From: Candidatus Electrothrix scaldis
GTDB taxonomy: Bacteria; Desulfobacterota; Desulfobulbia; Desulfobulbales; Desulfobulbaceae
Assembly: GCA_033584155.1 (NCBI GenBank)
Contig: CP138355.1
Coordinates: 1,937,501 to 2,001,500, forward strand
Length of the DNA stretch: 64,000 nt
Direction of reading: 5' to 3'
The notes under the pieces were generated by a model. That model was given only the letters and a program-made list of their open reading frames with translations. It was not told the origin of the DNA and did no database searches. This document shows, one piece after another, positions 1 to 64,000 of the stretch. Position 1 is the first letter of the stretch. Every line of letters begins with the position of its first letter. Position numbers and translations under genes: made by a program.

Positions 1-1
1 G

Positions 2-727
2 AATATTGATGATCTGGTAGAAACAGCAGATAAGCTCCTCGCTGCTGGGGTCAAGGATATGGTCATCGATACCGGTGCCCGGACCATGCGCGGCGCCTTT
101 GAGGATAATGTTGTGGCTCGTCGCTCTGCGGTGAAGGAGAAATTCAAACCGCTTGGCTTTCCTACCATCACCTTTCCCTGCGAGATGTGTGATGACCTGA
201 TGATGGAGGCCATGATAGGCTCTGTCCTGATGGCCAAGTACACCGGGATTACGGTCTTCTCTGACATTCAGGGGGATATACTCTTCCCGCTCCTGCTGGA
301 GCAGCTGAACATCTTCACTGACCCGCAGCGTCCGATGGTTGTTGCTGAGGATATTTATCCGATCACCGGCCCGGATGAGAATTCACCGGTACTGATTACC
401 TGTAACTTCTCGCTCACCTACTTTATTGTTTCCGGTGAGATCGAAGGCTCCAAGGTGCCCAGTTGGCTGCTGATCAAGGATACCGAAGGTCTTTCCGTGC
501 TCACAGCTTGGGCTGCCGGTAAATTCGGTGCCGATCTGATCGCCATGTTTGTTAATAAATCTGGCATTTTGGATAAAGTCAAGCATCGGGAACTGATCAT
601 TCCGGGCTACTTGGCAACCATCAAGGGTGAGTTGGAAGAAGAGCTGCCTGACTGGACCATCACCATCGGGCCTCGCGAAGCTGGACATCTGCCTGCATTC
701 CTCAAGGAGTGGAAACCGGCAGCGTAG
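2..727 (+). CDS. acsC: Acetyl-CoA decarbonylase/synthase corrinoid Fe-S protein large subunit (3' part)
   Basis: The reading frame is already open at the left edge, so the N-terminus lies outside the window. The visible 241 residues are the C-terminal TIM-barrel and cobamide-facing part of the corrinoid iron-sulfur protein large subunit, which carries the methyl group to acetyl-CoA synthase in the Wood-Ljungdahl pathway in the cytoplasm. I recognise the family from conserved stretches such as ITCNFSLTYF, WLLIKDTEGLSV and LTAWAAGKFGAD. The N-terminal four-cysteine cluster motif expected for the family is not in the window. The next core genes on the same strand, hdrA and mvhD, supply electrons to this pathway in relatives. 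They are separated from acsC here by a toxin-antitoxin pair, which probably came in later. Confidence 0.9.
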   Translation, partial: NIDDLVETADKLLAAGVKDMVIDTGARTMRGAFEDNVVARRSAVKEKFKPLGFPTITFPCEMCDDLMMEAMIGSVLMAKYTGITVFSDIQGDILFPLLLEQLNIFTDPQRPMVVAEDIYPITGPDENSPVLITCNFSLTYFIVSGEIEGSKVPSWLLIKDTEGLSVLTAWAAGKFGADLIAMFVNKSGILDKVKHRELIIPGYLATIKGELEEELPDWTITIGPREAGHLPAFLKEWKPAA

Positions 728-1045
728 GTTGGGCTGACGGTGCAGTTTTGCTTTGTACAATACAGCCCTGTCGTCCATCGGATGATGGGGCTTGTTTGGT
801 CTGGAAAGGCAACAGTCGAGTAGGATGGGTTTACGTACCATTAATGAGCCTGTGAAACGTTAGCCTCAGAAGGAGAATGAAGATATGGTCCCGGAAGCTG
901 CCATTACAATTTCAAAGATGCTTGAGACATTGCCGGAACGGTTCAAAGCATTAAGGAAGCTGGCATGAACCTAAGCGCAATAGTGTTATATTGGACAAAC
1001 TTGTTTGGTAATGATTTCATGAGCTGCATCAATCGCTAAATTGAT
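728..1045. other. Intergenic stretch between acsC and the PIN toxin
   Basis: No convincing gene. A tract resembling the GTAGGTTGGG repeat seen elsewhere in the window starts at 725. A 27-codon frame at 885-968 has a purine-rich site (AGGAG) upstream. Its short product (MVPEAAITISKMLETLPERF...) vaguely resembles the N-terminus of small antitoxin-like proteins, and it may be a truncated remnant. I see no terminator with a T-run after acsC. Confidence 0.4.
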
Positions 1046-1528
1046 ATGAGCAAAGTCTATATTGAAACCTCTATAATTTCTTATTTGACAGCACGACCAT
1101 CCAGTAATCTCATTGCCGCTGCATGGCAAAAAGAAACGATTGATTGGTGGGATTCTGAAAAACCGCGATTTAAGCTATATATTTCAGAGGTTGTGATTGA
1201 AGAGGCTGGCAGGGGGAACCTAGATGCAGCATCAAGGAGACTTTCTGCACTTGATGGCCTTGAGATCCTTAAAATAAATAAAGAGATAGTCGCGTTATCC
1301 AAGATCCTGATTCAGGATGGCGGAATCCCGAAAAAGGCGCTGGATGACGCATTACATGTTGCGATAGCTTCCGTTCATGCAGTTGAATTTTTACTCACAT
1401 GGAATTGTAGACACATAAACAACGCGGAAATGAAGCCGAAAATAAGAAAAATTATAGAAGCGTATGGATTTCAGAGTCCTGAAATTGCTACTCCAATCGA
1501 ATTGATGGGGAGGAGAGATGATGATTGA
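1046..1528 (+). CDS. PIN-domain ribonuclease toxin (VapC-like)
   Basis: A 160-residue PIN-domain protein. The N-terminal acidic motif is VYIETSIISYL, where E/T replaces the usual D-T/S, as in the DUF of PIN proteins that start IETSV. The second acidic patch is in KKALDDALHVAIASVH, and the last conserved segment is LLTWNCRHINN. Proteins of this type cleave RNA, and a partner antitoxin neutralises them. The coding region overlaps the next small gene by 11 bases, which fits translational coupling within a toxin-antitoxin module. The toxin-first order is the reverse of classical vapBC but is common for this PIN subgroup. The pair sits between acsC and hdrA and so looks like an insertion into a Wood-Ljungdahl locus. 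Confidence 0.8.
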   Translation: MSKVYIETSIISYLTARPSSNLIAAAWQKETIDWWDSEKPRFKLYISEVVIEEAGRGNLDAASRRLSALDGLEILKINKEIVALSKILIQDGGIPKKALDDALHVAIASVHAVEFLLTWNCRHINNAEMKPKIRKIIEAYGFQSPEIATPIELMGRRDDD

Positions 1529-1697
1529 CGAAATACTTCAAGAATTAAGGGCTGTAAAAGATAAAATTGCTAAAGAGTATAGCTATAGTCTTGATGATTT
1601 AGCTGAATATTATTCGCAAAAACAAATGAATAATCCTGAAAAATTCTATCAGGGGAAGAAAAATATAAAAACCGAACAGGTTGCTCGATCTGAATAA
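1518..1697 (+). CDS. Small antitoxin partner of the PIN toxin
   Basis: A 59-codon gene that starts with two adjacent ATG codons at 1518 and 1521, preceded by AGGAG inside the end of the PIN gene. The product begins MMIDEILQELRAVKDKIAKE and continues YSYSLDDLAEYYSQKQ. This is typical of small partners found directly downstream of PIN toxins: an amphipathic helix and a short charged tail. The 11-base overlap with the toxin is the main evidence that it is a real gene. No DNA-binding fold can be named from the sequence alone. Confidence 0.7.
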   Translation: MMIDEILQELRAVKDKIAKEYSYSLDDLAEYYSQKQMNNPEKFYQGKKNIKTEQVARSE

Positions 1698-1744
1698 ACA
1701 TGGGTTGAAGATTGTTGTCTATAACTATCCAAGATGATATTTAA

Positions 1745-1906
1745 TTCAACTTACTTGAGTTTGTAGCGTCCGCCCGTCAAACGCCTGAAGGATTTGTGAT
1801 TGAACTTATTCGTGAGCACTTTGATTATTATGACAGTCTTGACAGCGAGGCACCTGATTTTACCGCATTAGAGACTGACAGAAAATATACTTTAACCAAT
1901 CAATAA
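1745..1906 (+). pseudogene. Remnant of a small acidic ORF
   Basis: A 53-codon open stretch without a plausible start codon. It follows an in-frame TAA and ends 16 bases before hdrA. Its end reads LIREHFDYYDSLDSEAPDF. The composition is protein-like, but the 5' part is missing, so I read it as the tail of a decayed small gene, possibly another toxin-antitoxin component. Function unknown. Confidence 0.3.
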
Positions 1907-1921
1907 ACACTGGAGATTGCA

Positions 1922-4900
1922 ATGGGAAAAGGAATGGAACACAGGGCCGGATCAGTAATGGTCGTGGGCGGAGGTATCGCCGGGATACAGACCGCCCTTG
2001 ACCTGACTGAACTTGGTTATTACGTCTACCTGCTGGAAAAAGCGCCGGTTGTGGGCGGGGTTATGGCCCAGCTCGATAAGACTTTTCCGACCAATGACTG
2101 CTCTCTCTGAATACTCGCGCCTAAGCTGGTAGAGGCCGGTCGGTCTCCAAACATAGAGATGATCACCAATGCAGATCTTCTGGCATTGGACGGAAAACCG
2201 GGTGATTTTACTGTCAAGGTACGTAAACGCCCACGTTATATTGATGCGGACAAGTGTACTGCCTGCGGGCTCTGTACCCAATATTGTCCCAAGCACCTTT
2301 CTGATGCATATAATGAAGGATTGTCGCTGACTCGTCCTATTCATATTGATTATGCCCAGGCTGTGCCTGCGACCTATTATATTGATCCGTCAGCCTGTAT
2401 GTCTGTGCAGCATGATACCTGTCAGATCTGCGTGCCGGTCTGCCAGAGTCATGCCATTGACTTTAGTCAGCAACCTGAAGAGGTTGATATCAAGGTTGGG
2501 GCAATGGTGCTGTCGCCAGGCTTTGGCCGGATTGATGATGCCACCTTGGAAAAATATTCCTACGGTCAACATCCTGATGTGCTTACAGCGGTAGAATTTG
2601 AGCGCATGACCAATGCTTCTGGTCCCTTCCTCGGTGAGGTGAAATGCTTCTCTGATGGGCGCCATCCCAAGTCATTGGCCTTTATTCAGTGTGTGGGTTC
2701 CAGGGATCTGGGGTGTGATAATGGCTATTGCTCTTCAGTTTGCTGTATGTATGCCATCAAGGAAGCAATGGTGGCCAAGGAGCATGACCCGGAAGTGGAT
2801 ATCACCGTCTATTATATGGATATCCGCACCCAGGGCAAGGATTTTGATAAGGCCAGGGAACGGGCCGAGGCTATGGGCGTGAAGTTTGTCCGGGCCAAGG
2901 TTGCCGGAGTGACTCCTTGGGAGAATAGCCTACGCTTGACCTATTCCACTTTGGATGGCAAGCATGAGTTTAAGCCTCATGATATGGTGGTGCTTTCTGT
3001 TGGCCTGGAAGCTCCCAAGGATGCTCAGGGTATTGCCGACATGACGGGCATTGAGCTCAATCAGTATGATTTTGCCAAAACAGATACCTTTAGCCCCCTG
3101 AATACCAGCGTGGAAGGCGTGGTTGTTGCTGGTGCCTTCCAAGGCCCCAAGGATATCCCAGAGTCTGTTACGCAGGCCTCGGCAACAGCTGGTATCGTGT
3201 CTGGAATGTTAGAAAAACAGCGCGGACTGGGCATTGTCCATAAGTCCTACCCGGACGAGAAAGCGATGGATGAGGAAGTCCGCATCGGGGTTTTTGTCTG
3301 TCATTGCGGTATCAATATCGCTTCGGTGGTGGATGTCCATAAGGTGGAGGACTCAGTTGAGGGCATGGAAGGGGTTGTCTACCATACTGATTCCCTCTAC
3401 TCCTGTTCTGCGGATGCAGTCCAGACCCTTAAAGATAGGATTATTGAGCATAATCTGAATCGGGTGGTTATTGCGGCCTGTTCTCCGCGAACCCATGAGC
3501 CGCTTTTTCAGGAGACCCTGCGGGATGCAGGCCTGAATCGTTGCCTGATTGAGATGGTCAATATCCGTGACCAATGTTCCTGGGTGCATGCTGGCGAGCC
3601 GGAAGCAGCTACTGATAAGTCGCAGGATCTGTTGCGCATGGCAGTTGCTAAGGCCAGAGGTATGAAACCTCTGCCGGAACAGACTGTGCCGGTTACCCCT
3701 AAGGCCTTGATCATCGGCGCGGGTATTGCCGGTATGACCGTGGCCTTGAGTCTGGCAGAGCAGGGCTTTGACTCTGTGCTGGTGGAAAAAGGAGAACGGC
3801 TGGGAGGCAGCTTGGGGCTGTTGAACCATACTCTGGATGCCCACGAGACCGCCTCGCATCTGCAAAAACTGGTTGCTGAGGTCGAGGCCAACGAGCATGT
3901 TGACGTGCTGACCAAGGCCGAGCTCAAGGATTTCTCCGGCTTTGTCGGTAACTTCTCCTCTGTGGTCGCTGAGGAAGGTGGTGCTGAGCACACGGTGGAT
4001 CACGGGGTTGTGGTCCTGGCAACAGGTGGGCATGAGCATCGTCCTGATGGCTATCTGCTGGAGGAGAACGATAAGGTGGTCACCCAGACCGAGCTGGAGC
4101 AGCAACTGGCTGCGGACGGTAAGGCACCGGAATCTATTATCATGGTCCAGTGTGCCGGTTCACGCGGTGATGATCTCAAGTATTGCTCCAAGGTCTGCTG
4201 TAATCATGCAGTTAAGAATGCGCTCAAGATCAAGGAACTGAATCCTGCCAGTCAGGTGATCGTCCTGTATCGGGATATGCGGACCTATGGTTATGCCGAG
4301 GATGCCTATCGTGAGGCGCGACTTAAGGGCGTGATCTTCATTCCTTATGAGTTGGCTCAGAAACCGAAGATTTCTGTTAAAGGCAAAGGTAAGAAGCTCA
4401 CAGTGAGCTTCTTTGATGCTCTGTTGCAGGAAGATGTGGAGATGAACCCGGATATGGTGGCCCTGTCCGTGGGTATTGCCCCGGATGGTACCGAAGATCT
4501 GAGCAAGCTGCTCAAGGCACCACTCACCGATGATCGCTTTTTCCTGGAGGCTCATGTGAAGTTGCGGCCAGTGGAACTGCCGGTCTCCGGGGTCTATGTC
4601 TGTGGCCTGGCCCACGCACCAAAACCTGTGGATGAGACCATTACCCAAGCCCAGGCAGCTGCGGCCAAGGCGGCTATTCCCCTGGTGAAAGGCAAGGTAA
4701 GCATTGATCCTATTGTCTCGGTAGTTGAGCAGGAGAAATGTATTGGGTGTGGTATCTGTGCCAGCCTTTGTCCCTTTGGCGCTATTGAGATGATCAAGGT
4801 AGATAAGAAGCGCAAGGCCCAGACCATTGCCGCCTCCTGTAAGGCCTGTGGTATCTGTTCCAGCCATTGTCCAACCTTTGCCATCTCTATGGGCGGGTTC

Positions 4901-4972
4901 ACCAATGAGCAGATCATGGATCAGATTGCCGCCTTTGGTAATATACAGGCGGATGAACCGGTTGAGGCGTGA
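1922..4972 (+). CDS. hdrA: HdrA-like flavin/iron-sulfur electron-bifurcation subunit, selenoprotein (Sec63)
   Basis: Read through the in-frame TGA at 2108-2110, this is one protein of 1016 residues. The N-terminal dinucleotide fold is [17 protein letters not shown]. The TGA falls in [18 protein letters not shown], where HdrA relatives have Cys (CS-x-C), so the codon is most simply selenocysteine 63. Ferredoxin-type clusters follow at [11 protein letters not shown], and two more lie near the C-terminus ([11 protein letters not shown] and [11 protein letters not shown]). A second FAD-binding fold ([17 protein letters not shown]) starts around residue 595, so the protein is the long, duplicated HdrA form found in sulfate reducers. 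It is cytoplasmic and passes electrons between ferredoxin, a disulfide or another donor, and partner subunits such as MvhD, encoded just downstream. An ORF caller would split it at 2110 and restart at 2159. Confidence 0.92.
2119..2136 (+). promoter_or_regulatory. Candidate SECIS hairpin in hdrA
   Basis: It starts 8 bases after the TGA. GCCT (2119-2122) can pair with AGGC (2133-2136) around a ten-base loop containing GCTGGTAG. The GGT lies about 18 bases past the TGA, where bacterial SECIS elements place the G/U that binds SelB. The stem is short and imperfect, so this is supportive rather than decisive. Confidence 0.5.
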
Positions 4973-4992
4973 TTCCTGTAACCTGAAACACA

Positions 4993-5058
4993 CTGTAGGG
5001 GCAGACCCCTGTGTCTGCCCTGATTGGATTGGGCGAACACGGGGATTCGCCCCTACAG
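4993..5058. repeat. GTAGGGGC palindromic repeat between hdrA and mvhD
   Basis: A 66-base palindromic unit with ends CTGTAGGGGC and GCCCCTACAG, and inner half-repeats CAGACCCCTGTGTCTG and GGGCGAACACGGGGATTCGCCC. Related units occur at 23811-23875, 23962-23991 and inside the PKS gene at 26500-26525. Here it would form a strong hairpin in a hdrA-mvhD transcript. The lack of a T-run argues against a simple terminator. Confidence 0.8.
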
Positions 5059-5095
5059 CCTGATATGCAATAAACATCAATTATGAGGTGTTTTG

Positions 5096-5695
5096 ATGAG
5101 CAATGAGTTCAGTCCCAAGATTTTGGGTTTTTTATGTAACTGGTGCTGCTACGCAGCAGCGGACGCAGCCGGGGTTTCCCGGTTTCAGTACCCACCTAAC
5201 CTGCGCACCATTCGGGTGATGTGTACCGGGCGTGTCGATCCGGCATTTATCCTGCGCGGTTTTATCGAGGGCGCGGACGGTATCTTCACCGGTGGCTGAC
5301 AGCATGGCGAATGTCATTACCAGGTAGGTAATTACGATGCAATGGGTGTGGATGCGCTGGTCAGAAAGGTTTTGGAAGATGTGGGTATCCGCAAAGAACG
5401 ATATGATTTGCAATGGGCTTCAGCTGCTGAGGCTCCGCGCTTTGTGAAGTTGATCACTGATTTCACCGAACAGATGCGTGAACTTGGTCCGCTGGGTGAG
5501 GCTGAGGGAATGTCCAAGGAAGAAATCAAGGATCGCTTGCAGAAGGCTCTGGATGTGGTCTCTGACCAGAAGGTCAGGGTCAGCTTTGGTAATGCTGCTA
5601 AGGCGGTGCGCAAGGATGCGATCTGGACACCGGAGCATATCGACGAGGTGGTCACAAGCAAGATGGCGAAAACCTTGGAGAAGGCAATGGCCTAA
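5096..5695 (+). CDS. mvhD: MvhD-type hydrogenase/HdrA iron-sulfur subunit, selenoprotein (Sec68)
   Basis: A 199-residue protein when the TGA at 5297-5299 is read as selenocysteine 68. The start is ATG 5096, preceded by GAGGTG at good spacing. The N-terminus PKILGFLCNWCCYAAADAAG and MCTGRVDPAFILRGF are typical MvhD, the [2Fe-2S] protein that links HdrA to a hydrogenase or formate dehydrogenase. The TGA sits in DGIFTGG-U-QHGECHYQVGN, where relatives have GG-C-x-x-x-x-C-H-Y. A Sec at exactly this site is established for some methanogen homologues. The second half (YDAMGVDALVRK onward) continues in the same frame to TAA, which supports readthrough. Without readthrough the gene would appear as two fragments. 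Confidence 0.92.
5316..5332 (+). promoter_or_regulatory. Candidate SECIS hairpin in mvhD
   Basis: ATTACC and GGTAAT pair perfectly around the loop AGGTA, starting 17 bases after the in-frame TGA at 5297-5299. The distance and the G-G-U loop fit the bacterial SECIS pattern well, and this candidate is better formed than the one in hdrA. Confidence 0.65.
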
Positions 5696-5763
5696 TAATT
5701 GCCTGATTGTTGTGCCTGCTCCTCTCTGTACAGCACAAAGCAGGCATTGACAAGAATATACAA

Positions 5764-5798
5764 ACGGCACTGTCCCTTGGGATGGTGCCGTTTTTTTT
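5764..5798 (+). terminator. Rho-independent terminator after mvhD
   Basis: The stem CGGCAC...GTGCCG with an internal GTCCC/GGGAT-like extension is followed by eight T. It closes the hdrA-mvhD unit. It closely resembles the terminator at 18541-18576, including the flanking ACAA and the GGTGCCG arm, so the two look like copies of one module. A second hairpin (TGCCTGCT/AGCAGGCA) lies just upstream at about 5713-5747. Confidence 0.85.
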
Positions 5799-5863
5799 GA
5801 CATCCGCCCTGAAAAGACCTATTATAAGTACTGTTAGAAGTGCTTTAAATCAATCGTGGGGGA

Positions 5864-6118
5864 ATGGATATGGCGGAGCGCATTTTAGCTGGCAGAATAG
5901 CCAGTATTTCTGAACTGAAGAAAAATCCGATGGGGGTTCTTGCCCAGGGAGAAGGCGATCCAGTTGCGATTCTGAATCGGAATAAACCGGCTTTTTACTG
6001 TGTTCCGGCGCAGGCATACGAAGAACTGCTTAACCGGCTGGAAGATATGGAACTGAATGCCATTGCTGATACCCGTAAAGGTCAGGAGCGAATCAAGGTG
6101 AAACTGGATGAGCTATGA
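5864..6118 (+). CDS. Phd/YefM- or RelB/StbD-type antitoxin
   Basis: An 84-residue antitoxin, or 82 residues if ATG 5870 (MAERILAGRIAS) is the start. The N-terminal segment RIASISELKKNPMGVL and the middle PVAILNRNKPAFYCVPAQAYEEL are typical of the DNA-binding Phd/StbD fold that represses its own operon. The C-terminal acidic-basic helix would wrap the toxin. The toxin start at 6108 overlaps its last codons, the usual arrangement. The toxin itself is damaged. Confidence 0.88.
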   Translation: MDMAERILAGRIASISELKKNPMGVLAQGEGDPVAILNRNKPAFYCVPAQAYEELLNRLEDMELNAIADTRKGQERIKVKLDEL

Positions 6119-6378
6119 GCTGGAGTTTCTGTCTGAAGCCTTCGGATGGTTCCGTAAAAAAGCAGTTCAAGAAAAAGCTGGCAGAACGTCTCCAGAATCC
6201 CTTTGTTCCGGCCTCCAAGCTCTCGGGCAGTGAAACTCGGTATAAAATCAAGTTGCGGTCTGTCGGTTACCGCTTGGTTTACGAAGTGATTGACTCTGAG
6301 TTGGTTGTTGTGGTTATTGCTGTGGGCAAACGGGAGAACAGTATGGTGTATAAAAAAGCTGCTGGTCGCCGGAGATAA
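6108..6378 (+). pseudogene. RelE/StbE-type toxin, frameshifted
   Basis: The natural start is ATG 6108 (MSYELEFLSEAFGWFRKKAV), which overlaps the antitoxin end. The conserved body lies in another frame from about 6160 to 6378: FKKKLAERLQNPF, ASKLSGSETRYKIKLRS, GYRLVYEV and AVGKREN. In intact relatives a few residues and a second copy of the GCAGTTCAAG-like stretch lie between these parts. I infer that a short deletion between direct repeats shifted the frame near 6160. An ATG at 6115 would make an 87-residue protein whose first part is in the wrong frame. The catalytic C-terminal basic residues remain, but the first helix is lost, so the toxin is probably inactive. Confidence 0.75.
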
Positions 6379-6395
6379 GCAGATCAGCCGCTTTT

Positions 6396-7088
6396 TTATA
6401 TGGAAAATAGAGTCTGGTCGTTGAGCGTAATGCTTCGGAACAGGAGGTCCAGATCAATCTCAAGTTCAGGGAGTATGGTCAACGCGAGCATGCCTTTGCC
6501 CGCATGAATATGTGGAGGAAGGAAGAAATGATCTTGGCCGAGAAGACGGACCGTGACCAGCCTGTCCAGCGGGTGGATAATCCAATATTCTCGAACTTCA
6601 AACTGTTCATAGAGGGCTGTTTTTGTGATATTATCATGGGCAGCCGTGGAAGGAGAGCTGATTTCAGCAATAAAGTCCGGGGCACCGACACAGCCGTGTT
6701 GGTCCAGTTTTTTCGCGTCACAGATAATGGAGATATCTGGTTGCAACACAGTAGTGCTTGTGTTTGGTGATTCCTGGGCAGCAGGAAGGCGGACATCAAA
6801 GGGGGCAGGATAGACCGAGCAGGAGTGATCAAGAAGATAGTTGCTGAGTTGCCGGGCAAGCTCCATGCTGATTTCCTGATGAAAGCGTAATGGTGCCGGA
6901 CTCATGGCATAGAACGTGCCGGATATCAGCTCGTAACGTTCATTGTCAGGAATTTTCCTGTAATCCTGCCATGTGTAGCATTCCTGTTGTGCTAACTCCA
7001 CGGTATCCTCCAGAGCAGTATGTTTGGGAAATTGGGAACATATGTTAACTGTGACTATAAGGGTAAGGTGTTTTGTACGAAAAAACAA
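6396..7088 (-). CDS. Uma2-family (DUF820) putative endonuclease
   Basis: A 230-codon frame. The Uma2 domain runs from YTWQDYRKIPDNERYELISG through PDISIICDAKKLD, APDFIAEISSPSTAAHDNITK, YEQFEVREYWIIHP and VRLL. These carry the PD-(D/E)xK-like residues PD...E. Uma2 proteins are abundant in cyanobacteria and some deltaproteobacteria, and their role is uncertain. The first 35 or so codons (MFFRTKHLTLIVTVNICSQF) do not look like the family, so the true start may be an internal codon near 7000. The gene is convergent with the toxin-antitoxin pair and stands alone. A second Uma2 gene, interrupted by an IS, lies at 38494-40921. Confidence 0.8.
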   Translation of the reverse strand: MFFRTKHLTLIVTVNICSQFPKHTALEDTVELAQQECYTWQDYRKIPDNERYELISGTFYAMSPAPLRFHQEISMELARQLSNYLLDHSCSVYPAPFDVRLPAAQESPNTSTTVLQPDISIICDAKKLDQHGCVGAPDFIAEISSPSTAAHDNITKTALYEQFEVREYWIIHPLDRLVTVRLLGQDHFFLPPHIHAGKGMLALTILPELEIDLDLLFRSITLNDQTLFSI

Positions 7089-7243
7089 GATGTTCTTTCA
7101 AGGGGAGGGCTTGTCCTGTTTTTGCTCAGTTCTCCTGAAAATTCATACAGCAGCAAGCTGATCCTCAAAAATTACCTCAGCTTAACCGCTACTTCCGAGC
7201 TGGAAGGTAATGATTTTGGGAAGAGGCCGAAATCCTGAGTCGG

Positions 7244-7264
7244 GTAGGGTGCGTGCCACGCACC
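7244..7264. repeat. Short palindromic repeat upstream of cytochrome gene
   Basis: GGGTGCGTGCCACGCACC forms a near-perfect hairpin, with GTA in front as in the other GTAGG-type units of the window. It lies about 60 bases upstream of the cytochrome start, so it could sit in the 5' untranslated region. Confidence 0.5.
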
Positions 7265-7323
7265 ATGATACTGAGACAGAGATTGTAGCGTAAGATAAAA
7301 AACAAACTGTAAGAGAATATCCC

Positions 7324-7797
7324 ATGTGTAAAAAAAGAGTTATATTGATATGTTTCCTTTTCTTTATCGTTCAAAATGCTCACAGCGAGGAGGTGACAAA
7401 TACAGCACGCAATGTAACAAGTTCTTCTGACAAAGATACTCGTCAACTCGTATCAATGCCTCAACAAACACTCGAAATTATGCGTCAAGATATGTTAGAA
7501 TATCTGGCTACTCTGAGCGAAATTATCGGTTATCTGGCAGCAAATAACCTTGAGGCTGCTGCAGATGTTGCAGAGAGAAAAATGGGTCGAAGCTCAATGG
7601 GAAAGCATCGTGGCACGGGTATGGGACCAGGTCGATTTATGCCGCCTGCAATGCACAGTATAGGGCGGGGAATGCACGAAGCTGCATCTGAAGTGGCAAC
7701 AGCAGCAAAGCAAGGCGATCTCAAGGGCGCATATACGTCTTTGCAAAAAGTGACAAGTTCCTGCGTGGCCTGCCATTATAGTTATCGTACACGGTAG
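7324..7797 (+). CDS. Secreted monoheme cytochrome c'-like protein
   Basis: 157 residues. A signal peptide (KKRVILICFLFFIVQNAHS) with a probable cleavage after HS directs it to the periplasm. The mature protein is helical and ends with a single heme-binding motif CVACHYSYRTR. One CxxCH at the extreme C-terminus of a four-helix protein is the cytochrome c' or c-556 pattern. The middle has a Gly/Met-rich loop (MGKHRGTGMGPGRFMPPAMH), which is unusual and may bind metal. Function is not determined: gas binding or electron transfer are both possible. The start is ATG 7324. No partner gene is adjacent, but a small secreted ORF and a cyclic-dinucleotide riboswitch follow within 1 kb. Confidence 0.75.
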   Translation: MCKKRVILICFLFFIVQNAHSEEVTNTARNVTSSSDKDTRQLVSMPQQTLEIMRQDMLEYLATLSEIIGYLAANNLEAAADVAERKMGRSSMGKHRGTGMGPGRFMPPAMHSIGRGMHEAASEVATAAKQGDLKGAYTSLQKVTSSCVACHYSYRTR

Positions 7798-7843
7798 CTT
7801 TGTACTTGATGATATCAAAATACAAAATTAGAGAGGTGTACTC

Positions 7844-7939
7844 ATGAAGCGAATTATTTTTTCTCTCCTGTTCACAGCGTTGCTTGCCTCTGTTGGCCAT
7901 GCTGCGTCGGACGATAAGATTTTCTATGCGGACAAATAG
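7844..7939 (+). pseudogene. Signal peptide of a truncated exported protein
   Basis: A 31-codon frame with a good Shine-Dalgarno (GAGAGG at about 7831). It encodes a perfect signal peptide (MKRIIFSLLFTALLASVGHA) followed by only ASDDKIFYADK and a stop. The next bases are a GTTGGGG repeat unit. I infer that the mature part was lost when that repeat or a deletion entered. It could be a real mini-exported peptide, but 11 mature residues argue for a remnant. Confidence 0.5.
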
Positions 7940-7952
7940 GGTAGTCGGTGAT

Positions 7953-7979
7953 GTTGGGGTTTGCAAAGCTCACCCCAAC
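7953..7979. repeat. GTTGGGGT palindromic repeat
   Basis: GTTGGGGT and ACCCCAAC form a stem around TTGCAAAGCTC, followed by CTACGA. A relative occurs at about 8535-8566 (TCGGGGTTCACTTCGCTCACC then CAACCTACGA), and a fragment at about 725. It is a REP-like family distinct from the GTAGGGGC family. Confidence 0.6.
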
Positions 7980-8254
7980 CTACGAACTACCAGGCTTCCA
8001 ATTCTGGCGGACCGTTCTGGTTCGCCGTTTTTGTTTTCTGCCCAGAGATACATCTATTATCGCCATCTTTGATGGTGGCTTTTCTGTTTTTTAGTTGTGC
8101 TGCAAGGAAATTTGTCCTGTATCTGTTTGTTACATTGAGAATTCTCATGAAAAACAGTTGACAAATACGCAGTAACAGGACTATATAATTCCGTTCACCA
8201 TAACAAATGGCAATGCTTATCTCCTGAGCAGGTGCCTTCACTTTCCGGTTGGAA

Positions 8255-8334
8255 AAGGAAAGTTGATAAAGCCACAGCCGTCGCGAGGCGGTGTCGGAAA
8301 GCCACGGATCTCCAGAAGACCGCCGGGTTGCCTG
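8255..8334 (+). ncRNA. GEMM-I-type riboswitch (c-di-GMP or cGAMP)
   Basis: Order and sequence fit the GEMM-I aptamer. A purine-rich 5' strand is followed by AAAGCC, then a P2-like stem (ACA-CCG on one side, CGG-TGT on the other) capped by a GCGA tetraloop. The conserved joiner GGAAAGCCACGG follows. The other arm has CGG-TCT pairing with AGA-CCG, and the end CCGCCGGGTTGCC matches the classic GCCGGGUUGCC end. I cannot decide between c-di-GMP and cGAMP specificity. Deltaproteobacterial GEMM-I switches often control cytochrome and surface genes. No clear coding target follows: there is an 82-codon doubtful ORF, then repeats and an IS. Confidence 0.72.
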
Positions 8335-8603
8335 CTTGTACTTCTGACTATTGGGAAGTATGTTATGAGTTCCACAAGAAAAGTGCCCGCTCAGGGTACA
8401 GTTTCCTACCTTGTCAACAGACTGATTTTTGGCTGTTGTTCCTTTTCATTTCCTGTTCAAAAATATCTTCAGGCCGATTGCTTCGGTGCTGAATTTCTGT
8501 CTTTACTCGCTGGGCGATTGATTCAGCGGACATGTCGGGGTTCACTTCGCTCACCCGCAACCTACGAGTTGCCTCACCCCCCTCAACCGGGAAGCTTACC
8601 TTT
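8335..8603 (+). other. Region downstream of the riboswitch, doubtful 82-codon ORF
   Basis: An open frame runs from ATG 8365 to 8613 (MSSTRKVPAQGTVSYLVNRL...), but its second half is translated from a GTTGGGG-type repeat, and the composition is not convincing. I see no transmembrane or known domain beyond one hydrophobic patch. It may be the remains of the riboswitch-controlled gene after repeat invasion. Confidence 0.35.
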
Positions 8604-8730
8604 TATGATATAAAAGGCAGAGGTTTTGACATATAGAAAGGAGCTTTTTATATCTCAAAAGGGAAGGCTTTTATATCACAAAACCACTGGTGCTTATAAA
8701 GGGATGGATTCATCTTTCATATAACAAATA
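8604..8730. repeat. Degenerate 22-24 bp tandem repeats
   Basis: Five to six imperfect units start with TTTTATAT or a variant and contain CAAAA or AAAGG (for example TTTTATATCTCAAAAGGGAAGG, then TTTTATATCACAAAACC). The tract ends where the IS1380-like element begins. It is comparable in style to the 23-bp tract at 59044-59135. Confidence 0.6.
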
Positions 8731-10358
8731 CCTGAATCCGTGACGCTATAAGTCACACTTTCCCTTCTAAGGGGCCAAAGCTTTTTTTGCCGGGACGGAG
8801 GAGCAAAATAACCACGCAGTAGCTAACTTCGGTGGATTTCCGCCGTTAGTTCTTTGAAAAAACGATAAATGTTCAGAAAAGAGACGCACCTCTCTTGTTG
8901 TGTGCAAGTGAACTGTCTCCCGGCTTGCCGTCAGAACACGCCTGACAGCCTGTTATACAGTCCGACATAGGACGGATATACGGGACAATGGCAGCTGAAG
9001 CGCAATTTGATCCGGTTTCCGGTTTTAATCATACGGGCAGCAACATAAATCAGCTCCTGCAGAACCGTTTTTATACGCCGTCTTTTTTGCAGGGTGCCGA
9101 ATCGGTGCATTTTTACCAAGCAGGCCAAACTGTCCGATTACCTTAAGGATATTATATGAAAAGACTCCGAGTGTCATAACCAGCGCATTAGTCGCGAATT
9201 TACCGCTCGGAAGTCGCTCAAGGTCAAGATTTGTTTTGAATTCACTGTGAAATTGCTCGCTTAACCCGTGATTTTCGTACAGCGCAATGATTTTCTCCGG
9301 AGAAAAATTCAGGTCTGTCCACCACCCTTCAATTTTGATATCCGGCTCAAGCAGGAACTGACCGTGTTTGTCAATTGTACGTTCGGTAACACGGATAACC
9401 CGGGTAAAATAACGATGTCTTCCCTTATAGTCCCGACGTTTTCGGGTCTTCAACAAAGCGACTCTTTTACCCTTGCGGAGCTCAGTCACTACGCCTTCTT
9501 TGAAAGCCCGCTGACAGAGAGGCTTGGTATCCTCCCTTCGAGGGTTCCACTTGATAATGGAAGACACATTGGCCCGGTAACGCAGATCAGCAAGATTATC
9601 AACAGCATCATGAGCTGAATCAAGACGAACCAGCAGCTTTTTCCCGGTCAGGATACGTGCCTGCTCAATCACACGCTTCAAAAACGGGAGAAAATTTTCC
9701 TGACTATGTTGCGTGCCGGGTCGAAGCTCTGTTTCAAGGCACCAGCCTTCCATGCCGAGATAAGCGGCAATAGGTGCGTAGCCGTCACACCCTTTATATG
9801 TGCGCCCAACATGCTCTTTTTTTGTCCCGGAATTATCCATGGGAAACACATCTATATCAAGGGGAATGTGACCTGTTCCAAGAGGAGTGACTGGTACTTC
9901 GACATTTTTGAGCCACACCGCGTAACATATCGGCATTCTGATCAAAGCGCTGCCGAAGAGTTTCAGCAGATGGAACCTGCTTGATGCCGAGTGCTTCCTG
10001 AAAATAGCTGTCTTCCCGCATGGGTGTCACGGCCTCGTAATCACTTTTGCCGGTGCAGAGCAGGCCGAGGTAACTGCGAAGAAGCTCAGTATCGGGAATC
10101 AGCTTATTGTCATTTTCCGATATACGCCTGACTATTCCTGAAAGGTTACTGTAACGGTTGATGCACAATCCGACCAATGCAAGGCCGGAGCAATCAGTGT
10201 ATATTTCGTCAGAGGACTGTTCAAGAATAAAACGTTTCATTTTTTACCTGCTGGGTTAGATTTTCAGACAGGTGTTTATTATACATTTTATTCTGAAAAA
10301 TTAATATATTAATTATAAATAGAATGCTTTTTTATTGCATTAGCGTCACGGATTCAGA
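8731..10358 (-). mobile_element. IS1380-family element IS-A
   Basis: Terminal inverted repeats CTGAATCCGTGACGCTA occur at 8732-8748 and, reversed, at 10341-10357. AAATA at 8726-8730 and 10359-10363 fits a 5-bp target duplication. The terminal base differs between the ends (C versus A). The transposase reads on the minus strand and is split between two frames. Between the left end and the transposase stop, 8751-8850 holds structured-looking DNA (GCTAAC...GTTAG hairpin) without coding capacity. The element separates the riboswitch region from the HU-like gene. Confidence 0.85.
9025..10240 (-). pseudogene. IS1380-family transposase of IS-A, frameshifted
   Basis: The N-terminal frame starts at 10240 (MKRFILEQSSDEIYTDCSG) and is continuous to about residue 110 (AETLRQRFDQNADMLR). 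The rest is in another frame down to 9025, with the IS1380 signature IDVFPMDNSGTKKE, TYKGCDGYAPI, LVRLDSAHD and ENHGLSEQFHSEFK. The frame change falls near 9905-9915, next to a run of five A. IS1380 transposases are normally one ORF of about 430 residues, so I take this as an inactivating mutation, although recoding at the A-run is not excluded. The DDE residues themselves look preserved (MDNSGT, RLDSAHD, E in FHSEFK). Confidence 0.82.
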
Positions 10359-10387
10359 AAATAATCTTTTCTTATCAGGAGGCCCCC

Positions 10388-11440
10388 ATGCCGGTCGGAT
10401 ACTATGTCAGAGAGAACAAGCTCACCCCGCGCCCTTCGTACTACTGTCAGACAACTGCGGAAGAGACTCTTGAAGATGACGAGATCGCAGAACTTATTCA
10501 TGTGCTGAATCCATCGATCACCGCTGCGCAGGTCGGGACGGTTCTGCAGAACTTCCAGCTGGTTGTCACGGAGCAGGTTGCTGACGGCAAGTTTGTCAAG
10601 TTGAAAAACTTTGTCTCCTTTATGCCGCGTATCCCGGTGCGTCTGGACCTGCCGACCGATGACATTCCGCCTGATGCAGTGAAAGTAGCTGCCAAAATTC
10701 CGAAAGAACTCAACCGGGCTGTCCAGAACATTGCGACCTACGAACGGCTGGGATATCCGTCCAAGGCCCCTGAAGTGGTCATCGGGTATGAAACAACGAC
10801 TGAGTATCCCCGGTTCATCAGGGATGGATATCCGTTCCGTCTGTCCGGGAAATTCCTTGGTTTTGATGTTGATGATGAGGATCTGGGCATCTTCCTCAAT
10901 GACGCTGATGACAATGAGATCGAGCAGGAGAAGATTGCTCTCAATGATCCGTCCAACGTGATCATCACTGCTGATTTCGGCGGGGAGCCTGCTGTGTCTC
11001 CGAATGTCGAGAAGACCATCTACTGCCGGAACAGATATACCCGGAACGGCACCCTCCGGGAGGGATCATACGAGTATGTGCGGAGCATGAATTTTATTGC
11101 ATCTGATCAGCTTGAGATGTTTGTTGCCGGTTCAGACACGACAGGTCCTGTTCAGGCGGTTGAGCATACTGCGGAAGCTGAAGATTGCCGTGTTGAGGCG
11201 ATCCTGAAGCCGGACGATACTATCACGCTTGCAATCGGCCCGTACACCGGGGATATGGGAACTCCTGTTGTTGTCCCGACAGATGGTGGTGAAATCACTC
11301 TCCGGGGAGTTACATCCGGTGTTGATGTGATCCTTGATGTTGCGGATGCAGATGCATACCAGGCACTTTACGACTTCCTGCTGGCACGGGGGCGATATGT
11401 CCTGGAGGTCTGCAATATGGATCAGTTTGGCGGCACCTGA
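10388..11440 (+). CDS. HU/IHF-like DNA-binding domain protein with C-terminal DUF4469-like domain
   Basis: 350 residues with an excellent ribosome site (AGGAGG) six bases before ATG 10388. The N-terminal 120 residues resemble HU-like proteins of the Bvu_2165 type: helix EEIAELIHVLNPSITAAQV, then VLQNFQLVVTEQVADGKFVK and LKNFVSFMPRIPVRLD. The remainder is beta-rich with two immunoglobulin-like parts (AVSPNVEKTIYCRNRYTRNG; TLAIGPYTGDMGTPVVVP). Proteins of this type are known mainly from Bacteroidetes and some delta lineages, and the role is unknown. They are unlikely to act like classical HU. The right end of IS-A lies 30 bases upstream, so the native promoter may have been displaced, and the riboswitch at 8255 would have been about 420 bases upstream before IS insertion. 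Confidence 0.6.
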   Translation: MPVGYYVRENKLTPRPSYYCQTTAEETLEDDEIAELIHVLNPSITAAQVGTVLQNFQLVVTEQVADGKFVKLKNFVSFMPRIPVRLDLPTDDIPPDAVKVAAKIPKELNRAVQNIATYERLGYPSKAPEVVIGYETTTEYPRFIRDGYPFRLSGKFLGFDVDDEDLGIFLNDADDNEIEQEKIALNDPSNVIITADFGGEPAVSPNVEKTIYCRNRYTRNGTLREGSYEYVRSMNFIASDQLEMFVAGSDTTGPVQAVEHTAEAEDCRVEAILKPDDTITLAIGPYTGDMGTPVVVPTDGGEITLRGVTSGVDVILDVADADAYQALYDFLLARGRYVLEVCNMDQFGGT

Positions 11441-11635
11441 TCCTGACGGCTGTTTGTGTTGTAGAACCGGAGCAGAAGCTCTGGTTCTCTTGCTGAGAAA
11501 TAAGTACCCGACCAAAATTATTTTAACAAAATCAATTCAGCCGAACTCTAATATTGCTTTTTTGTGCAAGAATATTGTAATCAACTAAAAGTTTAATAAA
11601 AATTATTAAATGAAAAATATAGATAAGTTGAAGTT

Positions 11636-12163
11636 ATGTTATTCGTTTCACCCCTTAGTACATTAGAGTTCACCTGTTTACAAGAGATGGGCAGGGATCA
11701 TCCATTACGTTGGATAAGAGTTAGGGCAAATGCAGTGCTTCTCAGCGAGAATAAAATGCCCTTGCAAAATATTGCTAAAATATACGGTGTTTGTCGCCAA
11801 ACAGCTTCTACTTGGCTGAAAAACTGGGAAAAAAGTGGTATTTTCGGGTTGGTAGATAAATCTGGTCGTGGACGACACAAAATATTGTCACCAGAAAAAG
11901 AAGAAAAGGTCGTTGAGATTACTACATCTTCACCCCGCTCATTAAACCAGACACTTGCAGAGATACAGAAAAGGTGGAAAGTGAAAATTAGTAAATCTAC
12001 CTTAAAAAGGACCTGTAAAAAGTTAGGGTTATCTTGGAAGCGAGTTAGAAAGTCTTTGCGTGGCAAAAGGAATGATGAAAAATTTGCCGCTACGCTTGTA
12101 GAGCTCAAGGTATTGATTAATCAGGCGGATAAGAGGGAGATAGATTTTTATTACCTAAATTGA
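11636..12163 (+). pseudogene. IS630-family transposase, N-terminal remnant
   Basis: 175 codons of an IS630-type transposase. There is an N-terminal helix-turn-helix (LQNIAKIYGVCRQTASTWLK), then GIFGLVDKSGRGR, the winged second HTH (SLNQTLAEIQKRW and SKSTLKRTCKKLGLSWKR), and the beginning of the DDE domain at EIDFYYL. The frame ends precisely where the IS1380-like element IS-B begins at 12154, just at the first catalytic Asp (YYLDE in relatives). The DDE half is not found on the far side of IS-B at 15807, so it was lost, not merely interrupted. Confidence 0.8.
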
Positions 12164-12294
12164 GCGATTCTTGATATAAAATAATCCTTTTCCATGTTTC
12201 AACCATATGTTATTATTCATGTAAGTAAAGAACTACAGCTTAATTGATTTGGGTGCGGCTCTTCTGTTTTGATGTTAACATATTTATAATATAT

Positions 12295-13968
12295 CCTAAA
12301 TCCTGCAATTAGTTGAAAGGGTATCGTAAAAATAGTATAATCCTCAATATGTTAAAGGTAAAATTACTACAGAAGAGGGTCACTATTTTTATGAAGTCTA
12401 AACAGAATAAACGATCTGCCCGAGTCTCGCCCAAAAAAATACAAATTAATAAAGGAGCAAAAGGGGTTACAGCACAGGCAGGCTTGATTCCTGCCGTAAA
12501 GTTCCTGCAAAAACATAATGTTGGCCAGCTTATCCAGGAAACTTTAGAACATCAACGCGGAGCCACCGCCACTTATGATGCAGTTGATATAATATTTCTC
12601 CCTTTGATAGCTATTATCGGCGGAGCTCGTTCTATCAGCAATATTGCAACAGTCTGGGCAGATAGCGTACTTTGCCGGATAGCAGGATGGCGGTTAATCC
12701 CGGACGAAACAACCTTTGGCCGCCTTTTTCGAACATTCAGCTATCGTCATATCAATAACCTGGAAGTTCTTAATCATCGGTTGCGTGCTCGCATGTGGCG
12801 TAAGGGATTGCGATCCGGGAAAAGTAAAGTCGGTGCAGCCCACTGTCTGGTTGTTGATGTGGATTCCACAGAAAAGACGGTATACGGTTCTCAGCAAGGA
12901 GCGGCCAAAGGGTTTAATCCACATAAACGCGGTGCAAAATCGTATCATCCTCTGCTTGCATTTTGCGCTGAAAGCAAAGAGATATTGCAAGGGTGGCTTC
13001 GATGCGGCAATGCCTATACAAGTAATGGTATTGTCGAGTTTACCAAGCAACTTCTGGCACACCTTCCCAATGGAACCCGGATTTTGTTCAGGGGCGACAG
13101 CGGTTTTTTTGTTGGTGCCCTGCTTGATCTTTTGGATCAGTATGGTCATAGTTACCTGATCAAGGTTAAGCTCAAGGGGCTGGTCACCCTTCTGTCCAAA
13201 CAATCCTGGGAGCCGGTCCCCGGGCAGGCCGGTTGGGAACAATGTATCTTTTTTCATAAATGTACGACCTGGTCTTCGACCCGACTCTTTGTTGCGGTCC
13301 GCAGAGAGAAACCGGCTGACCCGGCAAAACCAGCGACCCTGTTTGAGATGAAGGAGTTCGATTACTTCTGTTATGTGGTCAGTGAGATTGCTGATCCATG
13401 GCAGGTCCACAAACGATACGGCCAACGAGCAACTTGTGAAACCTGGATTGAGGAAGCAAAAAACCAGACTGCGTTGGTACATATCAAGACAGAAGATTTC
13501 TGGGCAAATAGTGTGTTGTTTCAAACTGCTATTCTGGCATACAACACGATACGATGGATGGCTTTATTGAGCGGTAATGCTGTATTACGTCGCTGGGAGC
13601 CAGGTACAATTCGTACATTTCTCGTTCGGGTGGCTGGGAAGTATACTACTGGTGGACGGCAGCAAAAGCTATTTGTTCCCGAACGAATGCTGTATTCCAC
13701 TCAGTGGGATGACTGGGTGGCGGTGGGGCTGTACTGACCAGCACTACTACCTCTTTTTTTGAAATATTTTTTTCCATCAACAGGATTAGTGCGTCTTGTG
13801 GGGCAAAATATTCTACTTGATCAGCCTTAAAGAGGCATCTGCTTATCTGGAAACAGCACTTTTCGGTGTTTTTTACTATCAACTGATAACTATTTTCAGA
13901 ATTTTTGGTTTTCTACAACACCAAATGGTTAGTCATTTGAGCCAAAAAGATCAATTGCAGGATTTAGG
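12295..13968 (+). mobile_element. IS1380-family element IS-C, copy 1
   Basis: 1674 bp with ends CCTAAATCC and GGATTTAGG, extended by CTGCAAT on the left. The target duplication is TATAT (12290-12294 and 13969-13973). An apparently identical second copy sits at 48622-50295 with duplication TGAGA, so the element was recently active. Confidence 0.92.
12391..13737 (+). CDS. IS1380-family transposase (IS-C copy 1)
   Basis: 448 residues from ATG 12391 (MKSKQNKRSARVSPKK). Longer starts upstream have no good ribosome site. Catalytic blocks of the IS1380 group are visible: CLVVDVDSTEKTVYGSQQG (first Asp), ILFRGDSGFF (second Asp) and RATCETWIEEAKNQ (Glu), with the N-terminal LPLIAIIGGARSISNI and IPDETTFGRLFR. 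The reading frame is intact and the translation is identical to the copy at 48718-50064, so the enzyme is probably functional. Confidence 0.92.
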   Translation: MKSKQNKRSARVSPKKIQINKGAKGVTAQAGLIPAVKFLQKHNVGQLIQETLEHQRGATATYDAVDIIFLPLIAIIGGARSISNIATVWADSVLCRIAGWRLIPDETTFGRLFRTFSYRHINNLEVLNHRLRARMWRKGLRSGKSKVGAAHCLVVDVDSTEKTVYGSQQGAAKGFNPHKRGAKSYHPLLAFCAESKEILQGWLRCGNAYTSNGIVEFTKQLLAHLPNGTRILFRGDSGFFVGALLDLLDQYGHSYLIKVKLKGLVTLLSKQSWEPVPGQAGWEQCIFFHKCTTWSSTRLFVAVRREKPADPAKPATLFEMKEFDYFCYVVSEIADPWQVHKRYGQRATCETWIEEAKNQTALVHIKTEDFWANSVLFQTAILAYNTIRWMALLSGNAVLRRWEPGTIRTFLVRVAGKYTTGGRQQKLFVPERMLYSTQWDDWVAVGLY

Positions 13969-14184
13969 TATATCAATTGTAGATTTCAAATTGAGTGTTA
14001 TTCGCTCGAACCGCTCTACTTTTAATCCGGTAAAAATAGACCCCATAATTACCACCACATTAACAGGAGCAGTTTAGACAAATAGCACTTAAAGTGAAAT
14101 GAAGTATTGGCACTTTTTCAATACCCTAGCTTTGATTTAGAAGAGCCGCACCCAATTGATTTGCAACCCTCCGGGTGAAGTACC

Positions 14185-15593
14185 ATGAAGAAGAAAAAAA
14201 ACACGACCTATCGAAAAAGTGACCTGAAAATTAATTATATTGACATAACTGACGACTGTTTGACCAGTCGGTCAGGTCTGTCTCTTTTTATAGCGTACCT
14301 GCATGGTATTTCATTATTCCCTATTATTGAGAGTTTGTTCGGCGATCTGAGAAAAAGCAAAAAAAGGTGCATCGGCGGTTGAGATATTCAAGCAGATATT
14401 CTGTTTCATGATGGACGGAACCAGTCGACATCTGGTGTACTTTGACGATCTTAAGGCAGATAAGGGCTATGCCGCCTGTATAGAGACATCAGAGGATGAC
14501 ATGGCCTCCTCGCATACAATCAAGCGTTTTTTCGGCAATTTTTCTTTTGTTAAAGTGTTTGTTTTTCGACGTCTGCTGCAGAAACTGTTCATTTGGCGAT
14601 TGAATATAACCAAGCCAGCCGTTGTTGAACTCGGCATTGATACAATGGTTATGGAAAACGATGACGCAGAGTGTCGACATGGAGTAAAACCGACCTATAA
14701 AAAAAAGAAAGGATTCCAGCCGTTACAGATGAACTGGGGAAGATTTTTTTGTAGATGCGGTTTTTCGCGGTGGTGATAAGCACTCGAATCACGGTGACAC
14801 TGTCCAAAAAATGATATTGCATATTGTGAATCGCATCAGAAAGGAATATCGACATGATGTCCCGATTGTTATCCGAATGGACAGTGGTTTTTTCGACCAG
14901 AAGATTTTTGAATTTTGTGAGCAACTTGGTGTTGGTTATATCTGTGGTGGGAAGATGTATAAAGATATAAAAGAATTTGCAAGTGAGACAACCCGTTGGA
15001 GGCGTTTTGCCGCACCCGGTAAGAAAGATATTTGGGAGTATGCGGAATTCGGCACTAAAAGGGGTAATTGGAAGCAATTTCGACGTGCTATATACTGTCG
15101 CCTGTGCAACCACGGGTCTCAGCTTCGGCTTCCAGGAACTGGTCCAGACACCGTGATCATTACAAATCTTGGGCGTGGCGGAACTATTGACGAACTTCTT
15201 GAAAAGGCGGGAGTTATGTCAGAATATGTAAGTGCCAACGCTATTGTTGCAGGGTATCATGTACGCGGTAGCGACGAGTTGGTTAACCGAGGTTTCAAGG
15301 ATTTTGGCCATGAACAACTGCCGTTCACTCGATTCACTCCAAACGCTGCGTGGTATTACATGCTACTGGTCGGCTTTTTTCTTTTTGAATCATTCAAAGA
15401 GGATGCAGCTTCTCCCGTAGTTTCAATAACAGCCTATGCATCAACAGTGCGCCGTCAACTGATAGATGTAGCGGGTAAAATTGTCAGGCACAGCGGTCAG
15501 GTTGTATTAAAAGTGGCCCGGTGTGCTTTTGAAGGGCTTCAATTAGCCGAAATGTTAAAAAGGTGTATTGAGCCCCCTGTGTTACAACACTAG
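14185..15593 (+). pseudogene. IS1380-family transposase of IS-B, frameshifted twice
   Basis: Three consecutive frames together make one transposase: 14185-14382 (KINYIDITDDCLTSRSGLSL), about 14375-14776 (FMMDGTSRHLVYFDDLK; VVELGIDTMVMENDDAE) and about 14740-15593 (IVIRMDSGFFDQKIFEF; ANAIVAGYHVRGSDELVNRG). The second frame change lies in a run of seven T near 14745. The catalytic aspartates (IDTMVMEND and RMDSGFF) are present but in different frames. MITE copy 1 with IS-C inside sits just upstream. The element cannot transpose by itself unless recoding occurs. Confidence 0.8.
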
Positions 15594-15814
15594 GTGAGCA
15601 TCTCTGGCAATTCTCAATTTGAATTCAGACAGGATAAGTGCGCCCAATTTTCATGAAAACTGCGGAAATTGGCCCCAAAACGTAACGGATCTGAAGAAAA
15701 GCTATATTCAGAGGTGTTTTTGTTTTCCCCTGAGAACCAATTTTTAAAAAATTGAGCTTTTCTTACCGGAATTGCTTTACCCAGACCATGAATCGCTCAA
15801 TTTAGGTAAGCATA

Positions 15815-18435
15815 ATGAATTACTATTTCTCATCAAGAGGATTGAGAACCACCGATGGCAAAGAATGTATTATTGATTATTCGCGTTTTTCTAGGTCAGA
15901 TATCGGTATATTAGATGAGAATAGGCTAAATGAGCAGGAGGGCATTAAAACTCTCAGTAACTATGGTAATAATGCTGCTCAATATATTACACAGTATGTT
16001 TGCGATACAGATAATACAAGGGGGTATGTTGAGTATAACACTTCTGTTGACTGGAACTGCAATGGGTGCGGCTCTTCTAAATCAAAGCTAGGGTATTGAA
16101 AAAGTGCCAATACTTCATTTCACTTTAAGTGCTATTTGTCTAAACTGCTCCTGTTAATGTGGTGGTAATTATGGGGTCTATTTTTACCGGATTAAAAGTA
16201 GAGCGGTTCGAGCGAATAACACTCAATTTGAAATCTACAATTGATATATTATAAATATGTTAACATCAAAACAGAAGAGCCGCACCCAACTGCAATGGAA
16301 TAATTGACGACCAGCAGATTAGTATAAATATAAATAATCCCGGAAGAACCACTTTTTCCGAACCAATAAACCGTCTTTTGCGATCACTAACAAGTTACAA
16401 TGACTGGGAAGGGCTGGTGTATAGTTACGGCTCAATAGGAGGGCTGGCTGTAGATGAGCTAACGCCGCAGAAAACTTTTATGGAGGAGGAAATAATACAT
16501 GATCCTTCTGGGATATTTCCGTATGATGTCTCTATTCAATGCGACAATAGCCAATCTGTTGGTATTGGTGGCAGCAAACTATATACTTTCAGGATTAACA
16601 ACCTTGGCTCAATGCCGGATACTTATAGCTTGTCATTAGAAAGCAAAAAAGGCTGGGGAAAATTCGACGCGATACCAGAACAGATAACGGTTTCTCCCGG
16701 TGAAAGCATTGAGCTTGAAATTACAGTAGAAATCCCCGGTGATACCTACCTGATGGATAAAGACGTTATATGGCTATATGTAGACAGTAAGATGAATCCT
16801 AATATGGGGGTAAGCGGTTTTGTTAATATCATAGCTGTTGAAAATAATTCCCCTGTAGTAGATGCAGGACTAGACCTGACTGTTTATGAAGGGGAGGTTG
16901 CCCTACTATCAGGGAGCTTTACCGATTCCGATTTTCAGGATACTCATACCGTTCAGATAGACTGGAATGACGGACAGATAGAGGGTGTTCCGATTGGTGT
17001 GGGTAATATAATTTCAAGCAGTCATTTATATCAAGAGGCTGGTACATATACAGCTATAGTAAGCGTAACCGATGATAAAGGTGGAACTGGAACCGACTCA
17101 ATACAGGTCACAGTAATTCCTGATCGGGACAGAGATGGCGTGATCGACTCAGAAGACGCTTTCCCGGATGATCCGACAGAATGGCTGGATACTGATTCTG
17201 ACGGCATCGGCAATAATGCGGACACAGATGACGATAATGATGGAATGCCGGATGACTATGAAAATGCTAACGGCTTTGATCCTCTTTATCCCGCTGATGC
17301 ACAGCAGGATAAAGATAATGATGGATTCACTAATATTGAGGAATATCTGTACGGAAGTGACCCGGCGGACTCCTCATCCATCCCCATTCAATGTGCCACC
17401 ACGGTACCGGATGATTTCACCCGCATTCAGGATGCAGCCAACTACGTCGCCATCACCGATTTCGGCGGCAATGTCTGCGTCCAGCCCGGTACCTACGTGG
17501 AACCCAAACTCAAACTACAAGACGGTGTGTATCTGGTCGCTTTGTCCAATGACCCGGCAGCAACCATCATTGACGGCAACGGCAAGGACGACGTCATCAC
17601 CTTTCAGGGCGTGCGGGTCGGCGGGGTAGTCGGTTTCACCCTGCGCAACAGCAAGAAGAACGGCAATGCTGCTGCCATCAATATCGCCGGTGCCAAGCAG
17701 ATGCCTTTGATCGTCCGCAATATTATTACGGACAACCGGCACGGTATCCGTTTACAGGGTAATGTCATGCCCCTGCTGATTAACAACACCATTGCCGACA
17801 ACAAAGGAGATGGCATCAGCGCAGGCGGCAACAGCCCGGCCACGGTCATCAATAATATCGTGGTCAACAATAAGGGTGACGGTATTGTCAGCAAGGGCAA
17901 GGCCATTGATGAGCTGGCCCATAATGATGTATACAATAATAAAGGCGGTAACTATGTGCGCATTACAGCAGGAGAAGGTGGTATTTCTCTTGATCCACGC
18001 TTCACCGAGGGCTACCAGCTTGCCAGCGATTCGCCCTGCATCGGCACCGGTCTGACACTGGCTGGCGAGGCTGTGGATATGGGTGCTTACGGCAATAGCA
18101 GCGCCCGCCTGATTAACGAGACGGCTACCGCCATGTTCAGCGATAGTGATAAAGATGGTATTGATGACGCATGGGAGCTGCTCTTTTTCGGCAACCTCAG
18201 CACAGCCGACAGCACCAGCGACTTTGATCAGGACGGGTACAGCGACATGCAGGAATATCAGAATAATCTGCATCATCAGGTTGATCCAGAGGGTAATTCC
18301 TTTGACCTGACAGGTAAGAATGAGCCAAATGGGCAGGGGTATGTATCTGGTACGAAGGTGCAAAATAACTTTATCTACGCAATTATTCAACTCCTGCTTG
18401 GCAAAGAAAAAGAACCTGAGACTACTCGGCCTTAG
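15815..18435 (+). pseudogene. Secreted PKD / calcium-repeat / beta-helix protein, 5'-truncated and split by a MITE
   Basis: Removing MITE copy 2 and one AACTGCAAT restores one frame: ...SVDWNCNG-IIDDQQISININN.... The N-terminal part (FSSRGLRTTDGKECIIDYS; LDENRLNEQEGI; DWNCNG; NDWEGLVYS) is typical of a domain seen in secreted metalloprotease-like proteins. Its catalytic region would lie further upstream and was removed by IS-B. After this come a linker (residues 50-160 of the second part), a PKD domain (VVDAGLDLTVYEGEVALLSG to GGTGTDSIQVTV), aspartate-rich calcium repeats (DRDRDGVIDSEDAFPDDP; DTDDDNDGMPDDYE) and a right-handed parallel beta-helix (NNTIADNKGDGISAGGN). The tail has another DSDKDGIDD repeat. 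It was probably an extracellular or surface protein and is now not expressed as a whole. Confidence 0.78.
16064..16287. mobile_element. MITE copy 2, ISKra4-related
   Basis: 224 bp bounded by GGGTGCGGCTCTTCT and AGAAGAGCCGCACCC, with the 9-bp duplication AACTGCAAT at 16055-16063 and 16288-16296. It has no coding capacity. Its tips match those of the ISKra4-like element at 45580-47272 (GGGTGCGGCTC, then ...GTTAACATA), which also makes 9-bp duplications, so that element is the likely source of transposase. Confidence 0.92.
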
Positions 18436-18540
18436 TCCCGTAGGTTGGGTTGGGCAAGGTCTTGGTATTACTAAGACCTTAGAGAAGACTCTTGCCTGAT
18501 CGCCCCCAATCGTCTATATAATTCAAACAGAAATGTACAA

Positions 18541-18576
18541 GCGGCATTGTCTCACGGGGCGGTGCCGCTTTTTTTG
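18541..18576 (+). terminator. Rho-independent terminator
   Basis: GCGGCA pairs with TGCCGC across a CG-rich loop, followed by seven T. It is a close relative of the terminator at 5764-5798. It ends transcription of the broken secreted-protein gene just before ppnP. Confidence 0.85.
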
Positions 18577-18600
18577 TCAACACGTTGATTGGAGAAAATT

Positions 18601-18915
18601 ATGTCGGAATTCAGCAATGTCACAGTGAAGAAAGCTGCGAATATCTACTACGATGGCAAGGTGACCAGCCGGGTTGTTACCTTTGCTGACGGGAGCACCA
18701 AAACCTTGGGCATTATGATGCCTGGTGATTACGAGTTCGGCACCGAGAAAAAGGAGATCATGGAGATCCTCAGTGGAGATGTAACCGTGTTGCTGCCCGG
18801 TTCTGAGGAATGGCAGACCATTGCTCCGGGGCAGTCTTTCGAAGTACCTGCGAATTCTAAATTCGGCATTAAGATCGGCACGGTGACCGATTATTGTTGT
18901 TCCTACCTTGATTAA
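18601..18915 (+). CDS. ppnP: Pyrimidine/purine nucleoside phosphorylase
   Basis: 104 residues from ATG 18601, with GGAGA eight bases upstream. It is a complete cupin of the PpnP (YaiE, DUF1255) family: [51 protein letters not shown] and [16 protein letters not shown]. The enzyme splits nucleosides with phosphate to free base and ribose 1-phosphate in the cytoplasm. Length and all motifs agree with the family. It stands directly after a terminator, so it should have its own promoter, and cbiG follows on the same strand after 132 bases. Confidence 0.93.
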
Positions 18916-19047
18916 GATACCTGTCCACCGTTACCGGGGATATTCCCTTCAGGGATGGGGCATTCGGAAAACAGCGTCCCGGAGGGACTGCCGAAAATAG
19001 CCCGGTGTTTCAACGCCGGGCATGAAAAACATCGCAAAATACCTCCC

Positions 19048-20040
19048 ATGCCTACTCACACCGCCATCATCGCCCTGACCAAGGGCGGAAAGCAGCTGGC
19101 CCAACGCCTTGTAAGCCTTCTTCCGGCAAGCGAGGTTGTTCCGAACAAAGATGGTATTTATCACACTCTGGCCCAGGTCTGGCAGAACTACGACAGCCTG
19201 ATCTGTATCATGGCCACCGGTATCGTGGTACGCAGTATCGCCCCCTTGCTTCAGGATAAAACCGTGGACCCGGCTGTGGTGGTCTGTGATGAAAAGGGGC
19301 AGTTTGCCATTTCTCTCCTTTCCGGGCATCTGGGCGGAGGCAATGCCTTGGCCGAGCAGGTGGCTGATCTGCTCGACGGGCAGGCAGTGATTACCACGGC
19401 CTCTGATGTCTTAGGACGGACCGCCCTGGATCTCTGGTGCCGCGATATGGGACTGGTGGTGAATGATAAGCAGGGCCTGACTCGTGTTATGGCAAAGCTG
19501 GTCAATACCGGTTCTGTTACTCTGTGGAGTGACTACCCGCTTCCATCCCTTCCCCAGGATATTGTCCTTGTTGAACAACCGGATGATGCGGATTTGCTCA
19601 TCACATGCCGCACCGACTGTAAGGGTAATGCAGTTCTGCTTCATCCCAAGGCTCTGGTGGCTGGTATCGGCTGCAATCGTAATACCCCAACCAAGGAGAT
19701 CTGTGATGCCTTGGAACAGGCATGCCAAGCCCATCAGCTGGCCCGTGACGCTGTATACAAGCTCGCCTCAATCGATCTGAAAAGCGATGAACCAGGGCTT
19801 CTCGCCTTTGCCCAATCCCATAACCTTCCTCTTGACTTCTACAGTCCGGAGAAACTCAATCAGGTTGAAGGAATTGAGGGCTCAGATGTTGTTCTGCGTA
19901 TCACCGGAGCCAAGGCCGTGGCAGAGCCTGCTGCGATTTTGGGTGCTGACAATGGCTCGTTGCTGGTACAAAAAATAAAATCCCCCAATGTGACGGTCGC
20001 AATCGCAGAGCACCGTTGCCCCTTTCGTAGCGACTCTTGA
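19048..20040 (+). CDS. cbiG: Cobalt-precorrin 5A hydrolase
   Basis: 330 residues from ATG 19048. The frame is open further upstream to 18955, but family similarity starts with THTAIIALTKGGKQLAQRL. CbiG opens the delta-lactone of cobalt-precorrin 5A in anaerobic cobalamin synthesis. Visible segments are IMATGIVVRSIAPLLQDK, VVVCDEKGQFAISLLSGHLG and GNALAEQVADLL, and in the C-terminal domain VAGIGCNRNTPTKEI, with SIDLKSDEPGLLAFAQ. Anaerobic B12 synthesis fits the corrinoid-dependent Wood-Ljungdahl genes at the window start. No other cob genes are nearby. Downstream, GACCAGTCAGGTC followed by a T-rich tract could terminate it. Confidence 0.93.
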   Translation: MPTHTAIIALTKGGKQLAQRLVSLLPASEVVPNKDGIYHTLAQVWQNYDSLICIMATGIVVRSIAPLLQDKTVDPAVVVCDEKGQFAISLLSGHLGGGNALAEQVADLLDGQAVITTASDVLGRTALDLWCRDMGLVVNDKQGLTRVMAKLVNTGSVTLWSDYPLPSLPQDIVLVEQPDDADLLITCRTDCKGNAVLLHPKALVAGIGCNRNTPTKEICDALEQACQAHQLARDAVYKLASIDLKSDEPGLLAFAQSHNLPLDFYSPEKLNQVEGIEGSDVVLRITGAKAVAEPAAILGADNGSLLVQKIKSPNVTVAIAEHRCPFRSDS

Positions 20041-20487
20041 TCGACCAGTCAGGTCTAGTTTTCTTTTTTAACATCTTGAAAAGTAAGGTTTTTTATCTTT
20101 TTTGTTTATTTTTCGACCTCGTTCGCAAAAAAAGATTTGTAGACGTATGCGATGTTACGTTTTGGTAGAATTATTACAGGAAGGCGGGTGGTTTGTTTTT
20201 GTCTTTAATTCCTTGTTGTTGATTGTTTTTTGTGTCGATGCTGGGCGTTCGTTGTCTGGTGTTTTAATTTTAATACTTAATTCTGTTAAGCCTGAAAAAA
20301 ATAAGTTTTTTTTCTTCTGTTCTGGATGGTAAACAGGGGGGATGTGTCCTTTCTTGTTGATTGTACAAATTTTTTACCCTTAAAAGATATTGTAATATCA
20401 GTCCCTAGGAGGTACTGTTAAAAAAAATACACATCGCAATCTGCCGGATATTTTGACATTTGGCGATGAAAACAGGAAGACAAGCTG
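20041..20487. other. AT-rich intergenic region before the exporter operon
   Basis: A weak terminator-like hairpin (GACC-AGTCA-GGTC plus T-rich tract, 20043-20073) follows cbiG. The rest is T-rich and shows no believable gene. A 76-codon frame at 20102-20332 is translated from low-complexity T-runs. The promoter for the RND operon must lie here, but I cannot place it with confidence. Confidence 0.5.
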
Positions 20488-22842
20488 ATGAAAAAATTTG
20501 AAGCAGGTCTGGGCCGATTTGTCATCTCATACAGGATTCCGCTGATCCTCCTCTCTCTGCTTTTTGTGGCAGGAGCTGGATATGGTACTCGTTTTCTTGC
20601 CTTTTCCAGTAATAACAGGATGTTCTTTTCAGAGGATAATCCTGAGCTTCAGGCCTTTAATGCCTTGGAGCAGACCTATACCAAGTTTGAAAACGTTTTT
20701 TTCACTCTTGCTCCCAAATCAAAAAATGTCTTTAGCCGTGATGTCCTGACAGCGGTACAGGATCTGACTGAACGGGCCTGGAAGCTTCCCTATTCCAGTC
20801 GAGTGGACTCTCTCACCAATTACCAGCATACCAAGGTAAAAGGTGATGATCTGATTGTCGAGGATCTGGTGGGAGATGCTGCTCAACTTACTGGCGAACA
20901 ACTCACTGAAATACGTCAGATTGCCCTGAACGATCCGCTTCTTAAAAGGCGTCTTGTGTCTCCCTCCGGCCATGTCACTGGCGTGAACGTGAATGTTGTG
21001 AAGCCGGATGAGGACGGGAAGGCCTCGGATAGGATCGCAGCGGCTGCCTATGCCTTACAGGCGGAAATGGAGCAGAAATATCCCCAACTGGATATCTATG
21101 TCACCGGTGTGGTGATGATTGACAGAACCTTTGAGCTGGCCGCTGAAGAGGATATTAAGTTGTTGGTGCCCATAATGTGCGGGTTGCTTCTCTTCATTTT
21201 GGCCCTTTGTTTGCGCTCTGTCATGGGGATGGGCCTCACCTTTTTGGTGATAGTTTTTTCCACCCTCTCTGGAGTGGGCCTGGCCGGGTGGTTAGGAATT
21301 CCTATGAACCCAGCATCCGCTAATGCGCCGACTATTATTTTGACCTTGGCTGTTGCTGATTCAGTTCATATTCTGACGACTATTTTTCACCTGATGCAGA
21401 AAGGGCTCAATCGGCATCAGGCTATTGAACAGTCGCTTCAGATCAACTTTCAGCCTGTCATGGTAACAAGCTTGACCACGGCGATTGGTTTTCTGACCAT
21501 GAATTTTTCCGATGCCCCTCCGTTTCGTGATCTCGGGAATGTCGTGGCAATGGGCGTTGTTTTCGCCTTTCTCTATTCGATTTTTCTGCTCCCAGCCTTG
21601 GCAGCTGTGCTACCACTCAAGGTTGCTCGGCAGAGCTCTCGTTCATCGGTGCATATCTATGAGCGTCTAGCTGATATGATTGTGCGCAAACGGACCTTGG
21701 TTCTTTGGACTATGATTCTCGTAACGCTGGGTATAGCTTCGGGAATTCCTCGGATCCAACTGGATGATGACTTTGTTAAATTTTTCAGTACTCGTTTTGA
21801 TTTTCGCCGGGCCACGGATTTCACAGCTGAGAACCTGACCGGTATGTATATGATTGATTGGGACTTGAGATCAGGTCGAGAGGGCGGAATTAATGAACCC
21901 GAGTACCAACAGACGGTTGAGGATTTTGCCAACTGGTTCCGGCAGCAGCAATTTGTATGTCATGTGTATACTTTTACAGACATCATGAAGCAGATCAATC
22001 GTAATATGCATGAAGATGATCCAAGCTATTACAGGCTCCCGCAGGAACGGGAATTGTCTGCCCAGTATCTGTTTCTCTACGAGATGAATCTGCCCTTTGG
22101 CTTGGACCTGAATGATCGCATCAATGTGGATAAATCGGCCAGCAGGATGACCGTGTCTCTGGTTGGCGCAAGTACTAAGGAGATGCGTGAACTGGAAGAG
22201 GCGGGTCGGGAATGGCTGAAGAAAAACGCCCCACCGTCGATGTATACCCACGGTTCCGGCGTAACCATGATGTATTCCCATCTTTCTGAGCGCAATATCA
22301 AATCCATGCTTTCCTCCTCTCTGATTGCCCTGAGCTTGATTTCGGTGATTATGATTTTTGTCTTACGGAGTGTTAAGCTCGGGCTGCTGAGTCTGCTGCC
22401 GAATATTGCCCCGGCATTTATGGGATTTGGGATCTGGGGTTATGCTGTTGGTCAGGTAGGGCTTGCTGTTTCCGTGTTGATCGCCATGACTATGGGGATA
22501 GTTGTGGATGATACAGTGCATTTTCTTGCTAAGTATCAGCGGGGGCGAAAGGAACACGGGATGTCAGCGGAAGAGGCGGTGCGCTTTGCCTTTCGAACAG
22601 TTGCTGCTCCTATGTGGATTTCCACTGCCACCTTGGTGAGCGGTTTTATTGTCCTGGCCTGCTCAGGTTTTCAGATCAACGCCCATATGGGCAGCATGAC
22701 GGCAATCACCATCAGCTTTGCTCTCTTACTTGATTTCTTTTTTCTCCCGGTCCTGTTGCTACGATTTGACGGCTCAACTCCATCGGTTTCCGCACCGATT
22801 GATGCACCTTCTTCGCCTTCGCACGCAGGTGAGGAAACATAA
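20488..22842 (+). CDS. RND-superfamily exporter, MMPL/HAE3 type
   Basis: 784 residues, inner membrane. It has twofold symmetry: transmembrane helix 1 near residues 13-33, a periplasmic loop, then helices from about residue 224 (LLVPIMCGLLLFILALCL) to 380. The second half repeats this from about 400, with its helix cluster from about 610. Key acidic residues of the proton path are seen in TLAVADSVHILTTIFHL and MGIVVDDTVHFLAKYQ. HAE3/MMPL proteins move lipids and polyketide lipids through or out of the membrane. The next genes are a LolA-like carrier and an outer-membrane protein, and then a giant polyketide synthase. I therefore infer export of that synthase's product. The C-terminal tail is Pro/Ser-rich and cytoplasmic. 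Confidence 0.88.
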   Translation: MKKFEAGLGRFVISYRIPLILLSLLFVAGAGYGTRFLAFSSNNRMFFSEDNPELQAFNALEQTYTKFENVFFTLAPKSKNVFSRDVLTAVQDLTERAWKLPYSSRVDSLTNYQHTKVKGDDLIVEDLVGDAAQLTGEQLTEIRQIALNDPLLKRRLVSPSGHVTGVNVNVVKPDEDGKASDRIAAAAYALQAEMEQKYPQLDIYVTGVVMIDRTFELAAEEDIKLLVPIMCGLLLFILALCLRSVMGMGLTFLVIVFSTLSGVGLAGWLGIPMNPASANAPTIILTLAVADSVHILTTIFHLMQKGLNRHQAIEQSLQINFQPVMVTSLTTAIGFLTMNFSDAPPFRDLGNVVAMGVVFAFLYSIFLLPALAAVLPLKVARQSSRSSVHIYERLADMIVRKRTLVLWTMILVTLGIASGIPRIQLDDDFVKFFSTRFDFRRATDFTAENLTGMYMIDWDLRSGREGGINEPEYQQTVEDFANWFRQQQFVCHVYTFTDIMKQINRNMHEDDPSYYRLPQERELSAQYLFLYEMNLPFGLDLNDRINVDKSASRMTVSLVGASTKEMRELEEAGREWLKKNAPPSMYTHGSGVTMMYSHLSERNIKSMLSSSLIALSLISVIMIFVLRSVKLGLLSLLPNIAPAFMGFGIWGYAVGQVGLAVSVLIAMTMGIVVDDTVHFLAKYQRGRKEHGMSAEEAVRFAFRTVAAPMWISTATLVSGFIVLACSGFQINAHMGSMTAITISFALLLDFFFLPVLLLRFDGSTPSVSAPIDAPSSPSHAGEET

Positions 22843-22973
22843 AAGGGTGAAAGTGGTCGGCTTTGCTGGCCACTTTCATATAGACTTTCATCCCGGTCCG
22901 GTAGACTGGAACATAATTTATGAAGTCAGCTCGGCTGATTTCACCTACCATATTTATACAAAAGGATAATTGT

Positions 22974-23780
22974 ATGAAATTCGCTCCCATGTTCTCTGGT
23001 CTCCTTCTGTTGCATCTCGTCTTTGCTCCATGTTCCGGCAAGCTTTGCTTTGCTGAGACGCCTGAAGAAAAGGGGCGAGCCATCGTGTTAGAAGCAGAGC
23101 GCCGTGACCAGGGCTTCGGGGATGTGGTTGCGGAGATGGAGATGATTCTGCGGAATAAGAATGGTCAGGAAAGTCGGCGGAAGATGACAACGAAGACTCT
23201 GGAAGTAAAGAATGACGGAGATAAAAACCTGTCTCTTTTCCATACCCCCCGTGATATTCGCGGGACAGCTCTGCTGACCTTTTCCCATAAAAACGGTGAT
23301 GACGAGCAATGGCTCTATTTACCAGCGCTCAAACGAGTAAAGCGGATTAACTCCCGCAATAAATCAGGTTCCTTTGTGGGCAGTGAGTTCTCCTATGAAG
23401 ATATTTCCAGCCAGGAGATTGAAGAGTACACCTATAAGTATCTTCGGGATGAGGATCTTGATGGGGTCCCCTGCACGGTGTCGGAATATTACCCTGTTGA
23501 TGCGGAAAACTCCGGGTATAAACACCAGGTTGTTTGGCGGGATAAGGACGAATATCGGATCCGTAAGGTGGATTTTTATGATCGGAAGGACAGCCTGTTA
23601 AAAACTCTGACCATGAAGGGGTATCAGCAGTATGAGGGGAAGTTTTGGCGGGCCGGAGAGCTGCATATGGTGAATCATCAGAGTGGGAAATCCACGGTGT
23701 TGCATTATAGTAAATACCAGTTTCATACCGGCCTGACAGATAAAGATTTTAATAAGAACAGCTTGAAAAATGCCAGGTAG
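22974..23780 (+). CDS. Outer-membrane lipoprotein-sorting (LolA-like) periplasmic protein
   Basis: 268 residues from ATG 22974, with AAAGGA upstream. The signal peptide is MKFAPMFSGLLLLHLVF with a Cys in APCSGKLCFA, and the mature protein starts near AETPEEK. Segments GRAIVLEAERRDQGFGDVVAEM, NLSLFHTPRDIRGTALLTF, DEQWLYLPALKRVKRI and SGSFVGSEFSYEDIS mark the family of LolA-like proteins encoded beside HAE3-type RND exporters. It would bind a lipid in the periplasm and hand it from the exporter to the outer membrane. The gene follows the exporter after 131 bases and overlaps a doubtful upstream frame of the next gene, so the three are probably co-transcribed. Confidence 0.85.
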   Translation: MKFAPMFSGLLLLHLVFAPCSGKLCFAETPEEKGRAIVLEAERRDQGFGDVVAEMEMILRNKNGQESRRKMTTKTLEVKNDGDKNLSLFHTPRDIRGTALLTFSHKNGDDEQWLYLPALKRVKRINSRNKSGSFVGSEFSYEDISSQEIEEYTYKYLRDEDLDGVPCTVSEYYPVDAENSGYKHQVVWRDKDEYRIRKVDFYDRKDSLLKTLTMKGYQQYEGKFWRAGELHMVNHQSGKSTVLHYSKYQFHTGLTDKDFNKNSLKNAR

Positions 23781-23810
23781 TTTTTGTGTACAGAAAATGC
23801 GTTTGAGAGC

Positions 23811-23875
23811 CCGTAGGGGCGAACCTCTGTGTTCGCCCTGTTATATCGGGCAGGCACGTAGGTCCGCCCCTACAG
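23811..23875. repeat. GTAGGGGC palindromic repeat
   Basis: Starts CCGTAGGGGCGAAC and ends CCGCCCCTACAG. Inner halves GGGCGAACCTCTGTGTTCGCCC form a strong hairpin. It lies between the LolA-like gene and the outer-membrane protein gene and belongs to the family seen at 4993-5058. Confidence 0.8.
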
Positions 23876-23907
23876 TTTTCAACCGAAAACAGAATATTTT
23901 ATCTATT

Positions 23908-25170
23908 ATGTCAGGCCTTGTAAGGGGGATTCCCTATGTTCACCCTCGCTATCCTCGAATAAGGGGCAGGCACAGGGGGCTGCCCCTACAGATACTAGCG
24001 GTATTGCCGATCCTGCTGCTGGCGCTGTTGCCCATAACTGCTTCAGGGCTGGAGCTTGCAGGCAATGTCACCCTTGAAGGGCGTTATTTTCCGGAAGGAG
24101 CACAATACCCTGGACAGGAGGAACAAAACGCCTCTATCCTCATACAACCTGAGCTCTATCATGCCGTTGGTGATGGCTCCAGCCTGCTCCTGCAACCCTT
24201 TCTCCGCCTGGACAGCAGTGATGATCAACGGAGCCATTGGGACATCCGAGAGGCTATTTTTCGCTATCCTGCTGAAGATTGGGATGTGCAGGTAGGGATC
24301 AGTAAGGTCTTCTGGGGGGCAACCGAGTTTGTTCATCTGGTTGATATTATAAACCAGACAGACTCTGTTGAGGAATTCAGTGGTGAGGAAAAACTTGGGC
24401 AACCCATGCTCCATCTTACGGTTCCACAGGAACAGGGCATGATTGAGGCCTTTCTCTTGCCTTGGTTTCGGGAGAGAACTTTTCCTGGAGTAGGGGGTCG
24501 TCTGCGTAGTGAACCGATTATTGACACAGATCATCCCCTGTACGAGAGTGCTGCGGAGCAGTCTCATCTTGATGTTGCCCTGCGCTACAGTGACACCTTT
24601 GGTAATGCCGATGTGGGCTTGTATCATTTCATAGGAACCTCCCGTGATCCTGAACTGATTTTGGGTGGTGATATGACAAGCCCTGTTTTGCTTCCCTACT
24701 ATACGCAGATCGGCCAGACTGGTCTGGATATCCAGATGGTTGCCGGAGATTGGCTGCTGAAAGGAGAAGCCCTGTATAGGACAGGACAGGGGAGGAGTTT
24801 TGCCGCCGCCGTCTGCGGCTTTGAGTATACTTTGTATGGTATTGCCGGGACCGGGGCCGATCTCGGGCTTATCGGAGAGTACGTCTTTGATGATCGTGCT
24901 GATACCTCCTTGACGGTCTTTACCAATGATGTTATCGGAGGCTTTCGTCTGGCCCTCAATGATGCCGCCGGAACTGAAATTCTAGCAGGCCTGATGAAGG
25001 ATATAGATTTGTCCACTTCTCTCTTCTCCTTAGAAGCGGAGCGCCGTTTGAGCGAGCATTTTAAACTGCATCTGGAGGCCCTGTTTATCGTGGATGCAGC
25101 GGAGCAGGATGCGGTTTTTTCTCTTGAAAAGGACAGCCATCTCACCCTTGAGCTACAATATTTTTTTTGA
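23908..25170 (+). CDS. Outer-membrane beta-barrel protein of the exporter operon
   Basis: 420 residues from ATG 23908. The first 26 residues are basic and translated partly from a GTAGGGGC-type repeat; then comes a signal peptide core (LQILAVLPILLLALLPITASG). The mature protein alternates beta strands and turns, ends in an aromatic residue (LELQYFF), and has patches such as NASILIQPELYHAVGDGSSL, WDIREAIFRYPAEDWDVQVG and KVFWGATEFVHLVDIINQ. The position after an HAE3 exporter and a LolA-like gene is typical for such barrel proteins. The specific substrate is unknown. Because the repeat forms the start region, the original start may have been changed, and a shorter start near the hydrophobic core cannot be excluded. 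Confidence 0.72.
   Translation: MSGLVRGIPYVHPRYPRIRGRHRGLPLQILAVLPILLLALLPITASGLELAGNVTLEGRYFPEGAQYPGQEEQNASILIQPELYHAVGDGSSLLLQPFLRLDSSDDQRSHWDIREAIFRYPAEDWDVQVGISKVFWGATEFVHLVDIINQTDSVEEFSGEEKLGQPMLHLTVPQEQGMIEAFLLPWFRERTFPGVGGRLRSEPIIDTDHPLYESAAEQSHLDVALRYSDTFGNADVGLYHFIGTSRDPELILGGDMTSPVLLPYYTQIGQTGLDIQMVAGDWLLKGEALYRTGQGRSFAAAVCGFEYTLYGIAGTGADLGLIGEYVFDDRADTSLTVFTNDVIGGFRLALNDAAGTEILAGLMKDIDLSTSLFSLEAERRLSEHFKLHLEALFIVDAAEQDAVFSLEKDSHLTLELQYFF
23962..23991. repeat. Half-size GTAGGGGC repeat inside the signal-peptide region
   Basis: AGGGGCAGGCACAGG and its mirror GGGCTGCCCCTACAG form a hairpin. It encodes the basic region (GRHRGLPLQ) just before the hydrophobic core of the outer-membrane protein's signal peptide. 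Confidence 0.7.
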
Positions 25171-25374
25171 TGAGCACCTCTTTTCCTGAAAAAGGAGAGG
25201 AAGAGGTGAGAGCAAAAAGAATTTCATCAACAGCGTTAGTGCGGGATTAACGAGCCTGATTGACGGGCTCAATTGACGCCATGTTCCACCAGGAAAACTT
25301 GTCATAAGACAGTTCTCCCCTCTCTTTAGTACAACCTCTGGACAGGGAGGGCTCTTCTCAATAAGGTCTTTTTT

Positions 25375-28300
25375 ATGAATTCATCGTTGATAGCCATTAT
25401 TGGTATGGCCTGCCATTATCCAGGAGCTCAGGATCTTCTCACCTTTTGGGAGAATATTTTGACAAGGCGGCGCCAGTTTCGTCCGCTTCCTGATTCCCGT
25501 TTACCTGCCTCCCTGTATTACGATGCTGACCCTGCTGCCCTAGATAAAACCTATTGCCGGAAAGCTGGCTTGATTGATGGCCTGCATTTTGATCCGGCCA
25601 AGTATCGTATTCCCCGTTCCACCTTTGACTCCGCAGATATAGTTCATTGGCTGGCATTGAAGGTTGCTTTGGCCTCGCTGGACGATGCTGGCTTTAAAAA
25701 AGAATCAGTGCCCAAAGAGAAGACAGGGGTGGTACTTGGTAATACTCTGACTGGTGAATATTCCCGTTCCGAGGGGTTACGCCTCAGATGGCCTTTTGTC
25801 CGGCGGGTATTGGAGAAAACAGCCCTGGAAAAAGGTTTGTCTGCGGAGCAGAGTGCTGAACTGATACGGACCGCAGAGGCATATTATAAATCGGTTTTCA
25901 CCCCGATAACCGAGGATACCTTGGCTGGAGCTCTCTCTAATACCATTGCTGGCAGGATCTGTAATTATCTTGATTTGCACGGCGGTGGCTACACGGTTGA
26001 TGGGGCCTGCTCCTCGTCGATCATTGCTGCGGCAACCGCAGCAACTCATTTGGTCAATGGAGATTTAGACCTCGCTCTGGCTGGAGGGGTAGATATCAGT
26101 CTGGATACCTTTGAATTGGTCGGGTTTGCCAAGACAGCTGCCTTGACCAACGAGGATATGCGGGTTTATGATCGCAGGGCCAAGGGCTTTATTCCTGGGG
26201 AAGGTTGCGGTTTCGTGGTCATGAAACGTCTTGAGGACGCTGTTGCTGATGGGGATTATGTCTATGCTGTGCTGCACGGCTGGGGCATTTCGTCGGATGG
26301 AAAAGGCGGGTTAACTGCCCCGAATGCTCAAGGGCAAGCCAAGGCTTTGCAACGGGCCTATGAACGGGCTGCCTGGGATATACATGATCTTGATTTCATC
26401 GAGGGGCATGGGACCGGCACAGCTGTTGGTGATAAGACAGAGCTGGAAGGGATTGCTCTGGCAATGAATACAATGAATACGATGAAGAGGGATAACGATG
26501 TAGGGGCACGGCGTGCCGTGCCCCCAGGGGAATCGCTCCGCCGTTGCGGAATGACCTCCCTCAAATCACTCATCGGGCATACCAAGGCGGCCTCAGGGAT
26601 AGGGGCCTTGATTAAGACTGTGATTGCCCTGAATCAGCGCATTTTGCCTCCGCTAGCCAATTGTTTTGATCCTAATCCTGTTTTTGCGGGAAAAGCAAGC
26701 GCTCTCTATCCGCTTTTGCATGGAGAAATCTGCTCTCCTCGGTCGGTCTTACGGGCTGGCGTTTCCGGGATGGGCTTTGGTGGTATTAACTCACACCTAG
26801 CTTTAGCCTCCGGCGATCCTCCCGCGCCCAAACTTATCCCGGCGGTTCGCGAACAGAAGCTGTTGGCGGATTATCAGTACACAGAGCTTTTTATTTTCAG
26901 TGCCCCTACAGTAAAGGATTTGCTGGCAAGGGTACAAGCCGCTGAAGATCTTGCGCGAAATATTTGTGAAGGCGAACGAGCGGACTTGGCAGCCTATTTT
27001 GCAGCTCTCTATGGGCAGGAGAAGAGCTGTGGCCCTGTCCGGGCCGCTGTGACGGCAGGGACGCCTGAGGCCCTGCTGGACGCTCTTGCCGAGATTGGTC
27101 GTATTCTGCGCACCTCTCCTCTGCAAGCGCAGCAAATGATCGTGCGGCCTAAATCAGGTGTCTGCATCGGTAATGATGTGCAGGAGCACCGGCTTGGTTT
27201 TCTCTTTCCCGGCCAGGGATCACAGAGAATCAATATGGGGTACAGGCTTGTTCAGCGCTATGATTGGGCTGAGCAGCTTGTAAGGAAGATGGAAAAAGTT
27301 CTTGCATGGCCTGAAGGGCAGCAGCTGAGCGATTTTATCTTTTATCCGCTGGAAAGGGCTCATGGTCCAGCGCAAATTGCAGGCTGGCGAAAGCAGCTGA
27401 AACAAACAGAGATCGCGCAACCTGCCCTTTGTTTGGTGTCTATGCTTCAGTTACGCCAGCTGGAGCGGCTTGGTATTCGGCCTGATGCTGTTGGTGGACA
27501 CAGTCTTGGTGAGCTCACGGCATTTTATGCTGCTGGAGCATATTCCTCAGAGGAATTGATCCGTTTTGCTGCGCTGCGTGGGCAGGCCATGTCGCCGGGA
27601 CTGGAACAGGCCGGGACTATGGCAGGGCTTGCCTGTTCAGCCACCCGAGCCCAGGCACTGCTCGATAAAGGGAAAGGGTATGCAGTGGTGGCTAACAAGA
27701 ACAGTCCCTCGCAAACTGTTATCTCCGGGGAGGCCTCCTGTATTGAGTGGGTCTGCCGTTATGCCGAGGAGCAGGGAATTCAGGCCATTCCTCTTCCGGT
27801 CGCCAATGCCTTTCACTCACGCTTTGTTCGTCAGGCCGCGCAGGTACTGGCCGAGTCCCGAATCCTTCCTGAATACCCCCCAAAAATAACCACAGCATTA
27901 TTCAGCGGCCTGCAAGGTGGAAGGATTGATGCAGAGTGCAATCTCTGGCAGCATTTTGCCGAACAGGTGGTCTCGCCGGTGGATTTTATTACCTTGGTCC
28001 AGGACATGAGCAAGGACTGCGACCTGCTTCTGGAGGTAGGGCCAGGCAAGGTGCTGAGCGGTCTTGCTCGCACTATCATTGCAGCGAGTAATGAGGAAGA
28101 CGTCCCGTCCTGTTTTCCCCTGGAAACAGAGCCCGAGCAGGACAAGGATCTCCATCATTTTTTGGCTAGGTATTTTGTGCAGGGGGGAAACGTCAAGTGG
28201 CAGGCATTGTATGAGGACAGATTGATTCGTCCTTTTACTCCGGTGGATGAGCGTGTTTTTCTCACCAATCCCTGCGAACGGCCCTTTCCCGAGCAAGAGG

Positions 28301-31300
28301 AGGGGCTTGCTTCTCCTCTTTTTTCTTCAGGACTATTGGGGGGCGGAAAGGCTGAGCGTGTTCTGGCTAAATATGCCGGGATTCCGCAGGAAAAATTAGC
28401 GTCCTACCTGGAACGACGGGGTCGCTTTCTTGGAGGGATGATCCGGGTGGATCTTGAGAATATGGCTTCTCTGAAGGGAAAGCCTATACTTGAGCCTTAT
28501 GAACTTCCTGAAACTTCAGAGGCCTCAGAGAGTTTGCAAAAGCACATCCCTTCCTCTTCTGACCAATCCCTGATTGAGAAGCCGCTTGCAAAAGATGAGT
28601 TGCGTGATACTCATCCGTCTCAAGAAAAAGAAGAAAGCCCTGTCACATTACTGATTAATCTCATTGAAGAACGAACTGGTTTTCCACCGGAAAGCCTGTC
28701 TATGGATCTGCGCCTGTTGGATGATCTCAATCTTGATTCCATAAAGGCAGCAGAGTTGATTGCAGAGGCCGCGCATCGTGCTGGTGTGTCAGCAGCGCAG
28801 TTGAATATTGCTGAATATGCCAATGCTACCTTGCAAGAGGTGAGCGATCTTCTTGGGAAAGAGGATCCATATCCTGATAAACAGGTTGTTCAGGGGGAGT
28901 CCTCACGTTATCCTGGCTGGGTTCGTGATTTCACCTTGCAATATCTCCCGGAGCCTTTGCCTGCTGCACAGCTTGATGGGCAGGAAATATTGCGACAAGG
29001 TGAGGAGGTGTTGATTCTCTTTGAGCCTGCTGAGCAGGAGCTTGCAGAGCAACTGCAACATGCCTTGCAACCTATTACTTCTGAGGTACAACTTGTTTCT
29101 TTCCCAGAGGCACGCCAGTCCCTTGCCTCCCTACTCAACCGCTTTGCCTGGGTTGTAGCTCTCTTACCGCATCAAGACAAAGATGAAATGCTCGGACAGC
29201 AGGGCTTACTTGAGCATGTCACCAGATTGCACACAATCGTTTCTTCTGCTTTCCACAGCGCCGCCTCAGAGAATCCCTTATTGGCTGTAGTACAGTTTGC
29301 TGATGGTTTTTTTGGTGAAGGGGCTGAGGCCGTGGATAGCAGGCGCTGTTCAGCCAAGGCCCTGGCTGCCAGTCTTCATCTTGAGCAGCCCGATCTCCGG
29401 GTAAGGGTGCTTGATTTTGCACCGCAAGTCCCTGTGGCTCAACTCTGTGCATTTATAATGGCCGAGTTGCGTACCCCTGGGCAATATGCAGCTGTCGGCT
29501 ATGCCGCAGATCAGGTTCGCCGGGTTCCTCGTCCTGTATTACGCAATATTACGGCTGATCAACCGAGGACCATCCGATGGTCGCCAAAAGATGTGGTGTT
29601 GGCGACTGGTGGGGCAAAGGGCATTACCGCAGAATGCGTGTTGGCCTTTGCCCGTTCCTCAGGGGTCCAGTTGGCCTTGGTCGGTAGTTCTTCTCCAGCA
29701 CTGCGTAATGAGCAGCATGATGAGATTCTTCACACCTTGAAGCGGGCGAATGAAGCAGGGCTTTTTGCCCATTATTACCAATGTGATGTCACAGATGCCG
29801 AGGCCGTGCGAAGGCTTGTTCATCAGGTAGAGAAAGAGCAGGGACGAATCACCGGCGTTATTCATGGGAGCGCTCTGAATCGACCAGCTGACCTGCGCAG
29901 TGTATCAGTTGAGCAGGCCCTGGATGAGATCAGCCCTAAAGTTGTTGGTGCAATGAATCTCTGTGAGGCCCTGCAGGCCAATCCTCCGCGACTGTTCATG
30001 GCTTTTTCTTCTATCATTGGCATATCCGGGATGCGGCATAACGGCTGGTACGGATTTTCTAATGAGATTTTGCATCGCTTTTTACGGCAATATGCTCAGG
30101 AAGAGTCTGCTACGGCTATCCTCAGTATTGCCTATAGCATCTGGGACGAGGTTGGAATGGGGGTCAGGATGGGCAGCACCTCCTGGCTGGCAAAGATGGG
30201 GATAGAGGCTCTGTCTGCTCAACAGGGGACCTCCCATTTTCTTCGGCTTGCCACCCATGACCCTGGTACGGATCAGGTTATTGTCACGGCAAGAACAGCA
30301 GGTCTGGATACCTTTTTTCCGCAGAGTCCAGCATTGCCGGAAGGATTACGCTTTATTGACAAGCTTATGGTCTATCAACCAGGGGTTGAAATTGCCACCA
30401 GAACACGGCTGACCCTGGAAGATGATCCCTATATCCGAGATCATTGTTGGCGCGGCACCTATCTTTTTCCTCTGGTTTTTGGGCTTGAAGCAATGGCCCA
30501 GGCAGTGCGGGTGATTACCGGGAAGGTCTGTTTTGATACGGTATGCATAGAGGATATCGAATTGGCCCGACCTGTCATTATCTCCGAGGAAAAGGGAGAA
30601 GAAATCGAGATTCATGCCTTAGTTCTGGAGTCAGATCATCTTCGTCCTGGCCTTGCGGTGCAGGTGCAGATACGGACAGCGCAGACCGATTTCAGCAGAG
30701 AGCATTTTTCGGCAACATTTATTTTTCGAGATGACAGCCCCGCAGCCGAGCTGGAGGTTCCTGAGCAGCTTGTCCCGCTTGACCTTGACCCCAAGCTTGA
30801 TTTGTATAAAGAGGATCTGCTTTTTCAAGGCCCTTTGTATCAGAGAATTCAGAATGTTTTTCAGTTGACCTCCAGTACCTGTGTTTTTTCAGCAGCAACG
30901 AGCGATTCTGTAAATGATTCTGCAAATGATTCTGCAAACGATTCTGTAGAAATGGGAGAGCAGGACTGGATACTCGGGAATCCTTTTCTGCGAGATGCCC
31001 TCTTGCAATCAGGGCAGCTTCCTCTTCCTCAGGATCTCTGCCTCCCCGCTCGTATTCAGCGCATTGAACGTTTCTCGACAAGTGTCCGTCACCAGGGAAT
31101 TGTGCTGGGAAAGGCCCTTATTGAAGAGCATACAGATAAATACATTGCAGGAACAGTGACCTTCTTTAATGAGCAGGGGCAGGTCTTTGAACGGATGAGT
31201 GGTTATCGCGCTCAGATTATTGATCAAAGAGAGGGTAATCCGACAGCAGAGGATTTTGTTTCTCCGGGCCAGCGTGATCACAGCATCATGCAGGAGAAGT

Positions 31301-32949
31301 TGAAGCAACGAGATGCCCTCTTGCCCTCTCAATGTATGCTCCCCAGGCTCAGTTCAAATTTTATTCCGAGACTGCAGAAGCTTGGTCGGGATGAGCGGAG
31401 GAAAAAAGAGCTGCCTTTTATCAGAGAGACATTGGCGCCCTTGCTGCATGCCTCTGATGGTCGTATTGAGATTTCCTGGTCACAGGAAGGGAAGCCCTCT
31501 CTGGCTATTCCTACTGACGCAGGGGTGCATTTTTCCCTGAGCCATAATCAGGGGACGATTATCTGTACGGCAGGGCGGGGGCCGCAAGGCTGTGATCTTG
31601 AAACGGTATCCACGCGCGAAAAAGAAGAATGGCTTGTTTTGCTTGGTGAAGGAAGCAAGTCTCTTCTTGCCTCTCTGACCAAGCAGGGAGATAGTTTGTC
31701 CAGGGCCGGAACCCGGTTGTGGAGTACTCTGGAGGCCCTTTTTAAGGCCTTAGCTCTTCACCCTGATGCGGGCATGCTGCGTATTTCCGAGAGCCAGGAG
31801 GATGCGGTGCTTTTTCTTTACGAAGATTTTTGTGTTCTCACCTTTCCTGTGCAGTTGACCCTGCGTGGCGAGCGAATGTTAGCCTTTGTCATTCCTGAAA
31901 AATGTCGTAATATTGCTATCTCTGATCAGGTTCCGGTATCGGGTAATACCGATGCCTGGCCGAATAAGGTGGGCAGTTTTACCCATGAGTTTACAACAAC
32001 TTTTTTAGAGGGCAGGGGGCCAAGCGGGAAGGTTTATTTTACCAATATTCCTGTGTGGATGGGGGAGTTGAGAGAACTGGCCTTACTGCCCATAGCTGAG
32101 CATCTTGTGCGGGATATGAAAAGCGGGCAATGGGGCATGGTGACAAACAGGTCCTTTTTCGCTGTTGATCAACTGCTGGATAGCTATGAGGATGTGATTG
32201 GTGAGGTTCGTTTGCTGGAAGATACCGATCTGGAAAAATCCTTTCTTTCCTTGGCGTTTAAGTGGTTCAAGAAACAGGAGGATGGGAGCTTGGTTCAGGC
32301 GGTTTCTGGGCGACTTGCGACCACTTGGGTCAAGGTTCAGGGGCATGGCAATGTGCAGGCGGCGACTTTACCCGAGTATTTTACCTCATACCTGGAAAAG
32401 TTGTCTCTCTCTCCTGATGATTCCGAACCTCCGGGGAAGAATAGGCACCCTTTCTTTGCTCAGGCAACACCGCTCTTCTCAGCAAGTGTTTCAACGAGAA
32501 AACAATACATGTTGCAGCAGCAGCAGTTTCTTACCTCCAGGGAGGATTCCAATCTGGTGGGCAATATTTACTTTTCGAATTACTATGCCTGGCAGGCAAG
32601 GGTCCGGGATCGGTATCTGGTGACCCAACTACCTCAGATAGCTTCCCAATATCTTGATAAGGATTTTGTCTGCGTGCATGCAGAGGTTCATCATCTGCAA
32701 GAGGCAATGCCTTTTGAGACCATAGAGGTTTCGATGTATCTTTACAAGCTCTTTGAGGAAGGATTTGTTTTTTATTTTGAATATTATACCATTGATGAGC
32801 AGGGAGAGAGAGGGCGGAAACTGGCCCACGGGCAGCACGGTGTAGTATGGGCTTCATGCGTACATCGGAAGCATGGGGAAATTCATCCAGAAAAGATGCC
32901 TGATGAGTATTTATGGCATGTCATGGAACAGATAAAGGATGCCGAATGA
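25375..32949 (+). CDS. Iterative type I PKS, enediyne-PKSE-like, with fused hot-dog thioesterases
   Basis: 2524 residues. KS: Cys212 in VDGACSSS, His345 in EGHGTGTAVGD, His402 in KSLIGHTKAA. AT: Ser710 in GGHSLGELTAF. ACP: Ser1122 in LNLDSIKAAEL, the DSIK form typical of PKSE and PUFA synthases. KR: Rossmann motif ATGGAKGI near 1410 and a Tyr in HNGWYGFSNEIL. DH: His1690 in IRDHCWRGTYLFP. Phosphopantetheinyl transferase: Asp2074/Glu2076 in GCDLETVS and Glu2120/Lys2124 in WSTLEALFKAL. This order is exactly that of PKSE enzymes. After it follow two hot-dog domains; the second (SNLVGNIYFSNYYAWQARVR, about 2393-2510) matches the separate enediyne thioesterases. I infer a self-activating polyene synthase that releases its own chain. 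Oddities: a repeat-derived insertion in KS (about residues 363-390) and a 12-bp tandem repeat in the linker around residue 1844. Confidence 0.88.
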   Translation: MNSSLIAIIGMACHYPGAQDLLTFWENILTRRRQFRPLPDSRLPASLYYDADPAALDKTYCRKAGLIDGLHFDPAKYRIPRSTFDSADIVHWLALKVALASLDDAGFKKESVPKEKTGVVLGNTLTGEYSRSEGLRLRWPFVRRVLEKTALEKGLSAEQSAELIRTAEAYYKSVFTPITEDTLAGALSNTIAGRICNYLDLHGGGYTVDGACSSSIIAAATAATHLVNGDLDLALAGGVDISLDTFELVGFAKTAALTNEDMRVYDRRAKGFIPGEGCGFVVMKRLEDAVADGDYVYAVLHGWGISSDGKGGLTAPNAQGQAKALQRAYERAAWDIHDLDFIEGHGTGTAVGDKTELEGIALAMNTMNTMKRDNDVGARRAVPPGESLRRCGMTSLKSLIGHTKAASGIGALIKTVIALNQRILPPLANCFDPNPVFAGKASALYPLLHGEICSPRSVLRAGVSGMGFGGINSHLALASGDPPAPKLIPAVREQKLLADYQYTELFIFSAPTVKDLLARVQAAEDLARNICEGERADLAAYFAALYGQEKSCGPVRAAVTAGTPEALLDALAEIGRILRTSPLQAQQMIVRPKSGVCIGNDVQEHRLGFLFPGQGSQRINMGYRLVQRYDWAEQLVRKMEKVLAWPEGQQLSDFIFYPLERAHGPAQIAGWRKQLKQTEIAQPALCLVSMLQLRQLERLGIRPDAVGGHSLGELTAFYAAGAYSSEELIRFAALRGQAMSPGLEQAGTMAGLACSATRAQALLDKGKGYAVVANKNSPSQTVISGEASCIEWVCRYAEEQGIQAIPLPVANAFHSRFVRQAAQVLAESRILPEYPPKITTALFSGLQGGRIDAECNLWQHFAEQVVSPVDFITLVQDMSKDCDLLLEVGPGKVLSGLARTIIAASNEEDVPSCFPLETEPEQDKDLHHFLARYFVQGGNVKWQALYEDRLIRPFTPVDERVFLTNPCERPFPEQEEGLASPLFSSGLLGGGKAERVLAKYAGIPQEKLASYLERRGRFLGGMIRVDLENMASLKGKPILEPYELPETSEASESLQKHIPSSSDQSLIEKPLAKDELRDTHPSQEKEESPVTLLINLIEERTGFPPESLSMDLRLLDDLNLDSIKAAELIAEAAHRAGVSAAQLNIAEYANATLQEVSDLLGKEDPYPDKQVVQGESSRYPGWVRDFTLQYLPEPLPAAQLDGQEILRQGEEVLILFEPAEQELAEQLQHALQPITSEVQLVSFPEARQSLASLLNRFAWVVALLPHQDKDEMLGQQGLLEHVTRLHTIVSSAFHSAASENPLLAVVQFADGFFGEGAEAVDSRRCSAKALAASLHLEQPDLRVRVLDFAPQVPVAQLCAFIMAELRTPGQYAAVGYAADQVRRVPRPVLRNITADQPRTIRWSPKDVVLATGGAKGITAECVLAFARSSGVQLALVGSSSPALRNEQHDEILHTLKRANEAGLFAHYYQCDVTDAEAVRRLVHQVEKEQGRITGVIHGSALNRPADLRSVSVEQALDEISPKVVGAMNLCEALQANPPRLFMAFSSIIGISGMRHNGWYGFSNEILHRFLRQYAQEESATAILSIAYSIWDEVGMGVRMGSTSWLAKMGIEALSAQQGTSHFLRLATHDPGTDQVIVTARTAGLDTFFPQSPALPEGLRFIDKLMVYQPGVEIATRTRLTLEDDPYIRDHCWRGTYLFPLVFGLEAMAQAVRVITGKVCFDTVCIEDIELARPVIISEEKGEEIEIHALVLESDHLRPGLAVQVQIRTAQTDFSREHFSATFIFRDDSPAAELEVPEQLVPLDLDPKLDLYKEDLLFQGPLYQRIQNVFQLTSSTCVFSAATSDSVNDSANDSANDSVEMGEQDWILGNPFLRDALLQSGQLPLPQDLCLPARIQRIERFSTSVRHQGIVLGKALIEEHTDKYIAGTVTFFNEQGQVFERMSGYRAQIIDQREGNPTAEDFVSPGQRDHSIMQEKLKQRDALLPSQCMLPRLSSNFIPRLQKLGRDERRKKELPFIRETLAPLLHASDGRIEISWSQEGKPSLAIPTDAGVHFSLSHNQGTIICTAGRGPQGCDLETVSTREKEEWLVLLGEGSKSLLASLTKQGDSLSRAGTRLWSTLEALFKALALHPDAGMLRISESQEDAVLFLYEDFCVLTFPVQLTLRGERMLAFVIPEKCRNIAISDQVPVSGNTDAWPNKVGSFTHEFTTTFLEGRGPSGKVYFTNIPVWMGELRELALLPIAEHLVRDMKSGQWGMVTNRSFFAVDQLLDSYEDVIGEVRLLEDTDLEKSFLSLAFKWFKKQEDGSLVQAVSGRLATTWVKVQGHGNVQAATLPEYFTSYLEKLSLSPDDSEPPGKNRHPFFAQATPLFSASVSTRKQYMLQQQQFLTSREDSNLVGNIYFSNYYAWQARVRDRYLVTQLPQIASQYLDKDFVCVHAEVHHLQEAMPFETIEVSMYLYKLFEEGFVFYFEYYTIDEQGERGRKLAHGQHGVVWASCVHRKHGEIHPEKMPDEYLWHVMEQIKDAE
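26500..26525. repeat. GTAGGGGC palindrome inserted in frame into the KS domain
   Basis: GTAGGGGCACGGC followed by GTGCCGTGCCCCC is a nearly perfect palindrome with the same tip as the repeats at 4993 and 23811. It is translated as part of VGARRAVPPGESL between the two catalytic histidines of the ketosynthase. It is preceded by a small ATGAATACA/ATGAATACG duplication (MNTMNTM). Confidence 0.8.
30904..30951 (+). repeat. 12-bp tandem repeat in PKS linker
   Basis: Four units of GATTCTGYAAAT or close variants encode DSVNDSANDSANDSVE. They lie in a surface linker of the DH region, so length variation would be tolerated. Confidence 0.85.
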
Positions 32950-34889
32950 CAAGCAGTCCTGAAGAAACCCTCCAGCAGGTCTTTGGTTTTGAGAGCTTTC
33001 TGCCAGGTCAGGAGCAGGTTATTTCTGCTGTCCTGGCTGGTCGTTCAGCCTTGGCCATTTTTCCCACAGGGCAGGGGAAGAGCCTCTGTTATCAGTTGCC
33101 AGCTCTTCATCTTCCCGGTTTGACCCTTGTGGTCTCGCCGCTCATGGCCCTGATGAAGGATCAGGTGGATTTCCTGGTCAGGAAAGGGATTCCTGCTGCC
33201 CGCCTGGATTCCTCTTTGGATTTCAATCAGGTCAATGCCGTCTATGAGCAACTGCAAGAGAATGCATTGAAGTTGCTCTATGTCGCCCCGGAGCGTTTTG
33301 CCAATGAACGCTTTGTGGGGCTGGTTTCCCGGCTTCACCTCTCCCTGCTGGTCATTGATGAGGCCCATTGCATCTCCGAATGGGGACATAACTTCCGTCC
33401 TGATTATCTCAAGCTGGCTGAATTAGCTCAGACCTTTGCCGTGCCCGCTGTCCTGAGCCTGACTGCCACCGCCACGCCTCAGGTGGCAGCAGATATTTGC
33501 CGAAGTTTTACCATTGCAGAGGCAGATTGTGTCCAGACTGGATTTTATCGCCCAAATCTCACTCTATGCTTTGAGCCTGCTGAAGAGCCGGATCAGGCCT
33601 TGGTGCGTTGCCTGCACGATCTGCATAAGCAGCAGGAGAGCGGGGCTTTAGGGCCGAGTATTGTCTACGTGACCCAACAGGAGACCGCAATGCGGGTGGC
33701 GCAGCTGCTTGCCAAGGCAGGCTTTTCAGTCAAACCGTATCATGCCGGTATAAAGGACGAGCAGCGCCAGGAAATCCAGGATTGGTTTATGAGTTCGGAT
33801 GAGGCCATTGTGGTTGCCACCATTGCCTTTGGCATGGGGATTGACAAAAGTAATATCCGCTCGGTTATTCATTATAATCTGCCAAAGAGCCTGGAAAATT
33901 ATTCCCAGGAAATTGGCAGGGCAGGGCGAGACGGTCTGCCATCAAACTGTGTTCTGCTTGGTAACGGTGCAGATTTGCATGTGCTGGAGAATTTTGTCTA
34001 TGGTGACACCCCGGAGCCGGAGCATGTGCGGGCCTTTGTCGATCATATACTCGGGCAGGAGCTCGTCTTCTCCTGCTCTGTCTATGATCTTTCCGGGCAG
34101 TTTGATATGCGGCCCCTGGTGGTAAAGACCTTGCTCACCTATTTGGAGCTTGAAGGAGTGCTACAATCCACAGGACCTTTCTATAGTAGCTATTCGTTCA
34201 AACCCTTGCGGCCTTCTGCGGAAATTCTTCCTCGTTTTGATCCAGAGCGGCAGGCTTTTCTGACAAAACTTCTCTCCTGTGCAGTTCAACAGAAGGTGTG
34301 GTTCTCTATAGATCTTGACGAGGCAGCACAGCGGACCAGTAGCCCCAGAAAACGGGTGATTGCGGCCCTTGATTATCTGGAACAGCAGGGCGATTTGCAG
34401 CTCAAGGTCAGTGGGGCGCGTCTTGGTTTTAGGAGACCGGCGGCTGGACAAGGGGATATTGGCGCGCTCAAGGATGGGCTCGTGCAACGTTTTGCGCAAC
34501 GTGAACGGAGCGATCTGGGTCGTTTGGGACTGGTACTTGATTTAGTCAACCATGCCGGATGCAAGACCTCTTTCCTGCTGCGATATTTTGGTGAGGAACC
34601 AGCAACAGACTGTGGGCATTGCTCGTTTTGTCTGCAAGGAGAAAATGCCTTGATCAGCGCTAAGACGCAAGGAACCGTCGTGGAGCAAGAGCAGCTGATT
34701 GATATCTTGCAGCAGCTACGTGAGGAATACCCTCAGGCCTTGGGGAGCCCACGGCAGGTGACCCGCTTTCTTTGTGGATTATCATCACCTGGTTTGACCA
34801 GGACCAAGTTGAGCAAACATAAGCTGTTCGGAAACTTGGAACAGTATCCTTTTGCAGCGGTTATGGAGTGGGTTAACGCTCATCTTTGA
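32946..34889 (+). CDS. RecQ-family ATP-dependent DNA helicase
   Basis: 647 residues from ATG 32946. The start overlaps the PKS stop (ATGA), so translation is coupled. Motif 0/I is FLPGQEQVISAVLAGRSALA with TGQGKSLCYQLPAL; Ia is LVVSPLMALMKDQV; II is LVIDEAHCISEWGHNFRPDY; III is LSLTATATP; V-VI is IAFGMGIDKSNIRSVIHYN and SYSQEIGRAGRDG-like (YSQEIGRAGRDGLPSN). The zinc-binding region ends in CGHCSFC, then an RQC-like tail (QVTRFLCGLSSPGLTRTKLS). RecQ helicases unwind DNA in repair. There is no obvious functional link with polyketide synthesis, so the coupling is odd. The gene ends three bases before the convergent histidine kinase gene. Confidence 0.93.
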   Translation: MTSSPEETLQQVFGFESFLPGQEQVISAVLAGRSALAIFPTGQGKSLCYQLPALHLPGLTLVVSPLMALMKDQVDFLVRKGIPAARLDSSLDFNQVNAVYEQLQENALKLLYVAPERFANERFVGLVSRLHLSLLVIDEAHCISEWGHNFRPDYLKLAELAQTFAVPAVLSLTATATPQVAADICRSFTIAEADCVQTGFYRPNLTLCFEPAEEPDQALVRCLHDLHKQQESGALGPSIVYVTQQETAMRVAQLLAKAGFSVKPYHAGIKDEQRQEIQDWFMSSDEAIVVATIAFGMGIDKSNIRSVIHYNLPKSLENYSQEIGRAGRDGLPSNCVLLGNGADLHVLENFVYGDTPEPEHVRAFVDHILGQELVFSCSVYDLSGQFDMRPLVVKTLLTYLELEGVLQSTGPFYSSYSFKPLRPSAEILPRFDPERQAFLTKLLSCAVQQKVWFSIDLDEAAQRTSSPRKRVIAALDYLEQQGDLQLKVSGARLGFRRPAAGQGDIGALKDGLVQRFAQRERSDLGRLGLVLDLVNHAGCKTSFLLRYFGEEPATDCGHCSFCLQGENALISAKTQGTVVEQEQLIDILQQLREEYPQALGSPRQVTRFLCGLSSPGLTRTKLSKHKLFGNLEQYPFAAVMEWVNAHL

Positions 34890-34892
34890 GCC

Positions 34893-36386
34893 CTACACTC
34901 GCTCGGTATACAGGGTGTCGGGGAACTCTATAATGCAGGTTACGCCCTGCTCAGAGATGAAGCGGACCGTTCCTTGGAGCTGTTGTTCTCCTATGGCCAG
35001 GATGGTTCGAAGACCTAAGGTGGTTTGCCCCCGAAAATCAAAGTCCAGAGGTACTCCTACACCATCATCAGCAACAGTGACTTCTATGTTGCCTGCCGTA
35101 TTGCGAAGCACCTGGACAGAGATTAGCCCTTGTTGTTTGTCGGGGAAGGCATATTTCAGTGCATTGGAGAGCAATTCATTGACGATCAGGCCGCAGGGGA
35201 TTGCCGTATCAAGCAGTAAGAACAGGGATTCACTTTCCAGCTTGAGGGAGACATTATGGGCTGCCGGAGAATGGCTTTGGATGATCAGGTTGGCGAGCTC
35301 CTGGAGATAGTCCTTCAGGGCGATGCGTGAGAGGTCATGGGATTGGTAGAGCTTCTGGTGTACCAAGGAGATGGTTAAGATCCGCTGTTCAGTATCTGTG
35401 ACGAGCTTTTGCACCTGCTCGTTATCAGGCATTGTGGCTGCTTGCAGGACAAGCATGGAGCGGATGACCTGGAGAGTGTTCTTGGTGCGATGATAGAGCT
35501 CACGTAAGAGGATGTCTTTTTCTTCAATGGTTGCCCGTAAGTTGTTCATAGCCTCTTTGCGGGCTGTAATATCACGGACAAAAATAACAAAAAAGCCGTT
35601 TTCAACTTCTACGTACTGTGTGCTGACCTCCACATCATAGAGCGTGCCGTCCTTATGCCGATGCTGTGTCTCAAAGCGATCATAGCCTTTGTCAAGGATC
35701 TCCTGGGTTTTATCTGCAATTTCATCCGGTGTCATGATGCCATCTATTTCCAGGACACGCATAGAGTATAGCTCTTCTTTGCTGTATCCGCTCATCTGGC
35801 AATAGGCATCGTTAATTTCCAGAATTTCCCCTTGCATATTTGTTATCCAGAATCCATCAATGGATGTTTCGAGAATCGACCTATATCGTTTTTCTTCTCG
35901 TAAGAGGGCTTCCTGGTTTTGCTTGCGTTCCGTGATGTCGCGTACCACCGCAATGAGGCATCCTTGTTCGTCAAGGACGGATTTTTTTAAGTTTACCTCC
36001 ACCCAAAAAAGTGTGCCGTCTTTTTTCTTGCTCTGCCATTGGAAGATCTGTGGTTCTCCCTGGATTGCCTTCTGGATGTAGGTCAGGGCTTCAGCCTGAC
36101 TGTACGGTGGAATGCCCGCGCTGAGCGCGTTGACATCCATTTGGAGGATTTCTTCTTTTGTGTAGCCATAGAGTTCTGCTGTTTTCTCATTGACGTCGAT
36201 AAAACTACCGTCCTTCATGTCATGAATGATGATGGCATCGTTTACCGCGTTGAAGATGGTGCGATAATTATCTATGGATTTGCCCAGTTCATTCTGTGTT
36301 TCCTCACACTCTGATTTTTCCTGTTCTAACTTCTGGATCCTTCTTTCAAGTTCCTCGTAGATAGGCTCTGTTGGCATGGTGGGCAC
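34893..36386 (-). CDS. Two-PAS sensor histidine kinase, HisKA_2 type
   Basis: 497 residues, no transmembrane segment, so probably cytoplasmic. A short coiled coil (YEELERRIQKLEQEKSECEE) is followed by PAS 1 (about 35-150; YRTIFNAVNDAIIIHD, ELYGYTKEEILQMDV), a PAC segment, and PAS 2 (about 160-280; YRSILETSIDGFWITN, INDAYCQMSGYSKEELY). The phosphorylation motif is LLRELYHRTKNTLQVIRSML, and the ATPase domain has GLIVNELLSNALKYAFPDK and VADDGVGVP. HisKA_2 kinases often act in phosphorelays or general stress circuits. No response regulator is next to it, so it is an orphan. A 13-bp inverted repeat follows upstream at 36437-36477. Confidence 0.9.
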   Translation of the reverse strand: MPTMPTEPIYEELERRIQKLEQEKSECEETQNELGKSIDNYRTIFNAVNDAIIIHDMKDGSFIDVNEKTAELYGYTKEEILQMDVNALSAGIPPYSQAEALTYIQKAIQGEPQIFQWQSKKKDGTLFWVEVNLKKSVLDEQGCLIAVVRDITERKQNQEALLREEKRYRSILETSIDGFWITNMQGEILEINDAYCQMSGYSKEELYSMRVLEIDGIMTPDEIADKTQEILDKGYDRFETQHRHKDGTLYDVEVSTQYVEVENGFFVIFVRDITARKEAMNNLRATIEEKDILLRELYHRTKNTLQVIRSMLVLQAATMPDNEQVQKLVTDTEQRILTISLVHQKLYQSHDLSRIALKDYLQELANLIIQSHSPAAHNVSLKLESESLFLLLDTAIPCGLIVNELLSNALKYAFPDKQQGLISVQVLRNTAGNIEVTVADDGVGVPLDFDFRGQTTLGLRTILAIGEQQLQGTVRFISEQGVTCIIEFPDTLYTERV

Positions 36387-36436
36387 CTGTTCATCATAAC
36401 GAAGTGGAGAGAGGAAAGGAGAACTCTTCCTGTAGA

Positions 36437-36477
36437 TATCAGATCAAGTTTGAACGGCGCTTCCACTTGATCTGATA
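36437..36477. promoter_or_regulatory. 13-bp perfect inverted repeat upstream of the PAS kinase
   Basis: TATCAGATCAAGT and ACTTGATCTGATA are separated by 15 bases, about 50 bases before the kinase start and after the stop of the unknown gene. There is no T-run on either strand, so this is more like an operator or a stable mRNA hairpin than a terminator. Confidence 0.55.
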
Positions 36478-36512
36478 CAGTATCAACGCGGTAAAACGAC
36501 TTCGCGATTTTA

Positions 36513-37673
36513 TTAATAAATCGCGTAAGGATTTATTACAATGTCATGTACTTTCTTGTCAAGATGCAGTCGCTGAATAATCTGGCCGTAGATATTCAAT
36601 GACCTCGATTTCCCGATGTTCTTCTCGTACTCCCTTGCGTGGGCAGGCGCGAGATCCTTGATTCCCATTGTCACGATGCGGATGGGCTGGTCAATATGTT
36701 CAGACAGGGGGTGGGTATAGGAAAGAACAAAGGCCCCGCTTTCATCCTGTTGGATGAGAAAATCACCGTGCATAAGGACTTCTGCTTGCTGGAAGTTCAT
36801 GTCGCTGAGACGCTGAATCACTGCCTGGGCCGAGGTTGTCTTTGCCTGCGGCTGTTCCTCCTCTCTTCCTTTCCGTTTATGGGAGTCTTTTTTTTGGATC
36901 GCCCTGAGTTTTTTGTGGATAGAGGCCATCTTTTCCTGTCGTCTCTCCTCGGCTGTTTTTGCATGAGGGGCTGCGGCGTCCTGTTGCTCTCCCTGTGTCT
37001 CTTTTTCGATACCTTGTTTGGTCGGGGCAGTGATTTCCTCAGGCTCAATAAGCTCGCAACCGATCACTGCCCGCCCTGTAACAAGTTGTGGTAAGAGGGC
37101 CTTGTAGACTTGGCCTATAGTCAGTGATTGGCCGATTAAGGCGTTCAGAACTCTTTTGATGTCCTGCCTGCCGAATTCACCTCCTAAGGCTTCAAAGACT
37201 TTTTCTTCCAGGCTTTCGCTGTTTTTTTCGATGATGGCAATCTGTTGAGCGAGCTGATTTTTTGCATCTTTGGCAGCATTTTCTCTGATGCGAGCCTCGT
37301 TGATATAATGAAAATCAGGTGATGCTGGGCTCTTGGCCAGCTTGAGGAAATATTGCTTACGGGCTGCATGGGCTTGGCCTGTAAAATCTTCCTCCTGCTC
37401 TGTTTCTGTCTGCTGAAAACGGATCAGAATCTGTTGCCAGTGGTCCAGGAGTGCTCCGGTGACTCCAGGGAGCCGCTCGTAGAGCGGAGTTTCTTCTTTG
37501 TTTAAGTCCTCCAGCATGCAGACCAGCTTTTCAGGGCGGATATCCTTGGGAGCAATGCTTTCGGCAACAGGTTGGCCCCGGTAGAGGTCCGTGATATTTT
37601 TTGATCCCTTTTGTGGATACCATAATGTCTCAGGTAAGTCTTCTATTTTTGAGATTATTTTTGGAGAGTTCAT
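36513..37673 (-). CDS. Conserved-looking cytoplasmic protein of unknown function
   Basis: 386 residues. I do not recognise a family. The N-terminal 200 residues are helical, with WYPQKGSKNITDLYRGQPV, PGVTGALLDHWQQILIRF and EALGGEFGRQDIKRVLNAL. The middle (about 215-285) is a highly charged linker rich in Lys, Glu and Gln (EERRQEKMASIHKKLRAIQ). The C-terminal 100 residues are beta-rich (FLIQQDESGAFVLSYTHPLS; PIRIVTMGIKDLAPAHAREY). There is no signal peptide or membrane segment. Its stop codon lies within a CGCGATTT-AATCGCG hairpin. It is on the same strand as the PAS kinase with 126 bases between them, and could be its partner or target; nothing in the sequence proves this. Confidence 0.6.
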   Translation of the reverse strand: MNSPKIISKIEDLPETLWYPQKGSKNITDLYRGQPVAESIAPKDIRPEKLVCMLEDLNKEETPLYERLPGVTGALLDHWQQILIRFQQTETEQEEDFTGQAHAARKQYFLKLAKSPASPDFHYINEARIRENAAKDAKNQLAQQIAIIEKNSESLEEKVFEALGGEFGRQDIKRVLNALIGQSLTIGQVYKALLPQLVTGRAVIGCELIEPEEITAPTKQGIEKETQGEQQDAAAPHAKTAEERRQEKMASIHKKLRAIQKKDSHKRKGREEEQPQAKTTSAQAVIQRLSDMNFQQAEVLMHGDFLIQQDESGAFVLSYTHPLSEHIDQPIRIVTMGIKDLAPAHAREYEKNIGKSRSLNIYGQIIQRLHLDKKVHDIVINPYAIY

Positions 37674-38155
37674 AGTGTCTATACTCCGCTTTGGATTGCT
37701 GTTATGAGTAACTACTCAATTTAACTTTACTCATGGTGTTTTTGGATGCTGCTTTTCTGCGTGAGGACTTTGCGAGGGAACTCGTTCGTTCTGTGTGGAG
37801 AAGTGCAGGCTTGTTTTTGTAAAGATTGCTCTTTTTTGTCACCCTAGCGCGATCGAATTTTATTGCAAGGGAGAAAGCTAATAGGAAGCATCTCTATTTT
37901 GTTAATTTTATAAAATGAATATGTTACGTTGTTTTTACAGAATTGTTTTTGTGGTGATAGGTTATCTTTTTGGATAGATTGAGTTTTTGTAAGGTGCTGT
38001 CTTGAGTGGGATGTTTTTTACATAATTGTTGAAATATGACAAGAAATATTTGTCGAGTGAAAAGAGAAAGTAGGGGAGTTGGGGGCTGGATGGTTGTGGA
38101 TTTTTGTGAGGAGGGTTTTGCGGGTGTTTTTGGGGAGAGAAGGAAGGGGGAAATG
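37674..38155. other. Intergenic stretch, nothing recognised
   Basis: No good gene. The part at 37850-38050 is AT-rich. Minus-strand frames here run on from the nuclease-like remnant to its right but lack family similarity. Possible promoters of the unknown gene lie at the left end. Confidence 0.5.
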
Positions 38156-38470
38156 TCCCGGAGCATGCTCTACTCAGGGCCTTTTCGCTGGCATCGTCCT
38201 CTGTGGGATAGACGTTGTTGGGATCTTGATACTGGCCGCCGAGATATTTACGAAAGCGCATGATGTCCGTGGGCAGCTTGGCCTTCTGGATTTCGATCAG
38301 AACCAGCTTGCGGCTGCCGTCCTCCTGGCGGATCACAGCGGAGAAGTCGATGCGGAAGACGGTGAGGTTCAGGCCGATTTTTTTCTGAACTCTGTGGGTT
38401 TGAACTCCAGGGTTTCGATTTCCTGATCAAGGATTTTGGAGAGGATCAGCCTGGCGATGCGCATTGCAAT
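38156..38470 (-). pseudogene. Rpn/PD-(D/E)XK nuclease-family remnant, frameshifted
   Basis: In one frame from about 38470 the sequence reads RMRIARLILSKILDQEIETL then EFKPTEFRKK. In a second frame it continues IGLNLTVFRIDFSAVIRQED, then KLVLIEIQKAKLPTDIMRFR and KYLGGQYQDPNN. The change lies in a run of seven A near 38375. The motif D-FSA...LIEIQKAK is the D-x(n)-E-x-Q/K of PD-(D/E)XK nucleases related to Rpn and PDDEXK_2 transposase-like proteins. Both ends are missing: intact relatives are near 300 residues. It is a decayed gene. Confidence 0.65.
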
Positions 38471-38904
38471 CCGCTCATTTTTTTAGCTATTTTTCAGGAA
38501 AAGAGCACTTTTACGTATAAATCTCCAACTGGTATTTTTAAATCGATAGAAATAAAATGAAGCTTATCATTATCTTTTAAGATTTCCATCTCCCACTTTT
38601 TTCCTCTTCGCCTGTATATCCAAATTTCAATTTCTTTCTGGCTCACCAGGACATATTCTTGTAAACTTGGAATTCTGAGATAATTTTGCAGTTTATCTCC
38701 TCTATCAAAATGTTTCGTTGATTCTGACAGAACTTCAACAATGAGTATCGGTTTTTCTTTAACTGATTCGTCATTATCGTCCGGGTCGCATTTGACAAAA
38801 ACATCGGGATAATAACAATCAAACCCTGCTGATAATTTCATGTCACTTGAATAAACATCACATGGGGATTCAAGCAAATGATTGGCAATATTTCTGAATA
38901 TGTT

Positions 38905-40772
38905 AAGGGTGTTGAAAAGATCATCTCAATATTGCACAAAAACAGTTGCTTAAGCTAAAAAAAGCCTGTATAATAAAAAAAAATTCAATAATATTAAATC
39001 GCTTGCTCATTTCAAGTGTTATGCATAATAAAAATATCAAACGTATCGTACAAAAAGAGCTCAAGAAAAACTATCCCAATTGGAACCGTCTGAATCGAAA
39101 AACCAAAAAAGAAATCTCTCGAAAAGTTCTTGCGCAGGTCGCAGGCGAGTATGATTTTAAACAGGAGATTTCAGCCTCGTCGGATGAGCTGCTCGGCGTG
39201 GAGCAACAGGTTCAGACAAAAGGCATTATCAGCCTTGACCAGATGGCTGATATTGTCAATGAATCAAAAAATAACAATATCATGAAGCTTTGCGGAAAAA
39301 GTCGTTTCGCCAAATATATCAAAGATGAAGAACTCCGGTTTATCGACCAGCTGCTTGACAACGAAATTATCAATCGCCTGTTAGCTTATGAGGGCTATAG
39401 TCCTGCTATGCGGGACTTATTTCCTCACAACATGTTTCGTGCCGAACTGCTCAAGACGATCAAGTATCCAGAAATAAGCTACCGAAAATTCTGTGATAAA
39501 GAATACCTCGGCCTTGACCGCAAACAGAACCGCGCCTTTATCGGATTGTCATTGCGTGAAAAAGCAATTATTGACCATACTCAGCTCAGCAAATTCCGTC
39601 ATTCCCTTACATTTGTCCAACAAATTAATATTACGGTGTATATTTTGCACCATTTTTTGCAGTCCGGGATGCTTGGTGACCATATTCTGCACGGAGTGGA
39701 CTCTACCGAACTGGCCAATGAATGTAAAATCCCCTTGGCTTCACTAAATATCAATGGCCAAAACATACGTATTTACAGTGATCTCGATAGCGACTGTGGA
39801 AAACGACGCAACAAGCGTGACAAATCTGTATACGTAGTCGGCTATCGTCTGCATACGTTAACCGCGATTGATACTGAAACCGGTCATAGTTTTCCGATTA
39901 TCTCCCTGCTTGCACCGGCAAATCACCATGACAGCCATTTTCTTTCGCTTTTGGTTGATGTGGCGCAGGCTATGGGCGTTGAGGTGAAACTGGTCACCGC
40001 CGATACTGCCTATCATGACAATGACGGATCATTGCACGACAAAACAGGTATATACGTGACAACCCCACCCTGTTCCACAGTATCTACACCGGACAATGTT
40101 GATACCGCCAATGGCACGGTTTTCTGCCATAACGAATGTTCTGTTCCTATGGAGTATGCGGGCGTTGACGAAGATCATCACGAGTATAAATGCGCAGCAA
40201 ATACAGGTGAATGCCTTCTTAAAGGAAGCTGCCCTCAATGTCGAAGCATATCATTAGACAGAGGCTTTTTCCAGCGAATACCTTACCATGTCGAGCAGAT
40301 ACGGGAGGCGCATGATATTCGCAAGAACTGTGAACGGCCTTTCAATCTGTTAAAGCATCAAACCGGTCTTGAAACCGTTCGGGTTCGCGGTCAGTCCGCA
40401 ATCACAGTTCGATGTACGTTCAGCAGCATCTCTTTGTTATTGTTAAAAATGGCAGGAACCCGCAAAAAAAGAACCTGCTAAAAAGTCACCGCAACTGCCG
40501 CTCTTCAAAATGGCAGCATAACAGAAAGATCAAAGAAACAATGTAAATTATTGCAGCACCCAACAATACCCGTTTGCTCATTTTTGCTGTTCCTGACAGT
40601 CGGCTTGTCCAAAAAACAGAGTCTTTGCCCATAGTGGTTTGAAAAAGGCTAAAATCCGCCTGGAAAGTGTTCGACATCAAGCTGCAGCAACACTGATAAA
40701 CGAAAAAAAATGCTTATTGGGCATCTCGGACAACTGAAATTGCTCTATGCTGGGGTACTTTTCAACACCCTT
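38905..40772 (+). mobile_element. IS-D copy 1 (DDE transposon, unassigned family)
   Basis: 1868 bp, ends AAGGGTGTTGAAAAG and CTTTTCAACACCCTT. The 5-bp duplication ATGTT is at 38900-38904 and 40773-40777. It contains one transposase on the plus strand and a convergent 64-codon ORF. Copy 2 lies inverted at 43500-45366 (1867 bp, one A shorter in a poly-A run before the transposase). Confidence 0.93.
39021..40481 (+). CDS. DDE transposase of IS-D copy 1
   Basis: 486 residues from ATG 39021. The frame is open further upstream (39000 and earlier), but this extension differs between the two copies because of a one-base length difference in a poly-A run, which supports 39021 as the start. The DDE motifs are HGVDSTELANECKIPLAS (first Asp), VKLVTADTAYHDNDGSL (second Asp) and REAHDIRKNCERPFNLLK (Glu). 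A cysteine-rich segment (YKCAANTGECLLKGSCPQC) precedes the last block, as in IS1182-like and related IS4-clan transposases. I cannot assign the IS family with confidence. It differs from copy 2 in Asp versus Gly in GSLHDKTG, and both are full length. Confidence 0.88.
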   Translation: MHNKNIKRIVQKELKKNYPNWNRLNRKTKKEISRKVLAQVAGEYDFKQEISASSDELLGVEQQVQTKGIISLDQMADIVNESKNNNIMKLCGKSRFAKYIKDEELRFIDQLLDNEIINRLLAYEGYSPAMRDLFPHNMFRAELLKTIKYPEISYRKFCDKEYLGLDRKQNRAFIGLSLREKAIIDHTQLSKFRHSLTFVQQINITVYILHHFLQSGMLGDHILHGVDSTELANECKIPLASLNINGQNIRIYSDLDSDCGKRRNKRDKSVYVVGYRLHTLTAIDTETGHSFPIISLLAPANHHDSHFLSLLVDVAQAMGVEVKLVTADTAYHDNDGSLHDKTGIYVTTPPCSTVSTPDNVDTANGTVFCHNECSVPMEYAGVDEDHHEYKCAANTGECLLKGSCPQCRSISLDRGFFQRIPYHVEQIREAHDIRKNCERPFNLLKHQTGLETVRVRGQSAITVRCTFSSISLLLLKMAGTRKKRTC

Positions 40773-40978
40773 ATGTTACCTGTTATTTTCACATGATTTT
40801 CTTTAGCACCGGACATTGCATAGATTTCACCGTTAACCAACTCATGCTTTGTGTCTGCTTTTTCTTCTAATAACAGATAGTCATCTTTTGTAAATAACTT
40901 CCTTTGAGGTAATCCCATCATCTTCCCTTCTCAGTATTCCGTATCCATAGCCTTTCCATCTGCATTTCATTATAACAC

Positions 40979-41109
40979 CACGCTCACCCGCCGCCCGGGT
41001 ATTGCCGCGATGATCAGGGGGGCGTTCATTTTCCTCAAAAGAATATTACCTGATGCGGGCAGGCAGGGCAATTGGGACTGGCGGAGGCGGATGTTCGACC
41101 CTGAACGGG
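40979..41109. repeat. Intergenic repeat family B, unit B1
   Basis: Located between the RelE-like stop (41118) and the Uma2 start (40921). It shares the order GCTCACC-x-GC, ATGATC, CATTTTCCTCAA-AGAAT, ACC-GAT-C-GGCAG and GGCGGAGG with unit B2 at 41652. On the gene strand it begins CTAACTCCCC right after the stop and ends near GTGTTATAATG. GTTATAAT occurs at both edges. Confidence 0.65.
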
Positions 41110-41117
41110 GAGTTAGA

Positions 41118-41387
41118 TTATAACTTTTGCAGTATTTTTTCATATTCTCTATGGGAGCCGATCCAAAACCAAACAATTGCAGCGTCATCAATAATTCCAA
41201 CCGCTCTATAGTCAATGTTTATCCGTACAGAATAAACAGGTTTGCCGGAATGAACCCGCTTAAAGCGCAAGCTGGGGTGATATGGATTATTTTTGAATTG
41301 GGAATATGCATTTTTTGTCTGTTTTCGGATAGCTGTCGGCAGGGCGAAATACAATTTCCAAAACTTTTCTGTCGTATGCGAAATCAC
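41118..41387 (-). CDS. RelE/ParE-superfamily toxin
   Basis: 89 residues. The N-terminus (SHTTEKFWKLYFALPTAIRK) is the two-helix start of RelE-like toxins. The core strands FKRVHSGKPVYSVRI, YRAVGIIDDAAIVWFWIGSH and EYEKIL are characteristic. RelE-type toxins bind the ribosome and cut mRNA, or inhibit gyrase in ParE forms; the sequence alone does not decide. The ATG overlaps the antitoxin stop by four bases (antitoxin gene first), the standard toxin-antitoxin arrangement. The pair occupies one segment of the repeat-separated array. Confidence 0.85.
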   Translation of the reverse strand: MISHTTEKFWKLYFALPTAIRKQTKNAYSQFKNNPYHPSLRFKRVHSGKPVYSVRINIDYRAVGIIDDAAIVWFWIGSHREYEKILQKL

Positions 41388-41602
41388 AGCGAATCCAAAT
41401 CTAAAGGCTTTGTCTTGCCTGCGCGATATTCTTTTAAGGCTTCATCGGCAAGGTCTGCCAAAAAGTCTTCGGATTCAGCAAACAAAGAATCCCATTTTTT
41501 TTCTGCCAATAACTCATCCAGCAGCAATCTTGCAATCATATTTTGCTGCGTATCAGGGAGCTTTGATGCCTCTTGGAATGCGTGTTCAAGCAATTTTGTC
41601 AT
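41384..41602 (-). CDS. Antitoxin partner of the RelE-like toxin
   Basis: 72 residues from ATG at 41602, with GGAGAAA upstream. It reads TKLLEHAFQEASKLPDTQQN, MIARLLLDELLAEKKWD, then DFLADLADEALKEYRAGKTK and PLDLDSL. This is the small helical antitoxin group often paired with RelE-like toxins (SPI-2/DUF-type with L-x-E-L-x-x-E-x-x-W-D). Its C-terminal helix probably binds the toxin. It overlaps the toxin start. Confidence 0.85.
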   Translation of the reverse strand: MTKLLEHAFQEASKLPDTQQNMIARLLLDELLAEKKWDSLFAESEDFLADLADEALKEYRAGKTKPLDLDSL

Positions 41603-41651
41603 ATTATTTCTCCTGAAATTATCATTGCAAAATTTTTTCTTAACAACAAAA

Positions 41652-41815
41652 GCTCACCTGCTTGAGAATCACCACGATGATCCGGTTGGATGAGTCCATT
41701 TTCCTCAAGAGAATGGTACCAGATACAGGCAGATGGGGCAAGGGGGATGGTGGAGGAGAAAAGGAAAATATCTTGAAGTCAGTGGGAGTTCAGAAGGATA
41801 AATTCGCCCCTTTTT
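41652..41815. repeat. Intergenic repeat family B, unit B2
   Basis: Located between the antitoxin start (41602) and the HhH gene stop (41790), overlapping the last codons of the latter. Its left half matches unit B1. Its right half (GGTGGAGGAGAAAAGGAAAAT, then AAATTCGCCCCTTTTT) matches unit B3 at 42190-42313, so it is the most complete copy and ties the three together. Confidence 0.65.
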
Positions 41816-42119
41816 GCTTTTTGTTATCTGTTTGTTCTTTTAAGTATTCTTGCCTTTCCTGCGTGTATTTCCACCAAGGTTTTGGGTCTTCACCTTCCAT
41901 GAAGCGAGTGATTGAGATGAACACGTCGAGTACACATGGATCGTGTTTTGTTGCTGTTTTTCTGCAAAGCTCTTCGTACATCTGATATGGAGATTTATCT
42001 ATCAGGTCGCTTGGTTGGTTGATGCCTATGGATAACAGATCTTTCTCTATAGATTTTCCTATATTGGGAAGGTCGGTGAGAACGTGAACGTTATTTCTGA
42101 TGACTTTTTGGGGATTCAT
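41790..42119 (-). CDS. Helix-hairpin-helix protein of the Cdd1 / 'pathogenicity locus' family
   Basis: 109 residues. HhH motif LTDLPNIGKSIEKDLLSIGI, then NQPSDLIDKSPYQMYEELCR, KHDPCVLDVFISITRFMEGE and PWWKYTQERQEYL are the signature of this small family, annotated elsewhere as Cdd1 or mitomycin-resistance-like. The conserved HDPCVLDVF is complete. The HhH suggests DNA or protein binding; the function is not known. The last residues (KGANLSF) are encoded by the flanking repeat, so the natural C-terminus has been altered. Confidence 0.82.
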   Translation of the reverse strand: MNPQKVIRNNVHVLTDLPNIGKSIEKDLLSIGINQPSDLIDKSPYQMYEELCRKTATKHDPCVLDVFISITRFMEGEDPKPWWKYTQERQEYLKEQTDNKKQKGANLSF

Positions 42120-42170
42120 AGCATGTTGTTTTTCTGACAGGAATGGTCAAAAGAGAAGGTAATTGGGGAA

Positions 42171-42313
42171 GCGTTCTCTCATCCCTGTTTTTGGCGGAGG
42201 AGAAAAGGAAAATGCCCTGAAGCTGGCGGGAAATTCAGGAAAATAAATCCGTCCCCTTTTTATTCCTGAAGCTGGCGGGAAATTCAGGAAAATAAATCCG
42301 TCCCCTTTTTATT
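42171..42313. repeat. Intergenic repeat family B, unit B3, with a 49-bp tandem duplication
   Basis: Between the HhH gene start (42119) and the secreted-protein stop (42326). Two perfect copies of a 49-bp unit occupy 42216-42264 and 42265-42313, beginning CCTGAAGCTGGCGGG and ending in CCGTCCCCTTTTTATT. The upstream part GGCGGAGGAGAAAAGGAAAAT matches unit B2. Confidence 0.85.
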
Positions 42314-42325
42314 CACTGTGGGGAA

Positions 42326-42865
42326 TTAATTGGGGGCTGTCTTCTGTTTCTCTCTAAAATATGGGTCCATTATATTATGTTTTTTGGGGACGAGGTTTAT
42401 TTTGTCCCGGCTTAAGTTGGTAGTCTTAGCCCGTTTTATTTCTTTTTTACCAAGGAGTTCAATGTTCTTGAAGTTTGTCCAGATGCCACCCTCATCACCT
42501 CCCATTCGGAAGTCTATGATTCTAACTTGCATGTTCTTCATTAGGAATTTGTCGTCTTTCGGATGGTTGAGCTTGATGTTTATAGGACTGCCGGACGTGA
42601 AGGGGACATTGTCATTTTCCTGTGAGGTTACTTTTGTATCGATTAACGAAACTTTGTAATGTGCTGGTACGGTTCGGTCAACTCCTGCGCTGCCAGACAT
42701 TCCAGGAATGCCTTTGACATGCTTTTTAGGATACCAAGATATCTCTTGAATGCGTCCTTCGATTGTCATTGTCGCCGTAGGTGGCATGGGTGAAGCAGAA
42801 GATGATTGAATGAAACAAACCGAACTGATAGCTACTACGAAAATTTTGAGCCATTTCATAAACAT
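42326..42865 (-). CDS. Exported protein of unknown function
   Basis: 179 residues. The N-terminal signal peptide is MKWLKIFVVAISSVCFIQSS, with cleavage near SSSASPMPPT, so it is periplasmic or secreted. The mature part starts ATMTIEGRIQEISWYPKKHV, and further TVPAHYKVSLIDTKVTSQE, SPINIKLNHPKDDKFLMKN and MQVRIIDFRMGGDEGGIW suggest a single small beta-barrel or OB-like fold. I recognise no family. ATG at 42865 or 42859 (MKWLK) are possible starts, with AGGAAA upstream. It is one single-gene segment of the repeat-separated array. Confidence 0.7.
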   Translation of the reverse strand: MFMKWLKIFVVAISSVCFIQSSSASPMPPTATMTIEGRIQEISWYPKKHVKGIPGMSGSAGVDRTVPAHYKVSLIDTKVTSQENDNVPFTSGSPINIKLNHPKDDKFLMKNMQVRIIDFRMGGDEGGIWTNFKNIELLGKKEIKRAKTTNLSRDKINLVPKKHNIMDPYFREKQKTAPN

Positions 42866-42886
42866 TTCCTTGTATTGGGGTATAAT

Positions 42887-43055
42887 GTATTAATAAGTGG
42901 AAATTTATCCTGCTATTGACTGTAATAGGTACCGCAAAAATCCACTTATTCAGATATTAACACGGTAAAAGTGGAAACATTTTCCACTTATCATGCCATA
43001 CAGTGGCTAACATAACATGAGAAAAGAGGCTAATAGGGGTCTGTCCCTTATTATC
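42887..43055. repeat. Intergenic repeat family A, unit A1
   Basis: 169 bp. It contains inverted pairs ATAAGTGGA/TCCACTTAT and AAGTGGAAA/TTTCCACTT, an inner CTATT/AATAG hairpin, a GCCA/TGGC hairpin (CCATACAGTGG), and the end GGGGTCTGTCCCTTATTATC. It lies 13 bases after the stop of the 242-residue gene and 21 bases before the start of the secreted-protein gene (minus strand). About 90 percent of it matches A2. Confidence 0.85.
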
Positions 43056-43499
43056 TGCTTATTATCGATCAGCCGCGCTGCTTTTTAGCGTCGGCTGGAT
43101 TTGCCTTGTTAGGTTTAATATCAATTAAATATATAAGATCGTTCTCCGTGCAGACCCAAAAGCTAATGCCATTGTAATAATATGTAACCGCATCAACATC
43201 AGTATAGTTAGGTTCTTTGTGGAGATTATAGGGACAACCCATATGTTCATCTTTAAAAAGTGGCTCGCCAAATTGTTTTAATAATAATTCCCTAGTACTT
43301 CCAATAGTAATGCCATTAATGCTAGGTAGAATGCCCTCGCTATTAAAACTTTTATCACTTAACCTGAAGCTCGTTATAAGTTTGCTATCTGCATCAGTAT
43401 AAATACCAAGAAATACGTTTTTATTTTCGTACATAGTTGCATAATACAGAACGCGCCCTTTTCGGTCATCTAAAAATATTTTTCCTTCACCCCCTATTA

Positions 43500-45366
43500 A
43501 AGGGTGTTGAAAAGTACCCCAGCATAGAGCAATTTCAGTTGTCCGAGATGCCCAATAAGCATTTTTTTTCGTTTATCAGTGTTGCTGCAGCTTGATGTCG
43601 AACACTTTCCAGGCGGATTTTAGCCTTTTTCAAACCACTATGGGCAAAGACTCTGTTTTTTGGACAAGCCGACTGTCAGGAACAGCAAAAATGAGCAAAC
43701 GGGTATTGTTGGGTGCTGCAATAATTTACATTGTTTCTTTGATCTTTCTGTTATGCTGCCATTTTGAAGAGCGGCAGTTGCGGTGACTTTTTAGCAGGTT
43801 CTTTTTTTGCGGGTTCCTGCCATTTTTAACAATAACAAAGAGATGCTGCTGAACGTACATCGAACTGTGATTGCGGACTGACCGCGAACCCGAACGGTTT
43901 CAAGACCGGTTTGATGCTTTAACAGATTGAAAGGCCGTTCACAGTTCTTGCGAATATCATGCGCCTCCCGTATCTGCTCGACATGGTAAGGTATTCGCTG
44001 GAAAAAGCCTCTGTCTAATGATATGCTTCGACATTGAGGGCAGCTTCCTTTAAGAAGGCATTCACCTGTATTTGCTGCGCATTTATACTCGTGATGATCT
44101 TCGTCAACGCCCGCATACTCCATAGGAACAGAACATTCGTTATGGCAGAAAACCGTGCCATTGGCGGTATCAACATTGTCCGGTGTAGATACTGTGGAAC
44201 AGGGTGGGGTTGTCACGTATATACCTGTTTTGCCGTGCAATGATCCGTCATTGTCATGATAGGCAGTATCGGCGGTGACCAGTTTCACCTCAACGCCCAT
44301 AGCCTGCGCCACATCAACCAAAAGCGAAAGAAAATGGCTGTCATGGTGATTTGCCGGTGCAAGCAGGGAGATAATCGGAAAACTATGACCGGTTTCAGTA
44401 TCAATCGCGGTTAACGTATGCAGACGATAGCCGACTACGTATACAGATTTGTCACGCTTGTTGCGTCGTTTTCCACAGTCGCTATCGAGATCACTGTAAA
44501 TACGTATGTTTTGGCCATTGATATTTAGTGAAGCCAAGGGGATTTTACATTCATTGGCCAGTTCGGTAGAGTCCACTCCGTGCAGAATATGGTCACCAAG
44601 CATCCCGGACTGCAAAAAATGGTGCAAAATATACACCGTAATATTAATTTGTTGGACAAATGTAAGGGAATGACGGAATTTGCTGAGCTGAGTATGGTCA
44701 ATAATTGCTTTTTCACGCAATGACAATCCGATAAAGGCGCGGTTCTGTTTGCGGTCAAGGCCGAGGTATTCTTTATCACAGAATTTTCGGTAGCTTATTT
44801 CTGGATACTTGATCGTCTTGAGCAGTTCGGCACGAAACATGTTGTGAGGAAATAAGTCCCGCATAGCAGGACTATAGCCCTCATAAGCTAACAGGCGATT
44901 GATAATTTCGTTGTCAAGCAGCTGGTCGATAAACCGGAGTTCTTCATCTTTGATATATTTGGCGAAACGACTTTTTCCGCAAAGCTTCATGATATTGTTA
45001 TTTTTTGATTCATTGACAATATCAGCCATCTGGTCAAGGCTGATAATGCCTTTTGTCTGAACCTGTTGCTCCACGCCGAGCAGCTCATCCGACGAGGCTG
45101 AAATCTCCTGTTTAAAATCATACTCGCCTGCGACCTGCGCAAGAACTTTTCGAGAGATTTCTTTTTTGGTTTTTCGATTCAGACGGTTCCAATTGGGATA
45201 GTTTTTCTTGAGCTCTTTTTGTACGATACGTTTGATATTTTTATTATGCATAACACTTGAAATGAGCAAGCGATTTAATATTATTGAATTTTTTTTATTA
45301 TACAGGCTTTTTTTAGCTTAAGCAACTGTTTTTGTGCAATATTGAGATGATCTTTTCAACACCCTT
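43500..45366 (-). mobile_element. IS-D copy 2
   Basis: 1867 bp in inverse orientation to copy 1, with the same ends AAGGGTGTTGAAAAG/CTTTTCAACACCCTT. Target duplication TATTA at 43495-43499 and 45367-45371. Together with copy 1 it forms a 2.7-kb inverted-repeat-flanked segment (40773-43499) that could invert or move as a composite unit. Confidence 0.93.
43791..45251 (-). CDS. DDE transposase of IS-D copy 2
   Basis: 486 residues, start ATG at 45251 (MHNKNIKRIVQKELKKNYPN). It is identical to the enzyme of copy 1 except for Gly instead of Asp in GSLHGKTGIYV near the second catalytic Asp (VTADTAYHDNDG). The reading frame is intact. The poly-A run upstream has eight A versus nine in copy 1, which does not affect the gene if the start is 45251. 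Confidence 0.88.
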   Translation of the reverse strand: MHNKNIKRIVQKELKKNYPNWNRLNRKTKKEISRKVLAQVAGEYDFKQEISASSDELLGVEQQVQTKGIISLDQMADIVNESKNNNIMKLCGKSRFAKYIKDEELRFIDQLLDNEIINRLLAYEGYSPAMRDLFPHNMFRAELLKTIKYPEISYRKFCDKEYLGLDRKQNRAFIGLSLREKAIIDHTQLSKFRHSLTFVQQINITVYILHHFLQSGMLGDHILHGVDSTELANECKIPLASLNINGQNIRIYSDLDSDCGKRRNKRDKSVYVVGYRLHTLTAIDTETGHSFPIISLLAPANHHDSHFLSLLVDVAQAMGVEVKLVTADTAYHDNDGSLHGKTGIYVTTPPCSTVSTPDNVDTANGTVFCHNECSVPMEYAGVDEDHHEYKCAANTGECLLKGSCPQCRSISLDRGFFQRIPYHVEQIREAHDIRKNCERPFNLLKHQTGLETVRVRGQSAITVRCTFSSISLLLLKMAGTRKKRTC

Positions 45367-45579
45367 TATTACATGATTCGAATCTCTTGTTGCAACACCT
45401 AAAATTCCCTGAATATCCTGCTCAGGGTCGCCAATTTTTAATTTTGCTATTCCTATTCCTGGGCGTATTGGATTATGTCGTAGTTGAGATATCCATTTAG
45501 GCTGTACAGTTTTGTTTTCTTCTTTTTTTACTTCTATTTCAGAATCTGGCTTCTTGTCATTTAATTGCATAAAGGAAAC

Positions 45580-47272
45580 GGGTGCGGCTCCTTTGATACA
45601 AGGTTAACATACTGATAAAATTTCGATTGCGAATAACAGATTGTTTACAATTTGCTTGAATTGCTTCTCATGATACGGTAAGAAATTATGGGTATTTTTT
45701 TTCACGGCGTTTTGGAGGTTCCATATGTACAGCCCCTGTCACCTTACGGAAAGCAATATTGAGCATTATCTTCGGTCTTTTGAAGCACTTGATAAACTGG
45801 CGTCCCATATATCCGGTATAGAATTCTCCACATCCTCTTTCGGAGACGTGGAAGCAGTTATTCAACAGAAAGGACAGGAAATTATACGGCAGCTGGCGCA
45901 GGGATATCTGTCTCAGCGTTCCGCAGAAGAAGAGAAAAAAGAATTTGTTCTCGGAGAAGACGGTATTCGTCGCAATCGTCGCAGAACAGATTGTACTCGA
46001 AAAATTGAATCACGTTTCGGAGAGGTCGAGCTGTCACGAATCGGTTATTACGGGCAGTTTGTCGGCAGCGTTTTTCCTCTGGATGCCGAGTTGAATTTGC
46101 CGCCCGACAAGTATTCACACGGCCTACGAAGTGAAATAGCGCATTTGACGGCAGTCGCTTCTTTTGACGAAACATTGGAGTTTCTGGAACGTCAGGGAGG
46201 CGGAATACTGCCTAAACGTCAACTTCAGGAAGTATCCGCAGATATTGTTCGTGATTTCAAGGAATTTTACGAGCAACCCCTTGACTTGTCGTCCGTAAAG
46301 GGCAGTATTTTAGTCATTACGGCGGACGGTAAGGGCGTATCAATGCATAATCAGGATCTGCGTCCCGCCGCCAAAAAACAAGCGGAAAAGGATCAGGATA
46401 AGAAAAAAGCCCGACTTCAGCCCGGAGAGAAAAAGGGGCGTAAGCGGATGGCGACCGTTGTCTCAGTGTATGACACATCCCCTTATCAGCGCACTCCTGA
46501 ACAGCTTCTCAATATTGACGGGGAAGTCGCACCGGAGCGTCCAGAAATTAAAAACAAGCGGGTCTGGGCGGAGATTACGGAAGATATGGGAAACGCCCTT
46601 GACCAGGGATTCCGGGAGGCGCTTCGACGAGACCCTGAACAAGAAATGGAATGGGTTGTTCTTATCGACGGGCAGACCGATCTGGTCAGGCAGGTCGAGG
46701 TACAGGCGGAGAAGCATGATGTAAAAGTAACCGTTATTCAGGATTTTATTCATGTTGTCGAGTACCTGTGGAAGGCGGTTCATGCTCTTTATCCAGAGAA
46801 AGAGAACGCTGAAAAACGAGAAAAGTGGGTTCAGGGCCGTACGCTTGAGATTTTGAAAGGAAACGCGCAAAGCGTGGCGAGCGGATTGCGTCGTGCGGCT
46901 ACACGTAGAGGATTAGATGAAAATAAACGTATCCCTGCGGATACTGCTGCGAATTATATCAAGAAAAATCAGAAACGACTGAGATATGAAGAAGCTCTTT
47001 TGAAAGGACTGCCTATCGCCACCGGTGTAATAGAGGGAGCTTGTCGTCACTTGGTCAAGGATCGTATGGATCTCACCGGTGCTCGTTGGCGACTGAAATC
47101 AGCGGATGCTGTGCTGAAGCTAAGGGCGCTGAAAACCAGCGGAGATCTGAAAAAATACCTGAACTTTCATTTTTGGAAGGAGCGGTGCAGGAACTATATC
47201 TGGATGCCGAACGGTGATGCAGTTCCGGCAATGATATAATCGCTGGAAGATTGCAGGAAAAGAGCCGCACCC
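45580..47272 (+). mobile_element. ISKra4-family insertion sequence
   Basis: 1693 bp beginning GGGTGCGGCTCC and ending GAGCCGCACCC, with the 9-bp duplication AAAGGAAAC (45571-45579; 47273-47281). The insertion is between codons 33 and 34 of the 242-residue gene. The tips and the duplication length match the two MITE copies at 12251 and 16064. Confidence 0.95.
45725..47239 (+). CDS. ISKra4-family transposase
   Basis: 504 residues from ATG 45725, preceded by GGAGG. Family features: an N-terminal helical region, FVLGEDGIRRNRRRTDCTRK, FPLDAELNLPPDKYSHGLRS, LTAVASFDETLEFLERQGGG, then catalytic blocks ILVITADGKGVSMH (first Asp), WVVLIDGQTDLVRQVEVQ (second region), IQDFIHVVEYLWKAVHALYP, and the Glu-containing end GLPIATGVIEGACRHLVKDR. 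The frame is complete. It is the only autonomous element in the window with tips like those of the MITEs, so it may mobilise them. Confidence 0.93.
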   Translation: MYSPCHLTESNIEHYLRSFEALDKLASHISGIEFSTSSFGDVEAVIQQKGQEIIRQLAQGYLSQRSAEEEKKEFVLGEDGIRRNRRRTDCTRKIESRFGEVELSRIGYYGQFVGSVFPLDAELNLPPDKYSHGLRSEIAHLTAVASFDETLEFLERQGGGILPKRQLQEVSADIVRDFKEFYEQPLDLSSVKGSILVITADGKGVSMHNQDLRPAAKKQAEKDQDKKKARLQPGEKKGRKRMATVVSVYDTSPYQRTPEQLLNIDGEVAPERPEIKNKRVWAEITEDMGNALDQGFREALRRDPEQEMEWVVLIDGQTDLVRQVEVQAEKHDVKVTVIQDFIHVVEYLWKAVHALYPEKENAEKREKWVQGRTLEILKGNAQSVASGLRRAATRRGLDENKRIPADTAANYIKKNQKRLRYEEALLKGLPIATGVIEGACRHLVKDRMDLTGARWRLKSADAVLKLRALKTSGDLKKYLNFHFWKERCRNYIWMPNGDAVPAMI

Positions 47273-47387
47273 AAAGGAAACTACTAACGCAATCGCTGCA
47301 ACAATAGAAGCTACTCCAGTCCAGGCCGGATGGGAAAGAACTCTATCAGTTAGCCAAGACAATAATTTCATTCGAATAAACCTAACA

Positions 47388-47556
47388 GTATTAATAAGTG
47401 GAAAATTGTCCTGCTATTGACCGTAATAGGTACCGCAAAAATCCACTTATTCAGATATTGATATGATAAAAGTGGAAATCTTTTCCACTTATCATGCCAT
47501 ACAGTGGCTAACATAACATGAGAAAAGAGGCTAATAGGGGTCTGTCCCTTATTATC
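47388..47556. repeat. Intergenic repeat family A, unit A2
   Basis: 169 bp, nearly the same as A1 (same boundaries GTATTAATAAGTGG and CTTATTATC). It lies 17 bases before the start of the 242-residue gene, and its other end overlaps the last 16 codons of hamB (minus strand), which therefore encode repeat sequence. Confidence 0.85.
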
Positions 47557-48621
47557 ACAAAAAAATGCCTGAGAATGTCTATGTAACAACTTGAGTCCTT
47601 AGCAAAACGAAATCTTACGAAATCTTCAACATTCTTCATTACTTCCCTTATAACAACAGGAAGGGTTTTGGCTTTATATTTTACAGGGTTCTTTTGGTAT
47701 GATTCGTAACTTTTTCTTATTAAAAATGAAAGTGGCTTCCCTGACATCCAATAGATTAACAAAATTGATCTCGAGTTAGTTAGTTGGCTTGGATAAACAG
47801 ATATTGTTTTTCCTATTCTACCAATCAATTTTGCATATTCTTGGTATGCATTTTCATCTTCTGGATAAACTGGTACCATTTCATCAACCCGATGAAGGTT
47901 CTCCGTAAAATAATCCAACAATAGTTGTTGCGCTAAAGGAGATATGCCGGGATTTCTTTTTATAATATTTGCAGGAATCTTAATTTTTTCTTTAATTGTT
48001 TTAAACTTACCAAACAGTTGCCTGTTGAGATTATCATTAGTACTTAGTCTATCGCCATTGAGAAAATTGGTATAATAATATCCAAATGCAAACTCTAAAT
48101 CCGGCCTACGCTCAGCCTCCTCTCGAAGACTTCCTTTTTCAATGAAGTTAGCAAGATCCGTACTGTCTTTCTCAATTTTATCAAGCGCTCGCCTGATTAA
48201 CTGCTTTCTCTTGTTTGGGGTTGGCGGGGTTTTCCAATCTTGAGGTTCAATGCAAATAATATTGCCACTAAATTCTTTACCCCATCTACCCGCTCTACCG
48301 GCAAGGTTCCAAAAATCGTTTTGATTCATTGGTTTATGATTGCCACGATTGGGTTTTCTGATAAATATTGATTTTGCGGGTAGATTTACGCCCTCAAGTA
48401 AAGTTGATGTGCATATGAGATATTTTATTTCACCAGTTTTAAAGAGTTTCTCAACTTCTTCTCTGATAAGTAAAGGCATATTTCCATAATGAAAGGCAAT
48501 TCGTTTCTGTAAGACTTTGGCTAAACGATAGTTTTTGTGGATTGTCTTTTTTACCAGCTTTATCAATTCGTTAACGCTTTCAGGTAGGGTCTCTTCTGGC
48601 AAGCTATCAAATAATATGAGA

Positions 48622-50295
48622 CCTAAATCCTGCAATTAGTTGAAAGGGTATCGTAAAAATAGTATAATCCTCAATATGTTAAAGGTAAAATTACTACAGA
48701 AGAGGGTCACTATTTTTATGAAGTCTAAACAGAATAAACGATCTGCCCGAGTCTCGCCCAAAAAAATACAAATTAATAAAGGAGCAAAAGGGGTTACAGC
48801 ACAGGCAGGCTTGATTCCTGCCGTAAAGTTCCTGCAAAAACATAATGTTGGCCAGCTTATCCAGGAAACTTTAGAACATCAACGCGGAGCCACCGCCACT
48901 TATGATGCAGTTGATATAATATTTCTCCCTTTGATAGCTATTATCGGCGGAGCTCGTTCTATCAGCAATATTGCAACAGTCTGGGCAGATAGCGTACTTT
49001 GCCGGATAGCAGGATGGCGGTTAATCCCGGACGAAACAACCTTTGGCCGCCTTTTTCGAACATTCAGCTATCGTCATATCAATAACCTGGAAGTTCTTAA
49101 TCATCGGTTGCGTGCTCGCATGTGGCGTAAGGGATTGCGATCCGGGAAAAGTAAAGTCGGTGCAGCCCACTGTCTGGTTGTTGATGTGGATTCCACAGAA
49201 AAGACGGTATACGGTTCTCAGCAAGGAGCGGCCAAAGGGTTTAATCCACATAAACGCGGTGCAAAATCGTATCATCCTCTGCTTGCATTTTGCGCTGAAA
49301 GCAAAGAGATATTGCAAGGGTGGCTTCGATGCGGCAATGCCTATACAAGTAATGGTATTGTCGAGTTTACCAAGCAACTTCTGGCACACCTTCCCAATGG
49401 AACCCGGATTTTGTTCAGGGGCGACAGCGGTTTTTTTGTTGGTGCCCTGCTTGATCTTTTGGATCAGTATGGTCATAGTTACCTGATCAAGGTTAAGCTC
49501 AAGGGGCTGGTCACCCTTCTGTCCAAACAATCCTGGGAGCCGGTCCCCGGGCAGGCCGGTTGGGAACAATGTATCTTTTTTCATAAATGTACGACCTGGT
49601 CTTCGACCCGACTCTTTGTTGCGGTCCGCAGAGAGAAACCGGCTGACCCGGCAAAACCAGCGACCCTGTTTGAGATGAAGGAGTTCGATTACTTCTGTTA
49701 TGTGGTCAGTGAGATTGCTGATCCATGGCAGGTCCACAAACGATACGGCCAACGAGCAACTTGTGAAACCTGGATTGAGGAAGCAAAAAACCAGACTGCG
49801 TTGGTACATATCAAGACAGAAGATTTCTGGGCAAATAGTGTGTTGTTTCAAACTGCTATTCTGGCATACAACACGATACGATGGATGGCTTTATTGAGCG
49901 GTAATGCTGTATTACGTCGCTGGGAGCCAGGTACAATTCGTACATTTCTCGTTCGGGTGGCTGGGAAGTATACTACTGGTGGACGGCAGCAAAAGCTATT
50001 TGTTCCCGAACGAATGCTGTATTCCACTCAGTGGGATGACTGGGTGGCGGTGGGGCTGTACTGACCAGCACTACTACCTCTTTTTTTGAAATATTTTTTT
50101 CCATCAACAGGATTAGTGCGTCTTGTGGGGCAAAATATTCTACTTGATCAGCCTTAAAGAGGCATCTGCTTATCTGGAAACAGCACTTTTCGGTGTTTTT
50201 TACTATCAACTGATAACTATTTTCAGAATTTTTGGTTTTCTACAACACCAAATGGTTAGTCATTTGAGCCAAAAAGATCAATTGCAGGATTTAGG
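48622..50295 (+). mobile_element. IS1380-family element IS-C, copy 2
   Basis: 1674 bp, ends CCTAAATCC and GGATTTAGG, target duplication TGAGA at 48617-48621 and 50296-50300. The DNA appears identical to copy 1 at 12295-13968. It interrupts hamB after about codon 401. Confidence 0.95.
48718..50064 (+). CDS. IS1380-family transposase (IS-C copy 2)
   Basis: 448 residues from ATG 48718, identical in translation to the copy at 12391-13737. The three catalytic blocks (DVDSTEKTVYG, RGDSGFFVGA and CETWIEEAKNQ) are intact. It points against the hamB reading direction. Identity of two copies 36 kb apart means very recent transposition within this chromosome. Confidence 0.93.
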   Translation: MKSKQNKRSARVSPKKIQINKGAKGVTAQAGLIPAVKFLQKHNVGQLIQETLEHQRGATATYDAVDIIFLPLIAIIGGARSISNIATVWADSVLCRIAGWRLIPDETTFGRLFRTFSYRHINNLEVLNHRLRARMWRKGLRSGKSKVGAAHCLVVDVDSTEKTVYGSQQGAAKGFNPHKRGAKSYHPLLAFCAESKEILQGWLRCGNAYTSNGIVEFTKQLLAHLPNGTRILFRGDSGFFVGALLDLLDQYGHSYLIKVKLKGLVTLLSKQSWEPVPGQAGWEQCIFFHKCTTWSSTRLFVAVRREKPADPAKPATLFEMKEFDYFCYVVSEIADPWQVHKRYGQRATCETWIEEAKNQTALVHIKTEDFWANSVLFQTAILAYNTIRWMALLSGNAVLRRWEPGTIRTFLVRVAGKYTTGGRQQKLFVPERMLYSTQWDDWVAVGLY

Positions 50296-51498
50296 TGAGA
50301 GCTATTTTTTCAGACTCCGCTGCGCCATTAGAGTAAATTATATTCCCAGTACCATTATTTGAAAAAGAATTGGCAACGAAGGCCATTTTCTTGAATTCAC
50401 CGTTTGGTCTATTTTGTAATGTTATCACTCCTAAATCTATGGATTTATCTATTAAGCAAAGAGATAGTTTCCATTTGTCAACTTTCCGTGGAACCTGTGT
50501 TGCGTATATTAAGTTTTGGTTAACAGCAACAAATTGAGTATTAACTTTATCTTTTGTTGAGTTATTTTTTACATTTTCAAGAAGTATTTCTGGGTTTGAA
50601 GTAAATGGGCTAGAAAAATAAACTTTTACATTAGGGTTCCCATTAACAACCTGCTCTATTTTTTGCTGAAGGAGTATTCCACGGTAACTGTCTTCAATTT
50701 TATGCGCTTCATCAACAACAAAAATGTCAACAGGCAAGTTTGGACATTCGCACAAAAACCAATGTAATCTTTCCTGTGTGAAGACAAAAATATTTGATAT
50801 TTTTTCATTATCAATGTTTTGAGGAACAGTGGTGACATTAACTGCGGATAAGTTATATTTTGAAAGCAGTTCTCTTAAATCACTTTCTACTTGGCTTATA
50901 AGGGCTCGAGTTGGAACGACATAAATTATATTAGTTTGTTTTTGAAGAAGTTTTTCTATTAAAATGTTACATAGAATAAATGATTTACCTGCTGATGTTG
51001 GTGCTGAAATACTTATCGAATCATTTTTTGACTGGCAAATATAAACATCATTTTGAAAACGATTTAATTGAATTACAGTTTCTTCTAAAATTATAGAATT
51101 GCAAAATGTAAGCCTATCATTCTGAAGTTTTAGCGTAAATGGTAAATTGTTTTGAAAATCTTGTTCAAGATAATTTCTTTCAATTGCTAATTGAACAGCT
51201 GGGTTATTTGTTAAGCTTAACAAAATAACAGCAGCCGCTTCTTTTTGCAGGGCACTTGTTGACCTCTCTAATATCACGGTTTGACTTATTCTAAGTGATG
51301 CATCTAAGTGTTCATTCTTTTTAGAATATGCCAGTGCGCTTGCAATACTAATTATGTTATTCCAGTCAATTGTACCTAAAAGTTCATTCTCTGAATAATT
51401 CCAGTCTATATTCTCAATTGTACGACAAACAGATAAGATGATAACAGCGTCAAACTGCTTCCTGAAGCTTTTTAGATTATATAGTTTGTCAGCTAGCA

Positions 51499-52446
51499 TT
51501 ATTGAACTTCACTCAAAAAGTAACTTCTGAAATCCTCAACAGAAGGAAAAGGCATCAAAAATATATGCATTTCTTTTAGTGGTAATTTGGGGCGTCCCTT
51601 GATCTTTCCCTCGAGAGTTTTGTACCACTCTGATACTTTTTCGTTAATTGTTGCCTTTATTTCTTCACTTGACTTTATTATTCCCTTTGATTCGTAAACT
51701 TTACGATCAAACCCAATGAAGCAAACTGCTTTATATTCAATATCATTAGACAACGAATCATCCTTGTCAAAATAACGAACTAGCAAATTTTCTAGTTTTT
51801 CATCATTAACATTTGCATTAATATTTGAAGTTATCAGTTCTATGTCTCTTTCTTGTACGGATTTGGACGATTGAGAATCTAATAAAAATCATTTTACGCT
51901 ATCTAAGCAATCATCCATTGCTTTAGACATACTTCGGTACATTTTTGACTCTCCCCAGTAAAGGTTTAGTCTATTAGTTTGCTTGTCATACTTTACATGA
52001 ACTCCATCGGCACCTTGGTAATGAACTTTTCCAGAGGTCTTAAGCGCCATTTTACTTATTAGTTGAGGGAGTTTTAGATACTCAAGTACTAAAATATATA
52101 GAAGTATCTCTCCTCCTTCCCCGGTTTTTTCTAAATCTGTAAAAAGAGAATTTGCTTTCTTCTTCAGTGTTATAATTTTAGAAGTTGAACCTGTATCACG
52201 TAAAAATTTACTAGCTTTATCTATCTCTTTTTTAGGTATTGCATAATCGATAAGTTTTGTATCAATGAATTCAACAAGATCTTTTAGCCTCAAGTTCCCA
52301 TTGGCATCAACCTTTAGTCCATAGCAGTAACCTTTGCTCTTTGTTCCTTCAATTTCAAATTCGAATGATATTTGTTCAATTCTCGATTTTATTTCGCCAA
52401 TTGTCCCCACTAAAAGATTATCAATTGCTTTTTCTATTCTATTCAT
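51499..52446 (-). pseudogene. hamA: Hachiman protein HamA (DUF1837) with an in-frame TGA
   Basis: 315 codons from ATG 52446 with a single in-frame TGA at 51891-51889. The part before it contains the DUF1837 core: KTGEGGEILLYILVLEYLKL, PQLISKMALKTSGKVHYQG, ADGVHVKYDKQTNRLNLYWG, ESKMYRSMSKAMDDCLDSVK. These carry the E...D...E-x-K of its PD-(D/E)xK-like site. After the TGA the same frame continues FLLDSQSSKSVQERDIELIT to EDFRSYFLSEVQ and overlaps the hamB start. HamA is the nuclease-like partner of HamB in Hachiman defence. The TGA is most likely a nonsense mutation; a selenocysteine is less likely because no Cys is expected there and I see no clear hairpin after it. With hamB also broken, the system should be inactive. 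Confidence 0.82.
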
Positions 52447-52498
52447 CTCGTTAGCCTATCATGATGGACATATAGTGGGTTTGTGGAAGAGTATAACA

Positions 52499-52585
52499 GT
52501 ATTAATAAGTGGAAACTTTCCATGCTATTGACAGTAATAGTTCACGGTATTTTCCACTTATCACGCTATACAGCGTCTAACATGG
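52499..52585. repeat. Intergenic repeat family A, unit A3 (short form)
   Basis: About 87 bp with one ATAAGTGGAAA/TTTTCCACTTAT pair, the inner CTATT-GACAGT-AATAG, and a terminal CGCT/AGCG hairpin where A1 and A2 have GCCA/TGGC. It lies eight bases after the stop at 52593 and about 50 bases before the hamA start. Confidence 0.8.
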
Positions 52586-52592
52586 AAAAGCC

Positions 52593-52976
52593 TTACTGAC
52601 TCTCTCCTCCCCCTCCATCTTCCGAACTTCCCCCAGCTCCACGCGACCTCTTCTTCCTATCACTCAACCGGGTGCCACCTGCCATCTCGTACTCATTGCT
52701 ATCCCTGCCATACTTCACTTTCACTCCAGAAAGCATCTGCGAAGACATATCACGAAGATCCTTTTCATCTGCCCTGAAATTATTGCCCCCCGCATCAGCC
52801 TGGGCCAACTGCCCGTTATAGGTATTCTCGGATGTCTGTGTTTTGTTTATCTGGGCTTCAAAAGCAGCAACAGTGAGATTATTGCCTAAATCCAGATCAG
52901 GATCAATTGCCTTGAGATTAGCGAGACGTTTAAGGGCTTCGGCGATAACGCGGGATGATTTTCGTTGGTAGGCCAT
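52593..52976 (-). CDS. Small cytoplasmic protein of unknown function
   Basis: 127 residues with a good ribosome site (AGGAGG) before ATG 52976. It reads SRVIAEALKRLANLKAIDPD, LDLGNNLTVAAFEAQINKTQ, helical DAGGNNFRADEKDLRDMSSQ, MLSGVKVKYGRDSNEYEMAG and GTRLSDRKKRSRG, with a Gly/Ser-rich tail. I have the impression of a widespread small family (in cyanobacteria and delta lineages) with the conserved YGKDS-x-EYE-x-AGG-x-R-x-S-x-R-K, but know no function. It is helical and basic at the end, so nucleic-acid binding is possible. It is the right-most member of the repeat-separated array. Confidence 0.65.
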   Translation of the reverse strand: MAYQRKSSRVIAEALKRLANLKAIDPDLDLGNNLTVAAFEAQINKTQTSENTYNGQLAQADAGGNNFRADEKDLRDMSSQMLSGVKVKYGRDSNEYEMAGGTRLSDRKKRSRGAGGSSEDGGGGESQ

Positions 52977-53194
52977 GAGACTTCCTCCTTTATAAAGAAT
53001 TTTATCTTGGAAAAAAGAAGATTTGCAAGGGGCAATAAATCTGCTTAGCGCCTTTTTCGCTGTCTGTCAAGAAATATCAAGGGGATTTATCAAGAGGAAC
53101 AAGAGAGATAGAGCCATTTCCCCTTCTGCGACAGGAAAATTTCACGATCAAACACACCCCCGTAAAACAACACCCAAGCCTTGCTGTTCAAACA

Positions 53195-53488
53195 GGCTTT
53201 CTGTTGATCGATGACAACCTTCCTGTAAGAGCAAACAACATTTTATTGGCTATCACGAACCTTCTGTCAGTAATAAACAACCTTCTCTTGATAGCTGCGA
53301 ACCTTTTGTCAATAACAAATAACCTTCTGTTAAGAGCAAACAACCTTTTGTCGGTAACCAACAACCTTCTGTTTAAAGCAAACAACCTTGTGTTTGTTAC
53401 CAATAACCTTCTCTTGATAACAAACAATCCTTTGTTCGCTATTAACAACCTTGTGTTTGCTCTTTTGAACTCTCTTGCAGAAATACAA
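53195..53488. repeat. 21-bp tandem repeat tract, about 13 units
   Basis: Units start AACCTTCTGT or AACCTTTTGT and end AACAAAC, TAACAAT or AGCAAAC. The period is strictly 21 bases, so both strands keep open frames: seven-residue repeats NNLLSVT (plus, 53204-53533) and RRLFVID or KRLFALN (minus, 53188-53448). Units differ at many third and inner positions. Neither frame has a clear ribosome site, so I classify it as repeat DNA rather than a gene. It sits between the last array gene and the two-component operon. Confidence 0.85.
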
Positions 53489-53508
53489 GAATCTTTGATA
53501 ACAGCATG

Positions 53509-55014
53509 TTATTCTGCGGAAGGAAGCTGCTGAAGCTGGGGAAGGGAAAGGGTAAAGCTGGTGATGCCTTTCTTGGGGGGATCAAGCACCAGGCGTCCCT
53601 TATGCGCACGGGTAATCTCCAGGGAGAGCGATAAACCCAAGCCGGAACCGGGAACCCGATCATTGCGCGATTGATCCACCCGGTAAAAGCGATCAAAGAT
53701 CCGCTGCCGATCCTGCGGTGGAATTTGCGGCCCGGTATTTGCCACCCGAAAATGAACCACACCTTTGCGACTTGCCAGGCGAAAGTAAATCACCCCCTTC
53801 TCCGCAAGGTTATATTTAATCGCATTGGAGACCATATTCTGCACCACCTGCCGAATCAGCTCGGGATCAGCGTTGACCAGCAAGCCGGACTGGATGCGCT
53901 GGTCAATACGCAGCTGCGGCGCCATAATCTCCACATCCTCCAGCATGGACTCGACCATGTTGCTCATATTCACCGGCTCAAGCGAGAGCTCCAGCCTACC
54001 CGCATCCGCCCGAGAAAGGATCAGCAGCTTACGAACAATGGTCTTTAGCCGTTGCACCTCTTCCAGCAGCTCGCTGCTCCGTTGCTGTTCCGCAGAGCCC
54101 GCCTCACTATGGCGCACTGCATCATCCAGCATTCCCTGGAGGACGGTCAACGGGGTCTGGAGTTCATGGGCTGCATCCGCACTAAAGCGAACCGCCTGCT
54201 GAAATCCTCCTTCCAGGCGATCCAACATGGCATTAATCACATTGATCAGGCGCTGAAATTCCGTGTCCGCCTTGCCTGAAGGAATACGTTGATCAAGCCC
54301 CTGGGCAGAGATCTTTTCCGCAGTCTCGGTGATGAGTCCCACTGGACGCAAGGCCCGCTGAGCCAGCCACCACCCTCCGCCAGCCATAAGGAGCAGGGCC
54401 AGGGGGGCAATAAGGAGGAAGCTGTTGCGATAATGATCTGCGTCTTCATAAAATGCCGTCATGTTCAGGCCGATCAGGATGGTGATCCGTTGATTACCCA
54501 TGATCCCCACTCGCCAGGTACCTGAGTCTGTCTCCAGGGTTTGATACGAGGGCTGTTTAAGAATGGTCGGTTTCGGTTCACGCCAGTGAGGGGGATATGC
54601 CTCAGGGGGAGTATTAGGAGGCGGGGGAGGGAGTTGTCTTTCCGGTCCTTGCTCTGCTGTCCGGGACGCTTGCTCCTCGACTTTTTGCTGGGTAAAGGCA
54701 GGGAAGGAGGCCAGGGAGATTGTGTTCGGCCAGTCAGTGGATTGGTAGAGGACATCCTGCCGACCTCCGAGGACCTGGATAATCAGCTCGCCCTGGTATT
54801 TTTCGCCATAAATGGAGCGCAGGGAGCTGCTGAAGTCCTGCCAATGTCCCTTGGGATGGATCACATGGAGTTGGCTCTCGCCCAGGGTGAGGATTTCCCG
54901 GTCAAGCCGCGCCAACTGAACCTTGCTGATAAGCGAGAGGAAATGAAGACCAAAGGCGATCAGGATAGTTCCGGAGATCAGAACAGAGAACAGGGCGATC
55001 TTGAGGCGGAACAT
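53509..55014 (-). CDS. OmpR-partner sensor histidine kinase (CusS/QseC-like)
   Basis: 501 residues. Transmembrane helix 1 is at about 7-29 (LFSVLISGTILIAFGLHFLS). The periplasmic sensor part carries a Pro-rich stretch (QLPPPPPNTPPEAYPP), and helix 2 is at about 203-222 (LLIAPLALLLMAGGGWWLAQ). Then come HAMP (RALRPVGLITETAEKIS), HisKA with the phosphorylated His in FSADAAHELQTPLTVLQGML, and the ATPase domain with QNMVSNAIKYNLAEKG, RIFDRFYRVDQ and GSGLGLSLSLEI. The gene follows its response regulator with an 11-base gap. Such pairs often sense metals or envelope stress; the ligand cannot be read from the sequence. Confidence 0.92.
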   Translation of the reverse strand: MFRLKIALFSVLISGTILIAFGLHFLSLISKVQLARLDREILTLGESQLHVIHPKGHWQDFSSSLRSIYGEKYQGELIIQVLGGRQDVLYQSTDWPNTISLASFPAFTQQKVEEQASRTAEQGPERQLPPPPPNTPPEAYPPHWREPKPTILKQPSYQTLETDSGTWRVGIMGNQRITILIGLNMTAFYEDADHYRNSFLLIAPLALLLMAGGGWWLAQRALRPVGLITETAEKISAQGLDQRIPSGKADTEFQRLINVINAMLDRLEGGFQQAVRFSADAAHELQTPLTVLQGMLDDAVRHSEAGSAEQQRSSELLEEVQRLKTIVRKLLILSRADAGRLELSLEPVNMSNMVESMLEDVEIMAPQLRIDQRIQSGLLVNADPELIRQVVQNMVSNAIKYNLAEKGVIYFRLASRKGVVHFRVANTGPQIPPQDRQRIFDRFYRVDQSRNDRVPGSGLGLSLSLEITRAHKGRLVLDPPKKGITSFTLSLPQLQQLPSAE

Positions 55015-55025
55015 CTCGTTATACC

Positions 55026-55712
55026 CTATGCCGGTTCTTTCAGGCGGTATCCCACCCCGCGAACGGTTTCTATCACTGGGGCACCGGGAAACTCCTTGAT
55101 CTTGTTGCGCAGTCGTCGGATGTAAACATCCACCACATTGGTTTGCGGGTCAAAATCATAGCCCCAGACATGCTCAAGGATTTGAGTGCGGGTGTAGACC
55201 CGGTCCGGGCTGCGCAGGAGGAGTTCCAGGAGACTGAATTCCCGGGCGGTGAGTTCGATATCCTGCTCCTCAATCCTGATCTTGCGACTGATCAGGTCCA
55301 CCACCAGAGCGCCGCATTGAAGGAGGTTGAGGGTATTTCCAGAGGCCCGTCGGGTAACGGCATGAAGGCGGGCTGCCAGCTCTTCAATAAAGAAGGGCTT
55401 GCAGAGATAATCGTCTGCTCCCAGGTTCAGGCCTTCCAGACGCTCACTCAGGGCGGATCGGGCCGTGAGCAGGATAACCGGTACGGTGTTTTTTTGTTCG
55501 CGCAGGTTGCGCAGGATGCTGAGTCCGTCCCGTCCCGGCAGCATGATGTCGAGGATGATGGCATCAAAGGACTGGGTGGTTGCGATATAATAGCCTTCAT
55601 CACCATCCTCGCAGGCTGTGATGTCAAAGCTCAGTTCCTTCAGGCCCTTTTGCACAAAGGCGCTGATTTTTCGGTCATCTTCAACCAAGAGGATTTTCAT
55701 AAGTCGTGGCAT
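55026..55712 (-). CDS. OmpR-family response regulator
   Basis: 228 residues. The receiver domain has LLVEDDRKISAFVQKGLKEL, the phosphate-accepting Asp in AIILDIMLPGRDGL, the conserved Thr/Ser in PVILLTARSAL and Lys in DDYLCKPFFIEEL. The C-terminal winged helix is DIELTAREFSLLELLLRSPD with RTQILEHVWGYDFDPQTN and VVDVYIRRLRNKI. It starts at ATG 55712. The first gene of the operon, it is divergent from the M16 protease gene and may control it. Confidence 0.95.
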   Translation of the reverse strand: MPRLMKILLVEDDRKISAFVQKGLKELSFDITACEDGDEGYYIATTQSFDAIILDIMLPGRDGLSILRNLREQKNTVPVILLTARSALSERLEGLNLGADDYLCKPFFIEELAARLHAVTRRASGNTLNLLQCGALVVDLISRKIRIEEQDIELTAREFSLLELLLRSPDRVYTRTQILEHVWGYDFDPQTNVVDVYIRRLRNKIKEFPGAPVIETVRGVGYRLKEPA

Positions 55713-56034
55713 TGTTCTTCTGTCCGGCCTTGCATGCCGGTTTCTTGCTATCCCCCTTTGGGGAACACTTTTCCTGAAAAAACTATACCCTAATCCTTCC
55801 AGGGCAGCAAACGCTTCTGTGGCTGTTGTCGGATGCGAGGCTCCTCAGATCGCGAATTTCTTGATTTCTTTCTTTGGGATGATAAGGGAAACATGGTATC
55901 CTCTTGCAAGTTTTGCTGTCCCGCTCCCCGTGAGAAGGCTGCAAGGCTTCTCCTGTTCATAGGTAAGATCAAGGTAAGATCATGCTGTTCAACCGTACCC
56001 TCATCAATAACCCTCATTAATAAAGGATCGCTCT
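55713..56034. other. Divergent intergenic region between response regulator and protease
   Basis: 322 bases with two gene starts pointing outward. It contains a direct repeat AAGATCAAGGT-AAGATCA around 55964-55982 close to the protease gene (GGTAAGATCAAGGTAAGATC), a candidate response-regulator site. Near the left end is GCCTTGCATGCCGG. No gene. Confidence 0.5.
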
Positions 56035-58923
56035 ATGCATTTTCAGCGTACTCGTTTCTTGCTCACTTGTCTGCTGGCCTCTTTTTTTCTGGTTTCCGGG
56101 CTGATACACTCTTCTCCGGCGAAAGAATCTCCTGCCTCTGCAACAAAAATATGCATCACCAAAGGCTGGCCCCATGAGCAGAGTGATCTTCAGCCAGACC
56201 CTTCCCTGATTTTCGGTACCCTGGAAAACGGCTTTCGTTATGTCCTGATGCCAAATCATGAACCCAAGGGGCGGGTGGCCATGTATCTCAATGTGCAGTC
56301 CGGTTCTCTCCAGGAGACAGATAAACAACGAGGGCTGGCCCATTATCTGGAACATATGCTCTTTGAAGGTAGTACCCATTATCCACCGGGTACCTTAGTC
56401 GAGTACTTTCAGTCCATCGGGATGGAGTTTGGGGCAGATACCAATGCCCATACCTCCTATGATGAGACAGTCTATAAATTGATGCTTCCGAACAGCCAGG
56501 AAAAGACCCTGAAGGACGGGTTGGTGGTTTTGGGGGATTATGCAAGTGGTGCGCTTCTCTTGGAAAGAGAAGTGGATCAGGAGCGCGGTATTATCCTTGC
56601 AGAAAAACGAACCAGGGATTCTGCCTACAGGCGGATATATAAGGTAAGTCGAGAGCGGGGGCTGGTCGGAACCCTTGTGGCGGAGCGTGATATCATCGGC
56701 ACAGAAGAGGTGCTGAAAACGGCTGACTCGGCTCTGCTCAGACAGTATTACGAGACCTGGTATCGCCCGGAGAATATGATCCTGGTGGCTGTGGGGGATG
56801 CGGATATTGCTTTATTGGAAAAACTGGTAAAGAAACACTTTGCAGGTTTGCAGGCCAAAACACCTCCTCCTCCCTGTCTGGATTTGGGGAAGGTTGCAGA
56901 AAGCGGAACCGAGGCCATCTACCTCTTTGAAGAGGATCTCGGCAGTACTGAGGTCTCTCTGGAATCTGTATGGAATGTTGCCCCTCCGCAACCGACCAAG
57001 GCTGAGGCCCTTCTTAACCTGAAACAGTATGTTGCCCAGGTGATGATGTATAACCGCCTGCAACGTTTGGTCAATCGGCCCAAAAGCCCCATGACCAGTG
57101 CTGAATTTTCCAGCGGTATCTTTCTGCAGCACTTGGGGTATACCTCCATTGAGGCGAAAACTTCACCTGATAAATGGCGCCAGACCTTGGAGGCCATCAC
57201 AACCGCTCAGCGCCAGGCCCAGAAGTTTGGTTTTGCTGCTCCTGAACTGGACCGCGCTAAGAAACAGATCCTCATAAGTTTACAAAAAGAAGTGCAGGTG
57301 GCAGACAGCAGGGAAAGCGATGATTTAGTCTATAACATTATCAATGCCCTGAATGATAATGAGGTGCTCCTCTCGCCGCAACAGGAGCTGGATTTCTTTG
57401 GCCCGGCCTTGGAAAAAGTCACCCTGGACGAGGTGAATCAGGTCTTCCGTGAGATGTGGCATCCGCGTCGCTTAGTTAAGGTGATGGGGAATACCAAATT
57501 AAAGGCAGAAGGAGCTGTCAAGCCGGAAGATATTATTCTTAAAGCGCTGGATAAGGCTGAACAGGCAGAGCTGACTGACTGGGTGCAGGACAAGGACGCG
57601 GTTTTCCCCTACCTGCCCATGCCGGAGAAGCAGGGAAAGGTCGCCGACCATACGATCTATAAAGACATAAAAGCGGAACGCTATGTCTTTGCCAACGGCC
57701 TGGTGCTGAACCTGAAGCAGACTGACTTTGAGCCCAATGAGGTCCGGGTAACAGCGGTTCTTGGGAATGGTAAGCTGACAGAAACCAAGCCCGGCCTGGC
57801 TTTGCTCGCGCAAATGCTGCTGCCGGAGAGTGGCTTTGGCGGGCTGACCAAAGAGCAGCTCAAAGAGGTGCTGGCTCCTTATTCAGCACGGGTTAATTTT
57901 CAGGTGGATGAAGATAGCTTTCAGCTGCAGGGCAAAGGCCTGAAGAATGAAAGCGAACTCCTTTTTCAGCTGTTATATACCCAGCTTGTTGACCCGGCTT
58001 TTCGCGAGGATGCCTTTGCCAGGGGCATGCAGCGGATTCATCAGGCCTATGCCCGGATGGAGAGTGATGTGGAAGGCATGATGCATCTTCAGGGAGAACG
58101 TTTTCTTGCCGGAGGAAACCTGCGGTATGGCGTTGTTCCTGAAGAAATGCTTGATAAAATCACAGTGGCTGATATCGAGCAATGGCTGCGTCCTGTTTTT
58201 CAGGAAAGCGCTTTGGAACTCTCGGTTGTGGGTGATTTTGATAAGGAGGAGATCCAACAGCTTGCTGGCCGTTATTTCGGTGGGCAGGAGAGAAAGGATT
58301 TTCAGCAGCTTGACGGAGAGCAGATTACCTTTCCTTCCGGTAAAGCACTGTCCCTGTCTATTGAGACGCATAGTGAGAAAGGTATGGTCACGGTTGCCTG
58401 GCCTACTGATGATTTTTGGGATATTGCTCGAACCCGGCGGCTCAATGTGCTGGCCTCTGTCCTTGGTGACCGGATGCGGAAGTTGATCCGGGAAGAACTG
58501 GGTGCGGCCTATTCTCCCTATGCCTATAACCGACCCAGCATGGTGGATCCCGGATACGGTGTCCTGCGTGCGGTGGTGGTGGTTGATCCCAAGCAGGCAG
58601 ATATGGTGGTGGAGAAGCTGAAGCAACTTGGTAGCCAGTTGGCTAATGGTAAAATTACCGCTGATGAGCTGGAGCGGGCAGTCGAGCCGACCCTGACTTC
58701 TGTCCGGGATACGATCCGTACCAATCGATATTGGATGGAATCAGTGTTGATGCAGTCAACCTGGCATCCTGAGCGTCTGGAATGGCCCAAGAACATTCTG
58801 AGTGATATTGCAGCGATTACGGTTGAAGAGCTTTCAGGTCTTGCCAAGAAATACCTGCACGTGGATAAGGCTGCTGAGGTTATTTTGCTGCCAGGTAAAA
58901 ACAGTAAGAAGGCTGAAGAATAG
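56035..58923 (+). CDS. M16-family zinc metalloprotease, exported, pitrilysin-like
   Basis: 962 residues. The signal peptide is FLLTCLLASFFLVSGLIHSS, with the mature start near SPAKES, so it is periplasmic. The inverted zinc site is His103-x-x-Glu106-His107 in LAHYLEHMLFEGS, with the third ligand Glu183 in QERGIILAEKR. Four M16 domains fit the length: the second inactive half starts around residue 550 (AERYVFANGLVLNLKQTDF), with LIREELGAAYSPYAY near residue 820, the R...Y substrate-binding pair. It would degrade or process periplasmic peptides. ATG 56035 has AAAGGA upstream. The gene is divergent from the OmpR-type system. Confidence 0.93.
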   Translation: MHFQRTRFLLTCLLASFFLVSGLIHSSPAKESPASATKICITKGWPHEQSDLQPDPSLIFGTLENGFRYVLMPNHEPKGRVAMYLNVQSGSLQETDKQRGLAHYLEHMLFEGSTHYPPGTLVEYFQSIGMEFGADTNAHTSYDETVYKLMLPNSQEKTLKDGLVVLGDYASGALLLEREVDQERGIILAEKRTRDSAYRRIYKVSRERGLVGTLVAERDIIGTEEVLKTADSALLRQYYETWYRPENMILVAVGDADIALLEKLVKKHFAGLQAKTPPPPCLDLGKVAESGTEAIYLFEEDLGSTEVSLESVWNVAPPQPTKAEALLNLKQYVAQVMMYNRLQRLVNRPKSPMTSAEFSSGIFLQHLGYTSIEAKTSPDKWRQTLEAITTAQRQAQKFGFAAPELDRAKKQILISLQKEVQVADSRESDDLVYNIINALNDNEVLLSPQQELDFFGPALEKVTLDEVNQVFREMWHPRRLVKVMGNTKLKAEGAVKPEDIILKALDKAEQAELTDWVQDKDAVFPYLPMPEKQGKVADHTIYKDIKAERYVFANGLVLNLKQTDFEPNEVRVTAVLGNGKLTETKPGLALLAQMLLPESGFGGLTKEQLKEVLAPYSARVNFQVDEDSFQLQGKGLKNESELLFQLLYTQLVDPAFREDAFARGMQRIHQAYARMESDVEGMMHLQGERFLAGGNLRYGVVPEEMLDKITVADIEQWLRPVFQESALELSVVGDFDKEEIQQLAGRYFGGQERKDFQQLDGEQITFPSGKALSLSIETHSEKGMVTVAWPTDDFWDIARTRRLNVLASVLGDRMRKLIREELGAAYSPYAYNRPSMVDPGYGVLRAVVVVDPKQADMVVEKLKQLGSQLANGKITADELERAVEPTLTSVRDTIRTNRYWMESVLMQSTWHPERLEWPKNILSDIAAITVEELSGLAKKYLHVDKAAEVILLPGKNSKKAEE

Positions 58924-59043
58924 ACCTTGGAGTGGGCAGTGAGGCTGGGAGACTCAAGTTCTTCAGAGGCTGAGTAGATTGCCCACCCAACTCGTAGATA
59001 CTCCTGTCCCCAGCCGTTGGGACAGGGGCTTATCAAGATACAT

Positions 59044-59135
59044 GTATTTTGCAGGTCAAAATATACGTATTTGGCAAGTCAAAATATATGTATTTGGCAA
59101 GTCTAAATACATGTACTTAGATAGGCAAAACCTAC
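59044..59135. repeat. 23-bp tandem repeats in front of gmhB
   Basis: Four units of 23 bases: GTATTTGGCAAGTCAAAATA plus TAT, with the outer units more diverged. They end 20 bases before ATG 59155, so they lie in the promoter or leader region of gmhB. Alternating T/A and GGCAAGTC parts could be repeated protein sites. Confidence 0.8.
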
Positions 59136-59154
59136 GGAAACATTGAAGGCAAAA

Positions 59155-59733
59155 ATGACGAAACGAGCAGCAGTTTTTTTGGATCGAGACGGCACCATCA
59201 ATGAGCAGATGGGCTATGTTAATCATATCAGCAGATTCGTCCTGCTTCCTGGGGCTGCCCAGGCAATCCGCACCCTGAATGAGCAGGATATCCCTGTGGT
59301 GGTGGTAACGAATCAGTCCGGTTTGGCACGGGGATATTTCCCACCCTCTTTATTAGAGGAAGTGCATGCCAAGATGGAGCAGGAACTCGCCGCAGAAGGG
59401 GCACACATCGATGGGCTGTATATTTGCCCGCATCACCCGGAGGCCAAGGAAGAGCAGTTCCGCAAGGACTGTACCTGCCGCAAGCCTAAGACCGGCCTGC
59501 TGGAACAGGCTGCTGCTGAGCTGGGGCTGGATCTGCAACGTTCCTTTATGGTGGGGGATCGTTGGTCAGACCTGAAATGCGGGGCACGTGTCGGTGCTAC
59601 GTCCATCCTGGTGCTCACCGGTTATGGGCGCGGGGATCTGGAGTATATCAGTCCGCAGCAGGAAATTCAGCCTGCCAAGGTGGCCGAGGATTTACTAGAG
59701 GCGGTTGAGTGGATACTTGCCCAATCAGATTGA
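59155..59733 (+). CDS. gmhB: D-glycero-beta-D-manno-heptose 1,7-bisphosphate 7-phosphatase
   Basis: 192 residues from ATG 59155 (a start at 59143 is possible). HAD fold: nucleophile in AVFLDRDGTINEQMGYV, second motif PVVVVTNQSGLARGYF, Lys in CRKPKTGLLEQAA and last Asp pair in FMVGDRWSDLKCG. The zinc loop with four ligands is CPHHPEAKEEQFRKDCTC. The enzyme makes heptose 1-phosphate for LPS core synthesis in the cytoplasm, consistent with a Gram-negative. Length and motifs are complete. No other LPS genes are in the window. The 23-bp tandem repeat tract lies directly upstream. Confidence 0.94.
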   Translation: MTKRAAVFLDRDGTINEQMGYVNHISRFVLLPGAAQAIRTLNEQDIPVVVVTNQSGLARGYFPPSLLEEVHAKMEQELAAEGAHIDGLYICPHHPEAKEEQFRKDCTCRKPKTGLLEQAAAELGLDLQRSFMVGDRWSDLKCGARVGATSILVLTGYGRGDLEYISPQQEIQPAKVAEDLLEAVEWILAQSD

Positions 59734-59879
59734 GAATGACAGGGATAGCAGAGAGTAGCCTAATGGAGAGAGGCCTGCGGAAGGCATGGGCGAGATAATC
59801 CTCTGTACCCCAAAGCTCAAACCTTTGTTCCTGCCCAAAAATATTTTACCTGCCCGCCAGAATAGGGTAAGCTTGGGGT

Positions 59880-62597
59880 ATGGAAATCATTACTACCCAC
59901 ATTAACGCCGATTTTGACGGGCTGGCCTCTATGATAGCGGCCAAGAAGCTTTACCCCAAGGCTACCCTGGTTTTTGCCGGTTCCGCAGAACGGCCCATCC
60001 GTGATTTCCTTTCCCATGATATCCGTAATCTCTACGGATTCAAGAAGATTAAACATATCGATCTGAGTGCAGTTACTCGCCTGATTGTCGTTGATACCCG
60101 CCAGGCCAACAGGTTGGGGGCTTTGGAGAAATGTCTGAAGAATCCAGGCATTGAGGTCCATCTCTATGATCATCATCCTGATGCACCAGGGGATATGCGT
60201 GGCGATGTGGAGCATGTTGAGGCCGTGGGCTCGACGACAGCCATCTTTGTTGCGCTTCTGCAAGAACAGGAGCAGTACCTGTATCCTGACGAAGCCACCT
60301 TGCTCAGCCTGGGGATTCATGAGGATACCGGTTCTTTTCTCTATGCCACCACCACTCCGGCTGATTTACGGGCAGCTGCCTGGCTCCTGGAACAGGGCGC
60401 TGATCTGAATATCGTTAATCAATTTATCACCCGGGATCTTTCCGCAGAACAAATACCCCTGCTCAGCAAGCTCCTGGAAAACTCCATGACGTACACCGTA
60501 CATTCTCTGCCGATTACGGTCTGTCGGCTGACCTTGCCGCAGTATGTGGATGAATTTGCTGTGTTGGTGCGCAGGATGATGGTCATGGAGAATCTGGATG
60601 CGGTCTTCTGTCTGGTTTGCATGGGGGAGCGTCTCTACCTTATTTGCCGTAGTCGGATTTCAGAGGTGAATGCCGGAACCATTGCCCGGGAGATGGGTGG
60701 AGGCGGGCATGCTGCTGCTGCTGCTGCCACTATTCGGGACAAGAGTCTGTTCGAGGCCGAGGAAGAATTACTGTACCTGTTGCACCGGCACGTGAAGCCC
60801 AAAGCAATGGCTGTAGAACTGATGTCATCTCCGGTCATCGCCGCAACCCCGGATGTTACCCATAATCAGGCAAGTGATCTCCTGACTCGCTATAATATCA
60901 ATGTATTGCTTGTGGTGCGCGATAACTCGGATCGGAAAAAACCCCGAGGACTGCTGGGAGTCATTTCCCGACGGGATATTACCAAGGCTATCTCGCATCA
61001 ACTTGGTGAACTCCCGATCAGTGAGTATATGACCACGGATCTGGCCGTGTTACCGGAAAGCGCAACCCAGGCGGATATTCAGGAGTTGATTATAGAGAAT
61101 CGGCAACGCCTGATTCCTATTGTCCGGGAAACAGCACAGGCTGAGGACGGCGATGCTGTTATCTGCGGGGTCATTACTCGTACCGATTTGCTCAATTTGC
61201 TGATCAATGATCCGGCGCATCTCCCACGGGATTTATTTCATGAAGATGAGCATCCTTCTACAGAACGGACCCGTAATATCGGTTCCCTTATGACGGATAC
61301 TCTGGGGCGTGATATTATTCTCCTGCTCCGGGAACTAGGTGAAATTGCCCAAGGCCTGTACATGCATGCCTATGCAGTTGGTGGGTTTTCCCGGGATCTG
61401 CTCCTGCAGACCAAAAATCTGGATATCGATATTGTCGTGGAGGGGGATGGTATCCTGTTTGCCAAGGAGCTGGCCAAAAGGAAGCAGGCAGGGGTGCGAA
61501 CCCATGAAAAATTCGCCACAGCCACAGTCATCTTGCCTGATGGTCTGCGTGTTGATGTGGCCACGGCCCGGCTGGAGTACTATGCCTTTCCGGCGGCCAT
61601 GCCCACTGTGGAGCACAGTTCCTTAAAACAGGATCTTTTTCGCCGGGATTTCACCATCAATGCGATGGCTATACACTTGAATCCCAAATGGTTCGGCACG
61701 CTGGTGGATTTTTTTAATTCCCAGAATGATCTGAAAGAACGGCGAATCAGGGTGATGCATAGTCTGAGTTTTGTTGAAGACCCCACCCGTATTTTTCGGG
61801 CGATTCGTTTTGAGCAGCGCCTTGATTTCGCGATCAGTAAACATTCGGAAAAGCTGATGCGGAACGCGGTGCGGATGCATATGTATGAGAAGTTTTCTGG
61901 CCCCCGTTTTTTCAGCGAACTCAAGCTGATTCTTTCGGAAGATCGTCCTTTGGCCTCTTTGCGTAGATTGGATTCCTTTCATCTTTTTCCTGTGCTCTGG
62001 CCTGATTTACGGCCTAATCTGAAGATAGACCGCCGTTTTGTTCACATCCTCACCCAGGCGGAAAAGAGCATTTCCTGGTTTAAGCTGCTTTTTTTAAAGG
62101 ATGCCGGAAAGCAGACAACCCGTTGTGAATCCTGGATGGTGTGTCTGTTGGCAGTATTCAGCCGTTCCCGTGAACAGGAGTTACGCAATTTCTGCCAGCG
62201 TTTTGAGCTGCCTCCCAAGCATCGCAAACAGCTTCTGCGGCAAAAACGCAAAGCAGATCATCTTGCCCAGCATATGTTGCGGCGCCCAGATATGCTGCCT
62301 GCGGAAGTTTACTGGTTACTGGATCCTCTGGATAATGAGGGCCTCCTCTATCTGATGAGTATTTCCAGGAAAAAATATATCCGTCAGCAGGTCTCCCATT
62401 ATGTAACGCATCAGCGAGGCCTGCAGCCTTTGCTTAGCGGACAGGACCTGATGGACTTGGATTATGCGCCTGGTTCTTCTTTTCGCATTATGATGAACCA
62501 CGTTCTGGGGGCTCAGCTTAATGGTGAGGTGTCCAGGAAAGATGAGGCCATTGCCTTGATTCAACAACGCTATCCTCTTGGTTCTCTCGATTATTAA
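59880..62597 (+). CDS. DHH-phosphoesterase / CBS / tRNA nucleotidyltransferase fusion (A-adding type)
   Basis: 905 residues in three parts. At the N-terminus there is a DHH/DHHA1 phosphoesterase (NADFDGLASMIAAKKL; RLIVVDTRQ; VHLYDHHPDAP; GIHEDTGSFLYATT; REMGGGGHAAAAAATI). From about 315 to 440 there are two CBS domains (VELMSSPVIAATPDV; ISEYMTTDLAVLPESAT). From about 490 there is a class II tRNA nucleotidyltransferase (AYAVGGFSRDLLLQTKNLDI; DIVVEGDGILFAKEL; RRDFTINAMAI; RIFRAIRFEQRLDF). Such fusions occur in deltaproteobacteria, where CCA addition is shared between a CC-adding and an A-adding enzyme; this fusion is normally the A-adding one. The CBS part may sense adenine nucleotides. The M50 protease gene follows after 27 bases, so they are probably co-transcribed. 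Confidence 0.92.
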   Translation: MEIITTHINADFDGLASMIAAKKLYPKATLVFAGSAERPIRDFLSHDIRNLYGFKKIKHIDLSAVTRLIVVDTRQANRLGALEKCLKNPGIEVHLYDHHPDAPGDMRGDVEHVEAVGSTTAIFVALLQEQEQYLYPDEATLLSLGIHEDTGSFLYATTTPADLRAAAWLLEQGADLNIVNQFITRDLSAEQIPLLSKLLENSMTYTVHSLPITVCRLTLPQYVDEFAVLVRRMMVMENLDAVFCLVCMGERLYLICRSRISEVNAGTIAREMGGGGHAAAAAATIRDKSLFEAEEELLYLLHRHVKPKAMAVELMSSPVIAATPDVTHNQASDLLTRYNINVLLVVRDNSDRKKPRGLLGVISRRDITKAISHQLGELPISEYMTTDLAVLPESATQADIQELIIENRQRLIPIVRETAQAEDGDAVICGVITRTDLLNLLINDPAHLPRDLFHEDEHPSTERTRNIGSLMTDTLGRDIILLLRELGEIAQGLYMHAYAVGGFSRDLLLQTKNLDIDIVVEGDGILFAKELAKRKQAGVRTHEKFATATVILPDGLRVDVATARLEYYAFPAAMPTVEHSSLKQDLFRRDFTINAMAIHLNPKWFGTLVDFFNSQNDLKERRIRVMHSLSFVEDPTRIFRAIRFEQRLDFAISKHSEKLMRNAVRMHMYEKFSGPRFFSELKLILSEDRPLASLRRLDSFHLFPVLWPDLRPNLKIDRRFVHILTQAEKSISWFKLLFLKDAGKQTTRCESWMVCLLAVFSRSREQELRNFCQRFELPPKHRKQLLRQKRKADHLAQHMLRRPDMLPAEVYWLLDPLDNEGLLYLMSISRKKYIRQQVSHYVTHQRGLQPLLSGQDLMDLDYAPGSSFRIMMNHVLGAQLNGEVSRKDEAIALIQQRYPLGSLDY

Positions 62598-62624
62598 TTT
62601 TCTCCCTGGTTTTTTACGTACTTT

Positions 62625-63254
62625 ATGGATTTGAACAGTACCATCCAGCAGCTCATTCTTTCCGCGCCCCCTCTTCTTTTTGCCCTGACCTTTCATGAGT
62701 TGGCTCACGGTTATGTAGCCTGGAAATTAGGAGATCCCACCGCAAAAGAGCAAGGGAGATTGACCATGAATCCGCTCAAGCATCTGGATCCCTTTGGTGT
62801 CCTTGCCTTTATTATTATGCGGATAGGTTGGGCAAAACCGGTGCCAGTAAATCCTCGCTATTTTCGGAATCCACAGCAAGGTATGCTGCTGACCGCCTTG
62901 GCTGGTCCTGTTGCCAATATTATTTTGGCTATCGTGAGTGCGGTTTTGGTCAAGATTCTTGGAGCTATCCCTATTTCCTCGCACCTGATATACAACGTGA
63001 TCAAACCGATGTACGATATGATGTTGGTATCGGTATGGATTAATGTGATGTTGGCCGTGTTTAATTTTCTCCCTATCCCGCCCTTGGATGGATCAAAGAT
63101 TCTTATGGGGATTCTTCCGCCGGAGCAGGCGATGGGATTTGCTCGCCTGGAACCCTATGGTTTTCTCATTATTCTGGTCCTCTTTTATATGGGGTTAATC
63201 AGTAAGATGATCATGCCTATTGTTCATCTTACAGTTGGAATGATGGTGGGATAG
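62625..63254 (+). CDS. Site-2 protease-family (M50) membrane metalloprotease, RseP-short/YwhC type
   Basis: 209 residues, inner membrane. The zinc motif is His24-Glu25-x-x-His28 in LTFHELAHGYVAWKLGD. The third ligand is in PIPPLDGSKILMGILPP. Hydrophobic helices are at about 10-27, 50-66, 88-112, 133-155 and 177-195. The short form without a PDZ domain is common near the tRNA nucleotidyltransferase fusion in delta lineages. Substrate unknown. GDPTAKEQGRLTMNPLKHLD and GWAKPVPVNPRYFRNPQQGM are typical for the family. Confidence 0.93.
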   Translation: MDLNSTIQQLILSAPPLLFALTFHELAHGYVAWKLGDPTAKEQGRLTMNPLKHLDPFGVLAFIIMRIGWAKPVPVNPRYFRNPQQGMLLTALAGPVANIILAIVSAVLVKILGAIPISSHLIYNVIKPMYDMMLVSVWINVMLAVFNFLPIPPLDGSKILMGILPPEQAMGFARLEPYGFLIILVLFYMGLISKMIMPIVHLTVGMMVG

Positions 63255-63580
63255 AGCTGCTTTTGGGGTCTGTTCAGAGTGAGTAAAAAGAACTCTCGTT
63301 TTCGTTATCTCCCTTTCTTTGGATATTTTGTTGTTGAAAATGCCCTGCTAAAACTATAACCTATTTTATAATAGGATATTTTTCTGCATGACTTCTCGTT
63401 TCTCCTTGTTCGAGAAAATTTCAGGCTATGCCTGATGACTCTGTCTTTCGCGGTTCTCAGCCGCAGCCGCAGAAAATACACTATCTTCTCGTAGAAACTT
63501 GAGAAAAGCTGCTGTAGTCAGGGGTTGAGCGTAAGGGCTTTTCTCGTCTTGTTGATATCGACCTGATAGGCTGAAAGAAT
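63255..63580. other. Intergenic region before the GAF gene
   Basis: No gene seen. Inverted repeats GAGAAAAG and CTTTTCTC around 63502 and 63537 enclose 27 bases and could form a leader hairpin. A GC-rich CCGCAGCCGCAG stretch lies near 63462. No T-run terminator is evident after the protease gene. Confidence 0.45.
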
Positions 63581-64000
63581 ATGAGTAATCAGCGGCAGAA
63601 AGATGTGACCTTAGCCTTAATACTTAATAAGATCAGTACGCTGAATCAGCTTCAGGATGTTAACACGATCTTGGACACCACGCTGTCTGAAGCACGGAGC
63701 CTAACCCATGCCGATGCGGGTTCTATCTTTCTCGTTAACGGAGAGAATTTGGAATTTCGTCATGTGCAGAATGACACCCTTTTTGGCCAAAAAGGTGCAG
63801 GGGCGGCTCGCTATCGAAATGTGAGTGTCCCTATCAGCGAAGATTCCATTGTTGGATTCTCTGCTTTGACCAGGGAGGTCGTGTCCATTGATGATGCCTA
63901 TACGATATCTTCTGATGTACCGTATAGATTTAACGATTCCTTTGATCGAAAAGGCCATTACCATACCACGTCTATCTTGGCAGTCCCCCTTGTATCACTG
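63581..64000 (+). CDS. GAF-domain protein, N-terminal part (continues outside window)
   Basis: 140 codons visible from ATG 63581. It starts SNQRQKDVTLALILNKISTL then a GAF domain: ILDTTLSEARSLTHADAGSI, FLVNGENLEFRHVQNDTLFG, VSVPISEDSIVGFSALTREV, VSIDDAYTISSDVPYRFNDS and HTTSILAVPLVSL. The N-terminus looks like that of GAF-HD-GYP phosphodiesterases in deltaproteobacteria, but other GAF outputs (GGDEF, kinase, sigma-54 regulator) cannot be excluded because the C-terminus is missing. The GAF would bind a small ligand in the cytoplasm. If the output is HD-GYP or GGDEF, it would connect to the cyclic-dinucleotide riboswitch at 8255. Confidence 0.85.
   Translation, partial: MSNQRQKDVTLALILNKISTLNQLQDVNTILDTTLSEARSLTHADAGSIFLVNGENLEFRHVQNDTLFGQKGAGAARYRNVSVPISEDSIVGFSALTREVVSIDDAYTISSDVPYRFNDSFDRKGHYHTTSILAVPLVSL

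Follow-up and report, generated by a model that had tools for sequence, protein, structure and literature searches.

Pairing of a selenocysteine (Sec) HdrA with a Sec FrhD or MvhD has been known in deltaproteobacteria since reports of 2006 and 2009. Both Sec families are described in Syntrophobacter fumaroxidans, Syntrophus aciditrophicus, Desulfotalea psychrophila and others (Zhang 2006, PMC1794560), and the selenoproteins given for Desulfobacterium autotrophicum HRM2 include HdrA1/HdrA2 and MvhD1, 2, 3 and 5 (PMC2702500). Homologues of the same two subunits are present in the HdrABC-MvhAGD complex of Methanothermococcus thermolithotrophicus (PDB 5odc), the mechanism of which is treated in PMC6019823 and PMC12350162. 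In the Moorella thermoacetica and Sporomusa ovata system, contacts among HdrA, MvhD and MetF are reported from pull-down (PMC9430772).

The locus considered here comes from the genome of 'Candidatus Electrothrix scaldis', a cable bacterium. The window, meaning the whole stretch of DNA analysed, comprises 64,000 nt (GCA_033584155.1, contig CP138355.1, positions 1,937,501–2,001,500, forward strand). Judged from its sequence, it very probably contains two adjacent bacterial selenoprotein genes, hdrA and mvhD:

1922–4972, + strand: hdrA, 1016 aa with Sec63, assigned from frame, family and structure matches
2108–2110, + strand: putative Sec-UGA codon 63 of HdrA, CxxU, context NDCSL-U-ILAPK
5096–5695, + strand: mvhD, FlpD family (PF02662), 199 aa with Sec68
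5297–5299, + strand: putative Sec-UGA codon 68 of MvhD, context FTGG-U-QHGECHY

The hdrA frame begins with ATG at 1922, passes through the TGA at 2108–2110, continues for 953 open codons and ends with a second TGA at 4970–4972. The mvhD frame runs from ATG at 5096 through the TGA at 5297–5299 to a TAA at 5693–5695. This reading confirms the first-pass annotation, which had described adjacent hdrA and mvhD genes each split by an in-frame TGA with the frame open afterwards, and had added that standard ORF callers miss both. The list of ORFs (table 11, minimum 80 aa) indeed lacks both full frames and holds the downstream pieces alone, 2159–4972 for hdrA and 5342–5695 for mvhD, so ordinary ORF calling misses both genes and truncates both Sec subunits.

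HdrA contains two thioredoxin-reductase-like regions of the FAD/NAD-binding type and, at its C terminus, a 2x[4Fe-4S] ferredoxin domain. It matches HdrA of 5odc with an E-value of 4e-182, and Sec63 aligns with residue 197 of chain A, printed as Cys. In the same alignment E227 and K280 are the counterparts of E356 and K409 (taken from PMC12054007, on the assumption that its numbering follows 5odc), so the residue pair near the flavin of bifurcating HdrA appears to be present. The score against the HdrA2 model NF040770 (NCBIfam) is 968.6 bits, below the curated cut-off of 1100; MvhD, a separate gene here, fits the end of that model (161.9 bits). MvhD scores 164.2 bits against PF02662 (Pfam cut-off 22.3), which places it in the FlpD/MvhD family. 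Its match to 5odc has an E-value of 5.3e-46, and Sec68 aligns with residue 67 of chain D, also printed as Cys. By analogy with solved homologues, HdrA and MvhD would touch, with Sec at their redox site.

Codon states were compared in 134 non-redundant hdrA-mvhD pairs, which remained from 147 after removal of those with identical first 300 match residues; PT/PA was required before the site, a filter that drops fragments short of codon 63. The pairs (HdrA/MvhD) are TGA/TGA in 91 cases, Cys/Cys in 32, TGA/Cys in eight and Cys/TGA in three. In all 134, therefore, each of the two sites is either TGA or a Cys codon, in keeping with the earlier claim that homologues have Cys at these positions. A sense codon other than Cys, named in advance as evidence against Sec, is absent from the pairs; the exception is an unpaired, distant HdrA paralogue (L114, 39% identity) with TGG (Trp). 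HdrA matches lacking a paired MvhD (n=30, duplicates kept) comprise 19 with TGA, ten with Cys and this one with Trp. Non-Cys codons in two further sequences (L064, L066) were discarded, these being fragments short of codon 63 misaligned through an internal repeat of HdrA.

Within the window's own clade, a branch with 100% support in a FastTree tree, all 61 non-redundant orthologous pairs, drawn from many assemblies, carry TGA at each of the two sites, which speaks clearly against chance or sequencing error. The same count bears on the reading in which the TGAs are true stops or errors, with hdrA and mvhD broken pseudogenes or short upstream peptides made. That reading would suit an ORF list holding only downstream pieces, and one draft Electrothrix copy (G004) looks broken further on. 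However, the frames are open on both sides of each TGA, the downstream protein is conserved and the genome encodes Sec machinery (below), leaving such an explanation very improbable. A class-wide search of 257 genomes, counted by hand among the matches listed with three candidates scored per genome, gave at least one in-frame TGA in all 135 HdrA matches with 66% identity or more whose alignment covers codon 63; three fragments short of that codon, among the same matches, have none. Six newly found matches read at codon level all have TGA at 63. An apparent second TGA in HdrA of three genomes from a single genus (G242, G244, G245) was rejected, as there is a single TGA inside the aligned span.

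The states of the two sites agree in 123 of the 134 pairs when counted raw. On the HdrA tree (FastTree; long branches flagged) the fewest changes are seven for HdrA and nine for MvhD, and with ancestry allowed for, a sign test of linked switching between Sec and Cys on six or seven independent pairs gives a median p of 0.5. The comparison therefore does not show coupled evolution of the two sites.

The genome was searched for selA, selB, selC and selD, the check proposed with the first-pass annotation, and all four were found. tRNA-Sec scores 75.3 bits (cut-off 47), with ARAGORN in agreement (anticodon tca). SelB scores 370.7 bits over positions 1–580 of 581, SelA 627.9 bits and SelD 343.8 bits; selD itself has an in-frame TGA. 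When the window was scanned by codon score for other genes with an in-frame TGA, the MvhD site alone was recovered; this test is insensitive, because hdrA itself scores under the threshold. The Sec system and SECIS of Methanococcus maripaludis are archaeal, unlike the bacterial type of the window.

A candidate bSECIS hairpin lies 3' of each internal TGA, as had been claimed:

2132–2147, + strand: candidate bSECIS hairpin of hdrA, GAGGCC-GGTC-GGTCTC, 6 bp, 4-nt loop with G first, UGA-to-loop 27 nt
5316–5332, + strand: candidate bSECIS hairpin of mvhD, ATTACC-AGGTA-GGTAAT, 6 bp, 5-nt loop with G second, UGA-to-loop 22 nt

Both agree with the published geometry of an apical loop of 3–9 nt, an upper stem of 4–16 bp, G at loop position 1 or 2 and 16–37 nt from UGA to loop (PMC13188914). 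Their folding energy is unremarkable. Over 48 nt, hdrA folds at -13.7 kcal/mol (z -1.10; 28 of 200 shuffles fold as well) and mvhD at -9.6 kcal/mol (z -0.74; 43 of 200), values too weak to serve as sole evidence for a SECIS. An Rfam search over 1900–5800 returned no SECIS family, its two matches with E < 1 both being under the gathering score. The mark of these hairpins is instead conservation. Codons +8 to +12 of hdrA and +6, +7, +8, +10 and +11 of mvhD are invariant in 61 of 61 Sec genes, while among background codons with conserved residues none of 496 (hdrA) or 76 (mvhD) reaches 99%. The 16-nt hdrA hairpin has the same letters in all 61. In one fixed register 90% of cells of the hdrA stem pair, against 31–67% in slid controls, and pairing requires a different register in some paralogues. 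All 80 distinct mvhD sequences keep their stem paired, two of them with a double A-T to T-A change.

At the corresponding positions the 17 Cys relatives compared are variable, which argues against a reading of UGA as Trp, Cys or Gly, whether through near-cognate decoding or through a changed code. The Trp codon of the distant paralogue would fit such decoding, but hdrA itself ends in UGA, tRNA-Sec and SelB are encoded in the genome, and homologues have Cys, the residue with which Sec is usually exchanged; decoding as another amino acid is accordingly hard to credit. Because of the Sec machinery, the TGA/Cys exchange, the 61 TGA/TGA pairs and the fixed hairpin codons, both genes almost certainly encode selenoproteins. 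SelB and Sec-tRNA would bind the predicted hairpin just 3' of each internal UGA and selenocysteine would go in where homologues have Cys, with the UGA at the end of hdrA still read as stop. As in homologues, MvhD would carry a [2Fe-2S] cluster and hand electrons to the HdrA flavin, and both Sec residues would sit in this MvhD-to-HdrA relay.

The pair is preceded by genes of the Wood-Ljungdahl pathway:

2–727, + strand: 3' end of acsC (CODH/ACS gamma subunit), the last Wood-Ljungdahl gene before hdrA
1046–1697, + strand: PIN-domain ORF (1046–1528) and a small next ORF, between acsC and hdrA

The set, folD, cooS, a metF-acsD fusion, acsAB and acsC, is for the most part located upstream of where the window begins. 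Where relatives seemed to have metF and acsD as separate genes, the split proved to be an alignment artefact. In most relatives' loci examined, the slot of the PIN-domain ORF holds a gltD/fdhA (formate dehydrogenase) fusion gene. Its end is no more than 600 nt from hdrA in 38 of 47 clade loci (a limit that passes over L031, where fdhA ends 914 nt before hdrA) and in none of five Electrothrix loci. No hydrogenase family matched among the other neighbours scanned. There is no hdrB beside hdrA, and nine CCG-domain (PF02754) matches genome-wide, at 2.48, 2.85–2.86, 4.75 and 4.96 Mb, include none near 1.94 Mb.

Gene order and homology suggest, at about even odds, that the pair serves the Wood-Ljungdahl pathway as a formate- or NAD(P)H-linked Hdr module for methylene-tetrahydrofolate (methylene-THF) reduction; HdrA-MvhD would then link oxidation of formate or NAD(P)H to ferredoxin and methylene-THF. 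A somewhat less likely case is that the two selenoproteins work outside this pathway with another donor or acceptor (e.g. a hydrogenase), acsC adjacency being inherited order only. The missing gltD/fdhA link in Electrothrix and the location of the HdrB-type CCG domains elsewhere are consistent with this, but the orders cooS-hdrA-mvhD-metF (L172, L174, L176, L179, L191) or acsC-hdrA-mvhD recur in distant relatives. Within the Wood-Ljungdahl reading, a more tentative proposal is that gltD/fdhA(Sec)-hdrA(Sec)-mvhD(Sec) at the CODH/ACS end forms, in Desulfobulbales, a three-selenoprotein formate/NAD(P)H-ferredoxin-methylene-THF bifurcating module. Cable bacteria might have lost the linked fdh and use a two-Sec core with a Sec formate dehydrogenase encoded elsewhere (3.03 Mb); a retained set of hdrA, mvhD and fdhA with Cys only (3.56 Mb) would be a possible replacement independent of selenium. 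The genome does contain each of these three genes in both a Sec and a Cys version, so a selenium-switch test is possible.

In the literature library searched for cable bacteria and selenocysteine, the hit concerned another organism, judged by its title, and there seems to be no earlier statement for cable bacteria there. The present evidence indicates that these organisms would use Sec machinery in two or more subunits of an enzyme central to electron transfer. The Electrothrix pair is nevertheless a further case of a known kind, since Sec HdrA with Sec FrhD/MvhD was published in 2006 (PMC1794560). The deltaproteobacteria of that study share with the window both Sec families, clustered hdrA-frhD and replacement of Sec by Cys in homologues; the clusters given there are glpC-hdrA-frhD-frhG-frhA with hydrogenase subunits, whereas the window's pair follows CODH/ACS genes. 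HRM2, another organism, likewise has Sec HdrA, Sec MvhD and mvhD after hdrA/hdrL genes (hdrA4 excepted), with formate dehydrogenase genes in some hdrA/hdrL loci; the account of its hdr loci gives no placement beside acs genes (PMC2702500). In M. maripaludis, Sec HdrA and Sec VhuD are likewise combined, in the hdrAU-vhuD operon, and Cys isoforms are encoded at other places of the genome; the operon includes hydrogenase genes (PMC11097638). In M. thermoacetica and S. ovata (MetVF with HdrCBA-MvhD), HdrA and MvhD are proposed partners of methylene-THF reductase; that cluster contains hdrB/hdrC, whereas at the Electrothrix locus metF forms a fusion with acsD and a gene of HdrB type was not found nearby (PMC9430772). 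Finally, HdrA of 5odc is shorter (654 aa), and the window's HdrA, with two flavin-type domains, resembles type II of PMC12054007.

The two genes lie side by side, and the first-pass annotation had each of them split by an in-frame TGA. This holds, and the interrupting triplets can be placed exactly:

1922-4972, forward strand: hdrA, with the in-frame TGA at 2108-2110 (codon 63); the terminal stop is also TGA.
5096-5695, forward strand: mvhD, with the in-frame TGA at 5297-5299 (codon 68); the stop is TAA.

As had also been supposed, standard ORF callers miss both genes, ordinary ORF calling giving downstream fragments only. By Pfam, the MvhD product belongs to FlpD/MvhD (164.2 bits, cut-off 22.3) and HdrA is a flavin/iron-sulfur protein; the best NCBIfam model for HdrA is HdrA2, with a score under its curated cut-off. 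In the HdrABC-MvhAGD structure of Methanothermococcus thermolithotrophicus (PDB 5odc), residues 197 of chain A and 67 of chain D, both printed as Cys, align with the selenocysteine (Sec) positions of HdrA and MvhD. An imperfect palindrome (28-nt arms, 79% complementary) occupies 4993-5058 between the genes; similar sites occur at 23862-23875 and 23978-23991 in the window, and it may be a dispersed repeat.

Homologues came from 57 whole genomes (orthologues and paralogues) and 80 named loci, the best 80 of at least 580, and were thus picked by similarity, not at random. Loci L024-L213, without L128 and L130-L132, yielded 147 hdrA-mvhD pairs, or 134 after removal of near-copies. The HdrA/MvhD codons in these are TGA/TGA (91), Cys/Cys (32), TGA/Cys (8) and Cys/TGA (3), with no other combination, in agreement with the expectation that homologues carry Cys where the window has TGA. 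Another 30 HdrA matches lacking an MvhD partner (duplicates kept) comprise 19 TGA, 10 Cys and the sole Trp, a TGG in a distant HdrA (L114, G029:C44:2133-5177). The window's clade, a branch of the HdrA tree with 100% FastTree support, is TGA/TGA in all 61 non-redundant pairs. When 257 genomes of the class were searched, every one of the 135 matches that span codon 63 at 66% identity or more, counted by hand among the matches listed, proved to have at least one in-frame TGA, and three fragments short of codon 63 have none; six newly found HdrA matches, read to the codon, all have TGA at codon 63. One draft HdrA (L232, G124:C34) has a second in-frame TGA at position 270, a Cys site that aligns with residue 399 of 5odc chain A; this is either a further Sec or an error in the sequence. 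An hdrA copy in another Electrothrix genome (L063, G004:C71) is seemingly broken near residue 600, although the Sec codons of both genes remain.

Raw agreement between the Sec/Cys states of the two sites (123/134) would by itself resemble joint switching. Once ancestry is allowed for, 7 changes suffice for the HdrA state and 9 for that of MvhD, and joint switching is not demonstrated among the 6-7 independent pairs (median p 0.5).

The candidate SECIS hairpins proposed after both TGAs fit the bacterial (bSECIS) geometry, using the rules set out in the relevant portion of PMC13188914. In hdrA the stem is 6 bp long and the loop, GGTC, lies 27 nt after the UGA; in mvhD the stem is also 6 bp long, with the loop AGGTA at 22 nt. 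Their folding energies are ordinary (z -1.10 and -0.74, respectively). The hdrA codons GAG GCC GGT CGG TCT and the mvhD codons CAT, TAC, CAG, GGT and AAT are invariant in 61 Sec genes, and none of the background codons with conserved residues reaches 99% identity (0/496 in hdrA, 0/76 in mvhD). The matching codons vary among 17 Cys relatives, the commonest accounting for 47-76% where the residue is the same. This codon conservation is strong sequence-level evidence for the predicted hairpins. When all Sec paralogues are included, base pairing of the mvhD stem is preserved in 80/80 distinct sequences, two of which carry a compensatory A-T to T-A exchange. The hdrA stem, in one register, has 90% of cells paired over 85 distinct sequences (slid controls, 31-67%), and its GGTC loop is kept in 91/99.

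The genome is a single contig of 5.09 Mb, with the window at 1937501-2001500. Its named relatives are Candidatus Electrothrix marina (95%, best segment) and Candidatus Electrothrix gigas (92%), and the host very probably belongs to this genus of cable bacteria, in the order Desulfobulbales. The genome was checked for selA, selB, selC and selD, and all are present above their cut-offs: tRNA-Sec at 75.3 bits (cut-off 47; ARAGORN anticodon tca), SelB at 370.7 bits over positions 1-580 of 581, SelA at 627.9 bits and SelD at 343.8 bits. Among 14 named control genomes, tRNA-Sec, SelB, SelA and SelD matched in 14, 14, 4 and 14 at E 0.001, and in 5, 2, 1 and 2 above cut-off; machinery was therefore counted only above cut-off. 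The selD gene, which has its own in-frame TGA, lies ~5 kb from selB (L018, G000:C1:3826318-3827244).

Directly upstream of the pair, mostly outside the window, are folD, cooS, a metF-acsD fusion, acsAB and acsC, with a PIN-domain ORF between acsC and hdrA in the window. The order cooS-hdrA-mvhD-metF occurs in more distant relatives (L172, L174, L176, L179 and L191). The metF-acsD fusion is a single ORF of ~870-900 aa in 4/4 genomes read (L125:12234-14912, on the window's contig G000:C1 and upstream of the window; also L129, L130 and L131). In L125, methylenetetrahydrofolate reductase spans residues 8-300 and the CODH/ACS delta subunit begins at ~590; a long Ala/Lys/Glu-rich linker joins the two halves. 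Just downstream of mvhD are ORFs for a Phd/YefM-type antitoxin and a ParE-like toxin (5864-6378). Two 474-aa ORFs (12313-13737 and 48640-50064) share a pattern of overlapping ORFs and probably represent a mobile element present twice.

Linkage to formate dehydrogenase was counted in the 47 clade loci whose available sequence extends 700 nt or more upstream. A gltD/formate dehydrogenase fusion gene ends within 600 nt of hdrA in 38 and 914 nt before it in L031; no linked gltD/fdhA was found in the remaining eight, namely five Electrothrix loci and L053, L155 and L159, in which last three acsC adjoins hdrA. The fdhA active-site codon, readable in 33 loci outside Electrothrix (duplicates kept), is TGA in 32 and TGC in one (L140). 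Where the fusion has its in-frame TGA, fdhA-hdrA-mvhD form a run of three selenoproteins (L131:7465-11688, L132, L134, L138 and others). At 3.03 Mb the host genome encodes a formate dehydrogenase fusion with TGA, and at 3.56 Mb it has copies of fdhA (again gltD/fdhA), mvhD and hdrA together with Cys codons (L225, G000:C1:3555000-3574000), near which is a caspase-domain ORF (L225:2724-4127).

Portions of PMC6019823 and PMC12350162 describe homologous MvhD as carrying a [2Fe-2S] cluster from which the bifurcating flavin in HdrA is supplied, and a section of PMC9430772 describes contact of HdrA/MvhD with MetF in Sporomusa. No HdrB-type CCG domain was found near the pair. We infer that the pair could act as a formate/NAD(P)H-linked electron relay for methylene-THF.

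Literature searches combining cable bacteria with selenocysteine, and Electrothrix or cable bacteria with Wood-Ljungdahl, returned nothing on cable bacteria, judged by title. Sec HdrA with Sec FrhD/MvhD, often in one cluster, has been reported since 2006, when it was noted in deltaproteobacteria (in part of PMC1794560), and this kind of pair was therefore known before. Passages of further papers place it in D. autotrophicum (2009, PMC2702500), Methanococcus (PMC11097638) and Asgard archaea (PMC11227280), and it was reviewed in 2026 (in a section of PMC13188914). The Electrothrix hdrA-mvhD is thus a well-supported addition to the already known Sec HdrA/MvhD pairs.
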